DNA from: Tunturibacter psychrotolerans | GTDB taxonomy: Bacteria > Acidobacteriota > Terriglobia > Terriglobales > Acidobacteriaceae | Direction of reading: 5' to 3' | Length of the DNA stretch: 64,000 nt | Assembly (NCBI RefSeq): GCF_040359615.1 | Contig: NZ_CP132942.1 | Coordinates: 2,232,001 to 2,296,000, forward strand | In this document: piece after piece, positions 1 to 64,000 of the stretch | How the letters are laid out: each line of letters begins with the position of its first letter | Position numbering within the stretch: the stretch's first letter is position 1 | Notes under the pieces: model-generated | Database searches by the model: none | Seen by the model: only the letters and a program-made list of their open reading frames with translations | What the model was told of the DNA's origin: nothing | Position numbers and translations under genes: made by a program

Positions 1-423
1 GCGCTCGTAGGCGGTGAAGAGCATGTAGGGATTCACCGTGTAGAGGAGGGCTGCGAGGAGAGCGGCTGTGGGAGGAGCGAAGTCTCGGGCGAGACGGTGG
101 AGGGCGAGACCGCTGGCGGTGAGGGCTAGCCAGGTGTAGACGATAGGTGTCGCGGTGATGGGGAAGATGAGGGTGAGGATCGCGCCGAGGGTCCAGGAGA
201 GTGGAGGGTAGAAGACGAAACGAGGTTCTCCGGCGTTCCAGGCAGCGGTGTAGGCCCAGTGAGGGTGAAGGTTGCCGTGAGTGAATTGGCGGGCGGCTTC
301 CATCCAGTTGAGGAGATGGAAGTCGAAGTCGTGGCCGCAGGAGCAGCCGTTGAGGAGGAGAGGGAAGATGGCGATGCAGGCGGCTAGAGGGATCAGGAGA
401 TAAGGGAGCCGGTCGCGCTGCAT
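1..423 (-). CDS. Polytopic membrane protein, N-terminal part (truncated by window edge)
   Basis: An open minus-strand frame begins at an ATG (421-423) and runs off the left edge, giving the first 141 residues. It opens with a hydrophobic segment (about residues 7-25), followed by a Cys-Gly-His-Asp-Phe-Asp-Phe-His motif near residue 28 and a loop rich in Trp and Pro, then at least two further membrane spans. This arrangement resembles large multi-spanning proteins of the PTPS_related/YfhO type, which have a GT-C glycosyltransferase-like fold. Assignment beyond a polytopic membrane protein is inference because most of the protein is missing. No clear Shine-Dalgarno sequence precedes the ATG. 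Confidence 0.6.
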   Translation of the reverse strand, partial: MQRDRLPYLLIPLAACIAIFPLLLNGCSCGHDFDFHLLNWMEAARQFTHGNLHPHWAYTAAWNAGEPRFVFYPPLSWTLGAILTLIFPITATPIVYTWLALTASGLALHRLARDFAPPTAALLAALLYTVNPYMLFTAYER

Positions 424-507
424 GTCTTGAGGGTATCGCAGACTTAGACGTGGGCATTGCGTGATGTTGGGATGTTGACCGACGTCAATCGATGCCAGGG
501 GTGGAGA

Positions 508-1005
508 TCAAAGGATCGATTTCGACATCTCGTATTCGATGAGATTGGGATCGTTGGGGTAGGGCTCGGTTCGGCCGGTTGCAGTGAATCCGAGGCGCTC
601 GTAGAAGGATATGGCGGCGAGGTTGGTGTTGGTGACCATGAGCCGGAGAGTGTGGGCTGCGCAGAGGCGAGCCCAGGATTCGATGGCGTCGACGAGGAGT
701 TTGCCGGTGCCGGTTCGACGGTGGGTGGAGGCAACCCACATCGAGACGAGTTCGGCGTTTTGTGGGACTTCTTTGTTGAGGAAACCGGCGGCGATGCCGC
801 AATACTCGTTCTGGTGATAGGCGAGGTAGCCGACGGAGTGTGGGGTGCAGAGGTTGGCGGCGCGGGTGTGCCATTCGGCTTCAGAGAATTGAGATTCGTG
901 GGCGTAGGTGCTGCCGAAGGCGGATGGTGTGTCCCGGAGAGCGTGGAGACGAACTGTTTTGTAGCTGGCTGATAGCGCCGGAGTGATTTCGTGAAGGATG
1001 ACCAT
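508..1005 (-). CDS. GNAT family N-acetyltransferase
   Basis: A 165-residue protein with the GNAT fold that transfers an acetyl group from acetyl-CoA to an amine. The acetyl-CoA-binding motif A is visible as RRTGTG at residues 96-101 (family pattern R/Q-x-x-G-x-G/A), preceded by a hydrophobic strand (VSMWVA). Motif B is seen as the ISFYERLGF segment near the C-terminus. The substrate cannot be read from the sequence. The start lies 3 bases after the stop of the DHA2 exporter upstream, so the two are almost certainly co-transcribed. That context fits detoxification or drug modification plus efflux, but this is inference. Confidence 0.85.
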   Translation of the reverse strand: MVILHEITPALSASYKTVRLHALRDTPSAFGSTYAHESQFSEAEWHTRAANLCTPHSVGYLAYHQNEYCGIAAGFLNKEVPQNAELVSMWVASTHRRTGTGKLLVDAIESWARLCAAHTLRLMVTNTNLAAISFYERLGFTATGRTEPYPNDPNLIEYEMSKSIL

Positions 1006-1008
1006 GGG

Positions 1009-2595
1009 CTAATGGGCGCCGGCGGGGGGCTTGCCTGGTTTTACTTTTTTCAAGAACCATACGATGCCGACGCAGACAAAACAGAGAAGAGAGAGCCAAC
1101 GGAAGACGTCGACAAATGCCCAGAGGGTGGCCTGGCGGCCGAGCTGCTGGTAGAGGCTGGCCTGGGCGGGATCGGCGGCGTTCGCCTGTCCGTAGGGGTT
1201 GGTCAGGAACTGGGTCATGCTGCCGAGGGAGTTTTGAAACTGCTGGCCGGTGCGAGGAACGGAGTTGATTATGAGGTTTTGGTGGACGTCGGCGCGACGG
1301 GTGAGCAGAGTGGAGGCGATGGAGATGCCGATGGAGCCGCCGATGTTGCGCATGAGGTTGAAGAGGCCGCTGGCATTGCCGATTTGTTTCGTGTCGAGTG
1401 TGCCGTAGGCGGCGGTGCTGATGGGGACGAAGACGAAGCTAAGACCGAAGCCGGTGATGAGGATGGGGAGGAGCAGTGTGGTGGGGGAGATGTCCAGGGT
1501 GACGTTGCCGAAGTAAAGAGTGGTGAGGCCGAAGGTGAAGAAGCCAAAGGTGAGAAGGTAGCGGGGGTCAACCTTGTTTGAGAGGTAGCCGATGACAGGC
1601 ATGCCGCAGACTGCGCCGATGCCGCGAGGAGCGACAGCGAGACCCGCAGTGAACGCTGTGTAACCGAGGAGTTCCTGATAGAAGAGCGGGAGGACGGTGA
1701 CGGTGGAGTAGATGCCGACACCGAACATGAAGATGAGAATGGAGCCCAGGCGGAAGTTTCGGTCTTTGAGGACTTTTAGATCGACGATGGAGTCTTTGTC
1801 GTGCCAGCAGTGCCAACAGAAGTAGATAAAAGATGTAACGAGGAAGAAGACGGCCCAACGAATCCAGATGGCTCCGAACCAGTCGTCTTCCTGACCCTTG
1901 TCGAGGACGACCTGGAGACAGCCTGTCCAGACGACGAGGGCACCAAAGCCGTAGCGGTCGAAGGCGGGGACTCGAGATTTGCTGATGTACGGCGGGTCGT
2001 GGACGAAGCGGCTGATCATGACGATTGCGAGGATGCCGATGGGGATGTTGATGTAGAAGGCGTAGCGCCAGGAGTAGGTGTCGGTGAGCCAGCCGCCCAA
2101 AGTGGGGCCGAGGACTGGGGCTACGACGACTCCGAAGGCGAAGACGGCCATGGCAGCTCCGCGTTTGGAGGGCGGGAAGGATTCGAGGAGGATGGCCTGG
2201 GAGAGAGGTTGCAGGGCGCCACCGCCTGCGCCTTGAACGATGCGGGCCAGCAGCAAGATGCCGAGGGTGGGAGCTGCTCCGCAGGCGAAGCTGGATATGG
2301 TGAAGATCACGATGCAGGACAGGAGGAAGCGCTTACGGCCGAATTTGAGGGAGAACCAGTTGCTGGCGGGAAGGATGATGGCGTTTGCGACGAGGTAGCT
2401 GGTGAGGACCCAGGTGGCTTCGTCGTTGGAGGCGGAGAGAGAACCGGCTATGTAAGGGAGGGCGACCGAGGCGATCGCGGTATCGAGCACCTCCATGAAG
2501 GTGGCGAGCATGACCGATGCGGCGATCAGCCAGGGGTTGACGCCTTGGGTCATGGAAGCGGATTGATCGGGCGGTGCGCTCGCAGCCGAGGCCAT
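1009..2595 (-). CDS. MFS transporter, DHA2 (EmrB/QacA) family, 14 TM
   Basis: A 528-residue proton-driven multidrug exporter of the inner membrane. The length and about fourteen hydrophobic segments match the DHA2 family. MFS motifs are visible: FGRKRFLL in the loop between TM2 and TM3, the RIVQGAGGGALQPLSQ segment in TM4, and a motif-C-like GPTLGGWLTDTYSWR stretch in TM5. EmrB-type exporters usually work with an EmrA membrane-fusion partner, but none is encoded nearby. It is the first gene of a two-gene operon with the GNAT acetyltransferase. The chosen ATG has a short-spaced GGAG; residue 15 is an alternative start. Confidence 0.9.
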   Translation of the reverse strand: MASAASAPPDQSASMTQGVNPWLIAASVMLATFMEVLDTAIASVALPYIAGSLSASNDEATWVLTSYLVANAIILPASNWFSLKFGRKRFLLSCIVIFTISSFACGAAPTLGILLLARIVQGAGGGALQPLSQAILLESFPPSKRGAAMAVFAFGVVVAPVLGPTLGGWLTDTYSWRYAFYINIPIGILAIVMISRFVHDPPYISKSRVPAFDRYGFGALVVWTGCLQVVLDKGQEDDWFGAIWIRWAVFFLVTSFIYFCWHCWHDKDSIVDLKVLKDRNFRLGSILIFMFGVGIYSTVTVLPLFYQELLGYTAFTAGLAVAPRGIGAVCGMPVIGYLSNKVDPRYLLTFGFFTFGLTTLYFGNVTLDISPTTLLLPILITGFGLSFVFVPISTAAYGTLDTKQIGNASGLFNLMRNIGGSIGISIASTLLTRRADVHQNLIINSVPRTGQQFQNSLGSMTQFLTNPYGQANAADPAQASLYQQLGRQATLWAFVDVFRWLSLLCFVCVGIVWFLKKVKPGKPPAGAH

Positions 2596-2698
2596 GGTCT
2601 CCGGAAGGATCCTTGCGGTGGAGTGATTGTCTCCTAAATAGAGGCAAAAAAGGAGGTAATGGATGCATTCGAAGTTTGCGCGGTGCGGTTAGCGACGC

Positions 2699-2734
2699 AA
2701 AAAGGCGGCAGGCCCGTTGGATGGAGCCTGCCGC
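2699..2734 (-). terminator. Rho-independent terminator after the small lipoprotein gene
   Basis: Read on the minus strand, a perfect 9-bp stem (GCGGCAGGC / GCCTGCCGC) encloses a 12-base loop. It is followed by one C and a run of five T. It lies 55 bases beyond the lipoprotein stop and would separate that transcript from the exporter operon. Confidence 0.8.
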
Positions 2735-2788
2735 GCTTGGTTGGTTGTGGTTTCCGGCGTACGTCTGCCGGTTCGGTGTCGAGGGGCT

Positions 2789-3070
2789 TTAGGAGGGGTT
2801 GCGGCCCATCTGGCCCATCGACTGGGAGACGTTGTGATAAGAGCCCATCTGTAGCCTCCGCGTGGAAGGGGAGTGGCGGAGCGGGGGAACCTGGACGGCG
2901 TCGAGGCTCTTCGGAAGGTGGGTGGACCAGGTGTAGGTGGTGGTCGAGATGTTGGGGGAGTCTTCGGTGGCGTTACAACCAGAGAGGAGACCGGCTAGGA
3001 GGCCTGCGAGGCCCAGGGAGGCGACTTTCAAAAGGCGGCGTGCGGTACGGCGTGCAGTAAGGGAAGACAT
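2789..3070 (-). CDS. Small lipoprotein of unknown function
   Basis: A 93-residue protein with a basic N-terminus (SSLTARRTARRLL), a hydrophobic core and a lipobox LLSGC near residue 31, so it should be lipidated and anchored in the envelope after cleavage by signal peptidase II. The mature part is about 60 residues, has no recognised domain, and ends in a Ser/Gln/Met-rich tail. I chose the ATG at 3068-3070 because GGAG lies 8 bases upstream and the lipobox then falls at a normal distance. An open frame extends further upstream but would bury the signal peptide. It is divergent from dnaK. Confidence 0.7.
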   Translation of the reverse strand: MSSLTARRTARRLLKVASLGLAGLLAGLLSGCNATEDSPNISTTTYTWSTHLPKSLDAVQVPPLRHSPSTRRLQMGSYHNVSQSMGQMGRNPS

Positions 3071-3430
3071 GAGCAGAGCTCCAAGTGATGCATTAATTGA
3101 AGGAAGCGTAACTGGGGGCATCAAGGGCGACAATGACACCTTCGAGGGACCGATTGGGCGATATCGCCGGGGTGTTTTGGCGAATCACGTGTTTGGTCTA
3201 TCGGCGGGTGGGAGTGGGGACTGGAGGCGCGTCGGGAGAATTCTTAGGCTAGATTTCGGTTCTTTTGTAATGGCTGGGCGGAGGCTAAAGCTATTTGGAA
3301 GAATGAGTAAGGGTTTTGAATCCAATAGGTGGTTGGGTACATCAGAATAGTTGACAATAAGTGACTCAAGGTGAGATTCTTGGGATGTCAAAAATGTTGA
3401 TGGGCTGCGAGCCCAGAATGGGGATTTGGG
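3071..3430. other. Divergent intergenic region between the lipoprotein and dnaK
   Basis: These 360 bases hold no convincing gene: the open frames in them lack ribosome sites and have atypical composition. The right third carries the dnaK promoter and a HAIR-like operator (listed separately). No CIRCE element (TTAGCACTC-N9-GAGTGCTAA) is visible. Confidence 0.6.
3350..3370 (+). promoter_or_regulatory. HAIR-like HspR operator overlapping the dnaK -35 box
   Basis: The sequence GTTGACA-N7-ACTCAAG matches the HspR inverted repeat CTTGAGT-N7-ACTCAAG. The right half-site is perfect, the left has the TTGA core, and the 7-base spacing is exact. The left half contains TTGACA, a consensus -35 hexamer. 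A weak -10 candidate (GATTCT, 3375-3380) follows after 18 bases. An HspR homologue is encoded at 10289-10690. Repressor occupancy would block RNA polymerase at dnaK. The motif is seen in the sequence; its function is inference. Confidence 0.6.
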
Positions 3431-5347
3431 ATGGCGAAGATTATTGGAATTGACTTGGGAACGACGAACTCATGCGTCGCGGTGATGGAAGGTGGGGAGC
3501 CGAAGGTGATCCCGAACGAAGAGGGTGGCCGGACGACCCCTTCCGTGGTTGCGTTCACCAAGAGTGGCGAGCGGCTGGTGGGCCAGGTGGCCAAGCGCCA
3601 GGCGATTACGAATCCGGAGAATACGGTTTATTCGATCAAGCGGTTTATGGGTCGTCGCATGAATGAAGTTGGCGACGAGTTGAAGATGGTGCCGTACAAG
3701 GTTGTTGCGAAGGGCGACAACATTGTGGTGAGCGCGCAGGGTAAGGAGTTCACTCCGCCTGAGATCTCGGCGATGATTCTGCAGAAGCTGAAGAAGGCTG
3801 CAGAGGACTATCTGGGGACCTCGGTGACCGAGGCTGTGATTACGGTTCCGGCTTACTTCAATGATGCTCAGCGTCAGGCGACCAAAGATGCCGGCAAGAT
3901 CGCTGGACTGGATGTGAAGCGTATTGTGAACGAGCCGACTGCGGCTGCGCTTGCTTATGGTCTGGACAAGAAGAAGGACGAGACGATTGCGGTCTATGAC
4001 TTCGGTGGCGGTACGTTCGATATCTCGATTCTTGAGGTTGGTGAAGGCGTCATTGAGGTGAAGTCGACCAACGGTGATACGCACCTTGGTGGTGACAACC
4101 TTGACCAGCGCATTGTGGATTGGCTGATTGCTGAGTTCAAGGCTGATACCGGGCTTGATCTGCATGCGAAGGGCAACGAGATGGCGCTGCAGCGGTTGAA
4201 GGATGCCGCAGAGAAGGCGAAGATCGAGCTGTCGACGGCGCAGGAGTCGGAGATCAATCTCCCCTTCATTACCGCCGATGCGAGTGGACCGAAGCACCTT
4301 GTTCGGAACTTGACTCGCGCGAAGCTGGAGTCATTGGTCGATGATCTGCTGCAGCGGTCGATTGGACCGTCGAAGCAGGCGATGAAGGATGCTGGCGTGG
4401 ATGCGAGCAAGATCGACGAGGTGGTTCTCGTCGGTGGTCAGACTCGAATGCCGAAGATTCAGCAGTTGGTGAAGGAGCTGTTCGGCAAGGAGCCGCATAA
4501 GGGCGTGAACCCGGATGAGGTTGTGGCGATCGGCGCGGCAGTTCAGGCTGGCGTGTTGGCTGGTGAAGTGAAGGATCTGTTGCTGCTCGATGTGACTCCG
4601 CTGACGTTGTCGATTGAGACGATGGGCGGTGTGGCGACGGCGATGATCAACCGGAACACTACGATTCCGACGAAGAAGACGGAGACGTTCTCGACGGCGG
4701 CTGATTCGCAGACTGAAGTTGAAGTGCATGTGCTGCAGGGCGAACGGCCGATGGCGGCGCAGAACCGGACGCTAGGCAAGTTCAAGCTGGCTGGAATTCC
4801 TCCGGCTCCGCGTGGCGTGCCGCAGATCGAGGTTACGTTTGACATCGATGCGAACGGCATTCTGAATGTGACGGCCAAGGACAATGCGACGGGTAAGGAT
4901 CAGAAGATTACGATTACCAGCTCGTCGGGCTTGAGCAAGGAAGAGGTTGAGCGGATGGCGAAGGATGCCGAGGCTCACGCGGCTGAGGACAAGGAGCAGC
5001 GGGAGGCGGTCGAGGCTCGGAATGGACTGGATTCGCTGGTCTACAACATTGAAAAGATGTTGAAGGATGCAGGCGATAAGGTTCAGGAGTCGGATAAGAC
5101 CGAGGTCGAGACGGCTCTGGCGGAGGCGAAGACGACTCTGGCTGGAACTCCGAGCGCGAGTGAGCTGAATGCTGCGAAGGATCGTCTAACGACTGTGAGC
5201 CACAAGCTCGCAGAGGCGATGTACAAGGCGTCTGCGGCATCAGCACCGACCGATGGTGCGACAGCAGCGACGGAAACGCACGAAGAGCCGAAGAAGGACG
5301 AAGGCGTGATTGATGCTGAATACGTCGACGTCGATGAAAAGAAATAA
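3431..5347 (+). CDS. dnaK: Molecular chaperone DnaK (Hsp70)
   Basis: A 638-residue ATP-dependent chaperone that binds unfolded cytosolic polypeptides together with DnaJ and GrpE. All signatures are present: the phosphate loop [12 protein letters not shown] at residues 5-16, [14 protein letters not shown] near 190, [14 protein letters not shown] near 335, the linker [11 protein letters not shown], a substrate-binding domain, a helical lid, and an acidic C-terminal tail ending in VDVDEKK. The length is normal for bacterial DnaK. The gene stands alone as a transcript unit, with an HspR-type operator upstream and a strong terminator downstream. dnaJ and hspR lie 3-5 kb further on the same strand, and no grpE is present in the window. 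Confidence 0.98.
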
Positions 5348-5385
5348 GTGTAATCCGTAAGGACTGGTTTGAACGTAATAAAGGT

Positions 5386-5419
5386 GAGGGGCGTTCCTGA
5401 TGGGGTGCCCCTCCTTTTT
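5386..5419 (+). terminator. Rho-independent terminator after dnaK
   Basis: A 7-bp perfect stem GAGGGGC/GCCCCTC with a 14-base loop is followed by C and five T, 38 bases after the dnaK stop. It makes dnaK monocistronic. Confidence 0.8.
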
Positions 5420-5568
5420 ATCAGTTCGAATTGTGGGGGTTGGCGTGTAGAGTGCGTCTATCACCAGAAAGGTGTGTAGCGGTGAGCGGAAGAAACAGGG
5501 AAGATCAGTACGCAGAGACGTTTTGGATGGAGAACCTGGAACTCAATCGATTGCTTGGAGGGAAGACC

Positions 5569-5739
5569 ATGACCGAGACGATGTGGAAGTGCGACCAGGT
5601 TCGAGCAGGCCGGCTGTACAACCGGATGATGTTCGATACCAAAGAAGAAGCGGTGAAGTTCGCCCAGCGGATGCAGCAGATGGAGCCGGATCAGATGTTT
5701 TCGATCGAGGCGATCGAGGCGCGTCAGGTCTGGAACTGA
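5569..5739 (+). CDS. Small conserved-type hypothetical protein (56 aa)
   Basis: A 56-residue soluble protein of unknown function. I placed the start at the ATG of MTETMWKCDQVRAG because GGAG lies 7-10 bases upstream. The open frame extends 46 codons further 5' but those codons run through a poorly coding stretch. The sequence has one Cys, many Met and charged residues, and looks like a small mixed alpha/beta fold (the segment FDTKEEAVKFAQRMQQMEP is a probable helix). No domain is recognised. It follows the dnaK terminator, so it needs its own promoter, and it converges on the acyltransferase with only 4 bases between stop codons. Confidence 0.6.
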   Translation: MTETMWKCDQVRAGRLYNRMMFDTKEEAVKFAQRMQQMEPDQMFSIEAIEARQVWN

Positions 5740-5743
5740 TCTG

Positions 5744-6853
5744 TTAGACGGAGCGCGTTCGAATAACTTCGAAGCGCTTCTTGTAGCGCAGTATGGGTGA
5801 TTCGAAGAATCGGTAAGAGATAGAAGCCAGCAAGACAGTGAGGATGAAGGCAAACGCGACTTCAAGTGCGTTGGTCGTCATCCTCGCTATTTGGTGGCCA
5901 CTGGTGAGGCGATGAACGAGGTAAATCGAGAGACGTAGCATGGCCCAGTGAAAGACGTAGAGACCGTACGAGATCTTTCCCAGGTAGACCAGGGGGCGCA
6001 GTTTGGCTAGACGTGTCTCACCGAGGAAGCTGAAGAAGAGCAGGGTGCAGCCAAGGTTGACGCAGAGGTAGCCGGGAGCTGCGAGATGGAAGGTAACCGG
6101 GTCTGATGTTTCCTTGACCTGAAAGAGATGTTGGGCTGCACCAAGAGCGGCAAGACCCATGATGAAGAAGAGCGATCGGACGAGGGGATGTAGTTTTGGC
6201 GCACGGCCTCGAAGCGCAAGCGCAAGTAAAGCTCCTGTGCTGAAGAACTGGAATTGAACGAAGCTGTTAACCCAGATCATCAGGATGGCGCTGGAGCCGG
6301 CATGGCATAGGTGAGCGAGCGCCAGATAGGCAACGGCAAACATGGCGATGGAGAAGACGATGGAGCCAGAGCGGTGGAGGTATTTCCGGGCAGAAGGCCA
6401 GAGGATGTAGAACTGCTCCTCTACGGGGATGCTCCAGAGCGGCGTTGAGATGGTATCGGTAAAGCCGTGGTACGCGACGTACCAGTTGCCCGCGGCGAAG
6501 AGGAAAGCCAAGAGGCGTGAGGTGGTGAAGACTCCGGGGTTCAGGTGGAGTTGCAAGAGGTAGTCAACCAGCAGAACGATAAAATAGAGGGGCCAAATGC
6601 GGAGGCCCCGTCGAATGTAAAAGGCTCGAAGGTGAATGTCTCCAGATTGACTCTTTTCACGCTCGAGCAATTCGGTAATGAGGTAAGAGCTGAGCAGGAA
6701 GAAGAGACAGACGCCAAGCGCACCGGCGATGCGGAAGGAATCGAAGATGCCGCTGGCGACAGTGACGGAGTGATAGAAGAAGACTAGAAGAAAGGCGACA
6801 AAGCGAAGAACATCAAGCTCTGGCCGGTAGAAGCTAGCATTTGTTGCGGTCAA
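5744..6853 (-). CDS. Acyltransferase 3 family membrane protein (OafA/YrhL type)
   Basis: About 369 residues with roughly ten membrane segments. The family transfers acetyl or other acyl groups to sugars of surface polysaccharide or lipids. The signature N-terminus is RPELDVLRFVAFLLVFFYHS: R17 and H28 form the conserved R-x10-H pair. A later IPVEEQFYILWP segment is also typical. I chose a TTG start at 6851-6853 because it has GAGG with 6-base spacing and puts the first helix right at the N-terminus. An ATG at 6914-6916 and a GTG at 7028-7030 are open in frame but have no ribosome site. It is divergent from the glycosylase gene. Confidence 0.85.
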   Translation of the reverse strand: MTATNASFYRPELDVLRFVAFLLVFFYHSVTVASGIFDSFRIAGALGVCLFFLLSSYLITELLEREKSQSGDIHLRAFYIRRGLRIWPLYFIVLLVDYLLQLHLNPGVFTTSRLLAFLFAAGNWYVAYHGFTDTISTPLWSIPVEEQFYILWPSARKYLHRSGSIVFSIAMFAVAYLALAHLCHAGSSAILMIWVNSFVQFQFFSTGALLALALRGRAPKLHPLVRSLFFIMGLAALGAAQHLFQVKETSDPVTFHLAAPGYLCVNLGCTLLFFSFLGETRLAKLRPLVYLGKISYGLYVFHWAMLRLSIYLVHRLTSGHQIARMTTNALEVAFAFILTVLLASISYRFFESPILRYKKRFEVIRTRSV

Positions 6854-7064
6854 AGAATTCCTCGTTAGACGCTTGTGCAGACGATGGGGAGCGCCGCGTT
6901 CCAAGGAGCATAGCATGGAGGATGCAGCGTTAAAGTCAGAGATGGCGATGTAGACCTCTGAGCGCAGTATTCCGCACTCCCAATGTGAATTGAGGCGAAT
7001 GGACGTCCGCGATGGATTCGACGATGGCACCAGATGCGAGCGACTGCGACGAGAGTGAGAGAAG

Positions 7065-7967
7065 ATGCCTGAGGGGAACGAGATTCATCGATGGGCCGAG
7101 AGGCACTCGGCTGCGTTTGCGGGGAAGACTGTTCGGGTGGATGGGCCGCAGGGGCGGTTTACCGATGCGGGGATGATTGATGGGCGAAAGCTGAAGCGAG
7201 TGCTGGCTGTGGGGAAGCATCTTGGGTATGACTTCGGAAAGGACTTGATCCTCCATGTGCATCTCGGGCTGCAGGGAGACTTCACGGAGGGTTCGGGGCC
7301 GCTACCGGAGGTGCGTGGTGCGTTGCGGCTGCGGATGTGGAATGAGGCTGCGGTGAAGAGGCCGGCGGTGCCGGGTGTGAGTAAGCGGCATGCTTGGTAT
7401 TCGGACGATGATGGGACTGGGCATATTGAATCGTCGAAGGTGGCGTGGGTGGAGTTGCGCGGGCCGATGGACTGCTCGATCTACTCGCAGGAGAAGTGGG
7501 ATGCGTTGCTAGAGCGTCTGGGGCCTGATCCGTTAAATGGGGATGGGCCGGAGAAGATGATTGCGCGTGTTGCGAAGAGCAAGAAGGCGATTGGAGAGCT
7601 GCTGATGGACCAGTCGGTGGCGGCGGGAGTAGGGAATATCTTTCGTGCTGAGTTGCTGTTTCGGGCGCGGCTGAGCCCGTTTACTCCGGGAAAAGACGTA
7701 GCGGAGAGCACGCTGCGGTCGATATGGAAAGAGGCGATCGTGTTGATGAAGGCTGGGATGATCGATCGGAGGATTGTGACGACGAAGCCGAAGGATCGGC
7801 CGCATAAGAGTGGGCCGGTGCTGAAGGAAGAGGCGCACTATGTGTATCGGCGGCAGGGTCGGCCTTGCTCAATCAGCGGGACGAAGATTTTGACGAAGGT
7901 GATGGCGGGGCGGAATCTTTTTTGGTGTCCGGTCTGCCAGGCGGGGCAGGATTCGAAGGCTGAGTGA
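7065..7967 (+). CDS. Fpg/Nei family DNA glycosylase (base excision repair)
   Basis: A 300-residue bifunctional glycosylase/AP lyase that removes oxidised bases. The N-terminus MPEGNEIHR supplies the catalytic Pro2 and Glu3 after Met removal. The helix-two-turn-helix region includes DQSVAAGVGNIFRAELLF. At the C-terminus the zinc finger reads PCSISGTK...WCPVC: the second Cys of the usual C-x2-C is Ser (codon AGC), so only three of four ligands remain. The N-terminal sequence resembles the actinobacterial Nei2 group more than classical MutM. It is 49 bases upstream of dnaJ and probably co-transcribed with it. Confidence 0.9.
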   Translation: MPEGNEIHRWAERHSAAFAGKTVRVDGPQGRFTDAGMIDGRKLKRVLAVGKHLGYDFGKDLILHVHLGLQGDFTEGSGPLPEVRGALRLRMWNEAAVKRPAVPGVSKRHAWYSDDDGTGHIESSKVAWVELRGPMDCSIYSQEKWDALLERLGPDPLNGDGPEKMIARVAKSKKAIGELLMDQSVAAGVGNIFRAELLFRARLSPFTPGKDVAESTLRSIWKEAIVLMKAGMIDRRIVTTKPKDRPHKSGPVLKEEAHYVYRRQGRPCSISGTKILTKVMAGRNLFWCPVCQAGQDSKAE

Positions 7968-8016
7968 GGTTTAGAGATGCGCGTGAGGCGCATTGGTAAG
8001 AGAATGGAAGAAGATT

Positions 8017-9267
8017 ATGGCGACGACACAGACGAAAGACTATTACGGCACGCTGGGCGTGAAGAAGACGGCGACGGCGGAGGAGATTCGCAAGGCGTTT
8101 CGCAAGGCTGCGCGGAAGTATCACCCGGACGTGAATCCGAACGACAAAAAAGCCGAGGAGAAGTTCAAAGAGATCTCTGAAGCGAACGATGTTTTGAGCG
8201 ATGACAAGAAGCGGAAGATCTACGACCAGCTTGGCTTCTACTCGGACAATATCGACCCGGCTGCGGCGGAGGCTGCCGCGCGGGGCGGCTATGGCGGAGG
8301 TGCATCTTCTGGTGGTTATGGTGCCGGACGTGCTGGTGCGAGCCGCGGTGCCGGGCAGGAGGTTCCGTTTGACTTTGGGGGGTTCGATTTTTCGGACTTT
8401 CAGAGTGGACGCGCGGCGCAGCAGGAGTCGGGCGGCGGGTTTGGCGGGAGCTTCAAGGACATCTTCAGCGGGATGTTTAACGGAGGGAAGCAGGCCGCGC
8501 GTGGGCCGCAGCCGGGGACCGATCTTGAATACCAGGTGAGCGTCGATTTCTGGATGGCAGTGCGGGGTGGTGTAACGCGGCTGGAGATTCAGCGGCAGGA
8601 GGTTTGCCCGACATGCAAGGGCAAGTCAACTACGGGCGGAAGTGTGGAGTGTCCGGAGTGCCATGGTTCGGGACAGGTGACGCAGATGGGCGGCCGGATG
8701 AAGTTCAATATTCAGTGTCCGCGGTGCGGTGGTTCGGGGAAGGTGCAGAACTCGTGCCTGACCTGCGATGGCGAGGGTGTGGTGACCAAGCGTGAGCCGC
8801 TGGAGTTTCGCATTAAGCCGGGGACCCGGGATGGACAAAGGATTCGGCTGGCGGGTAAAGGCAATGCGGGGACGAATGGCGGACCGGCGGGAGATCTGTT
8901 TTTGATTATCAAGGCGGGGACGCATCCGGTGTTTACGCGGGCGGCGGATGACATATATGTAACCGTTCCGGTTACGATGACCGAAGCCGCGCTGGGAGCA
9001 AAGATTGATGTGCCTACGATCGATTCGCATGAGGGCGGCGCAAGAACGCAGTTGAAGATTCCGCCAGGGACACAGACGGGACAGAAGCTGCGGCTGCGGG
9101 AGAAGGGAGTGCCTTCAGCTTCGCGGGAGGGTGCTCGTGGCGATGAGATCGTGGAGGTGAAGATCGTCGTGCCGAAGGTGCATGATGAACGAAGCAAGGA
9201 GATTTTGCGCGAGTTGGCGAAGCTGAATCCGGAGGATCCGCGCGAAGATTTATTTCAGAATGTGTAA
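8017..9267 (+). CDS. dnaJ: Molecular chaperone DnaJ (Hsp40, type I)
   Basis: A 416-residue co-chaperone that stimulates the DnaK ATPase and delivers substrates. The domains in order are the J domain with HPD at residues 36-38, a Gly/Phe-rich linker (about 88-160), a cysteine-rich zinc region with four CxxC repeats (CPTC at 197, [24 protein letters not shown] to 254), and the C-terminal beta domains. The first zinc repeat ends KGKS instead of the usual final Gly. I chose the ATG of [11 protein letters not shown] because GGAAG precedes it; an in-frame start eight codons upstream is less likely. It lies within the same strand group as dnaK and hspR. Confidence 0.96.
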
Positions 9268-9402
9268 GTTCTAATTTCTTTGCACCCCGCTTGACCGTTT
9301 GTCGCATCCTAGTTCATCAAGAAATGTTGGGGTGTACATGGTCTGTTTGCACTGAAACTTGTGCACCCATGATGAAATCTCTCTAAAATCGGAGGTGATT
9401 CC

Positions 9403-10191
9403 ATGCGGCATCTGGCGAAAGCGCTGATGTTTCCCGGTTTCCTGTTCTCCGTGCTGGCTTGCACGGGATGTTTGCAGGCACAGAGTCGAACGACTCCGAC
9501 AGCGGAGGAGATTGTCAGCCGAATGCTCGAGAAGAATGGCGAGCGGCAGGCGGCGCTCGAACACTACAGGACTGACCGAACTTATCAGCTGGAATATGAC
9601 GGCACCGGTGGCAAACACCATGCGGAGATGATCGTGCGTACAGAGTACGTGGCTCCGGGTAGGAAATATTTCACGGTACTGTCGGAGTCGGGGTCGAAGC
9701 TGCTGTGCAGGGAGGTTCTTCGGCGGCTGGTCGATAAGGAGGAGCAGACGTCAGAGAAGACGGACTGGCAGCGTGCAATGTTTTCAACAGATACCTACAG
9801 GGTGGAGCTGGTTGGCAGGGAGCAGCTGGAGGGTGTGAATACGTGGGTTCTGAAGGTAGAGCCGAAGGTTTACAGCAACGTGGCGTATCGGGGGAAGGTG
9901 TGGGTGAGCATGGATGACTTTGCGACGGTGCGGATGATGGGAGAGCCGGCGAAGAGTCCTTCGTGGATGCTGGATAGCGCGAGCTTCGACTCGTGGTACA
10001 TGCGACGGGGGAGTGTATGGGTACCGGCGAAGAATGTTTCGACGACGCATGTGCGGATCGGTGGCGAGGCGAAGGTGACGATCGATTATGGGAAGTATGA
10101 TGTCTTGTTGGCGAAGCAGGTGGGAGCGGTGGAAGAGCACGGGCGGGATCGAGTTCGGAGTGTGACTTTGGCGGCTGGTCTTTTGCGTTAA
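9403..10191 (+). CDS. Exported LolA-like outer-membrane lipoprotein-sorting domain protein
   Basis: A 262-residue protein with an N-terminal signal peptide; a Cys-Thr-Gly-Cys stretch near residue 20 could be a lipobox, but the hydrophobic core and the A-Q-S site at about 28 suit signal peptidase I equally. The mature part begins with TAEEIVSRMLEKNGERQAAL, typical of the LolA/LppX-like fold found in outer-membrane lipoprotein-sorting relatives, and continues with alternating beta strands. A perfect Shine-Dalgarno sequence (GGAGGTGA) precedes the ATG. Lipid or lipoprotein binding is inferred from the fold only. Confidence 0.7.
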   Translation: MRHLAKALMFPGFLFSVLACTGCLQAQSRTTPTAEEIVSRMLEKNGERQAALEHYRTDRTYQLEYDGTGGKHHAEMIVRTEYVAPGRKYFTVLSESGSKLLCREVLRRLVDKEEQTSEKTDWQRAMFSTDTYRVELVGREQLEGVNTWVLKVEPKVYSNVAYRGKVWVSMDDFATVRMMGEPAKSPSWMLDSASFDSWYMRRGSVWVPAKNVSTTHVRIGGEAKVTIDYGKYDVLLAKQVGAVEEHGRDRVRSVTLAAGLLR

Positions 10192-10288
10192 GTGCGGGTT
10201 GCGTAGAGTTGTTTGACGAGCGTAGGCCCCGAGGAGCTAGACTTCGATAGAGCATCTAGCGGAGTTGGGATTCCAGGGGTTCGAGACT

Positions 10289-10690
10289 ATGGCGACAAAG
10301 CGGAAGAGCAAGGGCGCGTACATGATTTCGTCGGTGGCGGAGATGTACGAGATTCATCCGCAGACGTTGCGTTTGTATGAGCGGGAGGGGTTGCTGCGGC
10401 CGTCGCGGAGTGAGGGCAATACGCGTCTTTATACCGATGAGGATCTGGAGCGGCTAGAGTTTATCTTGAACCTGGCGCGGGACCTGGGCGTGAATATCGC
10501 GGGGATCGCGATCGTGCTGCAGATGCGGGAGCGGATGGAGGAGATGAATCGACAGATGCAAGGGTTCGTCGACTATGTTCGGACGGAGATGTTGACGCGA
10601 ATGCAGCAACAGCAGGCCCCGGGGGCTGGGCTGGTTCCGTTTCGGCGGCAGGTCGTGATTCCGGGGCGGAAGGATAAGAAGACCGGCTGA
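10289..10690 (+). CDS. hspR: MerR-family heat-shock repressor HspR
   Basis: A 133-residue DNA-binding protein. The MerR helix-turn-helix is clear: YMISSVAEMYEIHPQTLRLY, then EREGLLRPSR, then the wing GNTRLYTDEDLERLEFI. The EIHPQTLRLYEREGL stretch is characteristic of HspR, which represses dnaK-type operons through HAIR sites and uses DnaK as co-repressor in actinobacteria. The C-terminal region (RERMEEMNRQMQGF onward) is a dimerisation helix, with a Gln-rich and basic tail. The ATG at 10289 suits the family start; eight upstream codons are open. A matching operator lies at 3350-3370. Confidence 0.9.
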   Translation: MATKRKSKGAYMISSVAEMYEIHPQTLRLYEREGLLRPSRSEGNTRLYTDEDLERLEFILNLARDLGVNIAGIAIVLQMRERMEEMNRQMQGFVDYVRTEMLTRMQQQQAPGAGLVPFRRQVVIPGRKDKKTG

Positions 10691-10700
10691 AGTGTTGGAT

Positions 10701-11876
10701 TTACTTCGGGCCTAGTCGAAGCAAAACGCCGCCGGGGTTGATGCGGTAGCGCTCCCCGCGATAGATGATCTCTCGGCCGAAGTAGCTTGCGGCCCAACTG
10801 TAGAAGCCGAGGAGATCGCAGAGGGGATAAAGCCAGAAGAAGGTGAGCGATAGCCTGTCGCGCATGATGGCGAAGCCGATGAGCAGGGCCTGAAGACAGC
10901 GATTGGCGATTGCGGCAACGAGAAGCCCCAAGCCGATGGTGGGTCGCCCGATGGCGAGTCCGGAGAAAAACCCGAGGAGACCGAAGGGCATGGCGTAGGT
11001 GAGACCGGTGCCGAGGTGTCCGGCGGGACGGGAGCAGCGAGTGTTCTTCATCCAGCTGATCTGGTGACGCAGGCCGGCGATGAAGCTTCCATAGTTGATG
11101 CAGTGATCGACGATGGCCGTTGAGAGGATTACTTTGTAACCTTTTTCTGCGATGCGGTTGCCGAGCCAGAAGTCGTCGGCGAGCAAGTCTCCCATGTCTT
11201 TGAAGCCGCCGATCTGGTCGATCAGGGCTTTGCGGGTGAGGAGAGTCGGGCCGAGCCCGAACTTGATGTCTTCGATCAGATTTGCGGTCAGGACGCCACT
11301 GGAGAACTCCACTGTTTGTGTGAGGGCGGTGGGCAGCGAGGTGGTGACTGCGGGCTTTCCCCGAAAAACACAGGTGACTAAGCCGACTGCGGGGTCGGCC
11401 AGAGGCTGCAGGATGTCGTGGAGATAGGAGGGGCTGACGCGAACGTCGCTGTCGGAGAAGAGGATGATCTCGTGCTGCGCCGCTTCGACAAGGAGCGACA
11501 TGGAGAAGGTCTTGGGATTTTGCCAGAGCGGCTCGCCTGAGGCCAGGAATCGTGCGGAAATGGATGGGAATCGGGCCGCGACTTCTTGAGCGCAGAGAAT
11601 TCCTGGATCGGAGAGTGATCTTGCGCAGAAGATGAGTTCAAACTGGGGATAGTTGAGGGTGAAGAAGCTCTCGATATTCTCCTCCAGCCCGGAATCCTTG
11701 CCGTGAAGAGGCTTGAGAATGCTTACCGGAGGGGCGTAGTTGCCCTGATCGTTGCGATGGGAGCGGAATCGGAAGCCGCCGATGACGGCCAGAAGAAAAG
11801 ACACTCCGGAGGTCACGATGCCGAAGAAGCCGATGGCAAAGGCAACGCGGCCGATCAGGAGCAGGATGGGGGACAT
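10701..11876 (-). CDS. hpnI: Ceramide glucosyltransferase-like GT21 enzyme, probable HpnI
   Basis: A 391-residue membrane glycosyltransferase. It has an N-terminal membrane segment (residues 5-33), a GT-A domain with VSILKPLHGKD at 51-61, the DxD motif SDSD at 141-144, DD at 234-235, and C-terminal membrane helices. The acceptor-site signature of GT21 enzymes, (Q/R)xxRW, appears here as HQISW (271-275), with Ser in place of Arg. Family members in hopanoid producers add N-acetylglucosamine to bacteriohopanetetrol (HpnI). The ceramide-type role is an alternative. It is the last gene of a minus-strand run with two GT39 enzymes. Confidence 0.7.
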   Translation of the reverse strand: MSPILLLIGRVAFAIGFFGIVTSGVSFLLAVIGGFRFRSHRNDQGNYAPPVSILKPLHGKDSGLEENIESFFTLNYPQFELIFCARSLSDPGILCAQEVAARFPSISARFLASGEPLWQNPKTFSMSLLVEAAQHEIILFSDSDVRVSPSYLHDILQPLADPAVGLVTCVFRGKPAVTTSLPTALTQTVEFSSGVLTANLIEDIKFGLGPTLLTRKALIDQIGGFKDMGDLLADDFWLGNRIAEKGYKVILSTAIVDHCINYGSFIAGLRHQISWMKNTRCSRPAGHLGTGLTYAMPFGLLGFFSGLAIGRPTIGLGLLVAAIANRCLQALLIGFAIMRDRLSLTFFWLYPLCDLLGFYSWAASYFGREIIYRGERYRINPGGVLLRLGPK

Positions 11877-11950
11877 GGCTTCTGTAAGGATATCGGCTCG
11901 TGTTGGGTTGTGCCACTGCGGGGGGCGCCGCTAGGGAGACCGAAGAGCGA

Positions 11951-13927
11951 TTAGCGGTTGGAGAGGATGAATTTACCGCCTTCGGCGGCGAGGAGGTGGA
12001 CCGGGGCGAAGCGTGCAAGGTCGGCGGCACGTTGTTTGTTGAAGGTAAGCAGGAAGATACGCTGGGAGCCGGACCAGGCTTGGCGGAGTCCGTCGTCGGT
12101 TCCGAAGATGGGTGGGGCATCGGGCCAGAAGGAGCCATACCAGGGGCCGTAGATTCGCCCGTTGACGAGGGCTGCCTGTTGGCCGGTGTAGAAAAGGATG
12201 GATGAGCCGGAGGACAGCCAACCATCGATGATGACGCGATCGCCGGGCCGGATGTCCTGATTTATGGTGGCGGCGAGGGCCTTTGACCCAAGGATGGGAT
12301 AGAAGCGGACGAGGCCTTCGTGTGCGGCGAGAAGGGTGAGGGTCATTGCAGCGGCGAGGACGAGATTCGCAGCGTAAGTGAACGAGCGGCGTCGCAGGAT
12401 GTAGCTGCCGAAGCCGACGCCGAGCATGCTGAGAGCGACTGCGACGAGCGGGCCACGGAAGATTCCCATGGCGTCGTCGGTGAGGTCGAAGAGGTGGCCG
12501 AGGGAGAGATTATAGAAGTCGGGATTGGAGTTCAGGAGTGAGGCTAGATCGGCGCCGGGGGCCGGGTGCGGTGCGGTGATGGCGAAGTATCCGCAGACGA
12601 TGGCAATGATCGTGGTAAGGGGCAGGAGAAGGTAGACGTGCCAGTGGAGGGCGCTCTCGGTGGCCGTGGCGCCGATGTCGTGGAGTGTTGAGCGTGACGA
12701 TTGATCCGCGCGGGCGAGGAGACCGCCGGCCATGAGGCACAAGGCCGGTATCGCGGGAATGGAGTAGTACTCCTGACGGCTGGAGAGGGAGAAGAAGCCC
12801 ATGACGAGGATGCTCCATAGAAGGAGCGAGAGGGCGGCTTCGTGGTCGCGGGCGACGGAGAGCGCGTTGGCGGTGATGTTGGACGCGTGGTTGCGGAGAG
12901 TTCGAACGTGATTGGCGATCGCTGCCGGCAGGAAGACGGTCCAGGGAAGGACCCAGATGGCGAGATAGAGCCAGAAGAGAAGCACGGGTGTCTGGCCGTA
13001 GTCGTGGGGGATGCGTTTTGAGAGGAATCTCGCGATGTGCTCGTTGTAGAGATAGAACCAGGCCCAGCCTCCGGTGGCGGGGAGACCGAAGCCAGCGGGG
13101 AGTGGGATTGCGGGAGTGCGTAGCGCGGCGAGGATGTGCCACGGTGCTGCGAGAGCGAGGAAGACCAATGTGCTGGGGATGAGATGGAGTTTGAGCAGGA
13201 GCCTGAGCTGGTTTGTGAAGGCCAGGTAGAGCAGGACGAAGCCGATGGGAAAGACAAGGCCGATGAGACCTTTTGTCAGGACATTTGCGGCCATGACGGC
13301 GGCGAAGGCGAGGCACGGTTGAAGGGCGGATCTTTGTTGCTGGGATGAGGAGGTACCGTGTGGCTGACGGCGGTTGAGGGCTATGAGGAAGAGATGGACC
13401 GCCAGGGTCATCCAGAGGGCGATGAGAATGTCTGGGATGTAAAAGCGGGTGTAGAGGTAGGGGCCAATGCTGGTGGCGACGGCGAGTGCGGCGTAGAAGC
13501 CTCCGCGGTCGGGTTTGTCGGTGGGGGAGATTGCTGCGAAGAGGCGGATGCCTAGGGCGTAGACGGATAGGAGGAGCGCCAGGACGGCGAGGGCAAGGGG
13601 AAGGCGGGCGGCCCAGTCGTGGATGCCGAAGAGATGCATGGAGCCGGCTGCCATCCAGTACATCAGGGGAGGTTTGTCGAAGAAACGAATGCCGTCGATC
13701 GTTGGGGTGACGAAGTCGTGGCGTTGCAGCATCTCGCGAGCGACCTCGATGTAGATGGAGTCGACGTCGTCGAGGAGGCCGGGGGTGAAGAGGCCGCCGA
13801 TCTGAAGAATGAGCCAGAGAAAGAAGATGATGACGAGAGAGACGGGACTCCAGAGACGTCGCGGGGCGGCGTTTGGGGAGGAGGTCTCGTGCACTAAGGC
13901 TTCTTCGTAGAGATGGTCAGGTTGCAT
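11951..13927 (-). CDS. ArnT/PMT-like glycosyltransferase (GT39 family)
   Basis: A 658-residue inner-membrane GT-C enzyme that uses a polyprenyl-phosphate sugar donor. About twelve membrane segments are visible. The first periplasmic loop carries the acidic catalytic motif LLDDVDSIYIEVAREM (DD at 53-54) followed by FDKPPLMYWMAA, both diagnostic for ArnT-like proteins. The C-terminal third is a periplasmic domain of about 150 residues. The substrate is not readable: lipid A aminoarabinose transfer is one known role, but generic lipid or protein glycosylation is also possible. It lies between a paralogous GT39 gene and the hpnI-like gene, all on one strand with gaps under 90 bases. Confidence 0.85.
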   Translation of the reverse strand: MQPDHLYEEALVHETSSPNAAPRRLWSPVSLVIIFFLWLILQIGGLFTPGLLDDVDSIYIEVAREMLQRHDFVTPTIDGIRFFDKPPLMYWMAAGSMHLFGIHDWAARLPLALAVLALLLSVYALGIRLFAAISPTDKPDRGGFYAALAVATSIGPYLYTRFYIPDILIALWMTLAVHLFLIALNRRQPHGTSSSQQQRSALQPCLAFAAVMAANVLTKGLIGLVFPIGFVLLYLAFTNQLRLLLKLHLIPSTLVFLALAAPWHILAALRTPAIPLPAGFGLPATGGWAWFYLYNEHIARFLSKRIPHDYGQTPVLLFWLYLAIWVLPWTVFLPAAIANHVRTLRNHASNITANALSVARDHEAALSLLLWSILVMGFFSLSSRQEYYSIPAIPALCLMAGGLLARADQSSRSTLHDIGATATESALHWHVYLLLPLTTIIAIVCGYFAITAPHPAPGADLASLLNSNPDFYNLSLGHLFDLTDDAMGIFRGPLVAVALSMLGVGFGSYILRRRSFTYAANLVLAAAMTLTLLAAHEGLVRFYPILGSKALAATINQDIRPGDRVIIDGWLSSGSSILFYTGQQAALVNGRIYGPWYGSFWPDAPPIFGTDDGLRQAWSGSQRIFLLTFNKQRAADLARFAPVHLLAAEGGKFILSNR

Positions 13928-14013
13928 GGGTCTCTGGCTTTAGCTGGGAGCGCTTTGGCAGATCAACCGGTGCTGCAATGGACTGCGATGTGAGGGCATC
14001 CTTGTCGTTCCGA

Positions 14014-16302
14014 TCAGCGAGTGTTCGGTCTGGTCAGATTTTGGTTGAGGGAGAGAGTCGCGGTGTTGTGATCTTCGGATTTGCCCGAGTTGTTCAGGGG
14101 ACGGTCGGTGAAGAGGGCTTTGCCGGAACTTTCGAAGAGAAGAATCTTTTTGTTGCCGAGGAGTTGGTCGACTATTTCTCGCTTTTCCATGGGAACGAAG
14201 AGAAGCTTGCGTTCGCCGTGGCCCCAGACGGTGAGCAGGTCCTGCGAGGTGAGGAAGATGGGCGGTGCGTCGGGGAAGGTTCCGCCGAAGAGCATAGAGG
14301 AGGAGCGGCCGTTGACGAGATAGACCTGTCGGCCGAGGTAGAAGGCGATCGAGGATCCGTAGGACTGATCTCCGTAGAGGAGGACTTCGGTGTTGGGGGC
14401 GATGGAGTGGTTGGCTTCGAGCTGTTGGATGGTGTCGGCGACGCTGCGGGAGGAGAGCATGGGAGCAAAGCGTGCGAAGGCTATGTGAGCTGCGACGAAG
14501 AAAGTGGTCGCGGTGAGGGCGACAGTTACAGTCGAAGCGAGGTGTCGGCGCTGCGAGCGGAGAAACCAGGCGATGGCCGGGCCGGTAAGGAAGGCTACGG
14601 CGGCGAGCGCGGCGGGGAGACGTAGTGCCGCGAAGCTGGGACCTGTGAGGTCGAAGATGCCGGACATGGAGAGGGTGTAGTTGCCTACGCCGCGGTGGGC
14701 GAGGACATCGCCGATGTCGGGAACGAAGGGGAGATGGCGGGAGTTCCAGAGGCCGTAGATCAGCGTGACGGCAATGGCCAAGCCGAGGACGGTGAAGGTG
14801 GTGTGAGCGACGGTGATCCAGCGGCGTGAGGCGGAGTCGAAGGGGAAGGTTTGCTCGGCGTGCGTGAGGGCAACGGCAAGGAGAAGGATGATCGCGAGGT
14901 ACGCGGGGAAGGTGTAGTACTCCTGGTTGGTGGAGAGGGAGAAGAACGTGAGGACCAGAGTGGCGAAGAGGGTAAGAAGGAGGGTGCTGCGTTGGGCGAG
15001 CGTGCTGACGCGGAGGAGTGGGGTGCCCGATGGAGAGTTTGATTGGCGGCGGCGGAGGCCGTAGAGCAGAAAGAGGATGAGTGCCACGAAGACAGTGAAG
15101 AGGTATGGAACCTTCAGGGCGTTTTGGAGAATTAGGCCCACACCGACTACGGCGTAGGGTTGCCAGTAGAAGGTTCTAGCTTCGTTGGTGGGTGCGGGAT
15201 TAGAAGCGCGATAGCTCTGGAAGGTGGTGTAGGCCTGGTGGATGAGGGTTCCACAGAAGAGCGACCAGGGGAAAAGCCAGACGAGATGGAGGCTCCAGAA
15301 GAGGGAGGTAGGGAGCTTGTTGTAGTCCATCGGGTAGCGTCGGCCGAGGAAGCGGAGGAAATGCTCGTTGATGAAGTAGAACCAGAAGAAGCCGTGGCCG
15401 TTCATGCCGCCGGTGTTGCGCAGGCCAGCGAGGATGTGCCACGGGGATGCGATGAGAAGGAAGAGCAGGATTCCCGTGAAGGGTTTGAGAGTGCGCCAGT
15501 TTTTGTATTCGCCGCTTAGGGCGAGATAGAGAATGGCCGCGCCGGAGAAGAAGATGAGCGCTACGAGGCCTTTGGTAAGGACAGCGAGGGCGAGAACTGT
15601 CCACATGACGTAGGCGTAGGCGGTCGGGGAAAGAAATGCGGGGGGCACTCCACTCCGCTGCGCATCGGTCGAGATGACGGCTCTTTTCCCAGCATTTGAG
15701 AAAGCCGTTTTGTGTTTCGGCGACCTTTGGTCTGCCGCTTTCTCACTTGCGGAGGGGAGGAGACTTTGCAGGAGGCAGTAGAGGGCGACGCAGAGGAACA
15801 GAGAGAGGAGAACTTCGGGGATGTAGTAGCGGGTAAAGAGAAAGACGCCGACGGTGGTGAGAGTGGCGAGGCCGGTGTAGAAGGCAGCGCGGGCGTTGAA
15901 AGCGCGAAAGGCCCAATGATAGCCGAGGAGTGCGAGGAGAAGGACGCCGATTGCCTGCGGGAGATGCGCGGCAAAGGTGTTGAAGCCGAAGAGACAGAAG
16001 CTGAGGGCGCCCAGCCAGTAGGGGAGCGGCGCTTTTTCGAGATAGCGGATGCCGTTGACACGAAGCGTGACGAGATCGCCGGAGAGGGCCATGTGACGGG
16101 CGGCGTTGGCATGGGTTGCGTCGGCGTCGTCGAGCAAGGGCGGAGAGAAGAGGGCGGCGAAGAAGATGATGAGCCAGAGGCCGGCGAGAACGAGCAGCGC
16201 CGTGGAGCGTCGCGGGTTACAGGTGGCGAGCGTTGCCTCAGGTTCGGCGATTGTTTCGAGGAGTGTGTCTTTCATCATATTTTCGCTGTGCTCTTCTAGC
16301 AT
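14014..16302 (-). CDS. ArnT/PMT-like glycosyltransferase (GT39 family), second copy
   Basis: A 762-residue paralogue of the neighbouring GT39 enzyme. It shares the motif order: PPLLDDADATHANAARHM with DD at 58-59, then RYLEKAPLPYWLGA, multiple membrane helices, and a C-terminal periplasmic domain ending NKKILLFESSGKALFTD. The cytosolic or periplasmic insert around residues 185-220 is low in hydrophobicity and longer than in its partner, which explains the extra 100 residues. The ATG at 16300-16302 has no ribosome site; the MM pair at residues 9-10 is an alternative. As the first gene of the three-gene run it may share a promoter region with ppx, which is divergent. Confidence 0.85.
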   Translation of the reverse strand: MLEEHSENMMKDTLLETIAEPEATLATCNPRRSTALLVLAGLWLIIFFAALFSPPLLDDADATHANAARHMALSGDLVTLRVNGIRYLEKAPLPYWLGALSFCLFGFNTFAAHLPQAIGVLLLALLGYHWAFRAFNARAAFYTGLATLTTVGVFLFTRYYIPEVLLSLFLCVALYCLLQSLLPSASEKAADQRSPKHKTAFSNAGKRAVISTDAQRSGVPPAFLSPTAYAYVMWTVLALAVLTKGLVALIFFSGAAILYLALSGEYKNWRTLKPFTGILLFLLIASPWHILAGLRNTGGMNGHGFFWFYFINEHFLRFLGRRYPMDYNKLPTSLFWSLHLVWLFPWSLFCGTLIHQAYTTFQSYRASNPAPTNEARTFYWQPYAVVGVGLILQNALKVPYLFTVFVALILFLLYGLRRRQSNSPSGTPLLRVSTLAQRSTLLLTLFATLVLTFFSLSTNQEYYTFPAYLAIILLLAVALTHAEQTFPFDSASRRWITVAHTTFTVLGLAIAVTLIYGLWNSRHLPFVPDIGDVLAHRGVGNYTLSMSGIFDLTGPSFAALRLPAALAAVAFLTGPAIAWFLRSQRRHLASTVTVALTATTFFVAAHIAFARFAPMLSSRSVADTIQQLEANHSIAPNTEVLLYGDQSYGSSIAFYLGRQVYLVNGRSSSMLFGGTFPDAPPIFLTSQDLLTVWGHGERKLLFVPMEKREIVDQLLGNKKILLFESSGKALFTDRPLNNSGKSEDHNTATLSLNQNLTRPNTR

Positions 16303-16410
16303 AAATGGCTTGCAAGGAAGATTGTTGGTAAGGTGCGCCGCTCAGGGAACGGCTTGCGAGATGTAATCTTCTTGTGGTGGGATTTTTGCTCCTGAGGTGA
16401 CTCCAGAACT

Positions 16411-17973
16411 ATGCCTACGTTTGCCGCGATCGATATTGGATCGAACTCGTGTCGCTTGAAAATTGCCAGCGTACAGATGCATCGATTGAAGACATTGCAC
16501 GAGGACCGTGAGGTCACGCGGCTGGGGGAGAGTGTTTTTCAGACGGGAGTGATCTCGCCTGAGGCGATGGCCTCGACGATTCGTGCGCTCAAGCGTTTTC
16601 ATAAGGCAGTACAGCTGCATGTGGCCGATAAAGTTCGCGTGGTGGCGACGAGCGCGATGCGTGATGCGCGGAATGCAGCGGCGTTTACTGAGTGGGTGAA
16701 GGCGACAACGGGTTGGAACGTTGAGGTGATCTCGGGGCTTGAGGAAGGGCACCTGATTCACCTGGGAGTGGTGACGCATGAGGTGGGGGCGCGGGGACGG
16801 TGTCTGCTGATCGATCTGGGCGGCGGGAGTTGCGAGGTGACGCTCTCCGATGGCGGCCGAATCAAGTCGATGGTGAGCATGCCGCTGGGAGCGGTGCGGC
16901 TGCGGGAAGAGTTTCTGCGGAGCGACCCTCCGGCGAAGGAAGATGTCGCGCGGTTGAAGCAGTTCATTGATCGCGAGTTGAAGCGGGCAGAGAAGAAGCT
17001 TGGGACGCCGAGAGTAGGGTTGGTGATTGCGACCTCGGGGACGGCGTCGGCGCTGGCGGAGGCGAGTGGGCATGTCCGCAAGGGCAGGGCGACAAATAAG
17101 ACTTTGGCAAAGAAACGACTGGAGCGCGTGGGAGCTTTGACTGCGGACACACCCGATGTGCGGCGACTGGCGGATCGGCTGGCGAAGATGAACAATTCTG
17201 AGCGGGAAGGAGTGCCAGGGATTGGGCCACGGCGGTCGGAGATTATCGTCGGCGGCTCGCTGGTGTATGCAAGTTTGCTGGAGCGGATGGGGCTGAAGGG
17301 ATTTCGCTATTCTCCGCTGGGCCTGCGCGACGGGATGCTCGCGCAGATGCTGGCGGAGGTCGATCTACGAACGTCAGTGCACCAGAAGATCGAGAGCGAG
17401 CGATGGGCAGGCGTGCTCGAGGTTTGCCAGAGGTACGGAATCGAACAGCGGCGGGTGGAGCCGGTGAGGCAGCATGTGGTGGAGTTGTTCAATGCATTGG
17501 CGCGGGTGCATGAGTTGCCGGAGGAGTACAGGCTGTGGCTCGAGGCTGCGGCGATGATGCAGGATGTCGGCAAGTTCATGAACCACCAGGGACATTACCG
17601 TCACACGCAATACATCATTGCGAACTCGGAGATCTTCGGATTTTCGCCGGAACAGCGGATGATTGTGAGCGCTGTCGCCCGGTACATGGGGAAGAGCCGG
17701 CCCGATCCTCTGGACCGGCCGATGCGGTGGATTCCGGTGGAAGAGCACATGAACGTGACACGGGCGGTGGTGTTGCTTCGGCTAGCGGTGGCGCTGAATC
17801 AGGACCGCGCCAGCGCGGTCCTCCAGATGAAGACTCATGTGTATCCGAAGCGTGTTCTGCTGGAGTTGGTGCCGGGACGTGGTGGAGCCGAGTTGGAGGC
17901 CTGGTCGCTGAAGAAAGAAGCGGCTTATTTTCGCGAGGTCTTTCGGCGGGAACTCTTCGTCGAGGTGGCGTAG
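16411..17973 (+). CDS. Ppx/GppA phosphatase family protein with HD-like C-terminal domain
   Basis: A 520-residue enzyme that hydrolyses polyphosphate or pppGpp. It has the ASKHA phosphatase fold: AAIDIGSNSCRLKIA at residues 5-19 (phosphate loop), EEGHLIHLGV near 111, and the LLIDLGGGSCEVTL loop near 131. The C-terminal half has an HD-type helical domain (AAMMQDVGKFMNHQGHY near 376-392, followed by a second His-rich segment). That two-domain layout matches long-form exopolyphosphatases. The 3' end overlaps the convergent sixA-like gene by 49 bases, and both act in phosphate metabolism or signalling. Confidence 0.85.
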   Translation: MPTFAAIDIGSNSCRLKIASVQMHRLKTLHEDREVTRLGESVFQTGVISPEAMASTIRALKRFHKAVQLHVADKVRVVATSAMRDARNAAAFTEWVKATTGWNVEVISGLEEGHLIHLGVVTHEVGARGRCLLIDLGGGSCEVTLSDGGRIKSMVSMPLGAVRLREEFLRSDPPAKEDVARLKQFIDRELKRAEKKLGTPRVGLVIATSGTASALAEASGHVRKGRATNKTLAKKRLERVGALTADTPDVRRLADRLAKMNNSEREGVPGIGPRRSEIIVGGSLVYASLLERMGLKGFRYSPLGLRDGMLAQMLAEVDLRTSVHQKIESERWAGVLEVCQRYGIEQRRVEPVRQHVVELFNALARVHELPEEYRLWLEAAAMMQDVGKFMNHQGHYRHTQYIIANSEIFGFSPEQRMIVSAVARYMGKSRPDPLDRPMRWIPVEEHMNVTRAVVLLRLAVALNQDRASAVLQMKTHVYPKRVLLELVPGRGGAELEAWSLKKEAAYFREVFRRELFVEVA

Positions 17974-18458
17974 AGGGCGCGAACGGTGCGGGGGTCGAGC
18001 AAGGCTTGCAGAGTAGCGGGACCACGGGTGATGACGACGCGCGCGATAGAGCCCTTGCGGAGGCGGATATTGGCTGTGGGGCTTGCGGCGGGGACTAGAA
18101 GCGAGCCTAAGAAAATGGTTAGGTTTGGGTTATGGCCGACCACGAGGACGTTTTCGCGGTTCGAGATCTCGCGAAGGAGCTTTTGGAAGTCCTTTACGGT
18201 AGCGGAGGGGGCGAGTGCTTCAGATTGCTGAATCGGGGCTTCGTAACCGGTCTCGGTGCCGATCATGGCGGCGGTCTGGAGGGAGCGCTTGAGTGGGCTC
18301 GAGATGATGAGATCAAACTGTATGTTCAATGCATTGAGCACGTAAGCAAGCTGGAGACTATGCTTTTTCCCTTCTTTGTCGAGGGGACGCTTCACGTCGA
18401 GGAGGGGATTTGTTCTGCGAAGACCAGCGCTGGCGTGGCGAAGAATATACAAATTCAT
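17925..18458 (-). CDS. SixA-type histidine phosphatase
   Basis: A 177-residue member of the histidine phosphatase superfamily. The catalytic motif RHAS is at residues 7-10 (RHG in most of the family), a second Arg lies in SSPLKRSLQTA near 55, and the second His is in VVGHNPNLT near 109. SixA dephosphorylates phosphohistidine on signalling proteins such as ArcB or PtsN-type phosphotransferases. The C-terminus is a basic tail (STKSSRRKTSRK). The last 49 bases overlap the ppx stop region tail to tail, so the two transcripts should be antisense to each other there. Confidence 0.8.
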   Translation of the reverse strand: MNLYILRHASAGLRRTNPLLDVKRPLDKEGKKHSLQLAYVLNALNIQFDLIISSPLKRSLQTAAMIGTETGYEAPIQQSEALAPSATVKDFQKLLREISNRENVLVVGHNPNLTIFLGSLLVPAASPTANIRLRKGSIARVVITRGPATLQALLDPRTVRALYATSTKSSRRKTSRK

Positions 18459-18532
18459 AATCTATTCACATATTACCGCAGGGGGCGTTTATGGCTCATA
18501 GCCGGGGTATGAATGTGTGGTGAGATGTTGGG

Positions 18533-19618
18533 CTATTGTGGTGGTTTGGCCGGATTGTGATGGAAGACTCCTGGATCTGGCACGTCAAGCGAGGGGGAGG
18601 CGGGTTCGGGATTTGGAATCGGGTCGAGAGGCTGGCCAGGCGGGGAGATCTGGTGAGCAGGGACTGGGTGCAGCGGGTCGACGGGGTTTACCTTGCCAAC
18701 GACAGGAAGGATGGGTAGGGGCGCCGGGGTGAAGATGGGGTGTTGGAGGGCCAGAGATGTCTCGGCTCCGCGTTGCCAGAAGCGAGTGAACAAGAGAAGG
18801 AAGAGGCCAAGCTGGGCGAGGAGGAAGGTTGGCCAGACTCGAGGCTGCGCGAGCATATGCATGGAAACGCGGGCGGTGAGGATGACGGCGGACGCTCCTA
18901 GGATGGTGAGAAAGAGGAAGACGGGCCACGCTTGCGAAAAGTGAACGCGGAGGGTTCTCCAGGCAGGGGCGAGCGCGCGGCGGACGCGGCGGTCAGGCTT
19001 GCCGTTATGGCGGAGATGGAGGCCGAGCTGGACCGTGTAGACCTCAACGAGATCGAAGTAGAGACGAAGGATAGACGCGACGAGGAAGATAACCACGTAA
19101 CCGATGAGGGTTGCGAAGAATGCGTTACGTTCGACAGCGTGCCTGTCGACGTGGTCGGCCCATTTGCCTTGGATGAAGACGAGAGGGCCGAGTATTAGTG
19201 CCGAGACCAGGACGGTGAGGAGGGTGATCCGGAAAAAACGCCAGAAGTGGATCAGTCCCTGGTGGAAGAGGGTGCTCAGCTTTGCGCGGCTCTTTGTTTG
19301 ATAGCAGAAGAGAGTTCCAGGGACGAGGAGGAAATAGACCAGCAGGTACAGAGGGACAGAGGTAAAGGCGCCGGCGTTGCCGCCAGAAGGGCCATCCTGC
19401 AAGCGGAGAAAAGTGTTGGCCAGTGTGCTGAGGTCGAAACCGCTTGTGAGTCGCTGCGCGGCGAGGGAGTGATCCATTATGGAGCTGAACTGAGCGTGGA
19501 GGCGGATGGAAAAGATCAGACCCAGTCCCAGGTTGAAGACGTACGCCCAGATAAGCGCGGGGAAGCGGCGGAGTGCGAGGAAGAGGCCGTGAAGGAAGAT
19601 GTTGCGACGTTCGAGCAT
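18533..19618 (-). CDS. Polytopic membrane protein of unknown function, Pro-rich tail
   Basis: A 361-residue protein with about six hydrophobic segments (first near residues 20-40, then 90-105, 130-150, 170-190, 235-255 and 265-285). It ends in a proline-rich cytosolic or periplasmic tail of about 65 residues. A basic loop (HNGKPDRRVRRALAPAWR) sits between the last pairs of helices. It begins 7 bases after the M1 peptidase stop, so it is translated from the same messenger. I recognise no family; similarity to glycerophosphodiesterase-type membrane domains is possible but unproved. Confidence 0.7.
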   Translation of the reverse strand: MLERRNIFLHGLFLALRRFPALIWAYVFNLGLGLIFSIRLHAQFSSIMDHSLAAQRLTSGFDLSTLANTFLRLQDGPSGGNAGAFTSVPLYLLVYFLLVPGTLFCYQTKSRAKLSTLFHQGLIHFWRFFRITLLTVLVSALILGPLVFIQGKWADHVDRHAVERNAFFATLIGYVVIFLVASILRLYFDLVEVYTVQLGLHLRHNGKPDRRVRRALAPAWRTLRVHFSQAWPVFLFLTILGASAVILTARVSMHMLAQPRVWPTFLLAQLGLFLLLFTRFWQRGAETSLALQHPIFTPAPLPILPVVGKVNPVDPLHPVPAHQISPPGQPLDPIPNPEPASPSLDVPDPGVFHHNPAKPPQ

Positions 19619-19625
19619 GATGGGT

Positions 19626-21770
19626 TTACACGATCCAGGAGGAGAGTTGGGCCAGAAGTTGCTGGAAGCTCAGCCAGATGTTGGAGAGTTTGCGAGCGGG
19701 GATGTTGTTAGGCGTGATGACGTAGCTATTGTTGAAGAGATTTTTGTCGAGGAGGATCGTGTGGTCGGGGTCGATTTCGACAGAGAGGATCTTCGCGTTG
19801 CGAGTGTAAGTGAATTTGGTCCAGCGGTCGACGCCATCCCAACGTTCCCGGAGACGTGTGCCGTCGTCGAAGACGATTTCTGCGGTGACGGGGAGGATGA
19901 AATCGCCCTTGCGACGGAGGTAGACAGAGGAGAGGTACTGGACTTGCTTCTTGTCTTTGGGTTCCGGGAGCCACCATTGGGCTGGATCGGAAGAGACTTG
20001 GTCGACGGAGTAGTCGAGGATCTGAGTTCCGTAGACGGCCTGGTTGAAGAAGGATCGAAGGCTGGAGTTCGTGGCTGAAGTGGTGGCGTAGTCGGGATAG
20101 CCGGTTGAGGTGAGCGGCGGAGATGAAGGAAAGGCGAGCGTGGGAGAAGCATCGGCCTCGTTGAAAGAGGTGGCTGGGGGTTGGTACGATGTTGTGGGCT
20201 GCTGTATGCGTGTTGGAGGAAGGGAAACGGTGGAGATGGCTTTGCCATGGGCTATGGCGACCTCCTCGATGGTGCGGAGGAAGTCCTCGGTTGTGGGATG
20301 AGTAAAGCGGTAGCGCATGAAGTAGGTGCGCATGGCTTCGTCCATCGTGTCTCGACCGATGATGCCTTCGAGTGTGGTCAGGAGAGTGGCGGATTTGCCG
20401 TAAGTGATAACGCCGTAGGAGTCGAAGTTGCGGAATTTGAAGGCCCAGCGAGTTACCGGATCAAAGTCGGGCTCGATGAAGTAGTTATAACGCCGCAGAT
20501 CAGTGTCGCCAAGGTTTGCGTAAGATCGTCCGAAGACTGAGGTGTTTTGACCGAAGATGGCGGCCATGACTTTGACCTCGGTGTAGGAGTTGATGCCTTC
20601 GTCGAGCCACGCGTCTTCGAACTCGTTGGTGGCGACCATTCCGTACCAGTATTGATGGCCGAACTCATGTTCGGCGGCTTGTTCGGTGAGGTAGGTGGGG
20701 TCGTACCAGGAGGTTTCTCCTGTGAAGAGGGTGGGGTATTCCATGCCGCCGATCTCAGAGCCGGGCTCGGGGTCGATGACAGTGATGATCTTGTAGGGAT
20801 AGGGCCCGTAGCGATGGTCATACTCGGCGAGGGTCTTCTGCATGACGTCGAGGTAACGACCGCCAGCTTTGGGATGGGCAGCAAGTGCGAGGACGTGAAT
20901 CTTTACTGGGCCTAGAGAAGAGAGGTAGGTTCCGTCAGTGATGGTGAAGTTTGGGCTTGCGGCCCAGGCGAAGTCTCCTATGTCTTCGCCGTAGAAGCTG
21001 AGGGTCTTGGTGTTGTCGGAGTTGGTGACTTCGCCGGTTGGAACGCCGCTGGCGCCGACTACGTAGCGGCGTGGGAGCGTTAGCGAGACGCGGAAGGTTG
21101 CGAAGTCGGAGAAAAATTCTGTGGAGGAGTGATATTGGTGGCAGTTCCAGGCGCCGTGCCAGAAGACTCCGGGTTTCGGGTACCACTGGCCGCCCATGAT
21201 GAAGTCGCGTTTGTAACCGTTACGGGCGACCGAGAGCGGGAAGATGTCGTGGAAGGCGAGGCGGAAGGTGATGGCGTCGTTGGGTGCGAGCGGATGAGGG
21301 AGATTGATCTCGGTGACGGTGTGGTCTTCGGCGTTGTTGTCATCGGGGGCGATGAAGTGCATGGCTGAGGTGAGGTCGCCGTAGCCGTCAGCTTCGATGT
21401 GGGAGATTGTGATGCTGCCGAGTTTTTCGGATGGGTAGTTTTTGTCGTCCTCGGGGTCGAGGACTCCGCCGGTGTAGTGACTTTCTTTGGAGAAGGTGGA
21501 CTGGGGGCGGAAGGCGTTGAGGTAGAGGTGGAATGGGATTGTGGTGAGGGGGTGGCCGCTGAGGTTTTTGTAGGTGAGGGTCTCGGTGGCGTCGAGGGTT
21601 TTTTTATTGGTGTCGAGTTTGGCGTCGATGTTGTAGGCGACGACCCTGGTGGAGAGTGGCTTGCCGTCGGGTGAGTTAGTCGCGATGCTGGGCTGCGGAG
21701 TTGTTTGAGCGTGGATCGCGAGCGGGTAGAGGAGGAGTGCGGCGACGAGGAGCGGGCGGGTTCGCGGCAT
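19626..21770 (-). CDS. M1 family aminopeptidase, exported
   Basis: A 714-residue zinc metallopeptidase with an N-terminal signal peptide (RPLLVAALLLYPLAIHAQ). The zinc site is HEFGH at residues 368-372, with the third ligand Glu in NEFEDAWLDEG downstream. The exopeptidase motif is GGMEYP, a variant of GxMEN. A low-complexity stretch rich in Pro, Ser and Thr (about residues 505-560) interrupts the C-terminal helical domain. It is upstream of the membrane protein at 18533-19618 in an apparent two-gene operon. Peptide trimming in the periplasm is the likely role. Confidence 0.9.
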   Translation of the reverse strand: MPRTRPLLVAALLLYPLAIHAQTTPQPSIATNSPDGKPLSTRVVAYNIDAKLDTNKKTLDATETLTYKNLSGHPLTTIPFHLYLNAFRPQSTFSKESHYTGGVLDPEDDKNYPSEKLGSITISHIEADGYGDLTSAMHFIAPDDNNAEDHTVTEINLPHPLAPNDAITFRLAFHDIFPLSVARNGYKRDFIMGGQWYPKPGVFWHGAWNCHQYHSSTEFFSDFATFRVSLTLPRRYVVGASGVPTGEVTNSDNTKTLSFYGEDIGDFAWAASPNFTITDGTYLSSLGPVKIHVLALAAHPKAGGRYLDVMQKTLAEYDHRYGPYPYKIITVIDPEPGSEIGGMEYPTLFTGETSWYDPTYLTEQAAEHEFGHQYWYGMVATNEFEDAWLDEGINSYTEVKVMAAIFGQNTSVFGRSYANLGDTDLRRYNYFIEPDFDPVTRWAFKFRNFDSYGVITYGKSATLLTTLEGIIGRDTMDEAMRTYFMRYRFTHPTTEDFLRTIEEVAIAHGKAISTVSLPPTRIQQPTTSYQPPATSFNEADASPTLAFPSSPPLTSTGYPDYATTSATNSSLRSFFNQAVYGTQILDYSVDQVSSDPAQWWLPEPKDKKQVQYLSSVYLRRKGDFILPVTAEIVFDDGTRLRERWDGVDRWTKFTYTRNAKILSVEIDPDHTILLDKNLFNNSYVITPNNIPARKLSNIWLSFQQLLAQLSSWIV

Positions 21771-21836
21771 ATGGGGATTGTAGGTGGGGCTGCGGGTCTG
21801 GGGAGGAAAAAGTTTGTGTTGCGGGAGCGAGGGGGT

Positions 21837-22499
21837 TCATTGGGGGTCCGGGTTGCGTTGCCAGAGTTCGGTGATCAGGAGTCCGGAGAGGCGTTGTCGT
21901 TGGGCGATTCGGGTTAGGCCTGCTTGCTTGAGGGGGGTGGCGTGGTCGGGGAGTTGGGTGGTGCGGAGGCCGGTGAGGATGCGGAAGGCGAGATAGAGAG
22001 CGCGGACGAGAATCTTCGCTGGGAGGCGCATTGGGCCGGTGGGGATTTGGAAGTCGGAGACTAGCCAGAGGGCCCCGGGCGAGAGAGTTGGCGCGATGCG
22101 GTTGACGAGGGTTTCGAGGTCGGGCTGGGTGAGGCAATCGAGAAAGAAGTGAGTGACGATGAGATCGTAGGGCGGGGCGAGTGGGTAGGTGAGCGCGTCG
22201 GCTTGATGGGTGGTGAGGCGTGTGTGTGTTTTTGGGACCAGAGCTTCGCACCGTTGGCGGAGGAGTTGGAGCATGGTTGCGCTGGTGTCGATCGCATCGG
22301 CGTGGAGGCGAGGATTTTGAGCGAGGAGTTGTGCGAGGAAGCGGCCGTCGCCGTCGCCGAGGACGAGGGCTTGCTTGCGTTTGAGGAGGCTTGGCAGGTA
22401 GTGGAGGCGGCATCGCTCGAGAGCACGGCCGAGGGTGAGGTATTCGAGCCAGCGGTAAGGACGCGCGATTTGGTCGAAGTTGGGTTGGCCGCGCATCAT
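21837..22499 (-). CDS. Class I SAM-dependent methyltransferase
   Basis: A 220-residue methyltransferase. The SAM-binding motif I is VLGDGDGRF near residue 45, followed by ADAIDTS (post-I) and DLIVTHFFLDCL (motif II). The start is the ATG at 22497-22499, whose sequence ATGA overlaps the TGA of the upstream UbiA-like gene. This implies translational coupling. A 50-codon upstream extension is Pro/Arg-rich and lies inside that gene in another frame, so I excluded it. Coupling to a UbiA-like prenyltransferase suggests methylation of a prenylated lipid or quinone, but this is inference. Confidence 0.8.
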   Translation of the reverse strand: MMRGQPNFDQIARPYRWLEYLTLGRALERCRLHYLPSLLKRKQALVLGDGDGRFLAQLLAQNPRLHADAIDTSATMLQLLRQRCEALVPKTHTRLTTHQADALTYPLAPPYDLIVTHFFLDCLTQPDLETLVNRIAPTLSPGALWLVSDFQIPTGPMRLPAKILVRALYLAFRILTGLRTTQLPDHATPLKQAGLTRIAQRQRLSGLLITELWQRNPDPQ

Positions 22500-23386
22500 C
22501 GAGGAAGGAGGGGGAGGAGAAGGAGCGGTGTTATGAGGGCGAGGTCGGCGAGGCTTCGGAGGGTGAGGCGTGCGGTGTGATGGCGGCGGTGATGCAAGAG
22601 GAGGAGCAAGAGAGTGGAGGCCGCGATCGCGCATGGGATCGACCACGAAACCTGACGGTCAAGTATGGAGAAGGCGGCGCTGAGGAAGATGAGTGTGGCG
22701 GTGAGAAGCGGAAGTTTGTGGAGGGCAAGTTGGGTGGCGGGGTGTGCGGGGGGAGCGGATGGCGTGAGGGAGCTGTGTTCCCAGGTGTAGATGAAGAGGC
22801 AGTTGAGGCTGCATGCCGTAGCGAAGAGGACCGCGAGTGGGAATAGGGAGATGCGGAGGTCGGGGCGGCGAGCTACGGTGGGGATAAAGGTAGCGGCGGC
22901 GAAGAAGAGGCCGACGGCGATCTCCTTGGGGAGACGATGAGCGCTGCTGGTGGCGTGGATGAGGATGAAATAACCGAAGAGCAGACCGCCGAGGATGAGG
23001 TAGAGGTGGATGGCTTGGGGTTCAAGGTGGGGGAGAAGGATTGCGAGGGTAATGGAGGCGGCGAGGATGCCGGTGAGGAAGGCGCCACGGTGCCGATTGT
23101 GGAAGTAGTGGCGCGCTTCGAGGTCGCTACTGTTTGATGCGTCGATGTTGCGCGCGTCGAGGAGACGGTCGGCGGCGTAGAGCATCCAGACGGCGAGAAA
23201 CATGGCTACGATGCTGACCGCTGGTAGATGGAGATGGTTGGCGGAGGCGATGAACCAGGTCCAAAGGGCGGCTACTGTGGGGGCGTCGAGGGAGAGAAGA
23301 TGCCAGAGGGTGAGGGGGTGTCTGGAGGATGTGGTCAGGTGGTTGAGAGTGGCGTTGGTGCTTCGTGTTTGTGTTGCTGTCGTCAC
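22496..23386 (-). CDS. UbiA-like prenyltransferase family membrane protein
   Basis: A 296-residue protein with about eight hydrophobic segments. The first Asp-rich site appears as YAADRLLDARN near residue 70, similar to NDxxDxxxD of UbiA enzymes, which bind a prenyl diphosphate through Mg2+. The second motif of the family is less clear. It starts with GTG (23384-23386) and has GAGGA 11 bases upstream, slightly long. The 3' end overlaps the methyltransferase start. The reaction and substrate are unknown. Confidence 0.65.
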   Translation of the reverse strand: MTTATQTRSTNATLNHLTTSSRHPLTLWHLLSLDAPTVAALWTWFIASANHLHLPAVSIVAMFLAVWMLYAADRLLDARNIDASNSSDLEARHYFHNRHRGAFLTGILAASITLAILLPHLEPQAIHLYLILGGLLFGYFILIHATSSAHRLPKEIAVGLFFAAATFIPTVARRPDLRISLFPLAVLFATACSLNCLFIYTWEHSSLTPSAPPAHPATQLALHKLPLLTATLIFLSAAFSILDRQVSWSIPCAIAASTLLLLLLHHRRHHTARLTLRSLADLALITPLLLLPLLPR

Positions 23387-23564
23387 TGTCAGTATCGTCC
23401 TCTTCGTTGAGTTTTGATGCCGCCGGATTGAGGGGTACCCCCCCCGTCATCCCATGCAAGTGGTTTATTTTCAGCGAATTGCCATTTTGGCATTCTGCAA
23501 AATCTTCATTCCAAAGGGGTTGCGGGTAAATTCGTCAAATCAAACGGGTTACGGGTTAATGTGG

Positions 23565-23590
23565 AAAACCCCGGGGATTCCGGGGTTTTT
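23565..23590 (-). terminator. Strong hairpin, probable bidirectional terminator
   Basis: AAAACCCCGG pairs with CCGGGGTTTT around a 5-base loop, flanked by A and T runs on either side so that it can act in both directions. On the minus strand it lies about 300 bases beyond the GIY-YIG stop and upstream of the UbiA-like start, where it would insulate the two units. Confidence 0.6.
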
Positions 23591-23762
23591 CTGTTTGCTT
23601 CATTCATTATAGCTGGTGGTGGGAAACTAATACGCCACGCGATTGTGCTGGATTGGCGCGGGTTTTTGGCGTTTGCGGGGTTGACAGGTTTTTTGGGGGC
23701 TTACTCAGGACGATGAAGTACGAATGATGATTGTTTTGGTAGTGTGCGGTGGACGTGCAAAA

Positions 23763-23885
23763 GCAAAGCAGATCCCCTTCTGGGATGACAACAAGAAAGG
23801 CAACAGCAACAGCAACGGCAACGGCAACTGCAATTGTAGATCCGGGGATGACAACAAGAAAGGCAACGGCAGCAGACACGGCAAC
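23763..23885 (+). repeat. Palindromic repeat cluster, copies 1 and 2, with CAACGG-type hexamers
   Basis: Copy 1 (23768-23803) reads GCAGATCCCCTTCTGGGATG, then ACAACAAGAAAGGCAAC. Copy 2 (23836-23866) has a shortened hairpin (GATCCGGGGATG) and the same tail. Between them lie hexamer units CAACAG, CAACAG, CAACGG and CAACGG. The same unit occurs at 24252, 29061 and 39951, always in the same orientation. Confidence 0.85.
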
Positions 23886-23889
23886 TTGA

Positions 23890-24189
23890 TTAATCGGGTT
23901 GGGGTGGCAGGAGGTTGTCCCATGTCGGATTCGTTCGTTCGATCAGTTCGATCTTTTGGGCTCTTGTCCAATGCTTAAGTTCTTTTTCGCGGGCGATGGC
24001 GCTGCGCACGTAACGGAAATATTCGCAGTAGACGAGGCGGTGAATGTTGTAGTGCGCTGTGTGGGTTTTAGGGGGCGCTTCGTGGTGTTGATTGGTTCGG
24101 CGATGAATGTTGTTGGTTATGCCTATGTATAGGTTTCGCGAACGGCTGGATAGGATGTAGACCCAGAAGTGATAGTCGCGGGGAGGCAT
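23890..24189 (-). CDS. GIY-YIG domain nuclease-like small protein
   Basis: A 99-residue single-domain protein of the GIY-YIG superfamily (YhbQ/UPF0213-like). The family tyrosines are seen as WVYILSS (GIY position) and LYIGITNNIHRR (YIG position, followed by the conserved Arg). A Glu in AREKELKHW is the likely metal ligand. The Met at 24189 starts the conserved domain; 60 upstream codons are a leucine-rich reading of the CAACAG repeat and are not protein. No clear ribosome site is visible. The gene sits exactly between two repeat clusters. Such proteins can cut DNA, but function here is unknown. Confidence 0.75.
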   Translation of the reverse strand: MPPRDYHFWVYILSSRSRNLYIGITNNIHRRTNQHHEAPPKTHTAHYNIHRLVYCEYFRYVRSAIAREKELKHWTRAQKIELIERTNPTWDNLLPPQPD

Positions 24190-24251
24190 TTGGGGAGGGT
24201 AGCAGGGATTTCTTGGTGGGGATGGGAAAAGGTTGGACGGTAGCTGAGAGG

Positions 24252-24365
24252 TAACGGCAACAGCAGATCCCCTTCGGGGATGACAACAGAAATGCAACAG
24301 CAACAGCAACAGCAGCGGCAACGGCAACGGGAACAGCAACAGCAACAGCAACAGCCAATGCAACT
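24252..24365 (+). repeat. Palindromic repeat copy 3 with a long CAACAG hexamer tail
   Basis: The unit at 24256-24296 has a perfect ATCCCC-TTC-GGGGAT hairpin and the ATGACAACA tail. It is followed by about eleven hexamers of the CAACAG/CAACGG type up to 24365. The GH57 stop is only 26 bases further. It is a direct repeat of the cluster at 23763-23885 on the other side of the GIY-YIG gene. Confidence 0.85.
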
Positions 24366-24390
24366 TCAATGGCAGGTTGCGGCGTAGAGG

Positions 24391-26187
24391 CTAGGCTGTG
24401 GTTTCGACGGGATGGGGAAGGGGTGGAGCGGGGAAGGGCTCCTTGGCAGCGGTGACCCAGAGGCCGGGATCGATGTTGGGGAAGATGCTGTCGCGCTGTT
24501 CGATTTCGGCCAGGCGAGATTGCTGGGCTTCGGTGATGGCGCCAGATGATTCGTAGGTTTGCCAGAGGGCTTTGACTTCGTTGAACTGATCGTTGTGCGT
24601 GAGGAATCGGATTTCTGCGTAGTCGCGGGCAGCGCCGGTGGTGATGAGGAACTGCCAGTCGGAGGATTCGAGCAGGAGGAGTTCTCGGCAGAGCTGTTGC
24701 ATGACGCGTAGGGCGAGGTCAGAGGTGCGCCAGAGGCCGGTGGTGCAGACGTCGCGGGTGTAGATCTCGGCGGGGTAGATGTGGGTGTAGGTCCAGCTGG
24801 TTTCGGGGTTGAGCCAGACCTGGTTGTTGCCCTCCGTTCCCCAGGAGCCCTCGGGCATGGCGATGAAACCGCGGTGGGGGTACTGGTCGAGGTAGTCGGC
24901 GCAACTGATGAGCTGGATTCCGGACTCGTACTCGTGGAGGTTGCGGGCGACGGCTTCGAGCCAGAGGGAGCCCTCGAACCACCAGTGACCGAAAAGCTCG
25001 GCGTCGAAGGGGGAGCAGAGGATGGGAGGGATGGAGTCGTTGAAGCCGGACTTCAGCGCATCGTAGACGAGATGGACGAAGTGAGAGGCGTGGGCTTTGA
25101 CGCGCTCGGCGGCTTCCTGAGGGTAGTAGGGCTGCTTGTCTCCCATCTGGACTTTGGAGCCGGTGACGCGCCAGTAGCGATGACCGCCGGGCCAGCGTTT
25201 TTTGTGGAAGTCGAGGTAGACGCCGTCGCCGGGATAGCCTGTGTCTCCGGACCAGACCTGGAGGCCGGTGTGGGGGTCGCGGGGAAAGATGGTGGTGGCG
25301 TTCTCTTTGGCGGAGGGGCCGTCGACGTAGTAGGGCTGGTAGAGGGAGCGGTGGGGCTGGTGGGTGACACGCTCCTTTTCGGGAGTATGGGGAAGACCGT
25401 CGCGGGGTGGATCGTAGGGCGAGGCGGTGTGTCGGGACTCTTCAACGAGATGAGTGTCGACGAAGAAGAACTCGAGGCCGGCTTCGGAGAGGGCTTGCTC
25501 GACGCCGATGCGATGGAAGGCTGGGGGCGTTGGGGTGCCGTCGGAGTTGGGGACGGGTTGGCTCCAGATACCGGCGGGGCGGTAGCCGCACTCGGGTGCC
25601 CAGATGCCGCGAGGGGCTTTATTGAAGTGGCGGATGTGGGTGTCGACGGCGGTGTGGATCTGGGCGCGTACGCTCTCGTCCGTGCCGAGCAGAGGCATGT
25701 AGCCGTGGGTGGCGCCGCAGGTGATGATGTCGATGAGGCCGGTGTCGTTGAAGTGACGGAAGGCGGCGATGAGATCGCGGTTGAAGCCGTTGAAGTCGTC
25801 GAGTGCCTGCGAGAAGAAGCGCTGCCAGAAACGGGCGGTCTCGGCGAGATGGTGGTCGCCGGATTGGAGGAAGAAAGCTTCGTCTTCGCGGGCAGCTACG
25901 ATCTTGCGGGTGAGGTAGCGGGGGAACTCGGCGAGGAAGACTGGGTGAGAGAGCTGCTCAAGGAGGATGGGCGAGAGATTGAGGTTGCAGTTGAAACGGA
26001 TTTTGTCGCGCTCGAGATTTTTGAGGACGCGGAGAAAAGGGAGGTAGGTTTCGGCAGCGGCTTCGTGGAGCCACTCGAGTCCATGGGGCCACGTGCCGTG
26101 ATTGACGACATAGGGGAGATGCGCGTGCAGGGTGAAGGTGAGAAACCCTGCGGGGCGAGACGCATTGTCGATCGATGCCTTCGTCAA
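24391..26187 (-). CDS. GH57 1,4-alpha-glucan branching enzyme (DUF1957 type)
   Basis: A 598-residue enzyme that forms alpha-1,6 branches in glycogen-like glucan. GH57 motifs are clear: TLHAHLPYV near residue 17, the nucleophile Glu in GIWAPECGYRPAG near 200, and the acid Asp in CSPFDAELFGHWWFEG near 390. The C-terminal DUF1957-like helical region follows. The length agrees with branching enzymes of this family (about 530 to 600 residues). It is a stand-alone minus-strand gene, not next to other glycogen genes. Its 3' end abuts the repeat cluster. Confidence 0.9.
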   Translation of the reverse strand: MTKASIDNASRPAGFLTFTLHAHLPYVVNHGTWPHGLEWLHEAAAETYLPFLRVLKNLERDKIRFNCNLNLSPILLEQLSHPVFLAEFPRYLTRKIVAAREDEAFFLQSGDHHLAETARFWQRFFSQALDDFNGFNRDLIAAFRHFNDTGLIDIITCGATHGYMPLLGTDESVRAQIHTAVDTHIRHFNKAPRGIWAPECGYRPAGIWSQPVPNSDGTPTPPAFHRIGVEQALSEAGLEFFFVDTHLVEESRHTASPYDPPRDGLPHTPEKERVTHQPHRSLYQPYYVDGPSAKENATTIFPRDPHTGLQVWSGDTGYPGDGVYLDFHKKRWPGGHRYWRVTGSKVQMGDKQPYYPQEAAERVKAHASHFVHLVYDALKSGFNDSIPPILCSPFDAELFGHWWFEGSLWLEAVARNLHEYESGIQLISCADYLDQYPHRGFIAMPEGSWGTEGNNQVWLNPETSWTYTHIYPAEIYTRDVCTTGLWRTSDLALRVMQQLCRELLLLESSDWQFLITTGAARDYAEIRFLTHNDQFNEVKALWQTYESSGAITEAQQSRLAEIEQRDSIFPNIDPGLWVTAAKEPFPAPPLPHPVETTA

Positions 26188-26300
26188 GACGGTACACCTC
26201 TGGAAAAACGCTGGGTAGGGCAGTCTTGTGACGGATCTTCGTCGGGCTGCAGCTTCGTTTAGTCCTGATCCGCGTTGAACGGTTTCAGGATGGGATGACC

Positions 26301-26325
26301 GCCCAGGTGAGACTGCCGCCTGGGC
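26301..26325 (-). terminator. Hairpin between the BON lipoprotein and GH57 genes, possible terminator
   Basis: GCCCAGG pairs with CCTGGGC around an 11-base loop. It lies downstream of the BON lipoprotein gene on the minus strand. There is no T run, so it may be a weak or Rho-dependent terminator only. Confidence 0.35.
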
Positions 26326-26351
26326 TCTAAACGGTTTGATGCAAAGCTTTG

Positions 26352-27488
26352 CTACTGTGGCGGCTGGTCTCCAGGCCGCGATTGCAGATCAGGGTTGCTG
26401 CTCGTGCTCTCTGTATTTTTTGTTGGAACTTTGAGAGACAAGGTGTTGGTCAGACGGAAGCGGATGAGGCTTTCGGACGGGATCTGAACTTGCTCGCCGC
26501 GGGTGATGGTGTTTGCGCCTGCACCAACACCGCCGCCTGCGGCTGCGCCGATCGCTGCTCCTTTGCCGCCACCGAGGATGCCACCGAGGATAGCACCGAC
26601 GGCTGCTCCACCACCGACTTTCTCGGCTGTGTTTTTGCCGCGACCCTTGCCCTCGACGCTGTAGGGTTCGGTGGTGACGGCGAGTTTTTCGCCGCGGCGG
26701 GTGATGCTGGTGAGTTCGACAGTGAGGAGTGAGCTGCCTTTGTAGTGGGCTGCTTCCTGCACGGCAGAGACACGGCCTGTGACGGCGGTGCCCTGACGGA
26801 TGACGACGAGGTCGTCGAGGATGATGTCGGTGGCGACGGTGCCGGTGAAGGTGTCGCCTTGTTGCGTGGTGGCGCTGTCGAGGGTTTGCGTGATGCGGAT
26901 GGGGATGGTCGTGTCGGGCGGAACTGTGATGCTACGGAACTCGGGCACGGGTGGTGGGGGCGGGGGCGGCGGTGGGAGCTCCTGCTGCGGCGGGGGCGGC
27001 GGTGTGGCTGCTGCTTCCTGAGGGGGCGGAGGCGGTTGGGCGGGAGCGGGCTCCTGGACGATTGGGGCTGGCTTTGGCTTCGCTGCTGGTTTTGGGGTGG
27101 GGAGTTTCTTTGGCGCGACGGGTGCGGGCGTGGGCGGCGGTGGGACGACTGCGGCAGTCATGGCCACGGGAGCCTGCACGGAAAGATTGTTGACTACGGT
27201 CTTGATGCCGGCGACTTGTGCGGCGTCAGCGGCGGCGAGGGAGCGCGCTGCTTCACTGCTGACGGTTCCGTTGAGGGTGGCGACTTTGTCCTGAACGGAG
27301 GAGTTGATCGGTTCGGACTTGAGGGCGTCATCGTTGGTGAGGCGGGTTTGCAGGGCAGCGGTCAGGCTGGCGTCGTCGGTAGGGACGGCGGGTGCGGAGC
27401 TTTTGCATCCGGCAAAGCTGAGTGCGATGGCGAGAGAGCCGATGGCCAGAAGAGCGCGTGTGGCGGAGAGAGAGCGGTTGGCGTACAT
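26352..27488 (-). CDS. BON-domain lipoprotein with Pro-rich linker and glycine zipper
   Basis: About 378 residues. A lipobox SFAGCKSS follows a hydrophobic signal, so it is a lipoprotein. A BON-like domain (ALQTRLTNDDALKSEPIN onward, about residues 45-110) binds membrane or phospholipid in relatives such as OsmY. Then comes a Pro-rich linker (about 120-190), a beta domain containing TTIPIRITQTLDSATTQQG, a glycine zipper (GGGAAVGAILGGILGGGKG), and a final beta strand set. I set the start at the ATG (27486-27488) with AAAGGGG upstream. The role is envelope structure or stress; this is inference. Confidence 0.8.
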   Translation of the reverse strand: MYANRSLSATRALLAIGSLAIALSFAGCKSSAPAVPTDDASLTAALQTRLTNDDALKSEPINSSVQDKVATLNGTVSSEAARSLAAADAAQVAGIKTVVNNLSVQAPVAMTAAVVPPPPTPAPVAPKKLPTPKPAAKPKPAPIVQEPAPAQPPPPPQEAAATPPPPPQQELPPPPPPPPPVPEFRSITVPPDTTIPIRITQTLDSATTQQGDTFTGTVATDIILDDLVVIRQGTAVTGRVSAVQEAAHYKGSSLLTVELTSITRRGEKLAVTTEPYSVEGKGRGKNTAEKVGGGAAVGAILGGILGGGKGAAIGAAAGGGVGAGANTITRGEQVQIPSESLIRFRLTNTLSLKVPTKNTESTSSNPDLQSRPGDQPPQ

Positions 27489-27914
27489 GAAACCCCTTTC
27501 GTGCGTCGAGGGAGACGCTCTGCGAACACTGTAAACCACTGAACAGGTATCCGATGCAGCGTCTTAGACGGAAGTTTCGAGTGAACCGGGTTTGCTCGTT
27601 TTTCGCGGAGGATGATCTTGTTATTGACTGTTAGACGAGGCGGTTCAGGAAAGATATCAGCTTGCTTTCGGCAAAAAGTGAAAAGCGAGCAGAGAGGAGG
27701 TTTGCGGCAAATGACCGTAGTGAGGGGTTTGGCGCGCAACCTAATTGGAGTGCAGGGCATCTTCCTAGACACAGCGAAGTTGCGATTGCCCGAGCAATCG
27801 AATCGAGTGAAGATTTGAAGTGGTTTTCGGATCTGATGGATTGGAAATCTAAGAAGTTGAGATATAAAGGCGGAAGGCAGATTCTGAACCGAAGCCTGAA
27901 AGAGGAGAATGAGT
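27489..27914. other. Divergent intergenic region upstream of the YtxH gene
   Basis: About 426 bases separate the BON lipoprotein and YtxH starts. I see no gene: open frames are short and lack ribosome sites. A promoter candidate for the plus strand lies at 27841-27868. The composition is noticeably less GC-rich than the neighbouring genes. Confidence 0.5.
27841..27868 (+). promoter_or_regulatory. Sigma70-like promoter candidate for the YtxH gene
   Basis: TTGGAA (-35) and TATAAA (-10) are 16 bases apart, and the -10 ends 46 bases before the YtxH start codon, a normal leader length. This is a match by eye only. Confidence 0.4.
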
Positions 27915-28304
27915 ATGTCAGATAACGACGAGAGTGTGAGTGGATTGGGTTGGTTCCTGGCGGGACTGGGCATCGGTGCCCTTGTCGGTGTGTTGTATGC
28001 CCCAAAGGCCGGGAAAGAGACGCGAGAGGATCTGGTCGCGAGCGCTCTTGATGCCAAGGATCGGGCTGCTGTCCTTGCCCAACAGGCGCAGGATCGTGCG
28101 GCAGTTCTGGCGCAACAGGGTAAGCAGCAAGTGAACGAATATGTCGATCGCGGCAAGGAGTACTACGACAAGGGACGGACGCAGTGGGCTCAATATGTCG
28201 AGAAGGGGAAGGGCCTGGTTCAGGAACACGCCGATAAGGTATCTTCTGCGATCGACGCGGGCAAACAAGCGTATGTGAGCACGACGGGCGAATCCAACTC
28301 GTAG
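27915..28304 (+). CDS. YtxH-domain protein
   Basis: About 129 residues. The N-terminal transmembrane helix (GLGWFLAGLGIGALVGVLYAP) followed by KAGKETREDL is the hallmark of YtxH, a family known from stress operons. The rest is a long amphipathic helix with a repeated DRAAVLAQQ unit, which suggests a coiled coil. GAGGAG with 7-base spacing favours the ATG at 27915 over one two codons upstream. It is followed by a terminator-like hairpin, then by a DUF948-like protein, the same combination as ytxG-ytxH in Bacillus. Confidence 0.8.
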   Translation: MSDNDESVSGLGWFLAGLGIGALVGVLYAPKAGKETREDLVASALDAKDRAAVLAQQAQDRAAVLAQQGKQQVNEYVDRGKEYYDKGRTQWAQYVEKGKGLVQEHADKVSSAIDAGKQAYVSTTGESNS

Positions 28305-28343
28305 AACAGTTCTGGTCCTCGTTGTCGTCGTTTCTGATAGTCT

Positions 28344-28377
28344 AGGCCCGGTCGACCCCTTGCTGGCGGCCGGGCCT
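28344..28377 (+). terminator. Hairpin between the YtxH and DUF948-like genes
   Basis: AGGCCCGG pairs with CCGGGCCT (8 bp, perfect) around an 18-base loop, then TATGATTTG. The T run is broken, so termination may be partial and allow some read-through. Confidence 0.5.
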
Positions 28378-28418
28378 TATGATTTGTTATCTCGTAACTT
28401 GAGGGATTGAGAGACTTT

Positions 28419-28988
28419 ATGGAAGCGATGCGGATCGTGATGTCAGGTATGTGGCTGCAAGATGCGGACTCGCTTTCTTCAGGGAACTCGCGGCTATTGA
28501 TGGTCTTCGTTGGAATGGTGGCCGTTGCGCTGATCGCACAGGCGGTTGCTTTGATTGCGATGGCTGTCGGCGCGGCGAAGACGCGGAAGCGTGGACTTGA
28601 GATTTTTGAAGAGATACGCGCGAAGCTGACGCCGGTTTTGGAAAACTCTCATGGGTTTATTCAAGAGACGACTCCGAAGATTAAAATCATCACCGACAAT
28701 CTGGTCGAGACGAGTCATGTGGTTCGTGCCAAAGCGATGGAGTTCGATGCGACTGCGAGCGATTTGAACTCGAAGACGCGCGCGCAGTTGGACCGGGTGG
28801 ATGGGATGGTGACTTCGGTTCTGAATACGACGAACGACATCTCGGAGACGGTTCAGCGCGGGATCAAGTTGCCGGTTCGGGAGTTCAATGGCCTGGTGAA
28901 TGGGCTGAAGGCGGGGATAGATGTTTTGGTGGGTCGGGCGAAAGGGCCGGGCAGGAACTCGCGGCGGGATACTGATCCGGGCTGGTAG
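28419..28988 (+). CDS. DUF948-like membrane-anchored coiled-coil protein
   Basis: About 189 residues. One membrane helix near residues 28-50 (FVGMVAVALIAQAVALIAMA) is followed by a basic KTRKRG stop-transfer and a long helical region with ENSHGFIQETTPKIKIITDN and other heptad-like repeats, which fits a DUF948/apolipoprotein-like coiled coil. The start ATG at 28419 is preceded only by a weak GAGAG; a TTG four codons upstream is open. In Bacillus the YtxG (DUF948) and YtxH pair is under general-stress control. Here the two are adjacent, so a shared stress role is likely. Confidence 0.65.
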   Translation: MEAMRIVMSGMWLQDADSLSSGNSRLLMVFVGMVAVALIAQAVALIAMAVGAAKTRKRGLEIFEEIRAKLTPVLENSHGFIQETTPKIKIITDNLVETSHVVRAKAMEFDATASDLNSKTRAQLDRVDGMVTSVLNTTNDISETVQRGIKLPVREFNGLVNGLKAGIDVLVGRAKGPGRNSRRDTDPGW

Positions 28989-29060
28989 GAGCTTTTGTTT
29001 TGTTCTCGGACTCAGGAGTTAGTGGACCGCTTTGGGCTTTTGTTGAGGATGAGGAAGAAA

Positions 29061-29105
29061 GCAACAGCAGATCCCCTTCGGGATGACAACCAGAAAAGCG
29101 GCAAC
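29061..29105 (+). repeat. Palindromic repeat, copy 4
   Basis: The unit GCAACAGCAGATCCCCTTCG, then GGATGACAACCAGAAAAGCGGCAAC, differs from the others in hairpin loop size but keeps the ATCCC/GGGAT stem. It is in the short gap between the DUF948-like stop and the convergent mnmA stop. It is in the same orientation as all other copies in the window. Confidence 0.85.
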
Positions 29106-29128
29106 TAGGAAATCAATGGTTTTTCTGG

Positions 29129-30247
29129 TTAGGTGATCCAACCGCCTCCGACTACCTCGTCTTCCTGGTAGAAGACGGCGGATTGGCCGGGGGTGATGGC
29201 GCGTTGGGGCTCGTCGAAAAAGGCGTGGACGGTTTCGGCGTCTACGCGGGTGAGCGTGGCCATGGCCGGGGTGTGGCGATGGCGGATCTTGATGCTGACA
29301 CGGATGGGTTCGGTAAGCTCGGGGATCGAGATCCAGTTGAGGCGGTTGGCGAAGAGGTCGCGGGACTGGAGATCTTCGTCTGAGCCTACGGTGACCTGGT
29401 GCGAGTCAGGGTGGATGGCGAGGACGTAGAGCGGGTTGGGGCTGGTGATGCCTAGACCCTTGCGCTGGCCGACGGTGAAGCTCTGGATGCCTTCGTGGTG
29501 GCCGATGACTTCTCCGGTGGTGGTGACGAGTTCGCCCGCTGTGTTGGGGAGGTCTTCGCCCTGCTCGTCGAGGTAGGCCTTGAGGAAGGTGTTGTAGTCG
29601 CCCCCTGGGATGAAGCAGATCTCCTGCGAGTCGGACTTTTGCGCTACGGCAAGGCCTGCGTCGGCGGCCATCTGGCGGACGGCAGGCTTCTGCATCTCGC
29701 CGAGGGGGAAGATGGTGCGGCTGAGCTGCTCCTGCGTGAGGCCGAAGAGGAAGTAGGTCTGGTCCTTGGACTTGTCTTCGGGGCGGGAGAGGATCCAGCG
29801 CTGGCGCGTCTCGTCGAAGCGGTTGCGTGCGTAGTGGCCGGTGGCGATGCGATCTGCGCCGATCTGACGGGCGGTCGTGAGGAGCTGGTCGAACTTGAGG
29901 TGATTGTTGCAGAGGGTGCAGGGGATGGGCGTGCGGCCGGCGAGATACTCCGATACGAAGGGCTTAACGACGTCGGCTTCGAATCGCTCCTGCTGGTTGA
30001 CGACGTAGTAGGGGATGTCGAGCTGCTCGGCTACGTGGCGAGCGTCGTAGACGTCGTCGATGGAGCAGCAGCGGCCCTGGACGGCTTCGGGCATGCCCTC
30101 ATGTCCTGCGAGGCGGCGCTGGTTCCAGAGCTGGAGGGTGAGGCCGACGAGCTCGTGACCCTGAGCGCGCAGGAGTGCGGCGACGGCGGAGGAGTCGACT
30201 CCTCCGGACATGGCGACCGCAATCGTGTTGTTGGGCTCGGTGGGCAT
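29129..30247 (-). CDS. mnmA: tRNA 2-thiouridylase MnmA
   Basis: About 372 residues. MnmA thiolates U34 of tRNA(Lys, Glu, Gln), with ATP and sulfur delivered from a cysteine desulfurase. The PP-loop is SGGVDSSAVAALL near residue 13. The nucleophile pair is seen as CTLCNNHLKF (first Cys) and the SQEICFIPGGDY segment (second Cys). The C-terminal beta domain (FTVGQRKGLGI onward) is normal. I took the ATG at 30245-30247 as start; a GTG 27 codons upstream is open but lacks good spacing. A desulfurase gene lies at 45020-46222, not adjacent. Confidence 0.93.
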   Translation of the reverse strand: MPTEPNNTIAVAMSGGVDSSAVAALLRAQGHELVGLTLQLWNQRRLAGHEGMPEAVQGRCCSIDDVYDARHVAEQLDIPYYVVNQQERFEADVVKPFVSEYLAGRTPIPCTLCNNHLKFDQLLTTARQIGADRIATGHYARNRFDETRQRWILSRPEDKSKDQTYFLFGLTQEQLSRTIFPLGEMQKPAVRQMAADAGLAVAQKSDSQEICFIPGGDYNTFLKAYLDEQGEDLPNTAGELVTTTGEVIGHHEGIQSFTVGQRKGLGITSPNPLYVLAIHPDSHQVTVGSDEDLQSRDLFANRLNWISIPELTEPIRVSIKIRHRHTPAMATLTRVDAETVHAFFDEPQRAITPGQSAVFYQEDEVVGGGWIT

Positions 30248-30429
30248 GGAATTGTTCGGGGGCACCGCGGGATGACTTCGCTGAAATAGCCTGAGAAACC
30301 TTGCGATGAGGCGCGTCCTCTGACGCACTCTTCCAGTATATCAACGTGTGGAGAGAGTTCGTTGGTTAGTGCCCGCTGGAATAGATTGCGGGATTGATGG
30401 CGCTTTGCCTCAATCCGCTTGGGACGATT

Positions 30430-31401
30430 TCAGTTTGAGGCGGTGGGGTGGGCTGCCTGTGAGACCTTTCCGATCTTGGGGGAGGTGTTGGCGATTGGGT
30501 AGAGCGAGATACTGTTGCTGGTGAGGATGGCTAGCTGCGTACCATCGGGGGCTAAGGCGAAGGACTGCTCGGCGAGAGAGACGGCGGGATTGATGGAGAA
30601 GAAGAGACGCTTGCCGTCGCTGGCGCGGTAGACGCTGACCTCCTGCTCCTTCAGGTCCTGCTTGTGAAAGTAGGCGCCGCGTGCTTTGGCGACGTGGGCG
30701 CGGACGACGCGGACGGCGAAGTCGTCCTGATTGCTGCTGCTGGAGGATTGCTCGATCTCTTCGGAGGAGCCATGGCCGTTGAGGATGGGATGGCCGTCGA
30801 GACGTATGAGGCGATACCAGTTTTGAAGAGGAGACTGGGTGCAGCCGACGAGGAAGACGGAGTCCGGCAGCGGGGTGGAGATGTTCGGATGGCAGACGGA
30901 GTTGATGTTGGCGATGGTGTGTTCGGTGTGGTCCCAGCGGAGCTCGCGGATGCGCCAGCGGTCGTGACCAACGGTGTTGACTCTGATCTCTCCGGCGTCT
31001 GAGAGAACGGGCGGAGGCAGCGAGGAGCTTTGACGGGTGGTGAGCAGGACGGTGAAATTTTGATCGAAGAGTTGAACGTCGGTGTCCTCTTCGGGGTCGA
31101 TGTGGAGGACGTCGACTAGCTGCTGGTGACTGGTTGGGGTGTGCCGCTCATGCAGGGTTCCGACGGCGATGTAGCTGCCTGAGGGGGAGGCGGAGACGAA
31201 GACGAGTTGGCCGGGGACGGGGGCCTCGCGGAGAACGTTGAGGTTGGCGTCGAGGAGGCGCAGATGATGGCCGAGGTGAACGAGGATCTGACCGGGCGCG
31301 GCAGGCCAGATGAACTGACCTTCTCCCTGGATCTGCCAGTCGACCATCTTTTTAATCTTGAGCGTGGCGGGGTCGAGGAGCACGGCTCGGACGGTGCGCA
31401 T
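30430..31401 (-). CDS. C-terminal part of a split secreted protein, beta-propeller-like
   Basis: A 323-residue open frame rich in beta strands with no signal peptide of its own (FVSASPSGSYIAVGT and FALAPDGTQLAILTS look like propeller blades). The same frame stays open upstream to about 31669 without any start codon and reads as good coding sequence (for example PEIDETSICTAPC). It therefore appears to be the downstream part of the gene at 31442-32485, shifted by one base at a C6 tract. Function is unknown. Confidence 0.65.
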   Translation of the reverse strand: MRTVRAVLLDPATLKIKKMVDWQIQGEGQFIWPAAPGQILVHLGHHLRLLDANLNVLREAPVPGQLVFVSASPSGSYIAVGTLHERHTPTSHQQLVDVLHIDPEEDTDVQLFDQNFTVLLTTRQSSSLPPPVLSDAGEIRVNTVGHDRWRIRELRWDHTEHTIANINSVCHPNISTPLPDSVFLVGCTQSPLQNWYRLIRLDGHPILNGHGSSEEIEQSSSSSNQDDFAVRVVRAHVAKARGAYFHKQDLKEQEVSVYRASDGKRLFFSINPAVSLAEQSFALAPDGTQLAILTSNSISLYPIANTSPKIGKVSQAAHPTASN

Positions 31402-31441
31402 GGATTCGGTGCGGATGCCGGCGGGGAAGCGCTGGCGCAGC

Positions 31442-32485
31442 TTATGAGGGTCGTAGGTGAAGAGAAGGTTCTGGGCGTCGAGGTAGGCGAGGGTGGATTC
31501 GTAGTCGAAGGCGGAGTATTCGCGGGTGTCGTGAGGGACGAAACCGAAGGCGGCAGTGGAGAGGGTACGTGAGGCGTGGACTGCCGCGATATCGGTGGAG
31601 TCGGGGACGAGGGAGCAGGGGGCGGTGCAGATGCTGGTCTCGTCGATCTCGGGTGGGGGCGGCGGGGGGAGGGGGAGCGGGTTTGGGTTCGGGTGGTGGG
31701 GGCGGTGTTGCTGCGGCGGTGAGGTTGGGGGGTGTGGAGTTTTCTGCGAGTTCCGGTTTCGGTGTGGGTGCGACCGAGCCGCGAGGCATGAGCACGAGTT
31801 GGGTGGCGCCTTCGAGGCGGATGTTGTCTTTGAGGGACGTGAGGACGGAGGCTCCGTCGGGACCGGTGCCTACACTGAGAGTGACTTTTTTAAGGCCGAT
31901 GACCTGTCCGGCCTGGATGACTTTGGGGGTCTTGTCATCGGAAGATTTTCCGTTGAGGCTCATGTCATCTTTGCTGGCTATTGGTGTGGCTGCATGGGCT
32001 GAGGATCCGCCGCCCCCCAAGCCTCCTCCGCCTCCCATGGACATGTGAGGTTGCGTGCTTGATGCGCCGAGGTTTGTGCTGGAGTCTCTGAGCGGCATGC
32101 CTTCATCGACTTCGGGGGCGGCGATGAGGGCGAAGAGTGTGAACTGAATGGGCGCGATGCGGCCGTCACAGTCGGCGTGGTCGAAGGCGATGGTGAGGCT
32201 GGATCCTTTGCTTTGTTTTGTTCGCTTCTCGATGGCGACGATGTGGCCGGTGACGGCGGAGCCGGTGCGGAGATGACAGGAGGGGTCATTCCAGTCGACG
32301 CGGGCCTTCGCGAAGACCGGAGCTCCCAGTGCAAGTTTGTTGGCGTCCACGGGCGCGAGCAGTTCGGCCTGGAGGGGGGCCTGGGGGTTGATTCTGCGAT
32401 CTTGTTTTTCGCGCGAAGATTGAGCGCGGCTGAAGCTAACGAGGACAGCTATCGTGCAGATACAGAGGAGAGCCCGGTGCATCAT
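31442..32485 (-). CDS. N-terminal part of a split secreted protein (frameshifted at C6 tract)
   Basis: The protein starts MMHRALLCICTIAVLVSFSR, a clear signal peptide, after GAAGG. The mature domain contains the module GSAVTGHIVAIEKRTKQSKG, which is also found in the BON lipoprotein at 26352-27488. A Gly-rich and then Pro-rich linker follows. Beyond about 31669 this frame turns Arg/Pro-rich with no sense of domain, while the -1 register on the same strand continues as good coding sequence into the 30430-31401 frame. A single base too many in the C6 run at 31664-31669 would explain this. It is either a real frameshift mutation, a phase-variable tract or a sequencing error. Confidence 0.7.
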   Translation of the reverse strand: MMHRALLCICTIAVLVSFSRAQSSREKQDRRINPQAPLQAELLAPVDANKLALGAPVFAKARVDWNDPSCHLRTGSAVTGHIVAIEKRTKQSKGSSLTIAFDHADCDGRIAPIQFTLFALIAAPEVDEGMPLRDSSTNLGASSTQPHMSMGGGGGLGGGGSSAHAATPIASKDDMSLNGKSSDDKTPKVIQAGQVIGLKKVTLSVGTGPDGASVLTSLKDNIRLEGATQLVLMPRGSVAPTPKPELAENSTPPNLTAAATPPPPPEPKPAPPPPAAPTRDRRDQHLHRPLLPRPRLHRYRGSPRLTYPLHCRLRFRPSRHPRILRLRLRIHPRLPRRPEPSLHLRPS

Positions 32486-32576
32486 GATGAAGCCTTCACT
32501 TTTAGCGATGATTTTAAGTATGGCAGAAGTCTGGGCCACAGGTATAGCTGCGAGACGTTGTTTCTGGGAGGGTTTT

Positions 32577-32631
32577 TGCAAAAAAAGAAGCCGCGTTGAG
32601 TTTTCCATTTGCGATGGAAACTCAACGCGGC
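32577..32631 (-). terminator. Rho-independent terminator after the alpha-mannosidase gene
   Basis: An 18-bp stem with one bulged base (GCCGCGTTGAGTTT on the left arm) and a 5-base loop is followed on the minus strand by TTCTTTTTTT. It lies 23 bases beyond the GH38 stop. It is the strongest terminator in the window. Confidence 0.9.
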
Positions 32632-32654
32632 GTAAATGCAAGAACGAAAGACGG

Positions 32655-35600
32655 CTATTGGTTATTTGTCGTGGTGGCTTGGCGGGGATAGATGGCCTGG
32701 AGGGTGATGATCTCGTAGGGCTTGATGGGAACGGTGACTACGTCGCCGGTTAAGGGGAGATGTCCGCCTTCGGGCTTCTCCATCATGTTGGATTCGACGG
32801 CGTAGGTGGCGCCGTGGGGGATGTGGAGTTTGACTTCGGTTGGGGTACCGGCCCACTCGTACATGCGGAAGACGAGAGCGTCGGAGTCTTCGGCTTTTTT
32901 GATGGCGGTCAGGGTTACGTTGGGGTTTTCGACTTCGGCCCATGAGGATTGCGCGGGCAGGGTGCCGGTGTGGGCGAAGACTTGGGTGGCTTTGAGTGGG
33001 TCGTTGAGCTCGTAGCCGCGACGGACGGTCTGGGCTTGCTTCCAGGAGCCGGTGTGGGGGTAGATGGAGTAGACGAAGTGCTGGTGACCGCGGTCGGCGT
33101 CGGCGTCAGGCCAGGTGGGGGAACGCAGGAGCGTGATGCGGAGGGTGTTGCCGACCGCGTCATAGCCGTACTTTGAGTCGTTGAGGACGGAGAGCCCCTG
33201 GTTGGCATCACCGAGGTCGGCCCAGCGCATGGCTGGGACTTCGAACTGGGCTTTCTCCCAGGAGTTGTTGCGAGTGGTGGGCCGCTCAATGGAGCCGTAG
33301 GGGATTTCGTAGGTGGCTTTAGGTGCGGTTGCGGCTAACGGGAACGCGGCTTTGAGGAGGACGTGGGATTCGTGCCAGTCGATGTCATTGGAGATGTCGA
33401 CGTGGTCGGCGCCGGCGTCGAGAGAGATGTTCTGGGTGAAGGTGGAGTTTTGCCAGTGGCGAGAGATGCGGATGCTCTTGCGAAGGGGGCTGTACCGGAT
33501 GACATGAATTGAGTCGACGTGATCGATGATGGTGGGGGCTTTATCGAGTGTGCCGGGATCGATGTTCCATGCGTCGTACTGCTTCGGGGTGTCGACGAAG
33601 GCTTGTAGCTGGTTGCCGCAGGAGTTTGGGGCCAGATACTTGTGAGTGGCTGCCGGATCGCTGATCTGGGTGATGCAGCCAGTCCTGGAGTCGATGGACA
33701 CTTTTAGCTTGTCGTTGGCGAGCGTCAGGTCGGAGGGTGCGGTTTCGTAACCGCGCGGCTGTTTGGCTGATGACGCGGTTGCGTGCAGAACGCTGTATCC
33801 GAGTGCGGGTACATCAATCGTGGCGAGTACGGTGTGCTCTCGACTATTTGATCCTTCGTTCAGATCTTCGTATGGAAGCTTGTTTCCGGCGTCATCGGTG
33901 AGAGCTAGTTCACCGACTTCGGGCGTTTGGACATTGATCTGGATTGTTTCTTTGCGTGGCCATGCAAGCGTGTTCGTAACCAGTATCGGTTCGCCCGGTT
34001 GATTCGCTGTGTTGATCTGGTCGGCGAGGGTTTTGACGGAGGCGTTGTTGATGAGTGCGTCGGAGTTAAAGACTTCGGTGTAGTCGCGCTGGGCGTCTTT
34101 GTAGATGATGGCGATGCCTGAGCCGGCTGCGAGGTCGTGGAACTGGTTGAAGGTGATTTTTTTCCAGCTCTCGGTGAGCTCGTCGGCCGGATAGGGGCTG
34201 CCGGCGAGCCATGCGAAGGAGGCTAGTTTTTCTGCGTCGAGAGTTGCGACTTCGCTGTTGCGCATGTTGCGTTTGTGCGCAGCTTGCGTGGTGTAGATGC
34301 CGCGGTGGTATTCGAAGTAGAGCTCGTCTTTCCAGGTGGGGATGCCTAGTGCGCCGTTTGCCGCTGCTGGTGCGGTGTAGCCTTTGGCGATCGAGTCGTA
34401 GTTCCACGTGGGGGAGTTGGAGTTGAGGTTTTTTTCTACGTTGGTGAAGTACTGCTGCGCGGTGTGGTAGCGCATGGTGGGGACTGCGTCGTGATCTTTT
34501 GTGCCTGCGGCGATCCAGTGGTCGGCTTGATCGAGCATGGCGCGGGTGGGACCGCCGCCGTGGTCGCCGATGCCGTAGAGGTCGAGCATCTCGGTGGTGC
34601 CGGGGTTGCGGTCAGCGGACTCGGCGAAGTCAGCGGAGATGCGGGTGGGGTTTACGTTGTCGTGGACGTAGTCGGTGGGGAAGTAGGTCAGGACCTTGCT
34701 GCCGTCGGGCGATTCCCACCAGAAGAGGCGGAACGGGAGCTGATTGGTGTCGTTCCAGTGCATCTTCTGCGTGACGAAGTAGTCGAGGCCGGAACGTTTG
34801 TAGATCTGAGGGAGCTGCCAGTTGTAGCCGAAGGAGTCTGGGTTCCAGCCGATCCGGGCGGTGACGCCGTACTCCTTCTGAAAGTAGCGCTGGCCTACGA
34901 GGAGCTGACGGATTTGTGACTCTCCGTCGGGCAGGTTGAGATCGGGTTCGACCCACATGCCGCCGACTATTTCCCAACGACCCTCTTTGACTCGCTGACG
35001 GATCTGGTCGTTGAGGGCGGGATACTTTTCGGCCATCCACTCGGTGTATTGTGCGGCGGATTGCGAGAAGGTGTAGTCGGGATACTCATTCATCAGTTGG
35101 AGCGCGGTGGTGAAGGTGCGCTTGACTACGTCGACGGTCTCGCTTTTGGGCCAGAGCCAGGCGGCGTCGATGTGAGAGTTTCCGGCTAGGTCGATTTTGG
35201 CTTCAGAGAGAACCGGGTGGAGGGCGATGAGAATCTCCTGCGCGTGGCGGAGGGATTTGTCGAAGGCGGCCTGGTCGGCTGCGGCTAGGGCGTTGGTGTC
35301 GATGGATGCTACGGCTTCTTCTACTTTGGGGAGGAGATCTTTGCGCGGGGGTGCGAGGGAGGGGAGGATATTTGCCGCGGCGATGCACTGGATGCGGATG
35401 TCATCGGGGGATGGGCGGGCGGTGGCGCCGGTTGCGTCGGGGTTGGGTTCGATGCGGAGACTGATGCCGGAGAAGGTTTTGTCGTCGACGGTCTGGAGGA
35501 GCTTGACGGCTACGAGGATCTTGTCGCCGGGCTTGGCGGGTTCGAAGAGGATGATGGGTTCGAGGTCGTCGCCGAGGGCTACGCGGCGGCCGTTAAAGTA

Positions 35601-35975
35601 GATGACCTCGGGGATGGGGCCATTGGCTCCGGCGCGAAACTGAAACCAGATGCGGGAGCCGGTGAGGTCGTATCCGTTGAGGGTCTTGGGAACTTCGATC
35701 TCGCGGCGGTACCAGACGGCTTCGTGAGGAGCTTTGGATTTAGGAGCGACGAGTGGCCAGGAAGAGTCGTCGAGCGAGGGAGATTCGCCGTGGGGGACGT
35801 CGCCGGCGTGGAAGTGCCACTCGCCGGCGGGAAGGGCGTTGAGGGTTTCGAGGGTGTGGAGTTTGGCGATGGCGGCGGGGGAGAGGTTTTTTTGTTCTCG
35901 AACAGGGGTGAAGGATTGGGCGAGCAGCGTGGTGCAAGAGAGCAGGAGGGCGAGCGGAAGCCGGCGAAGGAGCAT
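32655..35975 (-). CDS. Exported GH38 alpha-mannosidase
   Basis: About 1106 residues. A signal peptide (LLRRLPLALLLSCTTLLAQS) precedes a jelly-roll-like N-terminal domain. The catalytic domain has GNSHIDAAWLWP (zinc-binding His and Asp) near residue 270 and the nucleophile Asp in IGWNPDSFGYN near 390. The helical and C-terminal beta domains follow. GH38 enzymes remove alpha-mannose from glycans. I took the ATG at 35973-35975: an open frame extends 142 codons upstream into the divergent serine hydrolase gene and is not credible. The enzyme probably degrades mannan or glycoprotein in the periplasm. Confidence 0.9.
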   Translation of the reverse strand: MLLRRLPLALLLSCTTLLAQSFTPVREQKNLSPAAIAKLHTLETLNALPAGEWHFHAGDVPHGESPSLDDSSWPLVAPKSKAPHEAVWYRREIEVPKTLNGYDLTGSRIWFQFRAGANGPIPEVIYFNGRRVALGDDLEPIILFEPAKPGDKILVAVKLLQTVDDKTFSGISLRIEPNPDATGATARPSPDDIRIQCIAAANILPSLAPPRKDLLPKVEEAVASIDTNALAAADQAAFDKSLRHAQEILIALHPVLSEAKIDLAGNSHIDAAWLWPKSETVDVVKRTFTTALQLMNEYPDYTFSQSAAQYTEWMAEKYPALNDQIRQRVKEGRWEIVGGMWVEPDLNLPDGESQIRQLLVGQRYFQKEYGVTARIGWNPDSFGYNWQLPQIYKRSGLDYFVTQKMHWNDTNQLPFRLFWWESPDGSKVLTYFPTDYVHDNVNPTRISADFAESADRNPGTTEMLDLYGIGDHGGGPTRAMLDQADHWIAAGTKDHDAVPTMRYHTAQQYFTNVEKNLNSNSPTWNYDSIAKGYTAPAAANGALGIPTWKDELYFEYHRGIYTTQAAHKRNMRNSEVATLDAEKLASFAWLAGSPYPADELTESWKKITFNQFHDLAAGSGIAIIYKDAQRDYTEVFNSDALINNASVKTLADQINTANQPGEPILVTNTLAWPRKETIQINVQTPEVGELALTDDAGNKLPYEDLNEGSNSREHTVLATIDVPALGYSVLHATASSAKQPRGYETAPSDLTLANDKLKVSIDSRTGCITQISDPAATHKYLAPNSCGNQLQAFVDTPKQYDAWNIDPGTLDKAPTIIDHVDSIHVIRYSPLRKSIRISRHWQNSTFTQNISLDAGADHVDISNDIDWHESHVLLKAAFPLAATAPKATYEIPYGSIERPTTRNNSWEKAQFEVPAMRWADLGDANQGLSVLNDSKYGYDAVGNTLRITLLRSPTWPDADADRGHQHFVYSIYPHTGSWKQAQTVRRGYELNDPLKATQVFAHTGTLPAQSSWAEVENPNVTLTAIKKAEDSDALVFRMYEWAGTPTEVKLHIPHGATYAVESNMMEKPEGGHLPLTGDVVTVPIKPYEIITLQAIYPRQATTTNNQ

Positions 35976-36081
35976 GAAGCCAAGGTTAGCAAAAGATGAG
36001 GCTTCGGGAGAAAAACGGGCGTTTGGATGGAGAGAATCTTTGAGGCTGACGAGTTTCGGAAGTGCTGCTACTCTTTCGTGC

Positions 36082-37494
36082 ATGATCAATCTGCGAGTGT
36101 GTTCTGCTGCTGTCCTTGGGTTGGGTTTTTCAATGGTTGGAACGGTGTTGGCGCAGAATACGCTTGCGCCGGACGCGGTGAAGGGAATCGGTGACGCTGC
36201 GGCTGATGTGATGAAGTCAACCGGGGTGCCGAGCGCTTCGGTCGCGGTCGTGCAGGGTGGGAAGGTAGCGTTTGTGAAGGCGTATGGGAAGGCACGGCTG
36301 GAGCCAGTGTTGCTGGCGGAGCCGGGAATGCAGTATTCGATTGGCTCGGTGAGCAAACAGTTTACGGCGGCGTTGATTTTGCTGCTGGTGCAGGATGGCA
36401 AGGTGAAGCTGGATGATCCGGTGGGGAAGTATTTGCCGGAGCTGACGCGAGCGAATGAGGTGACGGTGCGTCAGGTACTGTCGATGACCTCGGGGTATCA
36501 GGATTTTTGGCCCGAAGATTATGTGATGACCTCGATGATGCAGCCGGCGACTCCGCAGTACATTCTGGATGTGTGGGCAAAGAAGCCACTGGACTTCGAG
36601 CCGGGGACGAAGTGGCAGTACTCGAATACGAACTATGTGATTGCGGGGCGGATTGCGGAGATCGTTGCGGGCAAGCCGTTGATTGAGCAGTTGCAGGAGC
36701 GGATCTTCAACCCGTTGAAGATGAATGGAGTGTTGAACTCGGACGCGAGCAGGCTGCCGGCGACTGATCCGACTGGATATTACCAACATGCACTGGGACC
36801 GTTGCGTCCGGCGCCGCAGGAAGGCGCGGGGTGGATGTTTGCTGCGGGAGAGCTGGCGATGCCGGCGAGCGATCTGGCGCTGTGGGATATCAGTTTGATG
36901 AATCGGACGCTGCTGGCGCCGGCTTCTTATGACGAGATGTTTCGCGAGGTGAAGCTGAAGGATGGTACCGGGACACACTATGGTTTGGGAGTGCAGGTGG
37001 GAGACCGGGATGGGCATCGCTTCGTGTCGCATAGCGGGGAGGTGTCTGGGTTTGTGTCGCAGAATGTTGTGTATCCCGATGACAAGGTGGCGGTGACGGT
37101 GCTGACGAATGAAGATGCTTCGAGCGCGGCTGGCGCGTTGGCGAAGAGGATCGCTCCGCTGGTGCTGGGCGGTGATATGTCGGCTGGGACTGCTGCGGCA
37201 GAGAAGCGTGCACTGGATATCTTTACCGGGTTGCAGAATGGGAAGTTGGACCGTACACAGTTGACGGCGCTTTGTAATGGGTATTTCACGGACGAGGCGG
37301 TGACGGATTTCTCAAACAGCTTGAAGCCGCTGGGAGCGCCGAGCAACTTCAAACAGACGGATGAGGAGTTGCGCGGCGGAATGACGTTTCGGTCCTTCAG
37401 TGTGAGCTTTCCGGACAGGCAGTTGCGCGTCACAGTCTATGAGGAGCCGGACGGGAAGCTAGAGCAATACCTGGTAATTCCATCGGGGAGCTAG
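36082..37494 (+). CDS. Class C beta-lactamase-like serine hydrolase, exported
   Basis: A 470-residue protein with an N-terminal signal peptide (CSAAVLGLGFSMVGTVLAQ). The serine hydrolase motifs are SVSKQFTA (S-x-x-K) near residue 92, YSNTNY (Y-x-N) near 185, and HSGEVSG (H-x-G) near 315. Members include class C beta-lactamases, D-aminopeptidases and esterases, and many are not resistance enzymes. The C-terminal ~120 residues form an extra domain of unknown function. It is divergent from the GH38 gene with 106 bases between start codons. Confidence 0.85.
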   Translation: MINLRVCSAAVLGLGFSMVGTVLAQNTLAPDAVKGIGDAAADVMKSTGVPSASVAVVQGGKVAFVKAYGKARLEPVLLAEPGMQYSIGSVSKQFTAALILLLVQDGKVKLDDPVGKYLPELTRANEVTVRQVLSMTSGYQDFWPEDYVMTSMMQPATPQYILDVWAKKPLDFEPGTKWQYSNTNYVIAGRIAEIVAGKPLIEQLQERIFNPLKMNGVLNSDASRLPATDPTGYYQHALGPLRPAPQEGAGWMFAAGELAMPASDLALWDISLMNRTLLAPASYDEMFREVKLKDGTGTHYGLGVQVGDRDGHRFVSHSGEVSGFVSQNVVYPDDKVAVTVLTNEDASSAAGALAKRIAPLVLGGDMSAGTAAAEKRALDIFTGLQNGKLDRTQLTALCNGYFTDEAVTDFSNSLKPLGAPSNFKQTDEELRGGMTFRSFSVSFPDRQLRVTVYEEPDGKLEQYLVIPSGS

Positions 37495-37604
37495 TTTGCG
37501 TTGAGAGGCGGCGTTACGATGAAGGATAATGGGTCGTGGTTGTGCGAGGAGTCTGGCTGCTTGCGACTGCTTTTGTCACGTCCTTTCTTGTTTCGCTTGC
37601 CCAT
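37491..37604 (-). CDS. Small basic protein candidate (37 aa), convergent with the serine hydrolase
   Basis: A 37-residue frame on the minus strand, starting MGKRNKKGRDKSSRKQPDSS. An ideal AAGGAG lies 9 bases before the ATG. The N-terminal half is strongly basic. Its stop codon overlaps that of the serine hydrolase gene in antisense. No family is recognised. It could be a nucleic-acid-binding peptide or simply chance, and only conservation can decide. Confidence 0.4.
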   Translation of the reverse strand: MGKRNKKGRDKSSRKQPDSSHNHDPLSFIVTPPLNAN

Positions 37605-37648
37605 TGCGGCTTTCTCCTTGAATCAATCCTCAGGACGGTAGAACAGAC

Positions 37649-38965
37649 ATGGAACTCTGGACAGAATATGAAGGACGAACGATTGATGGAGCGTTTCCTC
37701 TTACGAAGCTGATACGGCCCGAAGGCAGGAGTGCTTTCTTTTCGACTTCGGATGGTGTTGGTGGACCGACGGTCATACGGCTGATCGAATCGCACTTTGA
37801 TGATGAAGAGATCCTGGTGCGGTGGCGCGGGATTCAGGTGCTGAATCACCCCAATCTGGTGAAGCTGATTCAGTTTGGTCGGGTGACGCTGGACGAGACT
37901 TCGCTGGTTTACGCAGTGATGGAACCGGTCGACGCCAACATGGGCGAGATTGTTGCCGAGCGGCGTTTGACGACGGAGGAGACCAAGCAGATTGGGACGA
38001 GCTTGTTGATGGCACTTGAGGCGCTGCACTCGAATGGCTTTGTGCATGAACATATCGAGCCGGCGAATGTGCTTGCTGTCGGTGAGGCGATCAAGCTGCG
38101 AAGCGACTGCATTCGGGAGACTCCCGAGGGGCAGGAGGGTCGCGATCTGAAGAGCCGGGATGTGCACGATTATTCGGTGGTGTTGCTGCAGGCTCTGACG
38201 CAGAGCAAGACGCTTGAAGAGGCGAAACGGTATATGCCACTGGCTGCTCCGTTCAACGAGATCGTACCCAAGGGAATGAGTGGGGAGTGGGGGCTGGAAG
38301 AGATTCATACGGCGTTACGGCCGGATACGGTGCAGGTAGGGACTCGTCCGGTGGTAACGAAAGCGACCGATGCGGGAATAGTGGCGCAGACCGTGGTGGA
38401 GCTTCCGTCTTACCCGACGGAACGTGTTCGGGTTCCTGTGGAGGCGGAGTCACGCGGGATAGAAGGACGGCGGCTGGCGATTGGTGTTGGAGCGATGCTG
38501 CTGCTGGCGGTGGTTGCGCTCTTTGTGCATGGACGTGCGTCGAAGGCTGGCGGCGCGGTGCAGGCGAATGCTGTGGTTCCTGCGATTGCGACGGAGGGGA
38601 GTGAAGCGGCGCCCGCTCCTGCGCTGGAGGCGCCTGCTGAGCGTGGCTCAGTGGCTGCTCCTGCCTCTGTGGCTGCGCCGGAGGCTTCTGTGCCTGCGAC
38701 GCCGACAACTGCAACAAACGGTGCCGGACAGTGGCGGGTGGTGGCGTTTACGTATAACCGGGAGGCGCAGGCACAGGAGAAGGCAGCGAGCGTTGCGGCG
38801 AAGCATCCGGATCTGCGGCCTGAGGTGTTCACGCCCAACGGACGTGCTCCCTATTTGGTGACCGTAGGGGGCACGATGAGCCGTGATGAGGCGTTTGCGC
38901 TGCTGAAGAAGAGGCACGCAGAGGGGCTGCCTGGCGACAGCTATGCGCAGAACTATCGTCGATAG
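37649..38965 (+). CDS. Pseudokinase-like, membrane-anchored protein with C-terminal SPOR domain
   Basis: 438 residues. The N-terminal ~260 residues look like a Ser/Thr kinase fold: a glycine-loop-like start, LNHPNLVKLIQFGRV, an ALHSNGFVHEHIEPANVLAV catalytic-loop equivalent at about 126-144, but with HEHIEPAN (133-140) instead of HRDLKPEN. The lysine of the VAIK motif is Arg44 and no DFG is visible, so catalysis is unlikely. A membrane helix lies near 272-293, then an Ala/Pro-rich linker, then a SPOR-type domain from about 365 (WRVVAFTYNREAQAQEKAAS). SPOR domains bind denuded septal peptidoglycan. Confidence 0.75.
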   Translation: MELWTEYEGRTIDGAFPLTKLIRPEGRSAFFSTSDGVGGPTVIRLIESHFDDEEILVRWRGIQVLNHPNLVKLIQFGRVTLDETSLVYAVMEPVDANMGEIVAERRLTTEETKQIGTSLLMALEALHSNGFVHEHIEPANVLAVGEAIKLRSDCIRETPEGQEGRDLKSRDVHDYSVVLLQALTQSKTLEEAKRYMPLAAPFNEIVPKGMSGEWGLEEIHTALRPDTVQVGTRPVVTKATDAGIVAQTVVELPSYPTERVRVPVEAESRGIEGRRLAIGVGAMLLLAVVALFVHGRASKAGGAVQANAVVPAIATEGSEAAPAPALEAPAERGSVAAPASVAAPEASVPATPTTATNGAGQWRVVAFTYNREAQAQEKAASVAAKHPDLRPEVFTPNGRAPYLVTVGGTMSRDEAFALLKKRHAEGLPGDSYAQNYRR

Positions 38966-38983
38966 GGCGTTAGCTTTCGATCG

Positions 38984-39742
38984 TTAGTCGTTCATATTCA
39001 TCCGGGCGTGCTTGAAAGCGAAGTCGCTGACGTGAACCCAGCCGCGGAAGGGCAGGTTGACGTCGGCGATTGCGAGTAGGACGAGAGTGATGAGCAGGGT
39101 GAAGAAGAAGACCTGAGCCACGTGGAGGGTCCGGTTGGCGGCACCGAAGAGGGAAGCCGAGAGTATGGTGACGAGGCCTCCAACCAGGAGAACGGCCCAC
39201 AGGATGGTGGGAAGACGGTAGACGCTTTGAATGAGACGGGTGCGCCGATGCTCGGTGAGGGAGCTTAGTTCGGTCATTGCGTGGTCCTGGGCGACGAGTT
39301 CGGAAGGGCTGGCAGCCTTGATCGAGGTGAGGGTCTTCCACATGTCGCGGTCGAGGAGATGGCTTTCTTCGGGGATTTCGCCGCGATGCAACTCGGGCCA
39401 GTCATAGTTGATGACAGCGTCGGCGTAGGCTCGGGTCTGCTGTTCGAGGAGGGTGCGTTGGGGAGCAGGCAGGCCCTCGGCGATGTTATAGACGTTGCGC
39501 AATGAGTTGGCTTCGAGGTCGGTGTTGACGTTTGCCTCGCCGAAGTTGGTCCAGACTGTGTAGAGCATGAAGCCGAGGATGACGGCATAGGTTGTGCCAA
39601 GGATGCCGAGTTGCCAGCCGATCAGATCGTTGTGCACTGTCCGCCGTTCGCGAGGCCAGAAACGGTTGAGAATCGCCATGAAAAGCATGGAACAGGTCAT
39701 CGTCACGACGAGGATCACAATGTTTTGCGTCAGAGTCAGCAT
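38984..39742 (-). CDS. DUF4239 (bestrophin-like) membrane protein
   Basis: About 252 residues with four hydrophobic segments: two near the N-terminus (NIVILVVTMTCSMLFMAIL and a second near residue 45-70) and two near the C-terminus (about 180-225). This layout, with a long soluble middle part, is typical of DUF4239, a family that resembles bestrophin channels. Physiology is unknown. I used the ATG at 39740-39742; a TTG twelve codons upstream is also open. It converges on the pseudokinase gene with 18 bases between stops. Confidence 0.75.
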   Translation of the reverse strand: MLTLTQNIVILVVTMTCSMLFMAILNRFWPRERRTVHNDLIGWQLGILGTTYAVILGFMLYTVWTNFGEANVNTDLEANSLRNVYNIAEGLPAPQRTLLEQQTRAYADAVINYDWPELHRGEIPEESHLLDRDMWKTLTSIKAASPSELVAQDHAMTELSSLTEHRRTRLIQSVYRLPTILWAVLLVGGLVTILSASLFGAANRTLHVAQVFFFTLLITLVLLAIADVNLPFRGWVHVSDFAFKHARMNMND

Positions 39743-39950
39743 TAAGGATTGAGCATCTCCGAAGGGGATGGTCTCCAAGCTTATCGAAGTTTGGGTGGAT
39801 TGCTTCTGTTATTTTTTTTCTGCTGAGTTCAGACGTCTCGACGGTCGGAGTGTGACGGGCGACAACAGGCCAGGTGGAATGCGGGGGCGGGTGAGTTGAT
39901 TTGGCAACTTCGGTCAGAATGCCGGAGATTTTTGGATGGGGAAGAGAACT

Positions 39951-40021
39951 GCAACAGCAGATCCCCTCCGGGGATGACAACAAGAAAGGCAAGAACGAAA
40001 CAACTACAGCGGCAACGGCAC
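39951..40021 (+). repeat. Palindromic repeat, copy 5
   Basis: GCAACAGCAGATCCCCTCCG, then GGGATGACAACAAGAAAGGC, with a perfect ATCCCC-TCC-GGGGAT hairpin, then a degenerate tail with CGGCAACGG. The loop differs from copy 3 (TTC) while the stem is intact. It has the same orientation as the other copies. Confidence 0.85.
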
Positions 40022-40073
40022 CCTCGATGGCGGGGTACTGCGGGGGGTGGGTTTGGATTGGGTTGGAAACAGG

Positions 40074-40104
40074 GAAGCGCCGCTCTTGATGGGAGCGGCG
40101 CTTC
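40074..40104 (-). terminator. Terminator after the M61 peptidase gene
   Basis: A perfect 12-bp stem (GAAGCGCCGCTC/GAGCGGCGCTTC) around a 7-base loop. It lies 20 bases beyond the M61 stop on the minus strand. The following bases CCTGTTTCC have a short T run. Confidence 0.75.
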
Positions 40105-40123
40105 TCTGTTTGCGGTGCGGGGA

Positions 40124-42115
40124 TTATTCGTTCCAGTCTTTTTCTTTCTTCTCGGCGGGGATGGGTTCGGAATTGGCGAGGGGCTTTGTAATGTCGTCGA
40201 GGTAGGCGGGAGTGCCGTCTACTCGGACGAGGGTGGGGTAGCGCTCGCCTTCGTGATAGTCGATGTCGGCGGTGGTGACGAATGCGTCGCTTTGCAGGAT
40301 GAAGTGGATTGGCTCAGAGGTTCCCTTTGCCTGTTTGATTGCGGTCTTGAGAGCGTCACCGGAGAAGACGTTGCCGTTGACCGCGATGATCTTCTGTCCA
40401 GGGAAGAACTTGGCCTTGTCGGCGGGACCGTTCCAGCGAACGTCGGTGATGGTGCCGTCGCTGCCGATGCGGAAGCCAAGGGAGTACCAGACATTGACGG
40501 AGCTGCCGCGACGGCTGCCGGATTCAGCGACGGTGTGCTCGGACTTGGAGGGCTTGTCGGTGTAGACGAGTTTGTAGCCGCCGCGTTCGATGCCGGCGAG
40601 GTCGGCGCGTGGATTGAGGTTATCGATGCGCTCGTGGATGAAAGTGGCCCAGTCGTACGGCATGACTTGGTTGAGATCGGCGACTAGCTCGTCACGGTTA
40701 TAGGTCACGATGAGTGGGCCGGTGTTGCCGCCTTTGCCGAGGAAGATGTGAAGGAAGTCGGTGAGGGACTTCTTGTTGTCAGTCTTCTGGCGGATGAGGG
40801 TGTCGGCGTCGAGCCAGAAGAGCTCGCCTTCCTGGTAGTAGTCCTGGCCGCGCTTCCAGTTGGACCAGGCGGGGTTCCCGCCGCGGAGGATGCTGGCGGA
40901 GATGGCGGTGTCTTCGGTCGAGCGCCACTCGCGGCCGGGTCGATAGTCGAGGCTGGCGGCGGAGAGGGCGAGGATGTCGCGGTACTGCTCCTGCGATTTG
41001 AGGCCGGAGCGGGCGGCGAGGACGTTGCCGAGGTATTGGGTCATACCTTCGTAGACCCAGAGGAGCGAGCCCTGCTGCATCTTCTCGAAGTCGTCTTGGT
41101 AGAGGTTGAAGGGGCGACGGTATTTGCCGTTCCAGGAGTGAGTGAACTCGTGGGAGAGGAGGTCGGATTCGGCGAGTTGATGCATTGGGTCGGAGAAGCC
41201 TTTTTCGCCGACACCATTGTCGGAGGACTGGCCGTGCTCGAGGCCTTCGCCGCCAGCTACGTCAGAGAGGGTGAGGAGGAAGTGGTAGACGTTGTAGTGG
41301 TGCGAATCGTAGGCGGCACCGGCTTCGCGGACGAGGTTGTTGAGTTCGGCGAGCAGTGCGGGGCGGAGGTTGGAGTCTTCGGGTGAGTCGGAGACTACGT
41401 CGATGTAATGTTTCGGCGTGACCTCAGGGGCGAGGGCGAACTCGTGGAAGTATTGGCCGGTGATGACGGGGGAGTCTTCGAGCTGCTCGACGGTGGTGGG
41501 GGCGTAGTGGGTGAGGCCGCCTTTAGGATTTTGGGGATCGTAGCCGTCGGTGGGGGTGAGTGCCGTGCCGATGCCCCAGCCTGTGGGAACCTTCACTGAC
41601 GGCTGGACGGCGATTTCTTTGACGGGAGTCTTCGCGGGATAGAGAAGGAGTTTTTCCCATTCAAGGACGGCTAGTTTGTCGCTGACGCGGGCGGTGACGA
41701 TGCAGTCGAGATGGGCGTGGAGGGTGGTGACGCCGGCAGGGACGGTTACGTGGAACTCGTAGAGGTCTTCATCGTCGCGGCGCCAGGGGAGGACTTTGCC
41801 GTTAGCGGTGAAGACAACGCCGGTGATGTCGTCCACGGGACCGGTGGGGCGGTGGTTGCCGGGGATCCACTTGGGAGAGGTGAGAGAGACGGGGCCGGCC
41901 TTGACGGGGATGTCGATCTCGGCGTGATAGAGCTTGCGGGGCGCTTCGGAGAGATCGGCGGTGATCTGGATGGGCTCTCCGAGATGGGGTATCTGGCTAG
42001 CGGCGCTGTTGGTAGGAAGTTTGACAACCTTGGCGGCCGTCTTTTGGGCCTGGAGGAGGCCAGGAGTTCCGAAGGTGAGAAGGGCTAAAGGCAGAATGGC
42101 GGTGCGGTTGATCAT
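40124..42115 (-). CDS. M61 family metallopeptidase with C-terminal PDZ domain
   Basis: 663 residues, exported by a signal peptide (AILPLALLTFGTPGLLQAQ). The zinc motif is HEFTH at 322-326 (LLSHEFTHSWNGKYRRP), characteristic of glycyl aminopeptidases of clan MA. The N-terminal domain is beta-rich. A PDZ-like domain near residues 540-620 contains SLGFRIGSDGTITDVRWNGP. It removes N-terminal Gly or Ala residues in characterised relatives. It seems monocistronic. Confidence 0.9.
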   Translation of the reverse strand: MINRTAILPLALLTFGTPGLLQAQKTAAKVVKLPTNSAASQIPHLGEPIQITADLSEAPRKLYHAEIDIPVKAGPVSLTSPKWIPGNHRPTGPVDDITGVVFTANGKVLPWRRDDEDLYEFHVTVPAGVTTLHAHLDCIVTARVSDKLAVLEWEKLLLYPAKTPVKEIAVQPSVKVPTGWGIGTALTPTDGYDPQNPKGGLTHYAPTTVEQLEDSPVITGQYFHEFALAPEVTPKHYIDVVSDSPEDSNLRPALLAELNNLVREAGAAYDSHHYNVYHFLLTLSDVAGGEGLEHGQSSDNGVGEKGFSDPMHQLAESDLLSHEFTHSWNGKYRRPFNLYQDDFEKMQQGSLLWVYEGMTQYLGNVLAARSGLKSQEQYRDILALSAASLDYRPGREWRSTEDTAISASILRGGNPAWSNWKRGQDYYQEGELFWLDADTLIRQKTDNKKSLTDFLHIFLGKGGNTGPLIVTYNRDELVADLNQVMPYDWATFIHERIDNLNPRADLAGIERGGYKLVYTDKPSKSEHTVAESGSRRGSSVNVWYSLGFRIGSDGTITDVRWNGPADKAKFFPGQKIIAVNGNVFSGDALKTAIKQAKGTSEPIHFILQSDAFVTTADIDYHEGERYPTLVRVDGTPAYLDDITKPLANSEPIPAEKKEKDWNE

Positions 42116-42223
42116 GAGTAGAGAATTTTCCTCTCGAAGCAGGATTTTAGATATTAGATGGAGACGGATAAGGCTGAGGAAAGTACGCAGACTGGTTGTC
42201 GCAGGCTGCGTCCTTGTTCGGGA

Positions 42224-42790
42224 TTAGGAGTTAAGGCAGGATTCGATGGCGGCTACGACGGCGGGGTCGTCTGGAAGGACTTCGGGGGAGAAGCGGGCGG
42301 CGACTTTGCCGTTGCGGTCGATGAGGAACTTTTCGAAGTTCCAGAGGATGCCGGGTTCGGGATTGGTGGTGGCGCCGTGCTGCTGAAGGAAGCCGTTGAG
42401 GTTTTCGCGAAAGGCTTCGCGACCGGGACTGGTGGCTTTGGGTTCGGCGGCGATGAGCGACTGGTAAAGGGGATGGGTGTCGGGGCCTGTGACGGCGATC
42501 TTGGAGAACATGGGGAAGTCGACGCCGAAGGTGGAACGGCAAAAGGTCTGGATGTCCTCGTTGGAGCCGGGTTCCTGGGCGCCGAAGTCGTTGGCAGGGA
42601 AGCCGCAGACGACGAATCCGGAGTTTTTGAAGCGGGCGTAGATCTTTTCTAGGGCGTCGTACTGGGGAGTCAGACCGCACTTGGAGGCGACGTTGACGAT
42701 GAGGAGGACTTTGCCACGGTAGTCGGCGAGCGAGGTGCCTTCGCCGGTGATTTTGTGGACGGGGATGTCGTAGAGAGCGGCGAGGGACAT
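42224..42790 (-). CDS. Glutathione peroxidase family protein
   Basis: A 188-residue thiol peroxidase. The N-terminal strand-loop carries the peroxidatic Cys in NVASKCGLTPQY, and the FPANDFGAQEPG motif holds the Gln of the catalytic site. The Trp-Asn pair is seen in WNFEKFLIDRNG. A second Cys (FCRSTFG) suggests thioredoxin-type resolution rather than glutathione dependence, as in many bacterial enzymes. In this bacterium, thioredoxin or bacillithiol is the more likely reductant. It is divergent from the KimA-like permease. Confidence 0.9.
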   Translation of the reverse strand: MSLAALYDIPVHKITGEGTSLADYRGKVLLIVNVASKCGLTPQYDALEKIYARFKNSGFVVCGFPANDFGAQEPGSNEDIQTFCRSTFGVDFPMFSKIAVTGPDTHPLYQSLIAAEPKATSPGREAFRENLNGFLQQHGATTNPEPGILWNFEKFLIDRNGKVAARFSPEVLPDDPAVVAAIESCLNS

Positions 42791-42941
42791 GGATTCTCCT
42801 GAAACTGTATTGAGTCGATTATAGGTGTGGCAAGGATTCCCGGAATGGCTTGCGGAGGTCGATATTGGTTTGGGTCTTTTACGTCTTCTTTATGACTTTT
42901 TCGAGGGATTGGGTTGACGGAGGCGGTAGGATCTAAATCGT

Positions 42942-44825
42942 ATGTCATTTGCAGATTCGATTATTGGCAGGCCCCTCGCAACTAGTGAGGAGCGGGCAGA
43001 GCACATTGGTGTAGCTGCGGGAATTCCTATTTTTGGCCTGGATGGGCTGACGAGCGCGGCGTACGGGCCTGAGGCAGCGATGACGCTGCTGATTCCGTTG
43101 GGGATCGGCGGGGTTGAGTACGGCTGGCGGATTATCGGGGCGATCCTGATTTTGCTGGCGATTGTGTACTTCAGCTATCGACAGACGATTGCGGCGTATC
43201 CGGGTGGCGGCGGAAGCTATACCGTTGCGTCGGAGAACCTGGGGGAGAAACCGGGGCTGCTGGCAGCGGCGGCGCTGATGATCGACTATATTCTGACGGC
43301 AGCGGTGGGGATTTCGGCGGGTGTGACGGCGCTGACGTCGGCGGTGCAGGGTACGCGATTCGCAGGGCTGCAGAGCCATACGCTGCTGATCTGCCTGATT
43401 ATCCTTGTGATTCTCGCGTTGGTGAACATGCGCGGTGTGAAGGATACGGGAACGGCATTCATGCTGCCGACGTTCCTTTTTGTCAGCACGTTGCTGGCGT
43501 TGATTGCGGTTGGGATGTGGAAGACGATTCATGCTGGTGGGCATCCGATGCCGATGGCTCCGATTCCTGCTGCGTTGCCGGCGACGGTTGGGACGCTGGG
43601 GATCTGGATGCTGTTGAAGGCGTTTGCGAGTGGATGCGCGGCGATGACCGGGGTCGAGGCTGTATCGAATGGAGTGATGGCGTTTGGCGAGCCGAGGGTG
43701 CAGCGGGCGCAGCGGACGCTGACGGTGATCATCGGAATTTTGATGGTGCTGTTGTTCGGGATCGCTTACCTGGCGAAGACATACCGGATTATGCCGATGG
43801 ATCCGGATGCGGCACACTTTCAAAGTTTGCTTAGTTTGCTGGTGACTGCTGTCTTCGGGCGCGGATGGTTTTATTATCTGACGTCGGGCAGCGTGTTGGT
43901 GGCTCTGGCGTTGAGCGCAAACACGGCGTTTGCTGACTTTCCACGGCTCACACGCGCGATTGCGCTGCATGACTATCTGCCGCATGTGTTTATTCTGCGC
44001 GGGCGGCGGCTTCTGTACTCGCATGGGATCTATGCTCTGACGGGATTTACTGCAGTGATCCTGATTTTGTTTGGGGGCGTGACCGACCGCTTGATTCCGC
44101 TGTATGCGATTGGAGCGTTTCTTGCTTTTACGCTCTCGCAGGCCGGAATGGTGGTGCACTGGAAGAGGGGCGAGGCTCATCCGGGACGCGGCTGGCATAT
44201 GTTTGTGAACGGTGTCGGTGCCGTGGCGACAGGGATTACGACACTTGTTGTGCTCGTTGCAAAGTTCCGCGCAGGGGCTTGGGTGACGGCGCTACTGGTA
44301 CCCGTTCTGATCGGGGTTATGTGGGTGGTGAAGCGGCATTACTCGCGGGTGAAGCGTGAGATGGCGGACCTGGCACCGTTGAACCTGGTGAATCTGCAAG
44401 AGCCGTTGGTGGTGATTCCGATGGCTCGGTGGGACCGGATCACGGAGAAGGCGATGCGGTTTGGGTTGTTGCTTTCGAAGGAGATCAAGGTGGTGCATAT
44501 CCACTCGGATGATGAGGAGTGCAGCCTGGAGGACATCTGGGAAGATCTCGTGATGGCGCCGATCAAGAAGGAGGGGCTGCAGGAGCCCGAGTTGGTGACG
44601 ATTCCTTCGAACTATCGGTTCGTTGTTACTCCGCTGATGGATTACATTTTGGAGCTTGAGGAGAAGAATCCTGGGCGTAAGGTGGCGGTGCTGCTGCCGG
44701 AGCTGGTGGTGCGGCATTGGTGGGAGAATGCGCTGCATAATCAGCGGGTGCAGTTGTTGAAATTGCTGCTGCTGGTGAAGGGAAATCAGAGGATTGTGGT
44801 GGTTAATATTCCCTGGTACCTGTGA
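42942..44825 (+). CDS. KimA-like APC superfamily permease (probable potassium importer)
   Basis: A 627-residue membrane protein with about twelve helices and a soluble C-terminal domain of ~150 residues. GLDGLTSAAYGPEAAM and YFSYRQTIAAYPGGGGSYTV, SENLGEKPGL are motifs of KimA/YdaO, the K+/H+ symporter of Bacillus. C-di-AMP-controlled riboswitches precede kimA in some Firmicutes, but none is visible in the 150-base leader here. The C-terminal segment resembles a regulatory domain (KEIKVVHIHSDDEECS). Amino-acid transport is the alternative. Confidence 0.8.
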   Translation: MSFADSIIGRPLATSEERAEHIGVAAGIPIFGLDGLTSAAYGPEAAMTLLIPLGIGGVEYGWRIIGAILILLAIVYFSYRQTIAAYPGGGGSYTVASENLGEKPGLLAAAALMIDYILTAAVGISAGVTALTSAVQGTRFAGLQSHTLLICLIILVILALVNMRGVKDTGTAFMLPTFLFVSTLLALIAVGMWKTIHAGGHPMPMAPIPAALPATVGTLGIWMLLKAFASGCAAMTGVEAVSNGVMAFGEPRVQRAQRTLTVIIGILMVLLFGIAYLAKTYRIMPMDPDAAHFQSLLSLLVTAVFGRGWFYYLTSGSVLVALALSANTAFADFPRLTRAIALHDYLPHVFILRGRRLLYSHGIYALTGFTAVILILFGGVTDRLIPLYAIGAFLAFTLSQAGMVVHWKRGEAHPGRGWHMFVNGVGAVATGITTLVVLVAKFRAGAWVTALLVPVLIGVMWVVKRHYSRVKREMADLAPLNLVNLQEPLVVIPMARWDRITEKAMRFGLLLSKEIKVVHIHSDDEECSLEDIWEDLVMAPIKKEGLQEPELVTIPSNYRFVVTPLMDYILELEEKNPGRKVAVLLPELVVRHWWENALHNQRVQLLKLLLLVKGNQRIVVVNIPWYL

Positions 44826-44869
44826 CGCCGTTTTTGCTGGGTGTTTTGAGAAAAACGGCTGTTTTGGCG

Positions 44870-44918
44870 TGGTGTTTTGATGGTGAATTTGTGGTGAGAT
44901 GCGTGGTGAAACGTGGTG
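44870..44918 (+). repeat. Five TGGTG repeats spaced about 11 bp apart
   Basis: TGGTG begins at 44870, 44881, 44892, 44904 and 44914, so spacing is 10-12 bases, near one helical turn. The surrounding sequence is T/G-rich. No gene overlaps it. It resembles an array of protein-binding half-sites, but no binder is known. Confidence 0.6.
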
Positions 44919-44986
44919 TTTCGCCGCGTGTTTTTCCTCGACGGAAAATGCGCCAACTTTTTGGGATTTATTTTTGAGCTGTGCTG

Positions 44987-45013
44987 GCCGCCTCTTGCGA
45001 GGCGGCTTTGTTT
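44987..45013 (+). terminator. Terminator between the permease and cysteine desulfurase genes
   Basis: GCCGCCTC pairs with GAGGCGGC around a TTGC loop, then TTTGTTT. It lies 160 bases after the permease stop and just before the desulfurase stop on the other strand. Confidence 0.75.
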
Positions 45014-45019
45014 GCTCGA

Positions 45020-46222
45020 TTAGGCGGGAATGAGGGTGGTTTTGTTCCAGGTGGGGCTCAGGTCGCGGAGCCGGGCTACGGCGGCAGGGATGAGGGCGAG
45101 GGCTTCGTCGATCTCTTGGGCGGTGGTGAGGCGGGAGAGAGAGAAGCGGATGCTGGCGCGGGCGCGAGCGGGAGAGAGGCCCATCGCGGTGAGGACGTGG
45201 GAGGGCTCAGTGGCGCCGGACTGGCAGGCAGAACCTCCGCTGACCGAGAGTCCCTTGAGGTCGAGGGCGATGACGAGAGCTTCGGCTTCGACGTGATCGA
45301 AGTAGAGGCTGGAGGTGTTGGAGACGCGAGGGGCGCCTTCGCCGTTGACTCCGCGCTCCTCTACTTGAGAGAGGATGCCTTGCTCGAGGCGGTCGCGAAG
45401 GGCGGTGAGGTGGGTGGGGCCGTCGATGGGGCTGTCTTCGGCGAGCCAGATGTTGGCTAGTTCGGCGGCTTTGCCGAGGCCGACTATGCCGGCTACGTTT
45501 TCGGTTCCGGCCCGGCGTTGGCGCTCGTGGCTGCCGCCGTAGAGCATCGGGGCGAGGCGGACGTTGCGGCGAACGAAGAGGGCGCCGATGCCCTTGGGGG
45601 CGTAGATCTTGTGGCCGGAGATGGTTAGGAGGTCGACGTCCTTGAGCGCGCCCTTGGGGCTGAGGTCGAGTGGGAGCCGGCCTACGACCTGAACGGCGTC
45701 GGTGTGGAAGAGCGCGCCGGATGCATGGGCGATGGCGGCTAGCGCGGCGATGGGCTGGATGACGCCGGTCTCGTTGTTGGCGAACATGACGCTGACGAGC
45801 TTTGTCTCGGGGCGGATGGCTGCGAGCAGAGCGGTGGGCTCGATGACACCTTGTGGGGTGCTGGGGAGAATGGTTACTTCTATCTTCTTTTTGGCGAGGG
45901 CCGCGGCGGCGCGGAGGATAGCGTCGTGTTCGATGCTGGTGGTGATGAAGTGAGCCGGTGCGGCAGCATTCTCGAGTGTGCCGAAGAGGGCGAGGTTATC
46001 GCTCTCGGTGCCGCCGGAGGTGAAGACGATCTCGGAGGTGCGGCAGTGGAGCAGATGAGCGATCTGGTCGCGGGCGTGGTCGACAGCGGCGCGTGCGAAC
46101 TGGCCCTGTTGATGGATGGAGCTGGCGTTGCCGTAGTGCTCCAGGAAGAAGGGACGCATGGCTTCAAAGACTTCGGGCAGGAGAGGCGTGGTCGCGTTCG
46201 CGTCCATGTAGATTCGGCGCAT
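45020..46222 (-). CDS. Cysteine desulfurase (NifS/IscS-type)
   Basis: 400 residues. The enzyme is PLP-dependent and converts cysteine to alanine with a persulfide on its active-site Cys. Seen are the N-terminal MDANATTPL, the PLP Lys in SGHKIYAPKGIGA near residue 205, and the catalytic Cys in SGGSACQSG near 325. The start is the ATG at 46220-46222; an open frame continues upstream to 46762 but would run antisense to the SnoaL-like gene and is not real. It may supply sulfur for MnmA and Fe-S clusters; no IscU/IscA gene is adjacent. Confidence 0.92.
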   Translation of the reverse strand: MRRIYMDANATTPLLPEVFEAMRPFFLEHYGNASSIHQQGQFARAAVDHARDQIAHLLHCRTSEIVFTSGGTESDNLALFGTLENAAAPAHFITTSIEHDAILRAAAALAKKKIEVTILPSTPQGVIEPTALLAAIRPETKLVSVMFANNETGVIQPIAALAAIAHASGALFHTDAVQVVGRLPLDLSPKGALKDVDLLTISGHKIYAPKGIGALFVRRNVRLAPMLYGGSHERQRRAGTENVAGIVGLGKAAELANIWLAEDSPIDGPTHLTALRDRLEQGILSQVEERGVNGEGAPRVSNTSSLYFDHVEAEALVIALDLKGLSVSGGSACQSGATEPSHVLTAMGLSPARARASIRFSLSRLTTAQEIDEALALIPAAVARLRDLSPTWNKTTLIPA

Positions 46223-46438
46223 GTCTTCTATTTTACTGTGAGGTACTCCGGGTCTCGTTTTGCGACCGATAAATCGAGCGCAGGGCAGTATGATGACCCA
46301 TCGGTTCCACGCTAGCGACTCAACAGATGACTTAGAAGGTTGGCACATGCCATACGGAGCGGCACGCGTGTGCGATCGCTCTGGCGAGGTACGTTTTTCG
46401 ATGGATTCAACTGACCACAACGTTCCGAGGAGATCTAA

Positions 46439-46957
46439 ATGAAGATTGCAGTCTTGATGTTGCTTTCGTGTTTGATGTTCGGCGTGAATAGGGACTGTCT
46501 TGCAGTTGACTCGGACAAGTCGGCTGAGAACGCGGCTTTGATTCGCGCGCACCATGATTCTATGAATCGCGGCGATTGGAAGAATGCGTCGACCTATTAC
46601 GCCGAGGATACGAAGAACTTTGGAACGCCGGGTGGACGTCAGCGCCTGCAAATGGTTTATGAAGACATCTGGACGACGTTCCCTGATTTTCGTCTCGACA
46701 TCATTGATTTGATTGCGAAGGACGATGTGGTCGTTGTTCGTTGCCGCGAGAGCGGCACTCACCTTGGCGTTCAGAAGCGATCAGTGAACGGCGGCTTATT
46801 GATTGGAGTGCCTCCTACCCATAAACACTTCGAGGTCGAGGTGATGCATTGGTACAAGATGCGCGATGGCAAGATCGTCGATCATTACGGCGCTCGGGAT
46901 GACGTTGGCATGATGGAGCAGCTTGGGCTATTGGCTGCGCCACAGCTTAAACCTTAG
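46439..46957 (+). CDS. Exported SnoaL-like/NTF2-fold protein (ester cyclase type)
   Basis: 172 residues with a signal peptide (IAVLMLLSCLMFGVNRDCLA). The mature domain has the SnoaL-type pattern: NRGDWKNASTYYAEDTKNFG, VYEDIWTTFPDFRLDII and the C-terminal KMRDGKIVDHYGARDD. The family includes polyketide cyclases and many uncharacterised proteins. GAGGAG lies just upstream of the ATG. The last 11 bases overlap the convergent cupin gene. Confidence 0.8.
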   Translation: MKIAVLMLLSCLMFGVNRDCLAVDSDKSAENAALIRAHHDSMNRGDWKNASTYYAEDTKNFGTPGGRQRLQMVYEDIWTTFPDFRLDIIDLIAKDDVVVVRCRESGTHLGVQKRSVNGGLLIGVPPTHKHFEVEVMHWYKMRDGKIVDHYGARDDVGMMEQLGLLAAPQLKP

Positions 46958-47297
46958 GTGAGGGAAGCGTTTCGGTCTGCGCGTTAGCGCGTTCGAAGGT
47001 GAGATTGACTGAACGATTGCCGACTGGTCTGGTGCGGTGACGGACGCCGCGCTTGACGGTGATCATGTGGCCCGGCAAGAGCTCGACAGTTTGGTCGTCG
47101 AAATCAATGAAGAGGCCACCTTCCAGCGCGAGAAAACTCTCGTCAGAGTCGGGATGGCAGTGCCAGTGATAGGACTCGGTCATGACGCTTATACGGACTT
47201 CATGATCGTTGACGCTGGCGATGGAATGGTTGTTGTAGCCGGCTGCTGTTGCTGATTCGGCCGAAAGGCTTATGACTTCGAAGGAAGGATTTTGCAT
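46947..47297 (-). CDS. Cupin-domain protein
   Basis: 116 residues in one cupin barrel. Motif 1 is YHWHCHPDSDESFLALEGG near residues 43-61, with His, His and Glu positions of a metal-binding site; motif 2 is PGHMITVKRGVRHRT near 75-89. The ligand is not readable. Convergent with the SnoaL-like gene and divergent from the DinB gene. Confidence 0.8.
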   Translation of the reverse strand: MQNPSFEVISLSAESATAAGYNNHSIASVNDHEVRISVMTESYHWHCHPDSDESFLALEGGLFIDFDDQTVELLPGHMITVKRGVRHRTRPVGNRSVNLTFERANAQTETLPSPKV

Positions 47298-47390
47298 GTA
47301 TTACTCCATGCTATTGTTTTGCGATTGTACCGCGCTGCGGATGGCGCTCGCGCCTTGCATGGAGTGGATCTATTGAGTAGTAATAGCGAT

Positions 47391-47933
47391 ATGAACAAGC
47401 AAGAAAGACGGTTGGTGATGGACGAGTTAGCCTCGAGTGAAGCGAGGCTGCTGGAGTTGGTGCGTGGATTGTCCGAGGAGCAGTGGAGCTTTCGCGAGAC
47501 GCCGGAGCGATGGTCGATTGCAGATAACATCGAGCACCTGGTTGTGTTTGAAGGATTCATTCGGTCGGCGATTGCAAAGACTCTGGAAGGGGCGGCGGAG
47601 CCCGAGAAGAAGGCGGAGGTTGGTGCGAAGGAGCCGTTCGTTCTCGGGATCGCGAGTGGACGGAGAAACAAACTGATTGCTCGGGAAGGGGTTCGTCCGA
47701 CGGGGAGATGGCCGGATCGGAATGAGTTAGTTTCTGAGTTACAAAAGACAAGGGCGGTTACAGTTGCATTCGTTGCGCAGACGGAGGCGAAACTGCGCGA
47801 TCATTTTTTTCCCCATATTTCGTTAGGGGATCTGGACTGTTATCAGTGGTTGGTGGTGTTGGGACAACATAGCACTCGGCATACGTTTCAGATTGAGGAG
47901 ATCAAGGCTGACCCGGCGTTTCCTGCTTCGTAG
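47391..47933 (+). CDS. DinB-fold protein (cytosolic)
   Basis: About 180 residues. The DinB/YfiT four-helix fold is shown by ERWSIADNIEHLVVFEGFI with a His for metal binding, and the C-terminal LGQHSTRHTFQIEEI with further His residues. The superfamily includes bacillithiol S-transferases, which may be relevant because bshC is in this window. I took the ATG at 47391 as start; 33 codons upstream overlap the cupin promoter region. Confidence 0.75.
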   Translation: MNKQERRLVMDELASSEARLLELVRGLSEEQWSFRETPERWSIADNIEHLVVFEGFIRSAIAKTLEGAAEPEKKAEVGAKEPFVLGIASGRRNKLIAREGVRPTGRWPDRNELVSELQKTRAVTVAFVAQTEAKLRDHFFPHISLGDLDCYQWLVVLGQHSTRHTFQIEEIKADPAFPAS

Positions 47934-48048
47934 AGTCAATGGCTGCGTGTGTGAACTACTTGTGACATAAGTGCGATTGAAACCTGATAGGCTTAGCGCG
48001 GCTCTGCGCTCTGGCGCGGGGATTCTATGAAATTTTTGGAGAGATGAC

Positions 48049-48630
48049 ATGATGAAGCGGATGGTTGTGGCGTTGGCGCTGGCTTGTTGTTGCGCGACAG
48101 GGATGCAGGCGCAGGATGCGAAGGGGCCGAAGATCGCTCCAGGGACGATGATTGCGCCGGCGAAGAGCTTCGATGGGATGCTGAGTGATTTTGAGGGCGA
48201 AATGGTGCCGCTGGCCGAGGCGATGCCGGCTGAGAAGTACGACTTTGCACCGAGTGCTGCGATCTTTGTGCCGGGGCAGGGAAGCGAATATGCAACGGTG
48301 AGCACGTTTCGCAAGATGGTGCTGCATATTGCATCGGCGAACTACTACTATGCCAGCAAAGTGGGCGCGATGAAGCCGGATGTGGATGTGAAGGCGCTGG
48401 CGAATATCAAGGACAAGGACGCGGCGGTTGCGGCGCTGAAAGCTTCCTTCGTGTTTGCACATAAGGCGTTTGCGACGCTGACTCCGCAGAACGCGTTTGA
48501 GAGTGCGGATGGGACGAATACGCGAGCGAGCCTGGCGGGCGGATTGGTGGCACACGCATCCGACCACTATGGGCAACTGGTGGAGTATCTGCGGATGAAT
48601 GGGATTGTGCCTCCTGCCAGCAGGAAGTAA
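48049..48630 (+). CDS. DinB-fold protein, exported
   Basis: 193 residues. A signal peptide ([18 protein letters not shown]) leads into a DinB-like four-helix domain: [20 protein letters not shown] near 85-105 and [20 protein letters not shown] near 160-180, with His residues in the metal-binding places. The pair with the cytosolic DinB gene 115 bases upstream suggests a duplication followed by divergence in location. GGAG precedes the ATG. Confidence 0.78.
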
Positions 48631-48655
48631 CGGTCTGTTTTTTTATGGAATGATT

Positions 48656-48690
48656 AGAAAGAGCAGCCTTTTCCGGCTGCTCTTTCTTTT
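48656..48690 (+). terminator. Terminator between the exported DinB and YmdB-like genes
   Basis: AGAAAGAGCAGCC pairs with GGCTGCTCTTTCT around a 6-base loop, then TTTT. The T-rich 3' side serves the plus-strand DinB gene best; the YmdB-like gene converges from the other side. Confidence 0.8.
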
Positions 48691-48700
48691 GGGCGACTTG

Positions 48701-49495
48701 CTATTCGCCTAGCATAATGCGCTGGATGCGATGGGCGCGGCCGGTGGCTCCGTCGCAGTTGATGAGGGCGGCGCACATTTTGGGGTTGCCCTTGGCGGGC
48801 TCGAACTTGCCGGGCATTCCTGTGAGGAAGCGGGCTAGGACTAACTCTTTTTCTACGCCGATGACGGAGTCGTAGGGACCGGACATGCCTACGTCGGTTT
48901 GGTAGGCGGTGCCGTTGGGGAGGATGCGCTCGTCGGCGGTGGGGATGTGGGTGTGGGTGCCGAGGAGAGCGGTGACGCGGCCGTCGAGATACCAGCCGAT
49001 GGCTACTTTTTCGGAGGTGGCTTCGCCGTGGAGGTCGAGGAGGATGACCTTAGCGGTGATCTTGCTGAGGAGCTCGTCGGCTTTGCGGAAGGGGTCGTCG
49101 CAGGAGGACATGAAGACGCGGCACTGGAGGTTCATGACGGCGTAGGTCTGGCCGGTGGGGAGTTCGCCCTCGTAGACGCCGAAGCCGGGGGTGCCGACGG
49201 CGTAGTTGGCGGGGCGGAGGACGCGGCGGCCGCGGACGTGGGAGTCGGCGGGGACGGTCATGTATTCGAAGATCTCGCGCTTGTCCCAGATGTGGTTGCC
49301 GGTGGTGATGACGTGGGCGCCGAGATCGAAGAGCTCTTCTGCGATGGAGGGGGTGATGCCGAAGCCGCCGGCGGCGTTTTCTCCGTTGATGACGAGGAGA
49401 TCGACGGCGTTGGTTTCGAGGACGTGGGGGAGGTGTTCGCGGACGATGTGGCGGCCGGCGGAGCCAAAGACGTCGCCGACAAAAAGGATGTTCAC
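48701..49495 (-). CDS. YmdB-family metallophosphoesterase
   Basis: 264 residues. The calcineurin-like fold is visible: VGDVFGSAGRHIV at residues 6-18, NGENAAGGFGI near 38-48, TTGNHIWDKREIF, and ALLGTHTHIPTADERI near 175. YmdB hydrolyses 2',3'-cyclic nucleotides and influences biofilm and sporulation in Bacillus. The start ATG ends the open frame, with a good AT-rich leader. It is divergent from the Rrf2 gene. Confidence 0.88.
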   Translation of the reverse strand: MNILFVGDVFGSAGRHIVREHLPHVLETNAVDLLVINGENAAGGFGITPSIAEELFDLGAHVITTGNHIWDKREIFEYMTVPADSHVRGRRVLRPANYAVGTPGFGVYEGELPTGQTYAVMNLQCRVFMSSCDDPFRKADELLSKITAKVILLDLHGEATSEKVAIGWYLDGRVTALLGTHTHIPTADERILPNGTAYQTDVGMSGPYDSVIGVEKELVLARFLTGMPGKFEPAKGNPKMCAALINCDGATGRAHRIQRIMLGE

Positions 49496-49585
49496 TGAAG
49501 AAGTTTACATGTTGGGATGGTGGAGAAATGGCTGTGCGGATGAGAGAGTGATTGCATCCTCGGCTGGGTGTGGTAGTTTTTTTGC

Positions 49586-49960
49586 ATGGCACAGAGCGGA
49601 CGGTTTCAGTTGAGCGTGCGAATTTTGGCGGTGCTGGCGAGTGAGCCGGATGCAATGCATACTTCGTCTGCGATTGCGGAGGAGCTGAAGGAGAGCGCCG
49701 TGATGGTGCGGAGGGCTTTTTTGCTGCTGCATAAGGCCGGGCTGATTGAGCAGAAGAAGGGGCCGCATGGTGGCGCGAAGCTGAAGGTTCCGGCGAAGCA
49801 GATCGGGCTCGGCGATGTGTTTGAGGCGTCGGCGGGCGACTGGTTGAGCATTGAGGATAAGGCTGTGAGCGCTTGGATCAAGAAGGTGCGCGGGGATGCA
49901 GTGGCGGCGATGAATGAACACTCGCTGGCTGGTGTGGTGAAACGGTTGAAGAAGAAATAG
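49586..49960 (+). CDS. Rrf2-family transcriptional regulator
   Basis: 124 residues. The winged helix is seen in FQLSVRILAVLASEPDAMHT, SSAIAEELKESAVMVRRAFLLLHKAG, then GPHGGAKLKVPAKQIGLGDVF. The three Cys residues that bind an Fe-S cluster in IscR and NsrR are absent (no Cys in the protein), so the sensing mode must differ. It may be a redox-insensitive or ligand-type Rrf2. It is divergent from the YmdB-like gene. Confidence 0.82.
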   Translation: MAQSGRFQLSVRILAVLASEPDAMHTSSAIAEELKESAVMVRRAFLLLHKAGLIEQKKGPHGGAKLKVPAKQIGLGDVFEASAGDWLSIEDKAVSAWIKKVRGDAVAAMNEHSLAGVVKRLKKK

Positions 49961-50037
49961 ATTTTGCAGATTGGGTTTTGTGGTTGGCCTCGGTGAAAAA
50001 CCGGGGCTTTGCTGCGTTGGGGGAGAAGCTGGTGCGG

Positions 50038-52017
50038 TCAGTATTTTGGCGGGAGGCCGATTGCTTTGATGATGGCGCGATAGCGCTCGTCGGAGTGGAG
50101 GAAGTCGTAGGCCGGATCGTTCTGGATCCAGAGGAGGAAGGGGGCACGTTGTTGTCGCGCCTCCTCCAACGAGGCGAGCGTCTCATCGCGGCGGCCGAGC
50201 TGGGCGTATTGAAGGGCAAACTCCATAGGCGAGACGTATTGTGTTGCAGACTGCTTTTTGAAGTTGGCCAACTGTTGCAGGAGTAGAGCCTGATAGCCGC
50301 CCTTCTCATACGTACGCCGGATGTTCTCGGCCTCCTCTTTATTACCTGTCAACTGCAATGATTTTTCCCACTCCTCTGCCGCCTTCTTCAGGTCACCTTT
50401 CCGTCGGTAGGTGTCGCAGAGCATCCAGTGAAGGCTTAGATCCTGAGGTGTTGCTTCCAATCGTGAATGAATGTCGTCGATGGCAGCGTCGTACAGTCGC
50501 GCGTCTTCGAGGGCCAGAGCCATAGCGAAGGGTCGCTCAAATGGGTCCAGTTCCATGGCTTTTTTTTCCGATTCGATGGCTTCGCTATGGCGGCCAAGTG
50601 CACTCCATACCTTTGCGCGGAAGTGATAGGGCTCGGCAAAGTCGGGATTGAGTTCAATCGCGCGTTCGATCTCCTGCTCTGCCTGCGGCCAATTCCAATT
50701 AAAGAACATGTTCGCGCCAAGTGCGAGGTGCGCCCAGGGAAGCGAGGGATCGAGTGCAACTGCTTTGTTGGCTGCTTCGATTGCCTGCGGAATGGCGACT
50801 CTTGGGTCGAGGTTGTAGAAGGCGCCTTGACCGTAGTAGGTGGCAAGGCCAGCCCAGCCGGGTGCGTAGTCCGGTTGCAGTTCGATGGCTTTTCGGAAGT
50901 ATTTGCCTGCTGCTTCGTTGTCGCCCTGAAACCAGATATAGCGCCCGCGGAGGTAAGCGTCGTGGGCATCAGGATTTACATATCGAGCGGAAGCGGGTTG
51001 AGGAGTGGCGCCGCCGAGCCGTTTTGCGATTGCTTGTGCGGCTTCATTAGGGAGCGTGACGATGTCGTTTGCGTTGCGGTCGTAGCTCTCAGCCCATAGG
51101 TGCGTGTCGGTTGGGGCCTGGATGAGCTGGATGGTCATGTGGACCTTGTCGCCGGAGCGGGAGATGGAGCCCTCGAGGATGCCGTCGACGCCGAGTTCAC
51201 GGGCTATCTCCGGGAGGGGGCGATGGGCTCCCTTGTACTGCATGGCGGAGGTTCGGGAGACGATGCGGAGGGTGGAGTTTTTGGCGAGCATGGTGGTGAG
51301 CTCGTCGGTCATGCCGTCGGCGAAGTAGTTCTGGGCGGGGTCGCCGGAGAGGTTATCGAGAGGGAGGACTGCGAGGGAGGTGATCCTGGGCGCTGTTAGG
51401 TGGTTCCGGTTTCGCAGGGCGCGTGTGCCGAGAGTAACCGCGAGGATGAGAAGGGCGAGACCGGTTAACGCGAAGAGCCAGATGAGAAGACGTGAGCCGC
51501 GGGGTGGTGGCGGGTCGTCTTTGCTGGGAGACATTAACGCTTCAGGCGGGGGGGCTTCATTGCCTAGTGGAGGGTCTTGTATGGCGACTGCGCCGGTTGA
51601 CGGCGGAGGCGGGTTGATGTCACCCACTCTTCGATTTCTGGTGGTCGAGGTTTGGTCGGTGTGTTGCGTGGTCGAGGTGACGGCTTCGTCGGAGGCCTCG
51701 ACGATGGATCCGATGAACCGGTAGCCCTTGCCGGTGACGGTCTGGATAAAACGTGACTGCACGGGATCGTCGTTCAGGACTTCGCGGATTTTGCGGATGG
51801 CGGTGTTGATTCCGTGCTCGGTGTCGACGAAGACTTCGCGGCCCCAGAGATGCTCGGCGATCTCGGTTCTGGTGACGAGATTGCCGTTTCGCGCTGCTAA
51901 AAGGACGAGCAGCTCCAACGGCTTCCGTTCCAGCTTCAGACTGCGCCCGGCCCGGTACAGCTCGAAGCGGTCGCAATCCAGTCGGAAGTCACCGAACTTA
52001 TAGACCGAGACGGTCAC
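50038..52017 (-). CDS. CadC-like membrane-bound transcriptional regulator with TPR domain
   Basis: 659 residues. An OmpR/PhoB-type winged helix (about 1-105: DFRLDCDRFELYRAGRSLKL, then GINTAIRKIREVLNDD, then VTGKGYRFIGSI) is followed by a Pro-rich linker, one membrane helix (about 185-205: LLIWLFALTGLALLILAV), and a periplasmic part. That part begins with a TolB/FlgO-like domain (SLAVLPLDNLSGDPAQNYF) and continues into several TPR units. CadC-type proteins sense periplasmic signals and bind DNA directly. The neighbouring intergenic region has tandem repeats fitting its DNA-binding type. Confidence 0.85.
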   Translation of the reverse strand: MTVSVYKFGDFRLDCDRFELYRAGRSLKLERKPLELLVLLAARNGNLVTRTEIAEHLWGREVFVDTEHGINTAIRKIREVLNDDPVQSRFIQTVTGKGYRFIGSIVEASDEAVTSTTQHTDQTSTTRNRRVGDINPPPPSTGAVAIQDPPLGNEAPPPEALMSPSKDDPPPPRGSRLLIWLFALTGLALLILAVTLGTRALRNRNHLTAPRITSLAVLPLDNLSGDPAQNYFADGMTDELTTMLAKNSTLRIVSRTSAMQYKGAHRPLPEIARELGVDGILEGSISRSGDKVHMTIQLIQAPTDTHLWAESYDRNANDIVTLPNEAAQAIAKRLGGATPQPASARYVNPDAHDAYLRGRYIWFQGDNEAAGKYFRKAIELQPDYAPGWAGLATYYGQGAFYNLDPRVAIPQAIEAANKAVALDPSLPWAHLALGANMFFNWNWPQAEQEIERAIELNPDFAEPYHFRAKVWSALGRHSEAIESEKKAMELDPFERPFAMALALEDARLYDAAIDDIHSRLEATPQDLSLHWMLCDTYRRKGDLKKAAEEWEKSLQLTGNKEEAENIRRTYEKGGYQALLLQQLANFKKQSATQYVSPMEFALQYAQLGRRDETLASLEEARQQRAPFLLWIQNDPAYDFLHSDERYRAIIKAIGLPPKY

Positions 52018-52098
52018 AGGAGCGTACTCCTTTGTGGTGGCAGTATAGCTCCGGCGGATGAAGGGAGGTAGATCCTTTTTGGTTTCATGAAGTTGCCG

Positions 52099-52131
52099 CT
52101 TTACCTCTACTTCACCTCGACTTCACCTTCT
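52099..52131. promoter_or_regulatory. Three direct repeats of 11 bp, pho-box-like operator candidate
   Basis: Read on the minus strand: GGTGAAG-TCGA-GGTGAAG-TAGA-GGTAAAG, i.e. 7-bp repeats with 4-bp spacers, the same architecture as PhoB/OmpR-class sites. It lies 82 bases from the start of the CadC-like regulator and 73 bases from the start of the secreted protein at 52204, between the two divergent genes. Confidence 0.55.
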
Positions 52132-52203
52132 CTGTATTGCGCCTGAATGATTCGCGGAGCATAACTCTCTACGAGCTGGCCAAGCCGGCAAAGGAGAGAT
52201 GAA

Positions 52204-52800
52204 ATGAAGAAGCTTTATCGATCGCTGTCCGCCCTGGTTGGCGCGGTTGCACTGACCATCTTGTTAGTTCCTAACGCGAATGCTATATGTGGTGTCAATC
52301 GTCCGACGCCGACTCACACTGGCTATAACTATCAACCTGGAGGGGCACATTTTCTGCTGGCGAATGATGTGCTTGATAATTTTTCACCGATTGTGGGTAT
52401 GTGGCACGTGAAGTTTTTCCTGAAAGATACGGCTGGGTTCAAAGATGGGACGGAGTTCGATGCGGGGTATTCGATCTGGCATGGGGACGGGACGGAGATC
52501 ATGCAGTCTGGTGGCCGGCCGCCGCTCATCGGGGACATGTGCATGGGCGTGTGGAAGCAGGTGGGATTGAATGTCTTCAAGCTGAACCACTTTGCGGCTG
52601 CGTATGACAATACCGGATTGAACCTGATCGGGCCTGCGCAAATTCAAGAGCAGATCACGCTGGAACGTGCGGGGAATTCGTTTAGCGGGCCATTCACGAT
52701 CGACCAGTACACCGAAGCTGGAAATCGGGTAGCTCACTTTCAGGGAACGATTACGGGAACTCGAATGACGGTGGAGACCCCGGCTACGAGTATCTTCTGA
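52204..52800 (+). CDS. Secreted protein of unknown function
   Basis: 198 residues. A classic signal peptide (LVGAVALTILLVPNANA) precedes a mature domain of about 170 residues that appears all-beta, with a VGMWHVKFFLKDTAGFKDG start and paired FAAAYDNTGLNLIGPAQ and ITLERAGNSFSGPF strands, reminiscent of a lipocalin-like barrel. GGAGAG precedes the ATG. It is divergent from the CadC-like regulator and probably its target; this is inference. Confidence 0.75.
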   Translation: MKKLYRSLSALVGAVALTILLVPNANAICGVNRPTPTHTGYNYQPGGAHFLLANDVLDNFSPIVGMWHVKFFLKDTAGFKDGTEFDAGYSIWHGDGTEIMQSGGRPPLIGDMCMGVWKQVGLNVFKLNHFAAAYDNTGLNLIGPAQIQEQITLERAGNSFSGPFTIDQYTEAGNRVAHFQGTITGTRMTVETPATSIF

Positions 52801-52867
52801 GGGCTTTGCGGATGGCTTGCACGCCTTCACTCCTGGCGATTTTGTGGGGGTGAAGGCGCGTGCTGCT

Positions 52868-53605
52868 TTAGTCGTTGCGGATGTCGAGAGAGCCCATGCC
52901 TATGTTGATCTCGAGTGAGCCTGCGCCGGTGCCTGGGTACACTTTGGTGACGGTGAAGTGACCGTCGGAGCCGCCGGGGCGGTGGTCGTGGAGCGTGCCG
53001 AGGCCTACGTTGACTTTCAAGTTGGAGTAGCTCTTGTCTTTGTCGAGGAGGAGCTGCATGTGGCCCATGCCTACGTTGAACTCTCGGTGGCCAGCGCTGC
53101 CAGCTGCGTTGAAGTCGAGGTCTCCGTAGCCAAGGTTGATCTCATTGTCGGAGTTCTGTCCCATGGGCATGGTGACGGTTACTGACGCTTGGGCGGACTT
53201 GGGGAAGTTGAGTTGGATGACGCCCTTGTCGGGCTGGACGCGGATGGTCCTGACGTAGTTGGCGACGGTGTAGCTGCCTGATTCGGAGTTAAGCACGATG
53301 GTGAGTTTGATCTGTTTGGCGTCGGGCTCAATATTTATTCGCAGGTTTGCACGACAGACGTGTAGTTTCAACTTTGCGCTTGCGTCGAAGGGGCGTGTGA
53401 GTTCGAGGCGGTGGGGCTGGACGATGTCGGTGGGGGCTGCGGTGTAGTCGTGGGTGGTGATTGGTTTGTCGGAGTCGGTACAGTCCATGGATTCAGATTG
53501 AGGGTTTGGAGCGGACTGGAATTTCTGGGGGGCGGCGTGCGCGGTTAAGGTGGCTGCAAAGATCAGGGCATAGGAGAGTGATTTGCGCACCGGATTTCCT
53601 TTCAC
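52868..53605 (-). CDS. Exported DUF4097-like beta-rich protein
   Basis: 245 residues. A signal peptide (LSYALIFAATLTAHA) is followed by a Ser/Pro-rich linker and then repeating short beta strands (DNEINLGYGDLDFNAAG, REFNVGMGHMQLLL, LKVNVGLGTLHDH, SLEINIGMGSLDI). Such GxG-rich ladder repeats are typical of DUF4097/adhesin-type beta-helix proteins with unknown role. It sits just downstream of polX on the same strand. Confidence 0.75.
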   Translation of the reverse strand: MKGNPVRKSLSYALIFAATLTAHAAPQKFQSAPNPQSESMDCTDSDKPITTHDYTAAPTDIVQPHRLELTRPFDASAKLKLHVCRANLRINIEPDAKQIKLTIVLNSESGSYTVANYVRTIRVQPDKGVIQLNFPKSAQASVTVTMPMGQNSDNEINLGYGDLDFNAAGSAGHREFNVGMGHMQLLLDKDKSYSNLKVNVGLGTLHDHRPGGSDGHFTVTKVYPGTGAGSLEINIGMGSLDIRND

Positions 53606-53661
53606 GCGATGAGGTTTTGGTTCGTGGTTAGATACGGCGGGGGAGTGGGTTGGCTCCGTTC

Positions 53662-55407
53662 TCAGGGCTTCGGCCGAAGTTGCTTGAGGAGGGTTTCGGC
53701 GGTGGGTTGGGTGTTGAGGATGTCGGCGGGGGTGAGCCAGGCGCGGCGTAGTTGGGTGATGCCGTAGCGCATCTGGTCGAGTTCTTCTGTGGCGTGGGCG
53801 TCGGTGTTGATGACAATCTTGCAGCCGTGTTGTTTGGCGAGGCGGAGGTGGAGGTCGTTGAGGTCGGCGCGTGCGGGGCTGGCGTTGTGCTCGACTGCTA
53901 CGCCTAGTTTCGCGGCTTGTTTGAGGACGGCGTCGACGTTGATGGCGTAGGGTTCGCGTCCCAGAACTTTGCGGCCGGTGGGGTGGCCGAGGATGCGGAC
54001 GTGTGGGTTCTCGAGGGCGCGGAGGACGCGGGTGGTCATCTCTTCGGTGGGCTGGTTGAAGTGTGAGTGGACGCTGGCTACGACGATGTCCATTTGGGCG
54101 AGGGTGGAGTCGTCGAGGTCGAGAGCGCCTTCGGCAAGGATGTCCACTTCGATGCCGGGGAGGATGCGGATCTTGCCTTCCATTTCAGCGTCTACTTCGC
54201 GGATGCGCTTGATGTGGGCGAGGGCGCGGGTGTCGTCGAGGCCGTTGGTCATGGCGAGGTTTTTGCTGTGGTCAGTGATGGCGATGTAGGAGAGGCCGCG
54301 GGCGAGGGCGGCTTCGGCCATCTGACGGATGGTGTCGCGGCCGTCGGTGGCTTCGGTGTGCATGTGGAGGTCGCCGCGGATGTCGGCTCGTGTGATGAGT
54401 TGAGGGAGGGTGTGGTTTGCGGCGGCCTCGAGTTCGCCGCCGTTTTCGCGAAGTTCGGGTGGGATGTAGTCGAGGTCGAGGGCGTTGTATATTTCGGCTT
54501 CGCTGGCGGCGGCTACGATGACGTTGTCTTCGAGGCGGAGGAGCGCGTACTCGCTAAGGGTGAGGCCGCGTTTGATGGCGCGCTGGCGGAGGGCTACGTT
54601 GTGCATCTTGCTGCCGGTGAAGTATTGGAGGGCGGCTCCGTAGCTGGCGCGGGGGAGGAGGCGGACGTCGACCTGGAGGTTGTTGCGGAGGGTGAAGGAG
54701 ACTTTGTTTTGACCTTTGGCTATGAGCTTGTCGATGAGGGGGAGCGCGGCTACGTGCTCGACGGCTGCAGAGACGACGTCGGGTTCGCAGGCGGGGCCGG
54801 TGACGAGGAGGTCGAGGTCGCCGACAGTCTCTCGGCCGCGGCGGAGGGAGCCGGCGGGGGTGATTTCGTCGATGCCGGGGAAGGCGCAGATGAGGTCGGA
54901 GATGGTGTCGGCGTGCTGTTGGGCTTTGTCGATGCGGAAGCGGCTGGAGTTCTTGCGGTGGTCCTCGATGCCTTTGAGGAGCTTGGTGACGAATTTTTCT
55001 CCCATGCGGGGGAGCTTGGTGAGGTGACCGGCCTTGGCGGCGGCTTCGAGGCCGTCAATGTCACACACCTGGCAGGACGACCAGACGAGAGCGACGGTTT
55101 TGGGGCCCATGCCGGGGAGGCGAAGGAGTTCGAGCATGGTGGGCTTGTATTTTTGCAGAAGCTCTTCGCGGAGTGGCATGGTTCCGGTGGTAAGGAGGGC
55201 CTGGATGTTTGCCAGCATGCCCTTGCCGATTCCGGCGATGGCCAGGAGCTGCTTTGGGTCATCTGCGATGGTGGCGAGCTGTGTGGTTTGCTGCTCGACG
55301 GCTTCGGCGGCGCGGCGGTAGGAGCGGATACGGAAAGGGTCGGCGGAGTCGATTTCAAGGAGGGAGGCGGTTTCGTCGAGGAGGCGGGCGATCGAGATAT
55401 TGTCCAT
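53662..55407 (-). CDS. polX: Family X DNA polymerase with C-terminal PHP domain
   Basis: 581 residues. The N-terminal helix-hairpin-helix (AIAGIGKGMLANIQALL and RLPGMGPKTVALVW) and the polymerase palm with GSLRRGRETVGDLDLLVTG (metal-binding Asp residues) give gap-filling synthesis in base excision repair. The PHP domain (DLHMHTEATDGRDT near residue 345, ITDHSKN, HNASPARADLND) supplies 3'-5' exonuclease and AP endonuclease activity in relatives. Length is normal for bacterial PolX. Confidence 0.93.
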   Translation of the reverse strand: MDNISIARLLDETASLLEIDSADPFRIRSYRRAAEAVEQQTTQLATIADDPKQLLAIAGIGKGMLANIQALLTTGTMPLREELLQKYKPTMLELLRLPGMGPKTVALVWSSCQVCDIDGLEAAAKAGHLTKLPRMGEKFVTKLLKGIEDHRKNSSRFRIDKAQQHADTISDLICAFPGIDEITPAGSLRRGRETVGDLDLLVTGPACEPDVVSAAVEHVAALPLIDKLIAKGQNKVSFTLRNNLQVDVRLLPRASYGAALQYFTGSKMHNVALRQRAIKRGLTLSEYALLRLEDNVIVAAASEAEIYNALDLDYIPPELRENGGELEAAANHTLPQLITRADIRGDLHMHTEATDGRDTIRQMAEAALARGLSYIAITDHSKNLAMTNGLDDTRALAHIKRIREVDAEMEGKIRILPGIEVDILAEGALDLDDSTLAQMDIVVASVHSHFNQPTEEMTTRVLRALENPHVRILGHPTGRKVLGREPYAINVDAVLKQAAKLGVAVEHNASPARADLNDLHLRLAKQHGCKIVINTDAHATEELDQMRYGITQLRRAWLTPADILNTQPTAETLLKQLRPKP

Positions 55408-55546
55408 AGCAAAGCTTCAGAGGCCTCTGCGGCCACTGAGTCAGTATGCAACAAAATGTGAGGGAAAACGGTTTACAAGGGCCGGGCAGGGCTGGTCGTC
55501 AAACTACTTAAGCGACCGTAGGAGGTCTGATCGTATCTGTAACTCC

Positions 55547-55774
55547 CTACTGAGCCTGAGTTGCTTCTTTGAGACGAGCAACCTGATCTGCTTGAGGACC
55601 TTTACTTCCTTGGATGATGTCGAACTCTACTTCATCACCTTCTTTGAGGCTCTTGTAGCCTTCGCGTTGGATGGAACTGTAATGGACGAAGACATCGGCC
55701 CCACCGTCGCGGCCCAGGAAACCGTAGCCTTTAGCGTTGTTGAACCACTTAACCGTACCTTTGTATTGTGCCAC
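55547..55774 (-). CDS. Cold-shock domain protein (CspA family)
   Basis: 75 residues, a single OB-fold RNA chaperone. RNP1 is [10 protein letters not shown] and RNP2 is [20 protein letters not shown] is diagnostic. It starts with GTG at 55772-55774, preceded by GGGAG with 8-base spacing; the upstream open frame to 55870 is not typical of the family. The 5' leader (about 280 bases to the next gene) is long enough for a regulatory UTR, though I see no defined cold-box. Confidence 0.9.
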
Positions 55775-56053
55775 TTTAGCGACTCCCTTTCTTGCGTCTT
55801 CACTAGGATGGTGCAACGGGAAGTGAAAGCGTTTCAGCGGTTGCGCCACTGGACAGTGTGACGCAAACATCGTTGCGGGAGTTTTCTGGAAGAAGCGCTC
55901 GCAGGCTGGTTATTTGTGGATAGCGACGGGTTTCCTGCGAATTTTGGATGGCGCAGCCCGATATTGCATGCGGGCGACAGCTTTGAGCAGATTTTTGCAT
56001 GAGACTAAAACTGCTTCGTCCTGAAGGCGTTGCGTGGGTGATTCGACTGGTTG

Positions 56054-56707
56054 TTAGAGATGACCGGCGCGGCGGGCCGAGTCGTAGAGCATGAGGCCGA
56101 TGAGGGTTTTGCCGTCGTGGATCTTGTTGGCGGCGATGAGGACGAGGGCTTCGGAGAGGGGGAGGCGGAAGATCTCGATGTTTTCGTCGGGCTCGGGCGT
56201 GGCGGTACCTTCGCGGAGGTCCCGGGCGAGGTAGATCTGCATCCATTCCCCGAGGAAGCCGGGGCTGGCGAAATACTTGGTGAGGAGGGTCCAGCGTTTG
56301 GCGCGGTAGCCGGTCTCTTCGATCATCTCGCGTTTGGCGGCGGCGAGGGTGGCTTCGCCGGCGTCGACGCGTCCGGCGGGCAGCTCGATGAGAAATTGGC
56401 CGGCGGCGTGGCGGTACTGACGGATAAGGATGATCTCGGGGTCGGCGGGGTTCTTTGACTCGTCGATGGCGAGGATGACGACGGAGCCGTTGTGGCGGAT
56501 GACGTCGCGAGTGTTGACGAAGCCGCCGGGCTCTTCGAGCTTATCGGTGAAGACAGAGAAGACTTTGCCCTTGTAGGAGAGTTTCGAGGAGATGAGTCTG
56601 GGCTTGGCGAACTTCGAGGTCGGTTTGATGGTGGTTGCAGTCAGTGGTTTCGGGGCTTGGGTCTGGAGGGCGCTGGGTTTGGCGATCTGCTTTCTTTTTG
56701 CGGCCAT
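56054..56707 (-). CDS. Nudix hydrolase (ADP-ribose pyrophosphatase type)
   Basis: 217 residues. The Nudix box is GRVDAGEATLAAAKREMIEE followed by TGY, fitting G-x5-E-x7-REUxEExGU. YRHAAGQFLIELPAGR immediately before it is typical of ADP-sugar pyrophosphatases. A basic Ala/Lys/Thr-rich N-terminus of ~35 residues precedes the domain. Hydrolysis of ADP-ribose or related nucleotide sugars is the likely activity. Confidence 0.88.
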   Translation of the reverse strand: MAAKRKQIAKPSALQTQAPKPLTATTIKPTSKFAKPRLISSKLSYKGKVFSVFTDKLEEPGGFVNTRDVIRHNGSVVILAIDESKNPADPEIILIRQYRHAAGQFLIELPAGRVDAGEATLAAAKREMIEETGYRAKRWTLLTKYFASPGFLGEWMQIYLARDLREGTATPEPDENIEIFRLPLSEALVLIAANKIHDGKTLIGLMLYDSARRAGHL

Positions 56708-56825
56708 GAGGCTAAAGTATCATCCTGCATCTAGACTTGGGTGACGGGCATCCAACGGAATGCCCAGAAAATTGTGCCATCTGGCTGAGGGTGGTCGCTG
56801 TTGAAGAGATTGAGGATAGGTCTGC

Positions 56826-58472
56826 ATGAGTGTTGAGTGTTTTCCGATCACGGTGTTGCCGCATGTGTCGCGTATTTACAGCGACTATCTTGCGATGGCG
56901 GAGAGCGCGGGTGATTCGGCGGTGCGTCGGTGGTTTGGGGCTGAGCCATTTGCCGGGAAGTGGATCAGAAGCGGCGAGCCGGTGAAGGATGCCGGAGCGC
57001 TGGCGGATTTGCTGGAGAAGCAGGCGATTGAATTTGGTGCGGGGGATGCGGTCAAGGCAAATATTGCGAAGCTGAGAGCCGGGGCAAGGGCGGTGGTGAC
57101 GGGGCAGCAGGTGATGCTGTTTGGGGGGCCGCTGTTGACGATCCTGAAGGCGGCGACGGCGGTGGCGCGCGCGAAAGAGGCGACCAGGGCTACGGGCGTC
57201 GAGCATGTGCCGGTGTTCTGGATGGCGACGGAGGATCATGATCTGGAAGAGGTGGACCAGGTTTCGCTGCTGACGAAGACTTCGGTGGAGAAGCTCTCGA
57301 TGGGTGTGAAGTTTCCTCATCATGCCGTTCCTGCCGGTGGCGTGGTGCTTGAGGGGCATATCGATGGATTGTTGGAGCAGGCGAGTGAGTTGCTGGGGTA
57401 TGCGCCTGTCTGCGATCTGCTTCGCGAGTGTTATGGGGTTCAGTCGGGGAGTGATCACGGGCCTACTTTGGGGAGGGCTTTCGGACGGCTGATGACTCGG
57501 CTGTTTGAAGAGCAGGGATTGATTGTGATGGATGCTGCGGGCCGGGGTTTTCACGCTCTCGGTGCGGAGACACTTCGATATGCGATCGAACATGCGGCAG
57601 AACTTGAAGAGGCTTTACTGAAGCGGACGAAGGAGCTTGAGTCTGGTGGGTATCACGCTCAGGTCCTGGTGAATGAGGGAGCTTCACTGCTGTTTCTTTT
57701 GAGTGATCCGCAAGGGATTGGAGTGTGGGATCGTGAGGCGTTGCGGCGGACGGCGGATGGGATGTGGAAGGCTGGAGGGCGGAGCTATTCGACTGCGGAA
57801 CTGATTGCGATTCTGGAGACGGCGCCGGAGCGACTGAGTCCGAATGCGCTGCTGCGGCCGGTGTTTCAGGATACGTTGCTGCCGACCGCGGCTTATGTGG
57901 GTGGGCCGGCTGAGATTGCTTATTTTGCGCAGAGTGCGGTTTTGTATGAGGCGATATTGGGGCGGATTACGCCGGTGCTGCCGAGGTTGAGTGCGACGTT
58001 GCTTGAGCCGGCGATTGCGACTGTGATGGATAAGGACGAGGTGCATCTACCGGATGCGATGACGACGGCGGAGGCGCTGGCGCAGAGGCTGGGGGCTCGT
58101 GCGATGCCGATTGAAGGGAAGCGCAAGCTGGCGGCTGTCGGGAATGCGATGGAGAAGGAGTTGAGTGCGCTGACCGATTATCTGGGTGGGATGGATGCGT
58201 CGCTGGGGCGGGCGGCGGAGGTTTCGGGTTCGAAGATGCGGTATCAAATGAGTCGGCTGCGGCGGATGGCGGCTACGTTTGAACTGCAGAAGGAAGCCAG
58301 TCTGCGGAAGCATGCAGAGGCGATCGTGTTGAATGTATTCCCCGGGGAGCATCCGCAGGAGCGCGTGGTGGCGGGGGTTTGGTATGTGGCGCGGTATGGG
58401 GATGGGCTGGTGGAGAAACTGGTTGGGGTGGCGGGGAATCAATGTCCGGGGCATGTGGTGGTGCGGTTGTAG
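56826..58472 (+). CDS. bshC: Bacillithiol biosynthesis cysteine-adding enzyme BshC
   Basis: 548 residues. BshC adds cysteine to glucosaminyl malate in the last step of bacillithiol synthesis. The diagnostic segments are VVTGQQVMLFGGPLLTILKA near 98-117 and VFWMATEDHDLEEV near 135-148, with a C-terminal coiled coil (about 430-500). The protein is normal in length. A GAGGA lies a few bases before the ATG. It precedes a small zinc-ribbon protein gene by 47 bases in the same orientation. Other bsh genes are not in the window. Confidence 0.92.
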   Translation: MSVECFPITVLPHVSRIYSDYLAMAESAGDSAVRRWFGAEPFAGKWIRSGEPVKDAGALADLLEKQAIEFGAGDAVKANIAKLRAGARAVVTGQQVMLFGGPLLTILKAATAVARAKEATRATGVEHVPVFWMATEDHDLEEVDQVSLLTKTSVEKLSMGVKFPHHAVPAGGVVLEGHIDGLLEQASELLGYAPVCDLLRECYGVQSGSDHGPTLGRAFGRLMTRLFEEQGLIVMDAAGRGFHALGAETLRYAIEHAAELEEALLKRTKELESGGYHAQVLVNEGASLLFLLSDPQGIGVWDREALRRTADGMWKAGGRSYSTAELIAILETAPERLSPNALLRPVFQDTLLPTAAYVGGPAEIAYFAQSAVLYEAILGRITPVLPRLSATLLEPAIATVMDKDEVHLPDAMTTAEALAQRLGARAMPIEGKRKLAAVGNAMEKELSALTDYLGGMDASLGRAAEVSGSKMRYQMSRLRRMAATFELQKEASLRKHAEAIVLNVFPGEHPQERVVAGVWYVARYGDGLVEKLVGVAGNQCPGHVVVRL

Positions 58473-58519
58473 CGGATGTTTGAACCTCACGCTTTAGAAT
58501 GGGTGGGTGAGGTGTTGCA

Positions 58520-58828
58520 ATGGGATTGAGCGATCAGCCGTTTGAGGTAATGTGTCCGGATTGTGGGGGAATGCTGAAGGTGGATCCGGTGACGCGGTCG
58601 GTGATTGCGCATAAATCTGCTCCGAAGAAGAAGATGTTCGAGGACTTTGGCGAGGCAGCGAAGGCGTTGCGCGAAGCAGATGCGCGGAGAGATTCGATTT
58701 TTCAGCAGAGTGTGGATGCGCAGAAGAACAAAGATGATGTGATGGCGAAGAAGTTTGCTGAGGCGGTGAAGAAGGCGAAGGAGACTCCGTTGACGGATCG
58801 GCCGCTGCGGGACTTCGATTTGGATTAG
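58520..58828 (+). CDS. Small zinc-ribbon protein of unknown function
   Basis: 102 residues. The N-terminus MCPDCGGML has a single CxxC pair, so zinc could be bound by a dimer. The middle is a long charged helix (KKKMFEDFGEAAKALREADA). No known family. It follows bshC by 47 bases and may be co-transcribed with it. Confidence 0.7.
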   Translation: MGLSDQPFEVMCPDCGGMLKVDPVTRSVIAHKSAPKKKMFEDFGEAAKALREADARRDSIFQQSVDAQKNKDDVMAKKFAEAVKKAKETPLTDRPLRDFDLD

Positions 58829-58867
58829 TTGTTGCCCAAGTGCGATGTGGCTGGCGGCCGTGTCGCA

Positions 58868-59791
58868 TCAATGTACGGTCGGCGTTGTTTCCGTCGCGAG
58901 TGGGGTTGCGAGAGCAGCGGCTTCGGCGGTGCAGTCGCGAGTAGGTTTCAGTTCCTTAGCGTGGGCAATTTCATAGTCTGCTTTGGCGGCGTCGAGATCG
59001 GCGAGGAAGGCAGGGTCTGCGTGCAGTCTCGCGACTGTGCTTGCGCCCATGATTCTGCCCTCGTTGACGTCACTTTGCCAATGCACGTTGCAGACTAGGC
59101 GACTGTCTCCGAACGAGCGTCCGCGCGCCAGGATTGCATCGGTTTGGGTCGGAGCAATTTCGGTGAGAATGAGAGCCCAGGCCCATCCGATGGTGGTGTG
59201 TCCCGATGGGTAGGAGCCGTCTTTCCTCAAGAACGCTTCGTCGTGTGGAGAGCAGGTCGGATGAGTGTTTTCCATGAACGGACGAGTTCGGTTGTAGTGA
59301 TTCTTGGCGGCGTAGGTGGAGAGAGCAGCGTCGGTGAAGGATCGCCGCAACAAAATGTAAAGATGCGGTGTGTCGGCCTCGGTAATTGGAATACCCATGG
59401 AGCAGGAAAAGGTTTCGGCTACGTGAGGGAACGATAGATCTGCATCGCTCGTTGCCTGTTGCCAACGTGGAGAGCCTTGCAGCGTGAGGTTGGCTTTGCT
59501 GACAGCCTCGTCCAGTGCATAAACAGCGGTGCCGGGCGCGGGCGCGGGGGGAACTAAAGCCAAACTATTTGGCAACGTCGTCGGTGGCAAGTATCCGGCA
59601 AGGATGCCGGGCATGATCTCCGGCACCGAGATCAGTCCATAGGATTTTGTCTGCGAGGGAGTTGAAGGTGCCGTGGCGACTGAAGCAGGAACCGACGCCG
59701 GGGCTTGGGAGGCACTCTGTCCCTTGGATTGGGTTGCGATCGTGAGGCAAAGGACTGGAAGCAGGAACATACCGAAAGTTTTGATCTGCAA
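58868..59791 (-). CDS. Class A nonspecific acid phosphatase (PAP2 superfamily), exported
   Basis: 307 residues. A signal peptide (MFLLPVLCLTIATQSKG) and a Ser/Ala/Pro linker precede the PAP2 domain. The catalytic signature K-x6-RP is seen as KNHYNRTRP, then PSGH in YPSGHTTIGWA, and SRLVCNVHWQSD (SR-x5-H-x3-D). PhoN-like enzymes hydrolyse organic phosphate monoesters in the periplasm. It is divergent from the beta-propeller gene at 60066 with a 274-base gap. Confidence 0.9.
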   Translation of the reverse strand: MQIKTFGMFLLPVLCLTIATQSKGQSASQAPASVPASVATAPSTPSQTKSYGLISVPEIMPGILAGYLPPTTLPNSLALVPPAPAPGTAVYALDEAVSKANLTLQGSPRWQQATSDADLSFPHVAETFSCSMGIPITEADTPHLYILLRRSFTDAALSTYAAKNHYNRTRPFMENTHPTCSPHDEAFLRKDGSYPSGHTTIGWAWALILTEIAPTQTDAILARGRSFGDSRLVCNVHWQSDVNEGRIMGASTVARLHADPAFLADLDAAKADYEIAHAKELKPTRDCTAEAAALATPLATETTPTVH

Positions 59792-60065
59792 GGGTTATTC
59801 CTCCACGCGGCGCGTGATGTCTTGACTTCGACATTATGAACCCGTCCGCGACAATTTGTTCGTATGCGCGACTTCTTTGGGGTGATGGGCTGATCTTGAG
59901 ATGCGACTCATCTAGCTGAATCTCTGGTGATCTTCGCCGGAGATTAACAGGAATGCACGCCTGCGTTAACCCAGCGTTGAATTGGCGTGAGTATATATGC
60001 GGCCAGCCTCGCAAAGCGTCTGCAATTGGGCTGTACCGAACTAGATAGGCATTGAAGGAGGACTT

Positions 60066-61313
60066 ATGAGAAATCTTCTCGTCGTGCTCGTATGTATGGC
60101 GACCACCGGCTGGGTTTTGTGTCAACCAGCCTTCAGTCAAACGGATGTCGATGACAATTCACATCCTTTTCAGACAGACTCGGATTGGAATCACGACCGC
60201 CACTCTCAGGTCGTTCCGATTGGAGCGATAGGGGTTCCTGGAACTTCCAAGGCGAATCCCTTTGTCAGCTTCGACCAGGCTCGCGTCGATACCAAGTCAC
60301 AATTGCTATTCGTGTCGAGCCGCTCGTCGAAGGCCGTCGCCATCTTCGATGCACTTACAGACAGAAAGTTGGGGGAGACGCCGGCCGTATTTGCTGGCGT
60401 TGGCATTGACAGTCCCCACTCGGGCCCCGACGGAAACGTGGTCGCTGGTCATTACCTGTTTGCTGGAGATTATCCGAGCACGGTAAGAGTATTTGACCTA
60501 AGCGTAAGTGTTTCTTCTCCACCCGAGGTCGCCGAAATCCACACAGGTGGCATGTTTCGAGCCGATGAGATGGACTATGACCCAGCGGAGCAGGTTGTTG
60601 CCGTCACGAACGGCGATTCAACTCCGGCCTTCATCACGTTGATCAGTAGCAAGACATTCAAGATCGTGAAGAAAATAGTTTTTGATGGGACTAACGGCAC
60701 ACCTGACACCTCGCAGGGGGGCATTGCCAGTGTTCTATATGACTCCCGAACCAACAAGTTTCTTATCAGCATTCCGGAGGTTGGATCGAATTTGACCGCG
60801 GGCGCAGTCGCGGTGATGGATCCTGCAACGGGAGACGTGACGCAGGTGTTTTCGGGGTTGGACAACTGTATGCCATCCGGGATGGCGCAGGGGCCTCGCG
60901 ACAATGTTCTGGTCACCTGCGACCCGGGGTTCCCGGCGCCTGACCCGGTTCTCTTCGCGCCGCGCACTTATGTTATCAACGGGCGCACGGGAGCAATTCT
61001 GGCCAACATCCCGCAAGTGGGTGGGGTAGACTACGGCGCGTACGATCCGGTCGATCATGATTACTATCTGGGAGCGCGTGACTATTTCACGAGCCCGGGC
61101 GCAACTACAGCGTCTCCCGTGTTGGGTGTTATCGACGCCGAGACGAATGAGTGGATCGAAAACTTTCCTACGGGAACCAACGCTCATTCGGTGACGGTAA
61201 ACCCTGTCAACAACCAAATATTTGTGCCGATCGAAGATCCGAATCCGCTTTGCGGAACGCTTCCCGGATGTGTTTCGGTGTTCACAGATGCGCGTCGAGG
61301 GTTCCAATGGTGA
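60066..61313 (+). CDS. Secreted beta-propeller protein (YVTN/NHL-like)
   Basis: 415 residues. A signal peptide (LVVLVCMATTGWVLCQPAFS) is followed by about six propeller blades, for example LLFVSSRSSKAVAIFDALTD, GAVAVMDPATGDVTQVFSG and SPVLGVIDAETNEWIENFPT. Each resembles the YVTN repeat of surface-layer proteins. The role is probably binding or structural in the periplasm or on the cell surface. GGAGG lies 4-8 bases before the ATG. Confidence 0.75.
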   Translation: MRNLLVVLVCMATTGWVLCQPAFSQTDVDDNSHPFQTDSDWNHDRHSQVVPIGAIGVPGTSKANPFVSFDQARVDTKSQLLFVSSRSSKAVAIFDALTDRKLGETPAVFAGVGIDSPHSGPDGNVVAGHYLFAGDYPSTVRVFDLSVSVSSPPEVAEIHTGGMFRADEMDYDPAEQVVAVTNGDSTPAFITLISSKTFKIVKKIVFDGTNGTPDTSQGGIASVLYDSRTNKFLISIPEVGSNLTAGAVAVMDPATGDVTQVFSGLDNCMPSGMAQGPRDNVLVTCDPGFPAPDPVLFAPRTYVINGRTGAILANIPQVGGVDYGAYDPVDHDYYLGARDYFTSPGATTASPVLGVIDAETNEWIENFPTGTNAHSVTVNPVNNQIFVPIEDPNPLCGTLPGCVSVFTDARRGFQW

Positions 61314-61382
61314 GAAATCGAGAGGCAATTTGAACTGAATGAGCGAGGTGGAAAGCCTCCGCTCTGTAGTAGCTAAATCCAA

Positions 61383-61423
61383 GGCTATGTGATCCGGCAT
61401 TGATCAGCGGATCTTACATAGCC
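61383..61423 (+). terminator. Long inverted repeat after the beta-propeller gene
   Basis: GGCTATGTGATCCG pairs with CGGATC-TT-ACATAGCC: fourteen pairs with a 2-base bulge and an 11-base loop. There is no T run after it, so it may be a non-canonical terminator or a structured element. It lies 70 bases beyond the propeller stop. Confidence 0.45.
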
Positions 61424-61542
61424 CTGCTGCGTTCAGTGCTGATTTATAAGATCGCTTGATTCTGCGCGCTTAGAGGTGAGTGAATCCTGATGGATTACTT
61501 GCGCGATTAGGAATGGTTTGGTTTAGACGGTAAACTGGAGGA

Positions 61543-63366
61543 ATGCCACCAATCGTAAATGCGCAGGGTTTGACTAAGGCCTTTGGCGCGACGCCTTTGT
61601 TTCGTGAGATCAGTTTTACTGTGAGTGATGGAGATCGTATTGGGCTAATTGGGCCTAATGGCGCGGGGAAGTCCACATTGCTGAAGGTGCTTGCAGGCGA
61701 TGAAGATGCCGATGCCGGGGATGTTGCGGTGCGGAAGCGGGCGCGGGTGGGATATGTGCAGCAGGAGTCGGTGTTTGCGCCTGGGGTGACGGTACGTGAG
61801 GTGTTGGAGGCCGCGCTGGTGCGCGCGAAGGTGGCCGAGGGGGAGCATGAGGGACGGCTGCGAGAAACGAGTGGGCGGACGGGTTTTCCGAGTCTTGATG
61901 CGGAGGCTGCGAGGCTGAGTGGAGGGTGGAGAAAGCGGCTGGCGATTGCGGAGGCGGTGGTGACGCATCCGGATGTGCTACTGCTCGATGAGCCTACGAA
62001 CCATTTGGATTTAGCCGGGATTGCGTGGCTGGAGGAGCTGCTGAATGAGGGTAGTTTTGCTTGCGTGCTTATTAGCCATGATCGTTATTTTCTTGAGAAT
62101 GTTGCGACAGAGATAGTGGAACTGAACCGTGTGTATGCGGAAGGCCTTCTGCGGGTGAAGGGGACGTACTCGAAGTTCATCGAGGGCAAGCAGGCGTATA
62201 TGGAGGCGCAGAGCAAGCTGCAGGATGCGCTGAAGAATCGCGTGAAGATCGAGGTGGACTGGCTGCGTCGGGGGCCGAAGGCGAGGAGTACGAAAGCAAA
62301 GGCGCGGATCGATAATGCGCAGGATTTGATTGGGCAGTTGAAAGAGGTCAACTCGCGAGTGCAGACGTCGAGCGCGGGGATCGATTTTTCCGCGACGGAT
62401 CGGCAGACGAAGCGGCTGGTAGAGCTGGAGGATGTTTCGGTTGTGCTGGGGGACCGGAAGATTGTTGAGGGGTTGAATTTTCTGGTGACCTCGGGGATGC
62501 GCGTGGGGTTGGTGGGGCCGAATGGGAGCGGGAAGACTACGCTGCTGCGGCTGTTGACTGGCGAGTTGGAGCCTTCGAAGGGGACGATCAAGAAAGCTCC
62601 TTCGTTGAAGATTGTCTACTTCAGCCAGATGCGAGAGCTCGAGGAAGAGGTGACTCTGCGGCGGGCGCTGGCTCCGGATTCGGACTCTGTGGTGTACCAG
62701 GGCCGGGTGGTGCATGTGGCTAGTTATGCTACGAAGTTTTTGTTTACGAGTGAGCAGCTGAATCAGCCAGTGGAGCGTTTGAGTGGGGGAGAACGGGCTC
62801 GGGTGTTGATTGCGAAGCTGATGCTGGAGCCTGCGGATTTGTTGTTGCTCGATGAGCCCACGAATGATCTGGATATTGCGACGCTGGAGATTCTTGAGGA
62901 GAGTTTGCTCGAGTACACCGGGGCTCTCGTCTTAGTGACCCACGATCGTTACATGTTGGATCGGGTGTCGACGATTGTGCTGGGGCTGGATGGGCGCGGT
63001 GGCGCGGAGATGTTCGCGGATTACTCGCAGTGGGAGCAGTGGAGGGGCGTGAAGGTGGAGGATGCGATTGCTCCGGGGGCTGCGGGGGTTGCGGTTTCGC
63101 CTGCTGTTCCTGCGACGGCTTCAAATGGAGCGTCTGGTGGGAAGAAGAAACTGTCCTATCTGGAGGCTCGGGAGTATGCGGGGATCGAGGCTGCGGTGGA
63201 GGCGGCTGAGGATCGGCTGCAGAAGGCCAGGGAGACGATTGAGGATCCTGCGGTTGCGGTGGATGCGGCACGGTTGACTGCTGCGCTGGCGGAGATGGAG
63301 GCGGCGCAGTCGGTGGCGGATGAATTGTATGCGCGGTGGGCAGAGCTGACGGAGAAGGTTGGGTAG
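61543..63366 (+). CDS. ABC-F family ATPase, Uup-like
   Basis: 607 residues. Two ABC cassettes without membrane domains: Walker A GPNGAGKST and GPNGSGKTT, signature LSGGWRKRLAIAE (first) and LSGGERARVLIAK (second), Walker B LLLLDEPTNHLDL and LLLLDEPTNDLDI. The linker between them is the P-site tRNA interaction motif region (KSKARIDNAQDLIG-like). The C-terminal coiled coil (about 535-605: SYLEAREYAGIEAAVEAAED) matches Uup, which acts in translation or DNA maintenance. Antibiotic resistance is the alternative for some ABC-F members. Confidence 0.9.
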   Translation: MPPIVNAQGLTKAFGATPLFREISFTVSDGDRIGLIGPNGAGKSTLLKVLAGDEDADAGDVAVRKRARVGYVQQESVFAPGVTVREVLEAALVRAKVAEGEHEGRLRETSGRTGFPSLDAEAARLSGGWRKRLAIAEAVVTHPDVLLLDEPTNHLDLAGIAWLEELLNEGSFACVLISHDRYFLENVATEIVELNRVYAEGLLRVKGTYSKFIEGKQAYMEAQSKLQDALKNRVKIEVDWLRRGPKARSTKAKARIDNAQDLIGQLKEVNSRVQTSSAGIDFSATDRQTKRLVELEDVSVVLGDRKIVEGLNFLVTSGMRVGLVGPNGSGKTTLLRLLTGELEPSKGTIKKAPSLKIVYFSQMRELEEEVTLRRALAPDSDSVVYQGRVVHVASYATKFLFTSEQLNQPVERLSGGERARVLIAKLMLEPADLLLLDEPTNDLDIATLEILEESLLEYTGALVLVTHDRYMLDRVSTIVLGLDGRGGAEMFADYSQWEQWRGVKVEDAIAPGAAGVAVSPAVPATASNGASGGKKKLSYLEAREYAGIEAAVEAAEDRLQKARETIEDPAVAVDAARLTAALAEMEAAQSVADELYARWAELTEKVG

Positions 63367-63398
63367 GTCTTCGTCGTTGCGATTGCCTTGGGCGAGTG

Positions 63399-64000
63399 TT
63401 AGTGCTGGGCGAGAACGCGGTGGTCGGATTCGGACTGAACTTTGTCGAGGTCGTGATGGAGAAGCTGATTGTGCTCGACCATCACTTCGCCGCCGACGTA
63501 GACGCTGTCGATGTCACGCTCCGCAGCGATGAGAACGAGGTTCGCGTAGGGGTCTTCGAGTGAGACGCCGAGACGCTTTGGGTTGATGAGGAGAAAGTCG
63601 GCGAACTTGCCGGGTTCGAGTGAACCTAATTTGTCTTTTACGTTGAGGACGTCGGCGGATCCCATGGTGTGTAGCCAGAGGACCTGGTAGGGGCTCATGA
63701 CAGTGGCGTCTTCGTACTTGTCGTGGATGGCGTAGAGGCCGGTGCGCATGTTTTCGAAGGGGTCGGCGAGATCGGCGCTGGCTTCGCCATCGACGCCCAT
63801 GCCAACGCGGATGCCCATCTTGAGATATTTCGGGATGTCTGCCGTTCCAGACGCGAGGCGACCATTGGAGAGTGGGTTCCAGGACATGGAAGCGCCGACT
63901 TTGGCGGTTTGCTCGAGGATGAAGTCGTCTGCGTGGATGAAGTGACCGAAGATGAGTTGGTTGTTGAGCAGGCCGCTTTCTTGCATCCAGCGAAACTTTG
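63399..64000 (-). CDS. Amidohydrolase family protein, C-terminal part (truncated by window edge)
   Basis: The frame runs in from the right edge without a start, giving the last ~200 residues. The TIM-barrel end includes IFGHFIHADDFILEQTA, a GVDGEASADLADPFENMR segment with the Asp of the metal site, and a C-terminal beta domain (LGSLEPGKFADFLLINPKR). These features match cytosine deaminase/hydroxydechloroatrazine-type (SsnA-like) amidohydrolases. The substrate cannot be inferred. It converges on the ABC-F gene. Confidence 0.85.
   Translation of the reverse strand, partial: KFRWMQESGLLNNQLIFGHFIHADDFILEQTAKVGASMSWNPLSNGRLASGTADIPKYLKMGIRVGMGVDGEASADLADPFENMRTGLYAIHDKYEDATVMSPYQVLWLHTMGSADVLNVKDKLGSLEPGKFADFLLINPKRLGVSLEDPYANLVLIAAERDIDSVYVGGEVMVEHNQLLHHDLDKVQSESDHRVLAQH

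Follow-up and report, generated by a model that had tools for sequence, protein, structure and literature searches.

A Clade of Small GIY-YIG Nucleases as the Probable Partner of CGTC-like Palindromic Repeats in Bacteria

Results

The gene and its repeats in the window

We analyzed a 64,000-nucleotide stretch of DNA from Tunturibacter psychrotolerans (the window), in which a small GIY-YIG nuclease gene lies between palindromic repeats (REPs; Table 1). The gene is a stand-alone intergenic ORF with a GIY-YIG domain, outside any intron or intein, and its upstream neighbor is a glycoside hydrolase family 57 (GH57) gene. Its product matches PF01541 at 51 bits (Pfam; cut-off 22.6) and T5orf172 more weakly, and has E68 as its invariant glutamate. 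The protein had no match to Y1_Tnp (Pfam), no match in NCBIfam, two weak matches only in PADLOC (E 0.02–0.04), and no match among phage records at 1e-5; Rfam returned one sub-threshold match for 23300–24700 and none above the gathering score. The source genome (5.64 Mb, 2 contigs) has two PF01541 places, the window gene and one in a 667-residue frame that is presumably UvrC, and one Y1_Tnp place, whose 3.3-kb locus (L028) lacks the TGTC-hairpin motif, a comparison that covers this genome only. Genes of the family appear in sequence records only as “GIY-YIG nuclease family protein”, “putative endonuclease” or “excinuclease ABC subunit C”. Two UPF0213 proteins of known structure are related by sequence, 1zg2 (BH0048; profile E 4.9e-13) and 1ywl (EF2693; 1.2e-10).

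Table 1 The GIY-YIG gene, its neighbor, and tagged hairpins and hexamer tracts in the window
Feature	Position	Strand	Remark
GIY-YIG nuclease gene, 99 aa plus stop	23890..24189	-	ORF and Pfam PF01541
GH57 gene	24391..26187		Upstream neighbor
Upstream REP hairpin GTC-ATCCCC-GAA-GGGGAT-C, preceded by T (TGTC tag)	24266..24284	-	Near end 76 bases before start codon; repeat with 25 genome matches
Degenerate downstream REP hairpin GTCATCCCCGGATC	23839..23852	-	37 bases after stop
Second downstream REP hairpin GTC-ATCCC-AGAAG-GGGAT-C	23771..23789	-	Orientation as upstream hairpin
GCAACR hexamer tract between the two downstream hairpins	23794..23838	+	
GCAACR hexamer tract on far side of upstream hairpin	24289..24360	+	
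REP copy away from gene, loop GGA	39960..39978	-	
Further GTC-tagged hairpin of similar kind	29070..29087	-	

The three hairpins flanking the gene share one orientation, and the upstream one reads TGTC-ATCCCC-GAA-GGGGAT-CTG in the orientation of the gene. A 26-base repeat unit (up to 3 mismatches) has three copies in the window, as against none in any of 100 shuffles, and the pattern AGATYCCYNNNRGGRATGACAA has 25 exact matches in the genome against none for the reversed pattern, so the repeat is not a product of chance. On the GTC strand, the loops of these 25 matches are GAA (16), GCA (5), GGA (2), ACA (1), and TCA (1). In single-stranded DNA, GNA loops confer unusual stability; since the other strand reads UNCG in RNA, the strand that matters cannot be told from the loop by itself. 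Folded as single-stranded DNA, the upstream hairpin does only moderately better than its shuffles (8/200 as good) and the hairpin at 23771–23789 no better than its shuffles (52/200 as good). With folding this modest, it is recurrence and comparison that carry the case, and folding energy does not. GCAACR-like stretches also flank several other genome copies of the repeat. The strands of the 25 copies are weakly clustered along the chromosome (22/25 fit two arcs; 22/1000 permutations as good); GC skew over twenty 20-kb samples did not fix the origin and terminus.

Association of the gene with GTC-tagged hairpins

We assembled three sets of loci carrying homologs of the window gene. Set A came from named genome contigs (55 loci, of which six partial ones, L074 and L079–L083, were dropped, leaving 49). 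Set B holds about one locus per genome, the 30 best-scoring of 117 matching genomes among 250 of the window’s class, with 28 used after two cut by contig ends (L092, L102) were dropped; it includes the window’s own locus (L086). Set C was drawn likewise from Alphaproteobacteria (30 loci, best-scoring of 107 matching genomes among 241). The 107 loci are 106 distinct ones (L052 in A is L182 in C), those of Sets B and C are top-scoring and not random, and some are broken copies. Going by the titles of its records, Set A spans Acidobacteriota, Alphaproteobacteria (many of them Rickettsia), Verrucomicrobiota, Planctomycetota, a Treponema, Bacteroidota, an Ignavibacteriae, an Endomicrobium, and several Patescibacteria, with hairpins in members of each of these groups. 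Cyanobacterial and betaproteobacterial records of a plasmid collection also carry the gene with hairpins (read by eye), which brings the range to what we take to be about ten phyla. A plasmid of Planktothrix agardhii (p1; L309, 2501–2785) has the gene with nearby GTC-tagged hairpins between an MmeI-type restriction gene and the DISARM gene drmA, and in a Neisseria gonorrhoeae record (L310, 2486–2755) the GIY-YIG gene stretch adjoins dRS3-like CGTCATTCCCGC repeats; the latter record is filed as a 2.17-Mb plasmid and, judging from that size, looks like a misfiled chromosome.

A hairpin was scored under the main rule when it had GTC, a perfect stem of at least 7, and C, or GTCAT with a 5-base stem and C, with a span of at most 100 and a position within 200 bp of the gene. 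This rule was settled after the loci had been viewed, and the controls were scored by the same rule. The first rules, with perfect stems of at least 6, did not pick up repeats with internal loops, and the rule was revised twice; the first gave hairpins on any side at 23/49 (A) and 10/28 (B) loci, lower than the later rules. A stricter rule required GTCAT-N3...N3′-ATC.

The gene is associated with tagged hairpins. Under the main rule, 88/107 loci have one on at least one side and 65/107 on both (Set A: 34 upstream, 36 downstream, 31 both, 39 any, n = 49; Set B: 23, 22, 19, and 26, n = 28; Set C: 19, 19, 15, and 23, n = 30). Random 260-bp windows at least 400 bp away in the same loci score at only 3–5% (87/1626, 23/597, and 18/620 for A, B, and C). 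The stricter rule gave 37/49 (A) and 26/28 (B) on any side, against 13/3850 for shuffled 200-bp upstream windows, and a hairpin density of 5.4–8.2 per kb within 100 bp of the gene compared with 0.1–0.3 beyond 800 bp. Other ORFs in the same loci have a hairpin on any side in 55/245 cases and on both in 9/245 (12/98 and 3/98 for ORFs of up to 200 aa), and 28/145 other intergenic stretches contain one. No hairpin was found by the main rule at 19/107 loci; several of these misses show variants by eye, with GGACC ends in L062, L089, and L098 and AATAG in L033.

At the 65 two-sided loci, the nearest two hairpins are inverted with tags outward in 46, both on the gene strand in 7, with tags inward in 8, and both on the opposite strand in 4. 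The downstream hairpin covers the stop codon at 13/50 loci with an opposite-strand downstream hairpin. At eight loci (L085, L087, L091, L099, L104, L110, L112, and L113), the gene takes its TGA stop from the ATGAC with which the downstream REP ends.

The initial annotation of the window, made from its sequence, had described a 99-residue GIY-YIG gene between direct copies of a palindromic repeat, which the ORF, the PF01541 match, and the three like-oriented hairpins confirm. Direct orientation holds at this locus and fails as a rule, being a minority form (7/65) beside the inverted, tags-outward order (46/65). The suggested pairing of REP/RAYT type, with a GIY-YIG protein in the place of the HUH enzyme, gains support from the 88/107 loci with nearby hairpins, and the same count speaks against homologs being only rarely near the repeat.

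Restriction to one clade, matched stems, and selection

The association is restricted to one clade among the GIY-YIG genes examined. In 40 genomes without a strong homolog, a search at E 0.01 matched 21 genomes with 36 matches, 30 of which had loci; 28 of these (L114–L141) were examined, the two weakest being left out. Two of the loci have hairpins (L114, L131) and one has none (L116), and all three look like fragments of the window-gene family. At the 25 genes of other GIY-YIG subfamilies, from the same bacterial class, no hairpin was found (0/25). A FastTree phylogeny built from 99 of the 107 family proteins, after removal of those that were broken or of odd length, and from 21 of the 25 others separates the two groups by a single branch with none misplaced, at a support of only 0.41. 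The motif E-(K/R/N)-x-(L/I/F/V)-K-x-W-x-(R/P) occurs in 88/99 family proteins and in 0/21 others.

Stems vary between loci yet agree across each gene. The first 14 bases of the upstream and downstream hairpins have an identity of 0.88, vs. 0.66 when permuted within set (maximum 0.71, n = 2000). One genome (G388) has 12 paralogous genes, and among the 10 fetched (L204–L213; median identity 0.56), 9 have a hairpin by rule, with nine different stems. In 8 of these 9 paralogs the tags point toward the gene, unlike elsewhere. Protein and repeat distances are weakly correlated over 103 loci (Mantel r = 0.148, 2/2000 permutations), and also within Alphaproteobacteria (0.237, 46/2000) and acidobacteria (0.193, 41/2000). 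Among the matches listed for 12 genomes reached through loci, with places given for five of them, the repeats of a genome include types found at its genes (the long-loop type of L055 in G278; the L031 and L032 types in G272). The protein is under purifying selection, with dN/dS of 0.04–0.43 in the 12 computable of 13 pairs.

Unit boundaries and sites without the unit

The repeat-gene-repeat block is a genuine and widespread arrangement that either moves or has moved recently. In the genome of one Rickettsia endosymbiont (host Omalisus), two loci (L036 and L039) are 96.3% identical over a 351-bp block that begins 45 bp ahead of the gene and stops 33 bp past it, running from outer REP end to outer REP end, and no similarity between them extends past this block. 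When the genus Rickettsia was searched with one unit and its flanks, all 23 of 23 genomes matched somewhere; of 32 matches among those listed, picked for covering the gene at E up to about 1e-46, the left end of the unit is reached to within 6 bases by 28, the right end by 20, and both ends by 17. Loci L227 and L228 of another genome (G106) likewise share a REP-bounded block, of 486 bp, with a synonymous divergence of 1.17 and dN/dS of 0.04; relatives searched for the L228 site gave many dispersed REP matches. A target-site duplication of at least 3 bp was found in none of the 46 inverted units (0/46, with about 1.4 expected by chance). The base before GTC in these units (one locus counted twice) was T in 38, C in 6, and A in 2.

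Related sites differ in the presence of the unit. For the window site, a search of 41 genomes of the genus for the GH57 neighbor matched 35 at 1e-100 and yielded 30 loci. In the terminal 1.6 kb of 29 of these loci (all but L173), the GIY-YIG gene turned up only at the window’s own locus and at L145, where the copy is broken, lying in two frames. Locus L146 (G126) has one REP, read by eye, and no gene at the equivalent spot. On Sphingobium plasmids, the unit lies between fnrL and a response regulator in seven records (the copy in TomTYG73 is frameshifted); of four plasmids without it, TomTYG74 and TomTYG64 keep one fused palindrome (GTCACCCCGGGTCAAGCCCGGGGTGAC in TomTYG64), and TomTYG72 and TomTYG65 are without a REP. 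In Azospirillum lipoferum 4B, a dimer-gene-dimer arrangement lies between sufB and sufC, and the four relatives fetched are without the unit there (of 106 matching records, only 4B covers 80% of the query); the spacers there are too divergent for a clean insertion to be read from them. At all of these sites the difference may be a gain or a loss of the unit.

In the Rickettsia endosymbiont, the unit of L039 (4300–5900) lies between an AbrB-like and an rpiB-like ORF, named by eye. We rejected this site as a clean empty-site case, as at least one relative with both flanks holds ~380 bp of other sequence, and the change there was perhaps a replacement rather than an insertion.

Co-occurrence of gene and repeats among genomes

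Genomes with the gene have more repeats. A strong gene (E below 1e-20) is present in 87 of the 250 class genomes, and the median count of GTCATYCYN{3,14}RGRATC is 43 with the gene and 11 without (Mann–Whitney P = 1e-13). With at least 25 copies, 59 genomes have the gene and 33 lack it, compared with 28 and 130 below 25 copies (odds ratio 8.3). Relatedness was controlled by permutation within families, in the class genomes only (3/5000). In Alphaproteobacteria, 72 of 241 genomes have a strong gene, and the pattern GTCATNCCN{3,22}GGNATCC has a median count of 10.5 with the gene vs. 1 without (at least 10 copies: 37 with, 16 without; below: 35 with, 153 without; odds ratio 10.1). Four repeat-rich class genomes (G058, G094, G196, and G202; 131–143 pattern matches) had no gene match even at E 0.01, and repeat-rich Alphaproteobacteria without the gene include G515 (150 matches), G508 (77), and G362 (50). 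Conversely, matches number fewer than 10 in 12/87 gene-bearing class genomes and at most 3 in 18/72 gene-bearing alphaproteobacterial ones, counts in which the patterns miss other stems.

Further points of the initial annotation bear on these results. That the gene and repeats might form a mobile unit is supported by the 96.3% identity of L036 and L039 from REP to REP and by sites without the unit in G126, on Sphingobium plasmids, and in Azospirillum. That copy number would fall where the gene is absent holds as a strong association (odds ratios 8.3 and 10.1). The case named there as speaking against the pairing, genomes rich in repeats but lacking the gene, is found in a minority: 33/92 repeat-rich class genomes and 16/53 repeat-rich Alphaproteobacteria have no strong homolog.

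Discussion

We propose that a distinct clade of small GIY-YIG nucleases is probably the dedicated partner of CGTC/TGTC-tagged REPs. We put it no more strongly because repeat-rich genomes without the gene exist and because the role of the nuclease is one that we infer. The nuclease would cut the REP hairpin and drive the spread of REPs. The REP-gene-REP block, of about 350–490 bp, would then be a minimal mobile unit with REPs as its ends, and REPs without a gene would be its non-autonomous relatives, spread in trans. A REP might be extruded as a hairpin, either from a single strand or as a cruciform, and be cut by the nuclease at the GTC tag at the hairpin foot; from the broken end, the REP or the whole block would be copied elsewhere without target-site duplication. 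The window locus may be one such unit, with its REPs direct, at a site where a relative has one REP and no gene. We know of no GIY-YIG enzyme that joins strands, which counts against a dedicated partnership. Other points on that side are the 19/107 loci scored without a hairpin, the genomes with the gene and few pattern matches, the hairpins beside other ORFs, the low support for the split between the family and other subfamilies, the weak co-variation of protein and repeat, the other sequence at the L039 site of a relative, and the poor folding of the hairpin at 23771–23789. A bolder proposal, which we regard as a serious possibility and put forward tentatively, is that these units form a new class of bacterial mobile element of ~350–490 bp with one protein, a GIY-YIG enzyme serving as transposase on GTC-tagged hairpin ends, present in about ten phyla and the source of CGTC REPs including dRS3, RPE-4/RPE-6, and GTCATCCTGAGCGAAGCGAAGGATC-type repeats.

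The alternative that survives best, although we consider it unlikely, is that the gene is a passenger: REPs and block would owe their movement to something else (recombination by the host between REPs, slippage during replication, or another transposase), and the gene would travel inside. REP-rich genomes without the gene fit such movement, and the fused palindrome of TomTYG74 and TomTYG64 could come from deletion between short direct repeats in the stems. A passenger is harder to reconcile with an association that, of the GIY-YIG clades examined, only one shows, with paralogs that have different, matched stems, and with purifying selection on the protein. Nor is there a sign of another transposase at the source genome’s one Y1_Tnp locus, where the motif is absent, or at CGTC repeats, for which the available part of Di Nocera et al. 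(2013; PMC3733652) gives no transposase.

A nuclease that cuts existing REPs could also have its gene alone copied in through REP-homology repair, as free-standing homing genes are, with the REPs themselves not spread. Gene-less sites that keep one REP (G126, TomTYG74, and TomTYG64) would suit this account, and free-standing GIY-YIG homing genes occur in phages (T4 seg type) as a precedent. We judge it improbable, as there are sites without any REP (TomTYG72, TomTYG65, and the Azospirillum relatives), and homing by itself leaves the higher repeat number in genomes with the gene unexplained.

It is very improbable, in our view, that the nuclease polices REPs, resolving or limiting their hairpins for the host and sitting among REPs because these regulate its gene. 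Strong purifying selection and a stop codon inside the downstream REP at 13/50 loci agree with a host function of this sort; however, repeat number is higher, not lower, with the gene, and the block is dispersed and present or absent between relatives, unlike a housekeeping gene. That a small gene merely happens to lie next to intergenic REPs or terminators deserves almost no credence: other intergenic stretches do have such hairpins (28/145), but the rates at the gene are 77–93% in three sets, the stems are matched and mostly in inverted order, and other GIY-YIG subfamilies score 0/25.

If the clade is indeed the partner of the tagged REPs, GIY-YIG enzymes would be able to move tiny elements on their own, and a gene present in 87/250 and 72/241 of the genomes searched (E below 1e-20) would acquire a function. 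CGTC palindromes occur in many genomes, with no enzyme reported for them in 2013 in the available part of PMC3733652, and a candidate gene whose repeat types match makes their origin directly testable.

Among known systems, the repeats are closest in form to the CGTC REPs, which the available part of Di Nocera et al. (2013; PMC3733652) describes as having a CGTC or TGTC tag, stems of 8–9 bp starting with AT, loops of 4–5 bases, a CCA or CCA-like tail, and dimers, as including Neisseria dRS3 and Rickettsia RPE-6 and RPE-4, and as repeats that “apparently lack a dedicated transposase”. Our repeats share the unpaired CGTC/TGTC tag, the AT-starting stem, a short unpaired tail, and dimers with those in that part of the paper, and hosts named there are also in common (Rickettsia, Bradyrhizobium, Azospirillum lipoferum, Novosphingobium aromaticivorans, and Sinorhizobium meliloti). 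The repeats of the Rickettsia relatives fit (stem 8, loop 4, CCA tail). The window copies differ in a 6-bp stem (AT start), a 3-base loop, and a CTG tail, and many loci have stems that do not start with AT, e.g., GTCGCCCC and GTCACCCC. As its stem and loop are off the CGTC values, we call the window repeat CGTC-like and place it outside families 1–4; the wider group is named CGTC-like as well, because the window repeats are shorter with another tail and many stems lack AT.

We found no paper linking GIY-YIG genes to REPs in the literature searched, preprints and most subscription papers being outside its scope. The string “giy” does not occur in the available text of PMC3733652, nor does a term search of the accessible text of RepRanger 2025 (PMC12306157) or of a 2018 HUH survey (PMC6006769) find “GIY-YIG”; PMC9465073, in the part available, has GIY-YIG and RayT merely in one gene list.

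UPF0213 proteins (1zg2, 1ywl) are related to the family by sequence, and the 25 examined genes of other GIY-YIG subfamilies are without hairpins. Free-standing GIY-YIG homing endonucleases resemble the family in being small stand-alone GIY-YIG genes in intergenic DNA; unlike them, the window family is bracketed by genome-wide palindromic repeats, and its copies at unrelated sites share only the unit. The units also differ from insertion sequences with target-site duplication, there being none in 46 inverted units. REP/RAYT systems (REPtrons) are alike in having a small nuclease gene bracketed by tagged palindromes, with the repeat type going with the gene type, and the lack of a target-site duplication here is a further likeness. 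REPtrons have been deleted in many E. coli strains, leaving REPs without their RAYT (PMC3733652, available part), a parallel to the repeat-rich genomes that lack the GIY-YIG gene. The two differ in chemistry, GIY-YIG here as opposed to the IS200/IS605-like HUH/tyrosine type, and in the tag, which is (C/T)GTC in our repeats and GTAG in those of REP/RAYT.
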